Positions 1 through 20,470 of a stretch of 20,470 nt of DNA are shown here, piece after piece. The first letter of the stretch is position 1; each line of letters starts with the position of its first letter. Origin of the DNA: Scytonema sp. UIC 10036 (GTDB lineage: Bacteria; Cyanobacteriota; Cyanobacteriia; Cyanobacteriales; Nostocaceae); NCBI RefSeq assembly GCF_009725235.1, contig NZ_WJFC01000233.1, forward strand, positions 1 to 20,470, in the 5' to 3' direction. The translations under genes were made by a program, and so were the position numbers. A model generated the notes under the pieces. The model saw nothing but the letters and a program-made list of their open reading frames with translations, had not been told where the DNA came from and ran no database searches.

Positions 1-35
1 TCCCCAATCCCCAATCCCTACTGCCCTACTCCCAA
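1..35. repeat. STRR-type heptamer repeats, copy 1
   Basis: The stretch is built from variants of CCCCAAT, CCCTACT and CCCAACT. Short tandem heptamers of the CCCCA(A/G)T type are known as STRR sequences in filamentous cyanobacteria. They are non-coding and help identify the host group. Confidence 0.7.
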
Positions 36-53
36 CTTCACCGCATCTATTGT

Positions 54-100
54 TAACTGGTTAGGAAAGCGCAACTAGTTAACTCTAGTGTAACTGGTTT
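54..100. repeat. TAACYAGTTA motifs, left-hand cluster
   Basis: Three copies of the motif that fills the right end of the window occur here: TAACTGGTTA at 54-63, CAACTAGTTA at 72-81 and TAACTGGTTT at 91-100. Two are in the inverse orientation to most right-end copies. They are spaced 18 and 19 bp, close to the 20-bp phase of the right-end array. Their presence about 20 kb away suggests a second site for the same DNA-binding protein. Confidence 0.6.
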
Positions 101-117
101 ATGCGATCGCATTCAGT

Positions 118-152
118 GCCCAGTCCCTACTCCCCAGTCCCCATCCCCAATC
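118..152. repeat. STRR-type heptamer repeats, copy 2
   Basis: A second block of CCCCAGT/CCCTACT/CCCCAAT heptamers lies just after a HIP1 octamer (GCGATCGC at 103-110). No coding function is seen. From 153 to about 480 I see no convincing gene, RNA or regulatory site; the open frame starting at 161 lacks a ribosome-binding site and protein-like composition. Confidence 0.7.
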
Positions 153-488
153 TTTAACCATTGGATTTAACCAGATATTTTGATAAACCTAACGAGAACT
201 TTCTATGGCTTTGCTTACCGAACTTTATTAGCCTCAAAAAGCACCTTAAAGAAACCCTACCACTGATACCAACCTTTTTTCAAAAATACCAACTTTTTCT
301 ACCCGTAGCCAGACGAAGTAAATATAGATTATTAGGATTTAATCTGTCGATCCATATACTTTCCACTTAGAGATATACTCCCGTCTCTTTAATGACGTAG
401 GACAAAGCTTTTGCAGCGCGTCACGTGAAAGCCCTCTAAAATCGCCAGCACAACGCATGAAAAGCAGCAACCATAGAATCTATCATCC

Positions 489-860
489 TGAGGGGTAACG
501 CGGCTTCTAGGTACCATTCTAGTCTGGCGACTGCGACATAAACTACATTTGTAACACAAAACCTAAGTACTGGCGACGGGTTTGAGGTATAAGTGACCAC
601 TGGCGACGGAGCTTATCTTTCAGTATCAGCACTGGCGACGGGTTTGATGTATAAGTGACCACTGGCGACGGAGTTTATTTACTTAGTTCTACAATCGCCT
701 ACACGGTGCCTGAAATACTCTCTTGGTTCCATACATCATCGTGAGGGGTAACGCGGCTTCTAGGTGCCTTTCTCGTCTGGCGACGGCTACATATAACACA
801 AATGTAGTATAAATTCAGTACTGGCGACGGAATTTTTGTGTCTTCTACCACTGGCGACGG
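489..860. repeat. CTGGCGACGG direct-repeat array
   Basis: Eight copies of CTGGCGAC(G/T)G lie in one orientation at 524, 570, 600, 632, 662, 777, 821 and 851. Three pairs (570/600, 632/662, 821/851) are exactly 30 bp apart, close to three helical turns. The two central pairs are part of a 62-bp near-tandem duplication. The outer copies at 524 and 777 are each preceded by a second shared sequence, GAGGGGTAACGCGGCTTCTA (490-509 and 742-761). The stretch holds no plausible gene. Likely roles are an iteron-type protein-binding region (origin or partition site) or operators; the sequence does not decide. Confidence 0.65.
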
Positions 861-926
861 AACTTATGTACTGAAAGGGGGCGAGAGGGCGATCGCGTAG
901 TGAGTACAGCTGCTCGGAAACAACAA

Positions 927-949
927 ACCCCAGCTACGGGCGCTGGGGT
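927..949 (-). terminator. Probable intrinsic terminator of the minus-strand terminase operon
   Basis: The arms ACCCCAGC (927-934) and GCTGGGGT (942-949) form an 8-bp GC-rich stem with a 7-nt loop. Read on the minus strand the stem is followed by TTTGTTGTTTCC, a U-rich though interrupted tail. It lies about 40 bp past the stop codon of the last minus-strand gene. The same CCCCAGC/GCTGGGG stem recurs in the hairpin at 18977-18997. Confidence 0.6.
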
Positions 950-988
950 CTTGGAATGCGATCGCGATCGGGGAACTGGGGTTCACAT

Positions 989-1702
989 CTATAAGTACTT
1001 TGAGCTTGAAATACTATTTATTGCAGGTAAGCCCAATTTACTACGTTCGGCATTGATTTTCCTTAATTGATTTATTAAAGAAGGTCTTTTACCAGTTTCG
1101 ATTATTGTTCCATCCGTCATCCACGCTTTACTTTCTTGTGTATAAGTATTGTATCGACCCATCATAGCTTGAGGCTCCCGAACAAAAATATCAACACTTA
1201 GAGCATAAAATAGAGTAAATAAAAGAGGATATGTTTTTGTTTGGGCTAAGCACTCTTCTATGAGAAATTCTTTAATTTCAAAATCCCAATCTTCTTGGTA
1301 TTCAGGATTTATGACTAGCTTTTTTTCAGATAATAAAGTACGAGCATATAATATATTTTTTTCGTAGTCTTCATTTTCAAGAGCAAATGTTCTCCATCTA
1401 TAATTTAAATTCTTTTTTTTTAAATATTTGGTATGAATTATCTTCAATGTAAGATTGCTAACAATTAAGTCAACTTCATAGCCTTTTACTATATCTGTTA
1501 ATAAATCGGCAGTTTCTTGTAGATTTATAGTATTATTTAGACCATGAAGTAATACATTGTATCTTTTAGTTTTTTGATTAAATTCTATTATTGAGATTGC
1601 TAATTCCTCCGCACCTTTCGCATGAGCATAGCAAGATACTAAACATTTCTTCTCTTCACTGCTTTCAAAAAATAAAGTGGCAACATTGTCTGGCGCTTCC
1701 AT
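989..1702 (-). CDS. Hypothetical protein, possible nuclease-dead terminase-like RNase H-fold domain
   Basis: This 237-residue protein is not recognised as a named family. Its start overlaps the terminase large-subunit stop as TAATG, so the two are probably translationally coupled, and it is the last gene of the operon before the hairpin at 927-949. Read against the C-terminal nuclease half of the neighbouring terminase (residues about 337-490), the order of predicted strands and helices matches: an opening strand (CLVSCYAHAKG against YYAGLDTSTIG), a charged turn, a helix, a VDLIVSNL strand against VTSIEI, a helix beginning ARTLLSEKKLVINP against MVLALEKQVLKYP, and a closing helix ending in YALSV against FALAV. 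The catalytic Asp of GLD and the HDD pair are absent. A degenerate, possibly regulatory, nuclease-like domain is inference from alignment by eye. The reading frame itself is well supported. Confidence 0.75.
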   Translation of the reverse strand: MEAPDNVATLFFESSEEKKCLVSCYAHAKGAEELAISIIEFNQKTKRYNVLLHGLNNTINLQETADLLTDIVKGYEVDLIVSNLTLKIIHTKYLKKKNLNYRWRTFALENEDYEKNILYARTLLSEKKLVINPEYQEDWDFEIKEFLIEECLAQTKTYPLLFTLFYALSVDIFVREPQAMMGRYNTYTQESKAWMTDGTIIETGKRPSLINQLRKINAERSKLGLPAINSISSSKYL

Positions 1703-3228
1703 TAAATACTCCTAATTTCAATCCCAGCAAATGGATTAGTTTTTTGCTTGTTAAATGGTGTCACCGCTAGCGCAAATGCTACACTCATTACACAATCGTC
1801 ATGCTTCCCCGGTGCGGCTTCTAGCTTCTTTCCATCTCTTCGGAAACTAAGCATTTCATCAATTAGCGGACAGTTGGAAGGGTATTTTAATACTTGTTTT
1901 TCAAGGGCAAGAACCATTGTACTTATCATCGCTGGCTTACTATCTCCAGTGGTGCGGATTGCTTCAAATTCCAAGCTGGGAAATTGTCTTGACAATTGTT
2001 CAAGATATACTAAACCTACTCCTCCTGTAATTTCAATCGATGTTACTCTTGGTCGAAATTTTTTCAGTATCTCTCCTATTTGGTACTGGTGATACTCGCT
2101 TGTTTGTTGACGTTTGCGGTAGAGGTAAACGAGTGAGTATTTACCTTTCCGTTCTTTTAAAATTGACAATACACAGTAGTCATTTCCTATAGTTGAAGTG
2201 TCTAAACCTGCATAGTAGATCGAGTCTTTATCAATGGTTTCCTCATATGCTCCAACGGCATTTAATCGGATAATTTCACTACTAAATACAGCTACAGCTG
2301 AGTCAATGAATCGCAAATCATACTCTCTCGATATCGTCTCCATATCTGTACCATCTTGCTGCATTCGATATTCTAAATAATTTGGCATCTGACTGTAGAT
2401 TGGATGGGCTTTCCAATGCACGATTAGCTTTACAGTATTAGCTTTGTCCACGAACCAATAAAGCCCTGGAATTTCTTTATAGAGTTCACCCTCTGCTACT
2501 CGGATACATAATTCTTCAATATCAATATCTTCGTTATCAGCATTTACTTTGTCCCAGTACCATCCACTTTTAGCGCTTGGAGTACTTACTATTAATTTAG
2601 TAATCGCATCACCTGCGAGCGCTCCAGATGGGCTGCTAGCTGCATAAATTTGTTCTATGTGCTCGACAAACGCTGCCTCATCAAATAGGAAATCTAGAAC
2701 ACTATCGTAAGACCTTGAGCCTTCACGACTTGAATTTTTGAAGTAAATTTCGCCTAGTCCTTTAAACTTTCGATAGCCAACATTTGCAATTTCTTCTGTT
2801 ACATAATCACCAAGACATCCTATCATTGTTTTTGCTCTTCTGCTGATAGCGCTCGCGTCATCGCCATTTCTCATAAAGCACATAGCAGAATAGGCTGGAT
2901 TAATGCAAGCACGATGCAAAAACTTACTAAGAATAAGTTGTGTAAGTCCTAGTTGACGGCTCTTGACAACCACTATATTGTTGTACTCATCCATCAACTG
3001 AGAGAGTACTTTTTGATAGTGGTAAGGGACAAACTTTTTCATTTCTCCCCCACTTCTAATCGTAGTGAGTGCAACAAAATCTTCCCATTGCTCAGGAATC
3101 GATTTTAAAAAACAATCTGAATTGATTTCAATTTGCTTTTTAATTAACTTCAATTCCTGAGCTATTGAGTTGATGCTCATTAGCTGATTTGAGCCTTTTT
3201 GTATTAATTTCTTTGATATCTTCGACAT
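1702..3228 (-). CDS. terL: Terminase large subunit (ATPase plus nuclease)
   Basis: In tailed phages this protein is the packaging motor: an ATPase that drives DNA into the procapsid and a nuclease that cuts it. The N-terminal half has the terminase Walker A variant KSRQLGLTQ (residues 89-97), a Walker B FLFDEAAF (180-187) and a coupling motif IVSTPS (213-218). The C-terminal half is an RNase H-like nuclease with GLDTS (Asp343), SIEI (Glu399) and HDD (476-478). The 508-residue length is normal and no motif is missing, so the enzyme looks intact. The first ATG at 3228 overlaps the upstream gene by 89 bp; an internal ATG at 3180 would cut this to 41 bp, and no ribosome-binding site decides between them. 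No portal, capsid or tail gene is seen in this window, so a packaging role in this replicon is not proven. Confidence 0.88.
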   Translation of the reverse strand: MSKISKKLIQKGSNQLMSINSIAQELKLIKKQIEINSDCFLKSIPEQWEDFVALTTIRSGGEMKKFVPYHYQKVLSQLMDEYNNIVVVKSRQLGLTQLILSKFLHRACINPAYSAMCFMRNGDDASAISRRAKTMIGCLGDYVTEEIANVGYRKFKGLGEIYFKNSSREGSRSYDSVLDFLFDEAAFVEHIEQIYAASSPSGALAGDAITKLIVSTPSAKSGWYWDKVNADNEDIDIEELCIRVAEGELYKEIPGLYWFVDKANTVKLIVHWKAHPIYSQMPNYLEYRMQQDGTDMETISREYDLRFIDSAVAVFSSEIIRLNAVGAYEETIDKDSIYYAGLDTSTIGNDYCVLSILKERKGKYSLVYLYRKRQQTSEYHQYQIGEILKKFRPRVTSIEITGGVGLVYLEQLSRQFPSLEFEAIRTTGDSKPAMISTMVLALEKQVLKYPSNCPLIDEMLSFRRDGKKLEAAPGKHDDCVMSVAFALAVTPFNKQKTNPFAGIEIRSI

Positions 3229-3670
3229 CCTGAATCAACTCATCAATTCCTAATAACGCTCTATTTGCTTCAAAAGCCAGCATAACCGACTCGGTAACAG
3301 ATTTCAAAGACTGAGGGATTCGAGCTTCACTAATATCCAGTGAATCTAAATTTTCTACTCGCTCTTTAAGCTTATTTAAGTAAGCGATCGCTAGCTCATA
3401 AATCAAAGTAGATGCTGAACTATACCGTTGTCGAAACACCTCCAAATCTTCAGTTAAAGACTTTCTAACATCTTCTACGACCACCTGTGTAACAACTTGA
3501 GCTATCTCCTTAGTAGAATTCCCAACAATTTCTTGGAATTCTGGGCGACGCTTTAATCTCTGCACCCAACTACGGCTCTTACCACAAGCCTCAGCGATCT
3601 GACTCTCTGTGAAGCCTGATGAAATTAGTTGTGCTGCTTTTGACTCAAGAACGGTGAGCGGCTTGGGCAT
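3140..3670 (-). CDS. Small-terminase-like HTH DNA-binding protein
   Basis: This is a 176-residue protein with an N-terminal helix-turn-helix (about residues 12-45, from ESKAAQLISSGFTESQIAEA through CGKSRSWVQRLKRRPEF) of the kind found in terminase small subunits and resolvase-type HTH domains. A mostly helical, charged C-terminal region follows and could mediate oligomerisation. It sits immediately upstream of, and overlaps, the terminase large subunit, the standard place for TerS, which recognises the packaging site and feeds DNA to TerL. The function therefore rests on HTH plus position; sequence identity to a named TerS family was not visible. Upstream lie 10-bp phased repeats and a palindrome (3681-3741) that may be its operator. 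Confidence 0.75.
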   Translation of the reverse strand: MPKPLTVLESKAAQLISSGFTESQIAEACGKSRSWVQRLKRRPEFQEIVGNSTKEIAQVVTQVVVEDVRKSLTEDLEVFRQRYSSASTLIYELAIAYLNKLKERVENLDSLDISEARIPQSLKSVTESVMLAFEANRALLGIDELIQDVEDIKEINTKRLKSANEHQLNSSGIEVN

Positions 3671-3680
3671 TTTTGACTCT

Positions 3681-3741
3681 TTTTTGATTCATTTTAAATC
3701 ATTTTGAATCAATTTTAATCATATTATTGAGTCAATAATAT
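3681..3741. promoter_or_regulatory. Phased 10-bp AT-rich repeats and palindrome upstream of the terminase genes
   Basis: Four 10-bp units run head to tail at 3681, 3691, 3701 and 3711, with consensus ATTTTRAATC. They are followed by a perfect palindrome, ATATTATTGA-G-TCAATAATAT (3721-3741). The segment lies between the stop of the Rep gene and the start of the small-terminase-like gene. Helically phased sites with a palindrome suggest an operator, probably for the adjacent HTH protein or the terminase promoter. Intrinsic DNA bending is another possible consequence. Confidence 0.5.
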
Positions 3742-3765
3742 TGTTTTTTGAATTTGCTGCACCGA

Positions 3766-6700
3766 TTAAGCTAAGAGTTCCCGGAGCATTTTGCGCTCTG
3801 CTAACTCCAAGACCCCCCACACCGCTTTTTTGAAACGTTCTGCCCAATCAGCTGTCAGAGCAACGATCATTTCGCGGCTCCTCTCTGCGATCGCAATTCT
3901 CAGATACTCAGCATTGTCAGCAACAATCTCAGGGGCAAAGTCCCCCGTACCACCGTACTTCAGCGCTTCTGCTGCTTCTGCTTCTTCCTTGAGTCTTGCC
4001 GCTTCGGCTGCAGCCGCTACCTTCTGCTCCTCCGCCTTACGTCGCGCTTCTGTATCTCGCACCAGCCACACCTCAAAGATTGGTTCCCGACCATCTGACA
4101 TTGGGATGGGAAGACCGTCTTCACCCAAGATTATTTTTTTAGTTTCTTCATCTGTATGGAACTTTGGAGCGGGCAAAGAATAATATCTAATTTCGGAATC
4201 TCGCTTGCCTTTGCGGGAATAGCATACCATTTTGTGTCCGAGCAATGCTAATATATCTTGAACGCATTTTAATCGCTTCTTCTCATTTTTGACTTGCTTT
4301 GAAAGGTCAAGCCCGATGACAGTTTTTACGTGGTGAACATTGGATTTTATCTTCTCAAAAATGTCGATAATTACCGGATGATCGTTGTGGAACCCACTGC
4401 CCTGGTACAATCTTTGGATGCCAAGATAATCTAAGAAACCTATTTTTAACTGCATTAAGCTCTTATTGGTATCGACTATAAAATAATCTCCACTCCCTTG
4501 TACAATCGACTTTTCGACTAATTGCGTATCGTGGAACGAAAGGAAGTCTCTACCTGGTTTGAAGAAGTAATCTAATCTGATTTTGGTGCCCCATCTGTCG
4601 TCGTCTTTCTTTACTAGTTCTTCTGTACAATCAACAAGGTATTTTCGCTCAATTACTCCCTTCCTTAACTCCAATAATTCATCAGTTGTCCTCTCCTGTT
4701 GTTTGCTTAACTTTTCAAATTGCTCGTCAGTGCGCTTGGCAGCCGCCGCAACATCTTTACAATGTTTCTCGTAAATTTCGTCGCGTACTGTCTTGATTTC
4801 GTCCTTCACCGCATCAGGAGAAATATTCTGCTCTTGACCTTCTTCAAGTTCATCTGAAATATCTGGTTTCTCTGCTTTTTTAGAATCTTTCCAGTCAACA
4901 ACAATGTGACCTTCTTCCTTCAAATCTTCAAGAATGGTTTGGGCGTATTTCCACATCCCCGCATTGATAATAGACCCCAACTTCGCCCAAGTTTCCAAGC
5001 AGATCGGAGAAAAACTACCGTCGGGCATTTCTACGAGACCTGCTTCAACAAGTTTTTTGCGGTTAGTATTATCAAGCTGCTTTTGCGATCCTATCAACCC
5101 CGACGGAGTTACTGAACTATTGCCAACAAAATTAATACCTTGACCCTTAAGCCAAACATATCGGGGAATTGGATTACGATCGCGACTAAGATGCTGCCTC
5201 ACTCCATCAGCTGTCTGTACTCCTTGGAAAATGCCCCAAACTCCATCAAAATGTTTAACATCAAGGGATACACCAGTTTCAATCGTTGGAGAACAAATCA
5301 CTAAGTCATAATCCACTACTGCCTTATTCAAATTTTGGGTAGATTTAAATGCTGGATGCGTTGGGTTAGAAACAGTTTCTGAGTCAATTCTTAAGATTCT
5401 AAGATGGGGAAACTTGCGTTTGAAGTACTCCTCTAAGGTCTGGGTGCCCCAAGTAGATTTTGGCTTTTGTCCAGAAACACAAACTAATGCTTTCTCCCCT
5501 TCTGCTATTTTTTTCTCCAGCGCGGCAACAAGTGAAGCTGGGGTAGTGCCACCAAAGCGGTGAATTGTCCAGGGCTGATTAAATCGAAACTCATTAACCA
5601 GTAAGAATCGCTCAGGAGAAAAACCTAATAGACCTTCAATGAAATCAACGGCAATATCGTTTAGATCGGCATCACCAACGATAATTTTGCCACCAGTAGA
5701 AATAACAAATCTCAGTAGTTCTTGAAGAGTCTTGACAATGGCAACGCGGTTTGATTTACACGTGCTGCTAGACAAGAGATGCCAGATAACCTGCTGTACT
5801 TCATCAAGAATAACCCATGCCCCACGCCACTCCTCATAGTTGAAATGCGCTTGGCTCTTAGGATGTAAGCTGTCAATACACATCCCATAGCCCAACAATC
5901 CTCCTTCTTCTGCTTGTTTGCGTTCGGTGAGATATGGAACGCCAATTCGAGCCGCACCTTGCAACGACAATTGAATCCTGTGTGTTATAAAAAGTACCCG
6001 CCGTTCTCCACTTCGTAGAATGGGGTCACACAAGAATGAGTACCATTCTGTTTTTCCGGTTCCCTTGGGCGCTTTAACGGCAATAAATTGAGCAGACACT
6101 GGTGGGAGAACTTCACAGATGTAACGCTGGTTAAGTATTAGGTCTGGAGTATATGTCAGCTCCTTCAGTTGCTTGGTCTGCCACTGGTCAAAACTTAATG
6201 CGTTACGGTAAAGGTCATCAAATTTTCCCCGACCATGAGCAACGAGAACATCGTCAACTCCTTTGCCCATTACTGGATGCCAGGTGATGACCTTCGCTTC
6301 GCACTTTTGGACAAGGAATAATTTTGCAGTTTTAGCGATCGCTTTATTGACATTTCGCACCGTCTCCCGCTTGGAATCTTGGTCAAAGCAGAAGTAGATT
6401 CGCCTGCCTGCCTGGGCAAATACCTGTAACTGGGGAATTAAGGAAGCCATGCCGATGGAGTGACCTTCTTCATCTCTCGGTTGTCGGATACCAGACCAAA
6501 TTCCCGGTATCGCGATCGCAACATACCCACAGCTGAGAACGGACGCTGATTTTTTTACCCCCTCGCAAATAATCAGTGGAATTTTGGGATTTTGGAGAAC
6601 CCATTGCCAGAAAATGAAAGGGTCCTCTTTGACTTGCCGATAGTTCTCTGGTAAAACAACATCGTAACGACGGCTAATTAGTTGGAAGATAGCGATCGGG

Positions 6701-7362
6701 ACTCGGAGAGCAAAAATTTCCGTAGGCACCCCTTGAGGATGCTCATATTTTTGCAATTTCCCTTTTTTCTCGTCCACACGGGGATTATTGGGCTTGAAGC
6801 AACCCCACAAACTGTCCTGCCCAGTCAGGATATCTACACCAGAACACCACCAGCCACCATCATCTAGGTGCTTGTATCGATTTAATACCCCTAATGATAG
6901 CCTACCCGTATTAGTTCGAGGTAGCTTATCGGAGTAGAGCAAGTAACTGTAAGGCGTTTGTCCTTCTAATGTCCTAAGGTTGAGACTTGTTAGTTCCGGA
7001 TCGATAGCACTTCCTTGTACCCACTCTGCGATGTGTTTGTCTGCAAAGTATTTGTCGCTGGAGAACAGGGAGCGCTCATTGTTACTGTCCCATCTGGATT
7101 TCGTTGCAGGATTGGTCGGCTCATTACAATTTGAGTTGCCATCTGCTGATTCATCCCTTGTTTCACCATCTCGGAGATAATTTTCTTTTGCATCCTCTTG
7201 TACTTCTTGGTGCCTGGGTGCAATACCTTTGACTTCTTCAATGACGGTTCCACTTTTCTTCCCTTTTACTAATTTAAAAATCTGCCGCGAAAACTGGCGA
7301 GCGCTGATTTTTGCTCTATCACCTTTTACTCTGGGCTTGCCGAATCCTTGGGAGGCTCTCAT
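3766..7362 (-). CDS. CyRepA1-type plasmid replication protein (Toprim-like plus helicase)
   Basis: This 1198-residue protein has the layout of the cyanobacterial CyRepA1/origin-binding helicase family. A Toprim-like (DUF3854-type) region includes ICEGVKKS (Glu267), CFDQDSK (about 325-331) and GVDD (368-371). A superfamily-2-like helicase core follows with Walker A APKGTGKT (431-438), Walker B LDEVQQ (519-524), GDADL (563-567), SPTIETGVSLD (691-701) and QHLSRDR (723-729). The C-terminal third contains charged helices and an Ala/Glu-rich coil near residues 1110-1145. The protein is expected to bind and open the plasmid origin and perhaps prime synthesis. GGGAGG sits 7 nt upstream of the ATG, and the ATG overlaps the stop of a 55-codon gene as ATGA, so expression is probably coupled to it. 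The motifs are visible; the family name is from memory of the domain order. Confidence 0.85.
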   Translation of the reverse strand: MRASQGFGKPRVKGDRAKISARQFSRQIFKLVKGKKSGTVIEEVKGIAPRHQEVQEDAKENYLRDGETRDESADGNSNCNEPTNPATKSRWDSNNERSLFSSDKYFADKHIAEWVQGSAIDPELTSLNLRTLEGQTPYSYLLYSDKLPRTNTGRLSLGVLNRYKHLDDGGWWCSGVDILTGQDSLWGCFKPNNPRVDEKKGKLQKYEHPQGVPTEIFALRVPIAIFQLISRRYDVVLPENYRQVKEDPFIFWQWVLQNPKIPLIICEGVKKSASVLSCGYVAIAIPGIWSGIRQPRDEEGHSIGMASLIPQLQVFAQAGRRIYFCFDQDSKRETVRNVNKAIAKTAKLFLVQKCEAKVITWHPVMGKGVDDVLVAHGRGKFDDLYRNALSFDQWQTKQLKELTYTPDLILNQRYICEVLPPVSAQFIAVKAPKGTGKTEWYSFLCDPILRSGERRVLFITHRIQLSLQGAARIGVPYLTERKQAEEGGLLGYGMCIDSLHPKSQAHFNYEEWRGAWVILDEVQQVIWHLLSSSTCKSNRVAIVKTLQELLRFVISTGGKIIVGDADLNDIAVDFIEGLLGFSPERFLLVNEFRFNQPWTIHRFGGTTPASLVAALEKKIAEGEKALVCVSGQKPKSTWGTQTLEEYFKRKFPHLRILRIDSETVSNPTHPAFKSTQNLNKAVVDYDLVICSPTIETGVSLDVKHFDGVWGIFQGVQTADGVRQHLSRDRNPIPRYVWLKGQGINFVGNSSVTPSGLIGSQKQLDNTNRKKLVEAGLVEMPDGSFSPICLETWAKLGSIINAGMWKYAQTILEDLKEEGHIVVDWKDSKKAEKPDISDELEEGQEQNISPDAVKDEIKTVRDEIYEKHCKDVAAAAKRTDEQFEKLSKQQERTTDELLELRKGVIERKYLVDCTEELVKKDDDRWGTKIRLDYFFKPGRDFLSFHDTQLVEKSIVQGSGDYFIVDTNKSLMQLKIGFLDYLGIQRLYQGSGFHNDHPVIIDIFEKIKSNVHHVKTVIGLDLSKQVKNEKKRLKCVQDILALLGHKMVCYSRKGKRDSEIRYYSLPAPKFHTDEETKKIILGEDGLPIPMSDGREPIFEVWLVRDTEARRKAEEQKVAAAAEAARLKEEAEAAEALKYGGTGDFAPEIVADNAEYLRIAIAERSREMIVALTADWAERFKKAVWGVLELAERKMLRELLA

Positions 7363-7526
7363 GCTTCCACCTCCCTTTGCTGCAAATACGCCAAGAGAGT
7401 GATTGCAGCGTCACCGCTATAACCGAGCAATTCTAGGCAATTCAGGCAATCTGTAAGCTGTTTCTGCTTGATAAATCTATCAAGGCTTGGTAGAATGTCA
7501 TCAATGTAGTATTTGAAGTAATTCAT
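7359..7526 (-). CDS. 55-residue leader protein coupled to the Rep gene
   Basis: A small open frame starts at the ATG at 7526, preceded by AAGGAGGG with a spacing of about 7 nt, and ends in a TGA that overlaps the Rep ATG (ATGA). The peptide begins MNYFKYYIDDILPSLDRFIK and is mostly predicted helix, with two Cys residues near its middle. I do not recognise a family. The strong ribosome-binding site, complete lack of gap and placement before a rep gene suggest either a small helical partner of Rep or a leader whose translation sets Rep level, as leader peptides do in some plasmid copy-control systems. Confidence 0.65.
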   Translation of the reverse strand: MNYFKYYIDDILPSLDRFIKQKQLTDCLNCLELLGYSGDAAITLLAYLQQREVEA

Positions 7527-7768
7527 GGGTTGTCCCTCCTTTTGTTGTTGGAGCGACAGCCTTTAACTTTTGCCTATAGCGGTGTATAGACACAACTCGC
7601 TAGAATAAAATCTTGAAAGTGTATTGATTGGTTGGTGGTCTCAATGGTGAAACAGCCAACAATAAGAGTAGAGTTGTTTTGGCTAAAGACTGCCATCCAT
7701 TTTTATTACAATTTTCAGTGAACCATATCTAAAAATCGTTTTGGGAACTATTCGTATATTTACAAAAC
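7527..7768. other. Rep-proximal intergenic region, candidate promoter/origin
   Basis: This gap separates the rep leader from the 7769-8734 gene. It is AT-rich to the right and has short repeats such as CTATAGCGGTGTATAGACAC (7573-7592) and a weak GTTGG/CCAAC pairing (7631-7652), but no clear iteron array, long hairpin or convincing -10/-35 pair. It must hold at least the promoter of the Rep operon unless transcription reads in from upstream. An origin or antisense RNA here is possible by position only. Confidence 0.3.
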
Positions 7769-8734
7769 TTAACATTTACGATATTTAGCGCCGATTCTCC
7801 GACCTGGTTTGTCATGCACTTTTCTCCCATCGACAAGTAATACTTGATACTGAGGTCTTTTACGTATAGAGTTCCAAGTTGTTCTGGCTTTTACGTAAGG
7901 GGTGTAAAAATTATCTTCGTAGTACCCACCATCACTAACGATTTGATAATGCAAAGCAGCGATATGGTCAAGATATAGGTGAGTGTAATCTAACCAATCT
8001 TCTGTATTATCAGGATTGAAAAATTCTGTTGTTTCTCTAGGACTTTTTGCCGTATAATCATCCAAATACCTTAAATATCTCGCTTCATTTTCATAGGCAG
8101 TATTTTTGCAATCGACGCTTGTTAATATATTTGTTAAAAAATAAGAACATTCGGAAAATAACCATGCTAATTCAGGATTTTTTAAAAGAGTCGTGTTTAT
8201 GATTGGTTCATCTAATTCGGAAAACAAATATTGGATAAGTTCGTGTCTTTTTTTGCAAACTATCGCTAAGCTTCTGTAAGCCTTCATCTTGGGATTTTTT
8301 AAGAACTCTTTAGTTGGGAGATCGTTCGCCCAATACCACAGCCACGTAGAGACACTAGAGTAGATATCATTTAATTTTTCTTTAGATTCATCACTAAGAT
8401 TTGGATAATATCTTTGCACCAAGATAGGTATCTTTTCAATTAGTTTGCATACTAATCTTTTGTTTTGATTTACATACATACCTAAAGTAGCTACTGCATC
8501 CAACCAGTTATTAGAGTTTAAATTTTGTTCCCATTGAATTTTTATCAATAATGAAGACAAGCATCTTACAAAAAGTTCGTCATTATCAAGTCTAAATTCA
8601 CTAGCGGGAAAATTAAAAGAATAGCCACTGTCAAGTAGGACTACATTAAAGGTTAGTAGTTGAGATTGTGTACTTATTAATTGTGGCTGGAGCGCAGAAC
8701 TTAAATTATTTTTTATAGTCCTTAGCTTGTTCAT
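7769..8734 (-). CDS. Hypothetical protein of unknown family
   Basis: This protein of about 321 residues is not recognised. It is largely helical, with many aromatic residues in the second half (for example STWLWYWANDL and GGYYEDNFYTPYV) and a short basic C-terminus ending PGRRIGAKYRKC. No signal peptide, membrane segment, nucleotide-binding or nuclease motif is evident. The start at 8734 is chosen because GGAGGT lies about 10 nt upstream; the frame can be extended to a TTG at 8752, but that would put the ribosome-binding site inside the gene. It follows the small gene at 8760-8978 closely and probably belongs to the recombinase operon. It is more AT-rich than the Rep gene downstream, which could mean a separate origin. 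Confidence 0.7.
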   Translation of the reverse strand: MNKLRTIKNNLSSALQPQLISTQSQLLTFNVVLLDSGYSFNFPASEFRLDNDELFVRCLSSLLIKIQWEQNLNSNNWLDAVATLGMYVNQNKRLVCKLIEKIPILVQRYYPNLSDESKEKLNDIYSSVSTWLWYWANDLPTKEFLKNPKMKAYRSLAIVCKKRHELIQYLFSELDEPIINTTLLKNPELAWLFSECSYFLTNILTSVDCKNTAYENEARYLRYLDDYTAKSPRETTEFFNPDNTEDWLDYTHLYLDHIAALHYQIVSDGGYYEDNFYTPYVKARTTWNSIRKRPQYQVLLVDGRKVHDKPGRRIGAKYRKC

Positions 8735-8759
8735 CTTTTTTCTTACCTCCAAACATTTT

Positions 8760-8978
8760 TCAAATTATTTCCTTCTCTGAGGTTATTGTGCTCAGAGGAT
8801 TTGGCTGCAACGGGATAAATTTATCTCCCAATGTAGGTGCGAATTTGCTCATGCGATCGCTTCCACTGTTTGTCCAATGGGGAGCATTACTTAGTTCAAA
8901 TGGTATTGCTCTCAAGCGTTCCTGTGTCAGCAGTTGAGGATACATCGGGATAGTTATATTTCCCGATGCTGGCTTCAT
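8760..8978 (-). CDS. Small hypothetical protein overlapping the recombinase gene
   Basis: This open frame of 72 codons overlaps the last 83 bp of the recombinase and ends just before the ribosome-binding site of the next gene. An internal ATG at 8945 would shorten the overlap to 50 bp. Neither start has a clear Shine-Dalgarno sequence. The product is Pro- and Ser-rich with no recognised domain. Tight packing between two real genes is the main support. It could be a chance frame. Confidence 0.35.
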   Translation of the reverse strand: MKPASGNITIPMYPQLLTQERLRAIPFELSNAPHWTNSGSDRMSKFAPTLGDKFIPLQPNPLSTITSEKEII

Positions 8979-9564
8979 CCACAGGCGTTAACATCGACAA
9001 TGCGGCAATCGCACCCCGAACCTGCGATTCTTCAACCTCAAGGTATTTTTGCAACTGCTCTAAGTTCCTGTGTCCGCTTATCTCCTGAATGACCCGTAAC
9101 GGTATCCCAGCATTACTCATTAGAGTTAACGCAGTTCTGCGGCAGCTGTGACTAGAAGCCCCAACAATGTCTACCCGCTTACACGCTTCTCGGAGAATTG
9201 CAGCTGCACTATCCTCATGAATGTGACCTCTCCCCCAGCGACCGGGGAAGAGATAGCCGTCCAGAGTTTGTTTCGGTTTGTACATAGATAAGTATCTCCG
9301 TAGGTCATCCAAAACCGGAATAGTCCGAGTAGCCAACTTGCCTTTAGTATTGCCTTTGCGGATGATAAGCTCTGTGCGTACCCTGCCTTTGCGGTCATAC
9401 ACATCGGTGACTTTGAGGGTGACGCATTCTTTGACACGGCAAGCAGTATAAAGCATTACAGCGCATAAAGTTTTGTCCCTAACGGTAAGTAAGCCAGAAG
9501 TAAACAGCCTCTGGATTTCTTCAGTAGACAAAACCTTTGCTTTCCCATGACGGTCAATCTTCAC
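8896..9564 (-). CDS. Tyrosine recombinase, catalytic domain only
   Basis: This 222-residue protein carries the full catalytic set of the tyrosine recombinase/integrase family: Arg43 in TACRVKE, a lysine in the RKGNTKGK hairpin (70-76), His139 and Arg142 in SSHSCRRTALTL, His165 in SGHRN and the nucleophile Tyr174 in QKYLEV. The usual N-terminal core-binding (SAM-like) domain of XerC/XerD is absent, so it is a minimal enzyme of about 220 rather than 300 residues. It would cut and rejoin DNA through a 3'-phosphotyrosine intermediate, perhaps resolving plasmid multimers or integrating the element. Translation appears to start at a GTG directly after an in-frame stop; an AGGAGG lies 15 nt upstream, which is unusually far. 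It is a separate enzyme from the telomere resolvase at 16087-18123. Confidence 0.88.
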   Translation of the reverse strand: MKIDRHGKAKVLSTEEIQRLFTSGLLTVRDKTLCAVMLYTACRVKECVTLKVTDVYDRKGRVRTELIIRKGNTKGKLATRTIPVLDDLRRYLSMYKPKQTLDGYLFPGRWGRGHIHEDSAAAILREACKRVDIVGASSHSCRRTALTLMSNAGIPLRVIQEISGHRNLEQLQKYLEVEESQVRGAIAALSMLTPVDEASIGKYNYPDVSSTADTGTLESNTI

Positions 9565-9597
9565 CTAGTATCAATGATTCCTCCTGGTTTTTCTCAG

Positions 9598-9948
9598 TCA
9601 CTCGTTACCTTCGTCTGAAGAGCGATCGCGTAACTCTTCCCAGATGCGCTGAAACTGGACTGAGTGCTCTCTAGTAATTTCTACTAGTTGAGAGGTAGAG
9701 TTACTTGTCTCAGCAGTACTAGACCTCAATTCTGAGACAGAGTATCGCAAATCACTTGTTGCCCGTGCCAGATTAGAAATCATCCCCGCCAATTGAGCTA
9801 CTGCACTTTGCAAATTGGTAACAGTAGCGGGATTGACGCGATTTTCTCTGTCTCTGGCAATATCTTCTCTAATCGTCGCAAAGTCGCGCTCTAATGCTTC
9901 AAATCGAGCGTTGACTTCTTCTGGCTGTAATTCATTTGTGTTAGTCAT
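9598..9948 (-). CDS. Coiled-coil protein of unknown function
   Basis: This is a protein of about 116 residues, almost entirely helical, with Ser/Thr/Ala/Leu-rich heptads (for example VTNLQSAVAQLAGMISNLAR) typical of a long coiled coil with no globular domain. The sequence resembles the coiled-coil signalling region of methyl-accepting proteins in texture only. I chose the ATG at 9948; a TTG at 9972 would add eight residues, and neither has a strong ribosome-binding site. It lies between the ribbon-helix-helix regulator and the recombinase on the same strand, so co-transcription is likely. No function can be assigned. Confidence 0.7.
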   Translation of the reverse strand: MTNTNELQPEEVNARFEALERDFATIREDIARDRENRVNPATVTNLQSAVAQLAGMISNLARATSDLRYSVSELRSSTAETSNSTSQLVEITREHSVQFQRIWEELRDRSSDEGNE

Positions 9949-10010
9949 TTTTTTAGTTTTTACTAATTTCAATTAATTCATTAAGGGATTTTGAATCAAT
10001 GGCTGAGGGA

Positions 10011-10265
10011 TTAATCATTGGTGATTGACTCCCATATTTCAGCTATCTCTTTTTCAATGGCTGAAACTGTTAAAGACTCTTCTTTAGCAATTAGCCTATC
10101 AATAGCTTCACCTTGAAGTATTAGTCTTTCAATTTGTGCTCCTTCGTTTCGTCCTTTGCGTTCTGACATAGCTGAAAGTAACTTCCTGACTTCAGAGTCA
10201 AGCTTGTAATTAACACGGTCATAGGGTCTACTGCGTTTTGGTCGTCCCACAATTTTTGCTGTCAT
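10011..10265 (-). CDS. Ribbon-helix-helix (CopG/Arc-type) regulator
   Basis: This 84-residue protein has a basic N-terminus (GRPKRSRPYDR) followed by the ribbon-helix-helix pattern: strand RVNYKLD, helix SEVRKLLSAMSERKG, and a second helix EGAQIERLILQG, with an acidic C-terminal helix. Proteins of this class dimerise and bind repeated operator half-sites, often controlling plasmid copy number, partition or their own operon. The intergenic region immediately upstream contains repeated TACATACGATA and TGTACA elements (10301-10378), which fit as its operator. It is divergent from the plus-strand operon starting at 10520, so it may control both directions. Confidence 0.75.
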   Translation of the reverse strand: MTAKIVGRPKRSRPYDRVNYKLDSEVRKLLSAMSERKGRNEGAQIERLILQGEAIDRLIAKEESLTVSAIEKEIAEIWESITND

Positions 10266-10300
10266 TTCTTTTTTCGATTAAACCCTAAAAACGCCATATA

Positions 10301-10378
10301 TACATACGATACCTGTACAGAAAGATTTTGTACAGATAAAAGACATATAAATATCTTATGTTTTTTGTACATACGATA
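10301..10378. promoter_or_regulatory. Candidate operator between divergent operons
   Basis: TACATACGATA occurs twice in the same orientation (10301-10311 and 10368-10378). TGTACA occurs three times, once inside the palindrome CTGTACAG (10313-10320). The sites lie in the divergent gap between the ribbon-helix-helix gene and the plus-strand operon. The -10-like TATATA at about 10296-10301 on the minus strand would be overlapped, which fits autorepression. No firm -35 is seen. Confidence 0.5.
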
Positions 10379-10519
10379 AAATGATGGTATGCTTTTCATA
10401 TGTCCAAAAAACAGACGATTGAGCTATAACTATAACTGTGAGCGCGAACAGAGGGACCCGGCGCACCCTCGGAGAAAATCAGCCAGCGCGATCGCATACC
10501 CCAGCAAGGAGACAAATCA

Positions 10520-10807
10520 ATGCTGCGACCGTTACACCCTGCAAGCAATGCCAGTGAGTTCAAGTGCTATCTCTGGGCATTGCTCAACCAAGCGCAACTG
10601 CCAGACCTAAACTTTTACCCATGCATCTCAAAGTGCTCGTATGTCCAGCAATTCAGCTTTGATTTTGCGCTAATTAAAGTTGTGATTTATGTTCACAAAC
10701 TTGAACCATTTTTCGTGATTCCTGATGCAGTGTGGATTGCATATCTGACTGCTTATGGAATTCCAGAAAAAGAACAGCGCGATTATTACATCGGTATTCC
10801 TTTTTAA
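10520..10807 (+). CDS. Hypothetical protein, first gene of the ATPase operon
   Basis: This 95-residue protein starts at an ATG preceded by AAGGAG with 8-nt spacing. It contains aromatic-rich segments (FSFDFALIKVVIYVHKLEPF, VWIAYLTAYGIP) and three Cys, but no family is recognised and there is no clear signal peptide. It begins a plus-strand series of six genes with short gaps that ends with the membrane ATPase at 12146-14134. Confidence 0.6.
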   Translation: MLRPLHPASNASEFKCYLWALLNQAQLPDLNFYPCISKCSYVQQFSFDFALIKVVIYVHKLEPFFVIPDAVWIAYLTAYGIPEKEQRDYYIGIPF

Positions 10808-10822
10808 CCTTGAGGTGAAATT

Positions 10823-10984
10823 ATGACATCAAACAATTCAGAACCAACAAATACCTCATGCGATCGCATTAAACCACCGAAGCAAGTTAGCGCCCCTGCT
10901 TATATCGACATTGATGACTTGGAAGCTATGCGGGAGAAACGACGCGATCGCATACAAGAAATTAAATCCCGTAATTGGGCATAG
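10823..10984 (+). CDS. 53-residue hypothetical protein
   Basis: This short frame starts at the ATG at 10823, with GAGGTG 5 nt upstream and 15 bp after the previous stop. The product is polar, with a Ser/Thr-rich N-terminus and a basic helical C-terminus (EAMREKRRDRIQEIKSRNWA). Two HIP1 octamers lie inside the frame (10860 and 10944) and encode Cys-Asp-Arg and Arg-Asp-Arg. The good ribosome-binding site and operon position support it. Function unknown. Confidence 0.55.
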   Translation: MTSNNSEPTNTSCDRIKPPKQVSAPAYIDIDDLEAMREKRRDRIQEIKSRNWA

Positions 10985-11008
10985 CTATTATTCAAGGATT
11001 GAACTTTT

Positions 11009-11191
11009 ATGACGCGCTCTAACCGCTATCAGCGCAAACCAGAACCAAGCCCTCTAGAGCCAGAAGCTTACACAGTGGCTATTTACTTCTTTATGTTTTT
11101 GCTTCTGGTTAGTTTTCTCGGCAGTTCCTACCTCAACCGTTATCCAGAAACAATTCAAATTCAACCCGTGGAGGAAACTAACAATGGCTAA
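11009..11191 (+). CDS. 60-residue single-pass membrane protein
   Basis: A basic, Arg/Pro-rich N-terminus is followed by one hydrophobic segment (about residues 22-43, VAIYFFMFLLLVSFLGSSYL) and a short polar tail. By the positive-inside rule the N-terminus would be cytoplasmic. AAGGA lies upstream of the ATG. Its last codons overlap the start of the next gene by 8 bp, so it is probably translationally coupled to the coiled-coil protein. No family is recognised; a small subunit of a membrane complex with the downstream ATPase is inferred from the operon. Confidence 0.65.
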   Translation: MTRSNRYQRKPEPSPLEPEAYTVAIYFFMFLLLVSFLGSSYLNRYPETIQIQPVEETNNG

Positions 11192-11795
11192 CTCTGACAA
11201 TAACGGAAACACTAAAAGACCTAAGAAGGGTATCAATATCCCTAATGTTGGTAATGCTGTCAATGGAGCAAAATCAGCGTTTAGAGAAGCTATAGGGCAA
11301 AGTGTAACGCCTTTAGAATACTCTCAACAAAAGCAGCAAGTAGCCAATCAAATTAACTTCCAAGTATTACGTCAAGACCGTGCCAAGTTGGAACAAGAAA
11401 CAGTTAAAGCCAATACCGAAGAAAAGCGTATTGAGTTGTTTGAAGCGCAACACAAAGAGCTAGAGCACCGCGTTGATACTGCATGGGTTAAAGCCGATAT
11501 TGCAGAAATTGAACATCAAATTGCCACGGTAGATAAAGATATAGCTATGGTAGGCAAGGACATCAAGGAAATTGAATTGGCTACCGAAAAAGACAATAAA
11601 TCCATCCTTCAAGAAAAGCAAGAGCTTAATTACTTAAAGGGTCTTGAGGAGTTGCGAGCGCTCAGTTTAGGGATTTCTGAAAAGACCTATGACAATGACG
11701 TGAAAGAAGCTGTTCTTAACGTAAATGGCTCGGAAGTTGTGCAAAGTGCAATTCCAACTAAAGCAACTATAAAAGCGTTCTTAATTTCAGGTTGA
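11184..11795 (+). CDS. Coiled-coil protein of the ATPase operon
   Basis: This 203-residue protein has a strong Shine-Dalgarno (GGAGG, about 9 nt upstream) inside the end of the preceding gene. After a basic N-terminus (KRPKKG), residues about 45-155 form a continuous, highly charged helix with heptad character, rich in Glu, Lys and Gln. The C-terminal 45 residues are less regular. There is no membrane segment or enzymatic motif. Its place between two small membrane proteins suggests a structural or adaptor role in the same complex as the ATPase. Not recognised as a known family. Confidence 0.7.
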   Translation: MANSDNNGNTKRPKKGINIPNVGNAVNGAKSAFREAIGQSVTPLEYSQQKQQVANQINFQVLRQDRAKLEQETVKANTEEKRIELFEAQHKELEHRVDTAWVKADIAEIEHQIATVDKDIAMVGKDIKEIELATEKDNKSILQEKQELNYLKGLEELRALSLGISEKTYDNDVKEAVLNVNGSEVVQSAIPTKATIKAFLISG

Positions 11796-11805
11796 GGTAA
11801 CTATC

Positions 11806-12084
11806 ATGAGAGACAATAGCAATTCTTGGTTATCACTTCAATGGCTTACAACATTCTTGGGAACTCTAGCCACTACCCAGTTGTTCAACTTACTACAGCA
11901 ACTCAATTTAATGCCTCAATATGCAGTTAGAGTTGTGCTGATATCTCTAGCAATCATGGCAGTAAGCTACTGGTTTATCTGGGCATACAACGGAGTAAAT
12001 TTAGCCAATCCAAAAGCTAAAAATCTGCTTTACTATGGTGTGCCTTTTGTAGGTTTATTCGCATTTCTCTTAGGTCTAACCTGA
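11806..12084 (+). CDS. Small multi-pass membrane protein
   Basis: This 92-residue protein has a GAGGT 7 nt before its ATG and starts 10 bp after the preceding stop. It has hydrophobic segments near residues 13-30 (weak), 42-61 (VVLISLAIMAVSYWFIWAYN) and 74-91 (LLYYGVPFVGLFAFLLGL). Two or three membrane passes are expected. No family is recognised. It probably works with the neighbouring coiled-coil protein and the membrane-anchored ATPase. Confidence 0.65.
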   Translation: MRDNSNSWLSLQWLTTFLGTLATTQLFNLLQQLNLMPQYAVRVVLISLAIMAVSYWFIWAYNGVNLANPKAKNLLYYGVPFVGLFAFLLGLT

Positions 12085-12092
12085 CAAAGAAA

Positions 12093-12137
12093 AGCAGGAG
12101 CGACTATATGTCCTTCCTGCTCAAAAAACATTTTTAG
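12093..12137 (+). promoter_or_regulatory. Stem-loop and nine-codon leader frame before the ATPase gene
   Basis: AGCAGGA (12093-12099) and TCCTGCT (12115-12121) can pair across a 15-nt loop. The left arm contains AGGAG, placed 7 nt before an ATG that opens a nine-codon frame (MSFLLKKHF, 12108-12137). The ATPase gene begins 8 bp after its stop. Either a weak attenuating hairpin or a coupled leader peptide would fit; chance is not excluded. Confidence 0.35.
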
Positions 12138-12145
12138 GAACATTT

Positions 12146-14134
12146 ATGATACCAGATAAAGAAAATCGAAGAGAAGTAAAATCCCCACTTGTTGTAACTG
12201 GTGTGGTGTGTGCTGCACTATCAATTGGTTTAGCGCTTGATAAAAATGTCCACACTGGAATTAAGCTGGGAGTTCCCACAATTGGCTTCTTATGCTGCCT
12301 AGTAGCACGCCATGGAGTTAGGCACGAATTAACAGATATTGAAGAGCAATTTCAGGACAGATGGGAGGGGATTGATTTAAGAGAGTCACAGTTGTTAGAC
12401 AGGGAAGAAGAATATCGGATCGCTCTTAACCGACTAGAAAATGAAAAGCGAACTCTCCATAACGACCATGTAGCGCGGTTAAATGCCCTCAGAGAAGCCG
12501 AACAGCGTTACAAAGACCAGTATCAGAATTGGGTTAACGAACTCCAGTCAGAGCACGCTGCAAAGTTAGCAGAGCTTGATAAAGACCGTCGTATTTTTGA
12601 AAAGGAGAAAGAGTTACAAGAAGCTTTGCTCACTGCCAAAAAAGACCAGATCGCAACACAATTACACGAGCAAAACGAGCAACGCCGATCTGAGTTGGAT
12701 GACAAAGAAGCAAGAATTAATCACCAAATAGCCAAGGCTAATGAACAACTGGCAGACATCCAAGACCAGCTAGAAAGTGAGTATCAAGCTAGGTTAGCAC
12801 AATTTAGTGAAGAGAAGCAATTCTTGATGGAGAAACATTCTAAGGAGATCGATTCTTGGAAGCAACGCTATAAGGATGCCCAAACGCAGATCGCAATTTC
12901 TAAAGCGCCCAAATTCCCACTTGGAGGAGATGAGATTGCTAGTCACGAATGCATTAAGGTTATCCGTTACCTGTGGACGCTGGAAACTCCCATCAAAGTA
13001 GACTGCCACGAGCGCCAACCGCAAAACCAAGGAAACAAAGATGTCTTTTGGTTAACCCTTAGAGATGCTACACAGCTGTCAATACTTAAGAGCAAAGTTG
13101 ACGAAATCCAATACATCCTTGGGAAAGGTCACAAGCCAATCATTGACCAAGAACGTGGTGAATCTACTATTAGAGTTGAATTAAAGCGTAACACAGAACC
13201 GGGAATTGTGCTTAAAGTCAGCAAGCAGGATGTTGAAGAAAAAATCCCAACACTGGCTAAGCATAAAAATGGTAAGCGCGGTTGGCTGGTCACTGGTCAC
13301 CCCGGCGCGGGTAAAACTTCTGTTCTCATCTGGCTGGGACAACTGATTGGTGGGGAGGATTGCGATCGCGTAGCCTTAAATCCCCACAACGATGAATTCT
13401 CAATGTTCAAGAAATACGGCTATCACGAAATTACCGAACTGTCGCTGATTTATTCACAGTTAGAACTGCTGGCAGAGGAATTAAATCTGAGAGGACAAGA
13501 CCCAACACGACGGCGTAAGTTGATTGTCGTTGTTGATGAGCTAGGGAAAATCCTGAGCAACGCTGAGGACCCACAACGAGTTATGGAAATCATACGCCAG
13601 ATAAATGTTGAGGGTAGAAAGCTAGAGATGGTGATTTTAGTAGGTAATCACAGCCAGACTACTACAGCCATAAAGATGGATGCTGAATTTAGAAGCGCGT
13701 TCTACCAGTTGTTCTTGGTTGGCGCTGCTAGAGAGTTAATCAAGAAGCCGAATGCCCCAGAGCTACAAGATTTGGAGAAGCAATGGCTGCATGACACTGC
13801 TTACCCAACTATCACTTTAATCAATGGTCAATACTCCATTTGCCTGCATCCAACACACTGGAACTACACAGAATATCGTGATAGCGGCAATCCTCCAAAG
13901 GGACTGCAAGAAATGAAAACTCTCCCTTTGAGTGTTGCGATTGCAGGTCAAGAAACTGTAATTAATTATGGGTTGACTGATGCTGAAATAGTCCAGATAG
14001 AACAGCATAAACACTTATCTGTTGCTCAAATAATTTACGAAATTTGGGGTATAAAGCAGAGTAAATATGCAAAATACACGTCCAAACGAGACTTGGTAGA
14101 GAAATATTTACAGAATTATACCCAAATTCATTGA
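12146..14134 (+). CDS. Membrane-anchored coiled-coil P-loop ATPase (FtsK/HerA/TraD-like)
   Basis: This 662-residue protein starts at an ATG with AGGAAC 4-6 nt upstream. Two hydrophobic segments lie at residues about 13-31 and 38-54. A long charged coiled coil spans about 60-250. A P-loop NTPase domain follows with Walker A GHPGAGKT (384-391), Walker B LIVVVDELGK (459-468) and a polar strand ILVGNHSQT (497-505) in the sensor position. The C-terminus (about 610-660) could be a small winged-helix. Membrane anchor, coil and RecA-like motor resemble DNA-translocating FtsK/HerA and conjugative coupling proteins, but the exact family is not recognised and no relaxase or type IV secretion gene is seen here. 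It probably forms a complex with the small membrane and coiled-coil proteins encoded just upstream. Confidence 0.7.
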   Translation: MIPDKENRREVKSPLVVTGVVCAALSIGLALDKNVHTGIKLGVPTIGFLCCLVARHGVRHELTDIEEQFQDRWEGIDLRESQLLDREEEYRIALNRLENEKRTLHNDHVARLNALREAEQRYKDQYQNWVNELQSEHAAKLAELDKDRRIFEKEKELQEALLTAKKDQIATQLHEQNEQRRSELDDKEARINHQIAKANEQLADIQDQLESEYQARLAQFSEEKQFLMEKHSKEIDSWKQRYKDAQTQIAISKAPKFPLGGDEIASHECIKVIRYLWTLETPIKVDCHERQPQNQGNKDVFWLTLRDATQLSILKSKVDEIQYILGKGHKPIIDQERGESTIRVELKRNTEPGIVLKVSKQDVEEKIPTLAKHKNGKRGWLVTGHPGAGKTSVLIWLGQLIGGEDCDRVALNPHNDEFSMFKKYGYHEITELSLIYSQLELLAEELNLRGQDPTRRRKLIVVVDELGKILSNAEDPQRVMEIIRQINVEGRKLEMVILVGNHSQTTTAIKMDAEFRSAFYQLFLVGAARELIKKPNAPELQDLEKQWLHDTAYPTITLINGQYSICLHPTHWNYTEYRDSGNPPKGLQEMKTLPLSVAIAGQETVINYGLTDAEIVQIEQHKHLSVAQIIYEIWGIKQSKYAKYTSKRDLVEKYLQNYTQIH

Positions 14135-14137
14135 TAC

Positions 14138-14394
14138 ACAAGGGTTTCTACCGCTTTAGACTTGGGTAGATTTCGGTACCTACCCAAATCCTAATTCCTA
14201 GCTTTTTCGTTTACCGCCTCTACCCGGTGTAATGCTTATACAGCAAAGGTTTTACCCAAGTCTTTACCGAAATCTACCGAAAAATTAAAGGCTGAAACCC
14301 TTGATATTGCGTGGTTAAAAATTCCGGTAAAAGCGGTAAAAAGACTAAACTTAGTCCTTGTACCTAAAGCTTTATCTAGCAAGGGTTTCTACCG
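14138..14394. repeat. TACCG/TACCC repeat region, candidate centromere or iterons
   Basis: This 300-bp gap contains many TACCG/TACCC/TACC pentamers on both strands. ACAAGGGTTTCTACCG at 14138 recurs as CAAGGGTTTCTACCG at 14380. The 14-mer GGTAGATTTCGGTA (14165-14178) is inverted exactly at 14265-14278. CGGTAAAAGCGGTAAAAAG (14324-14342) is a short tandem. It lies upstream of the gene at 14451 and the ParM-like gene, a common location for a plasmid centromere (parC) or an operator. No protein-coding potential is seen. Confidence 0.55.
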
Positions 14395-14450
14395 AAACTG
14401 TGTAAAGAGCGCACAATTATTTTCTAATAGTTTGAATGAGGTATTTCGTA

Positions 14451-14687
14451 ATGCATAAGTTTGTAGAGATAAAGAATAGTGTGTTTGCGGTATCAGAAAT
14501 TGAAGAAATAGAATTTAGGGAAGTTCGGCAACCGAATAAACCGCCTCACACACGGTTAAATCCAGAGTATACCTCAACGAGAACAATCCATGTTTATTTG
14601 AAAAATGGCAAGGAGCGAATTTTTGAGCAGAGCTTGAACTGGAAGGAACAAAAAGAAGAAATTATAAAGGCTTTGACTAGGTATTAA
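14451..14687 (+). CDS. Small hypothetical protein
   Basis: A 78-residue protein starts at the ATG at 14451, chosen because TGAGGT lies 8 nt upstream; an earlier in-frame ATG at 14436 has no such site. The sequence pattern (MHKFVEIKNSVFAVSEIEEI, then TIHVYLKNGKERIFE and a C-terminal helix) suggests a compact alpha/beta fold of the kind annotated as small uncharacterised proteins in many bacteria. Function is unknown. It stands alone between the TACCG repeat region and the ParM-like gene. Confidence 0.65.
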   Translation: MHKFVEIKNSVFAVSEIEEIEFREVRQPNKPPHTRLNPEYTSTRTIHVYLKNGKERIFEQSLNWKEQKEEIIKALTRY

Positions 14688-14776
14688 TAGGACTTTTAAC
14701 TGTTAGAAACGACTCGATTTTCTCCTAATATTTCAATCGCAATAGAAGGATGAAATTCTCAAATAAACCAATTTTG

Positions 14777-14809
14777 TTGCACGAGGTTTGCACGAGGCTT
14801 GCATAAATT
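14777..14809 (+). promoter_or_regulatory. 11-bp tandem repeat overlapping the ParM-like gene's translation start
   Basis: TTGCACGAGGT (14777-14787) and TTGCACGAGGC (14788-14798) are adjacent 11-bp units, followed by a partial third TTGCATAAATT that runs into the ATG at 14810. The GAGG of the second unit is the only Shine-Dalgarno-like element, 13 nt from the start. The arrangement fits an operator or translational control site that sets the level of the partition ATPase. Confidence 0.5.
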
Positions 14810-15991
14810 ATGAACACAAACGGAAAGTCTAATGTTATTAGCACTGAGCAACTAGAAATGATTTCGAGCGAAAATATTGCACCAGAATCGTCAGAGATTA
14901 AGCCAAAGAAACAGCGTAAAACGCCAACTAACCTCAACAAAGTGGAAGATGTCAGATTGGACTTGGATGCGGGAAGTGCTAGGGCTAAGTTTGTTGTTGA
15001 TGGATGGTGTGGAAATTACCCCACAATGTTTAAAGAAGTTGTTGGCGAACTCCCGTCTGGTATTAGTGGTTGTTTCTCAATTGGGACAAAAAATTACGCT
15101 GTGGGACAAGTCGCAAATTCTCTCAATGGTAATTTGGTTGAGGCTTTCAAGGACAACAAGATTAAGTTTCTCCACATCTGGCTTATTGGAGCATTGAGCA
15201 CACACCCCGACCTCTTAGCTGATATTGCTAACAGACGGAAGTACAAAGGTAAGCCAGCTAGACTAAAAATTACCTTGCGGTTGCTATCACTTTCATCAAG
15301 CAAGAGAAATGATATTTCTAAAATTTTGGGTGAGCTAAAATCATTCACTTGTGAAGGCTGTGAATTTCAATTAGAAGTTACAAACAGTGATTATTTGTTT
15401 CCTGAGGGATACGGCAGTGCTTTAGAAGCCGTCAAGAAAGTTGCTGATGGAACTCGCGAGTTTAATGTTTTAGATCTGGGTGGTGGCACTTTAACTTTTT
15501 CCACATATCAAGTAGGTAAACGACCAAAAGCCGTGGAGCAAACATCGGGTAGTGGTAACGGCATGAAAGCAGTAATAGAGCGCTTAAGTATTGCCTTAGC
15601 TCGCGTGGATAGAGGTGGTGTCCAGTACAGAAAAGAAAGTCTTGAGTCAGCTTTGAGAAATTCAAAACCGCTCGGAGATGGTAAACACTCCGTCAAATAT
15701 CGCCATGGACAAGAGTCGCTTGAAATTGGTGATACCGTGGCTCACGCTCTGAGTGAGTGGGTAGCAGAGTCGCCAATTGTTGAAACACTGCTGGCTAAAG
15801 TTTCACAAGCGCTATTAAATGGGACTCCGGTTTTTGCGTGTGGAGGTGGCTTCGCAATTTCTGCTGTCGCTGGCTGGATTGAAAAATACGTAACTCGTGA
15901 TATCGAAGCTCCCCAGTTTACCATTCTGCCCAGCCCCCAAGACATCAACCTTACGGGCTTGAAGTATTTGGATTCCAGTTCCCATAACTAG
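14810..15991 (+). CDS. ParM/StbA-family actin-like partition ATPase
   Basis: This 393-residue protein has the actin-fold nucleotide-binding elements in order: phosphate-1 LDLDAGSARAKFV (50-62), phosphate-2 VLDLGGGTLTFSTY (220-233) and adenosine motif FACGGGFAIS (342-351). A polar N-terminal extension of about 45 residues precedes the fold. ParM-type proteins polymerise with ATP and push plasmid copies apart through an adaptor, ParR, bound to a centromere. No separate parR-like gene follows; the next gene is the telomere resolvase, which itself contains a ribbon-helix-helix region. The stop codon lies inside a TAACTAGTTA motif (15985-15994), the first of four such motifs before the resolvase gene. 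The gene is probably controlled through the tandem 11-mers at its start. Confidence 0.82.
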   Translation: MNTNGKSNVISTEQLEMISSENIAPESSEIKPKKQRKTPTNLNKVEDVRLDLDAGSARAKFVVDGWCGNYPTMFKEVVGELPSGISGCFSIGTKNYAVGQVANSLNGNLVEAFKDNKIKFLHIWLIGALSTHPDLLADIANRRKYKGKPARLKITLRLLSLSSSKRNDISKILGELKSFTCEGCEFQLEVTNSDYLFPEGYGSALEAVKKVADGTREFNVLDLGGGTLTFSTYQVGKRPKAVEQTSGSGNGMKAVIERLSIALARVDRGGVQYRKESLESALRNSKPLGDGKHSVKYRHGQESLEIGDTVAHALSEWVAESPIVETLLAKVSQALLNGTPVFACGGGFAISAVAGWIEKYVTRDIEAPQFTILPSPQDINLTGLKYLDSSSHN

Positions 15992-16066
15992 TTACAGCTT
16001 TACTCAAAATTTATTTAACCAGTTATTGACACTTTGTAACTGGTTAAGCTAGTATTTAACCAGTTA
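15985..16066. repeat. Four TAACYAGTTA motifs upstream of the telomere resolvase gene
   Basis: Copies lie at 15985-15994 (TAACTAGTTA), 16016-16025 (TAACCAGTTA), 16037-16046 (TAACTGGTTA, inverted) and 16057-16066 (TAACCAGTTA). The last three are 21 and 20 bp apart, so they face the same side of the helix. They fill the 95-bp gap between the ParM-like gene and the resolvase gene, where an operator would be expected. Confidence 0.75.
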
Positions 16067-16086
16067 CGAAATTAAAAGAACACTAT

Positions 16087-18123
16087 ATGTCTAAGTTACT
16101 GGAAGCCAAGGTGAATGAGCTATTTGACGCCACAAAAGACCTCATGAACCCCTCGGAGATTGAGTCACATTGTGAACAGTTCAACACCTGGTTGAACAAT
16201 CAAACCAGTTATAGCAATGAGTCTCTAGGTACTGTTCTGAGCCGTGCTGGGTTCTACAAAAAGTTCAAATCAATTACTAACTTGGTTCCTGGTCAGAATG
16301 CTGTAGTGGTGTCAAAGCACGATGAAAACGGCAATGTCGTGGGTACTACAATCAAGCATTTGTGCCTGGAGCTTTGTGGCTTGACTCCCCAGCAGTGGGA
16401 TGAGAGAAACCAAACCACGCGAGTAACTGACCGCCTATCCAATGAAGGTCAAGAAATCGATCCAGATAAATATTTAGAAGTTACCGGGCGATTGCTGGAA
16501 AGTGAAGACCCACACGAACTGGCTGTTGGTTTAATTGCCGCTACTGGTAGAAGACCCCATGAGATTTTAGCCCGTGCTAGGTTTACCCCAGTTGAGGGAC
16601 AACCCTACAAAGTCTTGTTTGGTGGACAAGGAAAGAAGAGAGGTTTAGACACCAGTTTTGAAATTGCTACTCTTTACCCTGGGGAATACATAATCAAATG
16701 TCTGAGCCGCCTACGCAATGAACCCGGTACTAAATCACTTCTTATAGAAGTCGCTAACGAATTTCCAAAAGACTTAGCAAAACAAAACACAGCTATAGAC
16801 AACCGTCGCGGACAATCTCTTAGACGTGTTGTTCGAGACTACTTCGGAGACAAATACACCGAAAATCCAGCTTTAGAACTGCGAGAAGGTGATGACCAGA
16901 ACAATAACAAAGCCTTACGTGCTGCTTGTGCAGCGTTAATCATTGAACGTGATTATCCTGGCTCCATTGGTTCTAAAATGCTGGCTTTTGGTCGCTTTTT
17001 AGGTCACATTGCGCTTACTGAAAAGCCATCTGATAGTAACCTAAAAAACATTGTTACCACTTTAGGTTATTCAGACTATTACGTTAGAAAGCCAATCCCC
17101 TACCCAACAGCGCCGCAAAAGGAAAAGGAAAAAACAGCTTCAGTAAGGGTCACTGAATCAGATTTTGAGTTAATCAAAAATTTGCAATCCGCGTGGGAAT
17201 TGTCTACTCAGCCAGCTGTTATTGCCCGTTTGCTGAAGTTTTATAAGCACGGAACAAAAGAAATTCTGGAAGCAAAAAGCCAATGCGATCGCCTCAAAGA
17301 AGAATTAGTTCAAGCCAATGACCAAATTATCAAACTAAAAGAGGAAATATCCGCCATGCAGTTACAGCCACAGTCGCAACCAGAGCAACAGCCACAAGTA
17401 GCCAGTGGAGATTTAAGAGCAATGATTCAAGAAATAATCAGAGAAGAATTGCAAGGAATGCAAGTCAATACCACACCTACACCCACATCCATACCACAGA
17501 TAAAAACCACAGAGCCAGCAGAGCAAGCAAAATCCATTACCAACTGGGAAGACTTCAGCGACAAAGAACTTTGGGAGAGCAAAGCTAAAGGGAGCGCTGA
17601 AGAGAAAGTTCGGAGGTCGTTTCTCGCGATCGCGTCCTACAACGATACGATGGCAACTGGAGACAATGACCGCCTAGCAATTACTAACCAGGCGCTTCGG
17701 GAACTATCGGGGGCAAACGGCATGGTTGTTGGGGATTGGATTAAGTCTCATGCGGATGAGGTTGTGTCTCATAATGCTAAGCACGGCATGGGGAATTCAA
17801 AAGACCCCAGCAAAGTTGAAACCTATTACAACAAACGGCATGGGGGCGAACGAATTACGGAGTTGCTCCAACTAATCAGCGATAAGTTCTTGGACGGGCA
17901 AGCGATGAAAGCAAGCAAACCAGAAGAAAAACCTGCTACTACACCCACAACTACTCAGTCATCCCAAAACAAAACTATCACTTTAAAAGCTACGGAAGCC
18001 TCAAGGATGGATATTGAACACGCGCTCAAGCAAAATCCTGGTTATACCGTAACGACTAAGGATGGAAAGAAAGTTGCAGCGATCTACAGACTTAACGAGT
18101 CGGGAGAAGTGGTTGAGGTCTAG
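16087..18123 (+). CDS. Telomere resolvase (protelomerase) with C-terminal RHH/coiled-coil extension
   Basis: Telomere resolvases cut a palindromic telomere junction and reseal each side as a closed DNA hairpin. Residues about 90-335 match the family core: Arg155/156 in ATGRRPHEI, lysines 183/184 in FGGQGKKRG, Arg278 in ALRAACA, His307 in FLGH and a candidate nucleophile among Tyr328, Tyr331 and Tyr332 in LGYSDYYV. The His-to-Tyr distance (21-25) is longer than in TelK or ResT. Beyond the core, residues 351-390 (ASVRVTESDFELIKNL, then STQPAVIARLLKFY) read as a ribbon-helix-helix, followed by a coiled coil (391-424), a Gln/Pro linker, a helical domain (about 484-605) and a small C-terminal module (628-678). 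At 678 residues it is large for the family. Four TAACYAGTTA motifs precede it, and the substrate-like palindrome is at 20401-20470. The ATG at 16087 lacks a strong ribosome-binding site. Confidence 0.8.
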   Translation: MSKLLEAKVNELFDATKDLMNPSEIESHCEQFNTWLNNQTSYSNESLGTVLSRAGFYKKFKSITNLVPGQNAVVVSKHDENGNVVGTTIKHLCLELCGLTPQQWDERNQTTRVTDRLSNEGQEIDPDKYLEVTGRLLESEDPHELAVGLIAATGRRPHEILARARFTPVEGQPYKVLFGGQGKKRGLDTSFEIATLYPGEYIIKCLSRLRNEPGTKSLLIEVANEFPKDLAKQNTAIDNRRGQSLRRVVRDYFGDKYTENPALELREGDDQNNNKALRAACAALIIERDYPGSIGSKMLAFGRFLGHIALTEKPSDSNLKNIVTTLGYSDYYVRKPIPYPTAPQKEKEKTASVRVTESDFELIKNLQSAWELSTQPAVIARLLKFYKHGTKEILEAKSQCDRLKEELVQANDQIIKLKEEISAMQLQPQSQPEQQPQVASGDLRAMIQEIIREELQGMQVNTTPTPTSIPQIKTTEPAEQAKSITNWEDFSDKELWESKAKGSAEEKVRRSFLAIASYNDTMATGDNDRLAITNQALRELSGANGMVVGDWIKSHADEVVSHNAKHGMGNSKDPSKVETYYNKRHGGERITELLQLISDKFLDGQAMKASKPEEKPATTPTTTQSSQNKTITLKATEASRMDIEHALKQNPGYTVTTKDGKKVAAIYRLNESGEVVEV

Positions 18124-18186
18124 GCAGCAAGGTACTATAGATTCTCTGCGCCGTTCCCACAAAAACATCTGGTCGAAATCAATCAA

Positions 18187-18248
18187 TAACTAGTTATGAA
18201 TTAACGGAAAATTTCATAACTAGTTGTCGTTTAATCTATAACCAGTTA
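18187..18248. repeat. Three TAACYAGTTA motifs downstream of the resolvase gene
   Basis: TAACTAGTTA at 18187-18196, TAACTAGTTG at 18217-18226 and TAACCAGTTA at 18239-18248. A 24-codon frame (18254-18328) begins directly after the last motif, mirroring the arrangement before the resolvase and SAP-domain genes, but it stops where an IS630-like remnant begins. The site may once have controlled a gene now disrupted. Confidence 0.7.
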
Positions 18249-18328
18249 ACGAGATGAAGGCAATGACAGAGCAACAACCAAAACTACAGCAACTCAAAGA
18301 CCAGGCGATCGCGATAAGCGCAGCTTAA

Positions 18329-18514
18329 TGGCTAAAGCCATATCGCCACCAAGCTAGGACTGAAACTGACCACAACAAAGCACTTCAAAAAACACTGTGG
18401 GCAGGGATTAGACCTACGCACCAAGCCATGACAGAGGCTGTAAATTATATTACCGAAGATGATGCCCTCGGTTGGTTTAATCACTGTGGTTTATTTACCG
18501 AAAAATTGCTGTAA
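18329..18514 (+). pseudogene. IS630-family transposase 3' remnant
   Basis: The frame downstream of the stop at 18326-18328 encodes about 61 residues without a start at its head, ending in AVNYITEDDALGWFNHCGLF and a stop at 18512-18514. The pattern ITxDDAxGWFxHCG is the usual C-terminus of IS630-type DDE transposases. The catalytic DDE region and terminal inverted repeats are missing, so this is a relic of an insertion. The identification rests on a short but characteristic tail. Confidence 0.5.
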
Positions 18515-18557
18515 GATTTATCACATTGTCAAAATTAGCGGGGTTGCTCGGCTTCTG

Positions 18558-18785
18558 ATGAAAGTTGATAAACAAAACAAAAAAATTAAAGCTATGGTAT
18601 TGGCTGGGATAGCGACTGCTGCCATAGTCCTTGGTGTAATAGCTTCAGTGTTGAGAAACACTTCTTTTTTACCTTCTTCAACAATACAACCACCGACAAC
18701 ACCGACTTTGCCAGCTAGTGAACATGATGATGACGACGATGACGATGATGATGATGACGATGATGACGACGATGACGACGATTAA
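18558..18785 (+). CDS. Small membrane protein with a 19-residue poly-Asp tail
   Basis: The product of 75 residues starts at the ATG at 18558 (KVDKQNKKIKA, basic), followed by one membrane segment (about residues 12-32, AMVLAGIATAAIVLGVIASV), a Pro/Thr/Ser-rich spacer (STIQPPTTPTLPAS) and a C-terminus of 19 consecutive Asp encoded by mixed GAT and GAC codons. Topology predicts the acid tail outside the cytoplasm. The frame can be extended upstream to 18459, but that part lies over the transposase remnant. No strong ribosome-binding site is seen. The simple GATGAC repeat could be a low-complexity expansion, so the gene is plausible rather than certain. Confidence 0.5.
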   Translation: MKVDKQNKKIKAMVLAGIATAAIVLGVIASVLRNTSFLPSSTIQPPTTPTLPASEHDDDDDDDDDDDDDDDDDDD

Positions 18786-18976
18786 ATAGATATGTGGTGT
18801 CTAGATTTTTGTTGAATGCATGCTTGTATCCTGTGCTGGTAACATTTAGAACTGTTTGGCTGCTTGCACGCTTCGGCGTTGGCTGTAGCGCTTTGTTGGC
18901 TTTGGTGGGATTGCATCCACTGAGTGCGCTCGATCGCACTCCGCACTCCCCCACTCCCCACGCCTTACACCTCTTG

Positions 18977-19009
18977 CCCCAGCGCCCATGGCTGGGGTTT
19001 GCCGTTTTT
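18977..19009 (+). terminator. Probable intrinsic terminator
   Basis: CCCCAGC (18977-18983) pairs with GCTGGGG (18991-18997) around a 7-nt loop, followed by TTTGCCGTTTTTG. The stem is identical to that of the hairpin at 927-949. It would end plus-strand transcripts from the poly-Asp gene. The gap 18786-18976 before it has only a short run of STRR-like heptamers (about 18940-18962) and no gene. Confidence 0.6.
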
Positions 19010-19066
19010 GAGCAGAGGCGCTACTTACTACACAATCGCACCCGCCTAACTCATACTCACTCCGCC

Positions 19067-19119
19067 GTGTGGCATTTCTCCCATTCTTTTATATAAACCA
19101 AAGAGGAGAAATGCCACAC
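19067..19119 (+). repeat. Perfect 15-bp inverted repeat enclosing a ribosome-binding site
   Basis: GTGTGGCATTTCTCC (19067-19081) is inverted exactly at 19105-19119 with a 23-nt spacer. The right arm contains GGAGAAATG, and AGAGGAG overlaps its edge. That ATG (19111) opens a 22-codon frame. On the plus strand the hairpin would bury both ribosome-binding site and start codon. No U-run follows, so a simple terminator is less likely. It could also be a relic of a small mobile element. Confidence 0.6.
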
Positions 19120-19213
19120 ACCGATGCATTAAATATAACTACTACTGAGACAAGCCAGAACCATAGAGATTTTCCGTAAGATTTGCGAAAACATCCGGTT
19201 AAATGCAATGAAA

Positions 19214-19276
19214 TAACTAGTTATAACCACTTGACGAGCAATCTATAACTAGTTATAGTAAATACATAACAGGTTG
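19214..19276. repeat. TAACYAGTTA motifs upstream of the SAP-domain gene
   Basis: Exact copies TAACTAGTTA lie at 19214-19223 and 19246-19255, with degenerate ones at 19224-19233 (TAACCACTTG) and 19267-19276 (TAACAGGTTG). The spacing of the last two is 21 bp. They end about 57 bp before the ATG of the SAP-domain gene and probably form its operator. Confidence 0.65.
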
Positions 19277-19333
19277 AGGTGAAACACGCCACGAAACACC
19301 CAACCACCGCTAGTAAAAATAGGAGAAAACCAG

Positions 19334-19921
19334 ATGTTCGCAACATTCACAACCATCACCGCCAAGAATATCGCAACAACCGAAACTCTCATCAGCGATC
19401 TAGAGCAACAGCTGCAAGTGGCACGTCAGGAGTTAGCTCAGTTCCAACAACAACAGCAAGCAGAACAAACAGCTAAGAGCGCCGCAGAAACTGCCCTGGA
19501 GATGGTACGAAAAGCCCGTAAGCTGGTACAAGTCGCTTATGGTGATGCAGCTGTAGAAGAGTTCAACCGGGCGCTGGTAGAGGATGAGGCAGTAGCAAGG
19601 GAGTTGCCACAAGTTGAGGACAGCAACGCGGGTTCCGAAGCAATGCCAACCGACCCGACACCCAGTGCTGAAACTGATGTCCCTGCGACCGTGACCGTAG
19701 AAGCTGTAGAAGTAGACTCACAGGAAGCACAGGAGGGTAGCGAAAGCACAGCCGAAATTGTTTTACCCACACCCGATGCGATCGGCTCCATGAAGAAAAA
19801 CGAACTGGTCGCATGGTTGAAGCGTTGCGAACTTCCTGCGGGTGGTACGGTGCGTGAGATGCGGAATCGGCTGAGTGCTCACGCGATGTCTTACCGCAAC
19901 CCCAATACCCAAGCCGCGTAG
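19334..19921 (+). CDS. Coiled-coil protein with C-terminal SAP-like DNA-binding domain
   Basis: This 195-residue protein has AGGAGA about 8 nt before its ATG. Residues about 13-67 form a Gln/Glu/Ala-rich coiled coil. Residues 85-150 are an acidic, Pro/Thr-rich linker. Residues about 152-185 (SMKKNELVAWLKRCELPAGG, then TVREMRNRLSAH) fit the SAP motif, a helix-extended-loop-helix that binds DNA. The gene is the last before the telomere array, has the shared TAACYAGTTA motif upstream and a hairpin after its stop. A role at the telomere or in segregation, for instance binding AT-rich terminal DNA, is inferred from position only. Confidence 0.7.
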   Translation: MFATFTTITAKNIATTETLISDLEQQLQVARQELAQFQQQQQAEQTAKSAAETALEMVRKARKLVQVAYGDAAVEEFNRALVEDEAVARELPQVEDSNAGSEAMPTDPTPSAETDVPATVTVEAVEVDSQEAQEGSESTAEIVLPTPDAIGSMKKNELVAWLKRCELPAGGTVREMRNRLSAHAMSYRNPNTQAA

Positions 19922-19930
19922 CCCCGCCAG

Positions 19931-19963
19931 CCCCAGCTACTAAATCCGGAATGGTAGTTGGGG
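19931..19963 (+). terminator. Hairpin after the SAP-domain gene
   Basis: CCCCAGCTAC (19931-19940) pairs with GTAGTTGGGG (19954-19963) with one G-U pair and a 13-nt loop, 10 bp after the stop codon. No U-run follows, which is common for cyanobacterial ends of transcripts, so the call rests on stem strength and position. It also separates the gene from the terminal repeats. Confidence 0.45.
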
Positions 19964-19996
19964 AGTTGCGATCGCCACAACCTGTGACGCCAACTC

Positions 19997-20166
19997 TAAC
20001 CAGTTAGCTTAAGACTTAACCAGTTATTAGACGACATGACCAGTTGTCATCAGATATAACCAGTTAGCTCAAAACTTAACCAGTTATTAGACGACATGAC
20101 CAGTTGTCATCAGATATAACCAGTTAGCTCAAAACTTAACCAGTTATTAATAGGTATAACTAGTTA
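19997..20166. repeat. Nine TAACCAGTTA motifs at an exact 20-bp period
   Basis: Motif starts are 19997, 20017, 20037, 20057, 20077, 20097, 20117, 20137 and 20157. Six are TAACCAGTTA, two TGACCAGTTG and the last TAACTAGTTA. Within the array a 60-bp unit of three motifs repeats; the segment from 20041 is identical to that from 20101 for 49 bases. Two-turn phasing means all sites lie on one helix face, as in iteron or centromere arrays bound by ribbon-helix-helix or similar dimers. No coding frame is present. Confidence 0.85.
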
Positions 20167-20188
20167 GAAGAGTCATACGTGCGAAGCC

Positions 20189-20396
20189 TAACTAGTTTGT
20201 TAACTGACATAACCAGTTGCCTACATGATAGCAATTGAGTGTAACTAGATGAGACAGACGAACGCTGAAATCCGCTCTATACAACACTTCTAGCTGACAA
20301 CCCACTCCGCAACTATAACCAGTTATGCACATAACTAGTTACGCACCTATAACCAGTTATGCAGACATGAACCAGTTATAAAATAATAACCAGTTA
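20189..20396. repeat. Subterminal TAACYAGTTA motifs with irregular spacing
   Basis: Copies lie at 20189 (TAACTAGTTT), 20210 (TAACCAGTTG), 20242 (TAACTAGATG), 20316, 20332, 20350, 20369 (GAACCAGTTA) and 20387. Those nearest the palindrome are 16-19 bp apart rather than 20. They connect the regular array to the terminal palindrome, which has one copy in each arm. Confidence 0.75.
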
Positions 20397-20400
20397 CGCA

Positions 20401-20470
20401 GACATGATGCTATAACCAGTTATGTCCGTTAACCTAGGTTAACGGACATAACTGGTTATAGCATCATGTC
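20401..20470. other. Perfect 70-bp palindrome, candidate hairpin telomere / resolution site
   Basis: Bases 20401-20435 are the exact reverse complement of 20436-20470 with no spacer; the centre is CCTAGG (20433-20438) within GTTAACC/GGTTAAC. Each arm holds a TAACCAGTTA motif (20413-20422 and, inverted, 20449-20458). Telomere resolvase substrates are uninterrupted palindromes of this size class, cut with a 6-bp stagger about the centre. The palindrome reaches the last base of the window, so the arms may be longer. It can be either an internal replicated telomere site or a read-through of a closed hairpin end during sequencing and assembly. Confidence 0.8.

Follow-up and report, generated by a model that had tools for sequence, protein, structure and literature searches.

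Most work on bacterial hairpin telomeres concerns Borrelia, Agrobacterium and a small number of phages. The stretch of cyanobacterial DNA analysed here (20,470 nucleotides of Scytonema sp. UIC 10036, hereafter the window, which seems to be a whole contig) ends in a perfect, spacer-less palindrome that runs up to the last base, and it poses the question of whether this end marks the physical terminus of a linear replicon, closed by a hairpin, or a point at which the assembly of some other molecule happened to stop.

A perfect palindrome at the end of the contig

The original prediction had placed a 70-bp palindrome with two faultless 35-base arms at the window end, and two scans reproduced it. 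A repeat search returned arms at 20401-20435 and 20436-20470 (35 nt each, 100% complementary, 0 nt between them), and a centre-by-centre symmetry scan also recovered an arm of 35 touching the window end; by arithmetic, some 2e-17 such palindromes would be expected by chance in 20,470 random bases. The hexamer CCTAGG was confirmed as the centre. Read outward from it, the half-site AGGTTAACGGAC matches TTAACRGAC, the half-site core of the pNPM type of Nostoc plasmid telomere.

Table 1. Features of the window, ordered by position.
Position	Strand	Feature	Basis
54-177	+	Left-end boxes (54, 72, 91, 168), probably the margin of the left subtelomere	Motif scan
1702-3228	-	Terminase large subunit, ATPase and nuclease motifs	Profile match
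3140-3670	-	Helix-turn-helix (HTH) protein adjoining the terminase; possible small subunit, judged from position only	Profile match
3766-7362	-	Plasmid replication protein, CyRepA1 family with DUF3854	Profile match
14810-15991	+	Partition protein by PHROG (E 9e-6), interpreted here as ParM-like	PHROG match
15985-16066	+	Four telomere-type boxes (15985, 16016, 16037, 16057) across the resolvase promoter, predicted operator	Motif scan
16026-16055	+	Predicted sigma70-type promoter of the resolvase gene, TTGACA-18-TAGTAT, 10/12 matches	Promoter scan
16087-18123	+	Telomere resolvase (protelomerase), 678 aa, PF16684; R156, K183, R278, H307, Y328	Profile match, alignment
18187-18248	+	Three boxes 3' of the resolvase gene	Motif scan
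19214-19255	+	Two TAACTAGTTA boxes 5' of ORF 19334-19921	Motif scan
19997-20396	+	Array of subtelomeric boxes; contains a 60-bp tandem repeat (19997-20149)	Repeat and motif scan
20401-20470	.	Perfect spacer-less palindrome, predicted replicated-telomere junction or hairpin turn-round	Repeat search and symmetry scan
20413-20422	+	Inner box flanking the telomere, TAACCAGTTA; its mirror image is at 20449-20458, past the turn	Motif scan
20424-20447	.	Conserved telomere core, 24 bp, GTCCGTTAACCTAGGTTAACGGAC; outward half AGGTTAACGGAC at 20436-20447	Half-telomere comparison
20433-20438	.	CCTAGG at the centre, where cleavage with a 6-bp stagger is predicted	Inferred by TelA analogy

The motif carried by each arm had been said to fill the preceding 400 bp, and this description held. 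The arm motif, TAACCAGTTA/TAACTGGTTA, belongs to a family of TAACYRGTTA boxes that, at one mismatch or fewer, occurs 32 times in the window against 2.6 expected, a number reached in none of 100 shuffles. Half of these copies (16 of 32) lie within 19997-20458; the remaining clusters are at the left end, across the resolvase promoter, 3' of the resolvase gene and 5' of ORF 19334 (Table 1), and isolated matches fall at 5595, 8501 and 16202.

A search for the partner telomere at the other end of the contig returned a negative answer: it is absent from the contig, and no telomere palindrome was found at the contig start or in the region 54-177. The left end opens in a CCCCAAT-type repeat and box motifs, and its inverted similarity to the right side is weak and patchy. 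Elsewhere in the window, direct repeats surround ACTGGCGACGG and ATCATC-TGAGGGGTAACGCGG at 482-867, and a GAT/GAC triplet repeat at 18724-18785 gives an ORF that ends in a run of 19 aspartates. No tRNA gene or Rfam family was matched in the window.

A telomere resolvase gene on the same contig

The window encodes a protein that matches PF16684, the catalytic domain of ResT and TelK, at E 6.5e-23 and 81.7 bits, above the cut-off of 27. A profile of 34 relatives of this protein matches the structurally solved TelA (E about 3e-9), TelK (1.6e-5) and ResT (8e-4). Alignment of 18 resolvases, the VP882 protelomerase included, shows that R156, K183, H307 and Y328 are invariant in all 18 and that R278 is kept in at least 16; the match to the VP882 enzyme covers 16% of the window resolvase, taken as query. 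The active site of TelA is described as comprising Arg255, Lys286, Tyr363, Arg366, His394 and Tyr405 (PMC3558466). By alignment, R156 and K183 are the positions of TelA Arg255 and Lys286, and R278, H307 and Y328 would correspond to further TelA residues, as judged from their order and conservation. Against the TelA equivalog NF052462 the protein scores 34.7 bits, below the cut-off of 800, and on this sequence measure it is not a TelA orthologue.

Among 23 plasmid records in which a relative was found, 22 name a cyanobacterium as their source, and the closest resolvases, at 81-82% identity, come from Scytonema sp. UIC 10036 as well, in line with a cyanobacterial host. A close resolvase (E <= 1e-100) occurs in 41 of 217 genomes of one family. 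Most of the relatives listed are about 600 aa long and match some 88-92% of the window's 678-aa protein. An AlphaFold2 model from a 34-row alignment was too poor for use (pTM 0.26, mean pLDDT 63.6); within it, an extra C-terminal stretch, residues 631-678, reaches a pLDDT of about 79-86. Thirteen stretches of viral contigs fit a peptide pattern, and none encodes a relative of the resolvase.

Homologous palindromes at the ends of other replicons

A survey of the telomere core across cyanobacterial assemblies placed the palindrome of the window in a wider setting. Screening with the core pattern TCYGKTAA-N6-TTAMCRGA covered 388 genomes from one order and 217 from one family, overlapping sets that amount to 534 distinct genomes, and gave 20 sites in 17 genomes of the order and 28 sites in 20 genomes of the family. 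Among the 41 distinct sites, 29 are perfect palindromes and 12 are imperfect. All 29 perfect sites fall into one of two settings: 20 lie at a contig end, within 73 nt of it (the right end of G397 being judged from the identical record AP018215), and the other nine are the midpoints of long inverted duplications. The exact arms of these duplications measure at least 1511 in four cases and 748, 444, 236, 41 and 21 in the others; at the two sites with the shortest arms, symmetry continues for about 4 kb at 89-92% identity. No imperfect site (0/12) lies less than 900 bp from a contig end, and the reversed pattern, used as a control, gives single matches in 13 of the 388 and 12 of the 217 genomes, roughly the frequency of the imperfect sites.

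Of the 22 contigs that contain a perfect site, 19 have a resolvase match; on G475:C125 the resolvase, at 42% identity, is cut off by the contig end, on G198:C107 no match was found at 1e-5, and on G474:C234 there was none in the part examined. Viewed from the resolvase, a palindrome arm of at least 15 lies near the end in 12 of 40 ends of resolvase contigs, on 9 of 20 contigs; most of the 28 ends that have no terminal palindrome of this size belong to draft contigs, which may break elsewhere. Where both ends are available, homologous palindromes bound whole units of 21,148 bp (NIES-22), 22,751 bp (G203) and 21,722 bp (G365), and in G477 the palindrome centres are 21,143 bp apart. The NIES-22 unit, plasmid8, was deposited as circular and has a palindrome at both ends. 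Both termini of the Nostoc plasmids pNPM10, pNPM8 and pNPM9 coincide exactly with the turn, AAATTAACRGAC, and pNPM10 has identical terminal inverted repeats of 957 bp.

Comparison of 26 half-telomere rows, to which several replicons contribute two, reveals what these ends share. Reading outward from the centre, TTAACRGAC or a near match occupies positions 4-12, with positions 4-6 and 12 invariant and positions 8, 10 and 11 kept in 25 of 26 rows. At the three tip positions the rows read AAA, TGA, AGA or AGG; AGG occurs in the window alone, and no relative with a CCTAGG centre was found among the 29 perfect sites or the half-telomere rows. The conserved part is the 24-bp core GTCCGTTAACCTAGGTTAACGGAC, and the natural site probably differs in size from 70 bp. 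Arm length looks specific to the assembly and set by the assembler: terminal arms are equal at both measured sites in G203 (53/53), G365 (15/15) and G477 (26/26) and on two contigs of G198 (40/40), but unequal in NIES-22 (49/73) and G210 (48/23). An assembler word length of 127 is common; an arm of 63 gives 126 bases, or 127 minus one, and the window's 70 is compatible with a word of 71. Because arm lengths appear to track the assembly and its word length, we read the 70 bp as assembler overhang past a hairpin turn, and the proposal that reads turned at a hairpin, where the contig then stopped, is compatible with the arm lengths observed.

These data bear on three other accounts of the palindrome. 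A fold-back artefact, in which chimeric or amplified reads created the symmetry on an ordinary circular plasmid, would agree with an arm length that looks assembly-dependent and with the deposition of several relatives as circular. Such an artefact is highly improbable given that the core is conserved and identically centred across replicons of several genera, that perfect sites are confined to contig ends and long inverted duplications, that a resolvase gene lies on the contig, and that none of 36 control contig starts, taken from eight of the census assemblies (40 starts, less four N-masked ones), was symmetric to its end. An internal palindrome of a circular plasmid, acting as a dimer-resolution site, operator or terminator at which the contig broke by chance, is very unlikely: palindromes can break assemblies, and the window carries a second tyrosine recombinase (8896-9564), but homologous palindromes bound both ends of the four whole units described above, and three relatives have been published as linear hairpin plasmids. 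Finally, a linear replicon of the Streptomyces type, whose ends are inverted repeats with proteins capping the 5' termini, could account for inverted repeats such as those of pNPM10, yet ends of that kind are not expected to run into their own complement, as these contigs do, and a telomere resolvase is present; we consider this account extremely improbable.

We favour a hairpin because a PF16684 resolvase is encoded on the contig, because homologous terminal palindromes occur on resolvase contigs, and because Nostoc plasmids with such ends have been published; the same three lines support the original prediction of a closed-hairpin telomere on a cyanobacterial linear plasmid. We thus predict that the contig belongs to a linear plasmid and that its right end is very probably a telomere closed covalently as a hairpin, made by the plasmid's own resolvase.

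Several deposited records touch on the same subject. AP018305, AP018215 and AP018302 were deposited as circular despite inverted identical ends or telomere palindromes, and are probably linear. The records pC052_H and pC052_G, deposited as linear, have internal turn points; around each of them the sequence is duplicated in inverted orientation, over at least about 4 kb on either side and with 89-99.8% identity. In addition, pC052_H carries two protelomerase genes; both are probably unrolled assemblies of hairpin molecules. In AP018306 (Fischerella plasmid8), a record deposited as circular, the two ends are identical in inverted orientation over 186 nt and open with a different palindrome, TTACGTACACCCCGGTCATC/GATGACCGGGG..., which probably represents another class of telomere. 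Further classes are possibly represented by NC_014535 (Gloeothece plasmid Cy782206, deposited as linear, with 22-bp end repeats and CTCGCGAG at the very tip) and AP018286 (Chondrocystis plasmid5, deposited as linear, with 1099-nt identical inverted ends). Candidates from viral contigs were rejected: the matches to the flank pattern (6 and 8 stretches) have no arm of 9 or more with a core and are attributed to chance, and GTTAACCTAGGTTAAC, present in four viral stretches, has arms of 8-10 away from the ends and does not mark telomeres.

A predicted route to the hairpin

Extrapolation from TelA and related enzymes provides a possible course of events at this end. Replication from an internal origin would round both hairpins and generate a head-to-head dimer, in which the resolvase would bind two half-sites, each consisting of TTAACGGAC and the adjoining TAACTGGTTA box. 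Tyr328 would then cut at either edge of CCTAGG, with 6 bp between the cuts, and each 6-nt end would be folded back and resealed by the enzyme. During sequencing, reads that round the hairpin would re-enter the same contig on its other strand, which is probably why assembly stops about 35 nt beyond the turn.

By analogy, the predicted 6-bp stagger at CCTAGG fits the spacing in TelA, whose scissile positions are described as 6 bp apart (PMC3558466). The same source describes that TelA forms no hairpins on most altered centres and that changes at the tip are better tolerated (PMC3558466). Because the CCTAGG centre is unique among the sites found, and because TelA fails on most altered centres, activity of the resolvase on CCTAGG is an assumption on our part; the natural variation of centres suggests either tolerance or enzyme-specific centres.

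Boxes shared by the telomere and the resolvase promoter

The boxes that surround the telomere also occupy the promoter region of the resolvase gene. Two promoter-like sites were found in the stretch scanned against 0.7 in shuffles, and in the predicted promoter (Table 1) the box at 16037 sits between the -35 and -10 hexamers, with further boxes on both sides. Inspection of 42 distinct regions upstream of resolvase genes (excluding 8 matches that start after residue 12, duplicates and regions shorter than 110 bp) shows that this arrangement recurs: AACNNGTT is present in 37 of 42, against 3.05 expected from shuffles, and TTGA-N4..8-AACNNGTT in 22 of 42, against 0.01 expected. In two Fischerella plasmids, all copies of TAGAACTAG (9/9 and 5/5) lie at most 300 bp from an end or 5' of the resolvase gene.

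Promoter and telomere sequences moreover vary together. Across 22 replicons, a resolvase promoter has on average 29.9 8-mers in common with its own telomere and 15.7 with mismatched telomeres, an excess that none of 20,000 permutations reaches, although the permutations ignore the kinship of some replicons; random windows (19 replicons) have 5.9 8-mers in common with their own telomere and 5.8 with others. The own telomere ranks first in 10 of the 22 replicons and 14th or worse in four (pNPM10, G002C102, G198C58 and G477). Outside the resolvase clade of the window, coupling was not significant in any of the three replicons with known ends. In AP018306 the 13-mer AAGGGGTGTAA occurs three times, at both ends and in the promoter, and random windows equal this in 23 of 300 trials by longest word and 60 of 500 by 8-mers; the corresponding counts are 281/300 and 187/500 for the Gloeothece plasmid and 41/300 and 94/500 for the Chondrocystis plasmid. 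For a Rivularia record, which is circular and has no known end, random windows are as good in 208 of 500.

The sharing of boxes suggests, at the level of sequence, a feedback control of resolvase synthesis. Either the resolvase or some other plasmid protein that binds the boxes would repress the resolvase gene through the promoter boxes, and the telomere arrays would titrate the repressor as competing sites. TelN of N15 is described as binding substrate and product alike and as shielding hairpins from nuclease (PMC12624138). No report of resolvase autoregulation was found among the matches listed from the openly licensed literature.

A second interpretation opposes this feedback part of the argument only, and its probability is separate from that of the accounts of the palindrome weighed above: the boxes may be sites for a host or partition protein rather than for the resolvase, in which case those in the promoter would be unrelated to telomere number. 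Binding of the boxes by the resolvase is a prediction, boxes also lie 5' of ORF 19334, and the ParM-like gene adjoins the promoter, such that the boxes at 15985-16066 could be a centromere. Weighing against this, a ParM-like relative was detected in 1 of 22 other replicons searched, and boxes are found 5' of the resolvase in 37 of 42 regions, where they vary together with the telomere. Sites for a host or partition protein are accordingly a real possibility, albeit one to which we give somewhat less than even credence.

A terminase on a plasmid

The remaining genes combine features of a plasmid with one of a phage. The CyRepA1 replication protein scores 420.9 bits, above the cut-off of 200. 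The terminase gene is open over 508 codons, and its Walker A-like, Walker B and nuclease motifs are kept, as they are in four relatives. Its best phage matches (61% identity over 96%) come from Nodularia phages 139-147 kb in size, and its plasmid matches, at no more than 59% identity, fall below these. A relative of the terminase is present in 5 of 22 other replicons searched, pNPM9 among them, and all seven plasmid records matched by the terminase also encode PF16684 or a protelomerase gene. This pairing spans more than one type of telomere, in that both ends of AP018306 carry a palindrome unrelated to that of the window. Genes for capsid or tail were not recognised among 15 ORFs with PHROGs or 10 with Pfam, searches that could miss divergent ones. 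At 12146-14134 (+), the window also encodes a long protein that appears to form coiled coils and contains a P-loop ATPase domain of the Zot type (PF05707, E 2e-5); the Zot-type family takes in filamentous-phage assembly proteins, and a toxin role is not implied.

Because the terminase is open and conserved, it may be in use, for example for packaging by a helper. Phage remnants were proposed by the authors of the Nostoc plasmids for those molecules (PMC5987646). A bolder proposal would make the window a phage satellite that has hairpin ends and a circuit for counting its telomeres. The resolvase would in that case bind the boxes of the telomere and those of its own promoter, and free telomeres would titrate this repressor and thereby set resolvase supply; a terminase of the kind found in large lytic Nodularia siphophages would package the plasmid, of about 21-23 kb, into capsids supplied by a helper phage. 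We regard this satellite as rather unlikely.

Comparison with known systems

Hairpin plasmids with AAATTAACRGAC ends are already known from cyanobacteria (PMC5987646), and cyanobacteria are named among the bacteria with hairpin telomeres (PMC3558466); hairpin plasmids were described in Rhizobiaceae in 2025 (PMC13293297). The text available from PMC4443254, PMC8987985, PMC4379921 and PMC10612081 holds nothing that alters the known status of cyanobacterial hairpin plasmids. New here are the CCTAGG centre, the contig-end census, the coupling of promoter and telomere, and the pairing of terminase and resolvase beyond pNPM9, none of which was found in those parts of the literature that were searched. 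A further new point is that the length of the terminal palindrome looks set by the assembler. The original prediction had called a hairpin-ended cyanobacterial plasmid notable; this holds less strongly, given that hairpin plasmids were already in print and that the resolvase is widespread.

Taken together with its relatives, the contig suggests a large cyanobacterial reservoir of hairpin telomeres, and a short core pattern suffices to locate telomere ends in existing assemblies. If the box common to promoter and telomere is a resolvase site, it would provide a simple, testable link between resolvase supply and telomere number. The pairing of terminase and resolvase likewise makes a packaging role of hairpin plasmids testable.

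The telomere phages N15, phiKO2, PY54 and VP882 carry a terminase gene, as does the window. They likewise exist as hairpin plasmids with a resolvase of their own (PMC5987646, PMC4443254). Unlike these phages, the window has CyRepA1-type plasmid replication and no recognised capsid or tail gene.

With Agrobacterium TelA, the window resolvase has in common its catalytic residues, a palindromic target and a presumed 6-bp stagger, and the TCATGA centre of the TelA target is also found in two distant cyanobacterial telomeres (G210 and G225). The two systems differ in recognition sequence, and the enzymes are not orthologous.

The closest counterparts are pNPM8, pNPM9 and pNPM10 of Nostoc sp. N6, which were reported in 2018 as linear plasmids with hairpin AAATTAACRGAC ends, the hairpins having been deduced from palindromic reads in one type of library and a drop in coverage in another (PMC5987646). 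A term search of the main text of that paper found neither "resolvase" nor "telomerase". These plasmids resemble the window in the half-site core TTAACRGAC, in being linear molecules (21.9-67 kb) and in a resolvase that is 51-52% identical to that of the window; pNPM9 in addition carries a terminase gene, which is reported as disrupted, whereas that of the window is open. They differ from the window at the turn itself, where the centre is TTT/AAA rather than CCT/AGG and the published tip of each half is AAA rather than AGG. Because other relatives also depart from the published tip (TGA, AGA), we do not treat the tip as defining, and we class the telomere of the window as a variant of the pNPM type.
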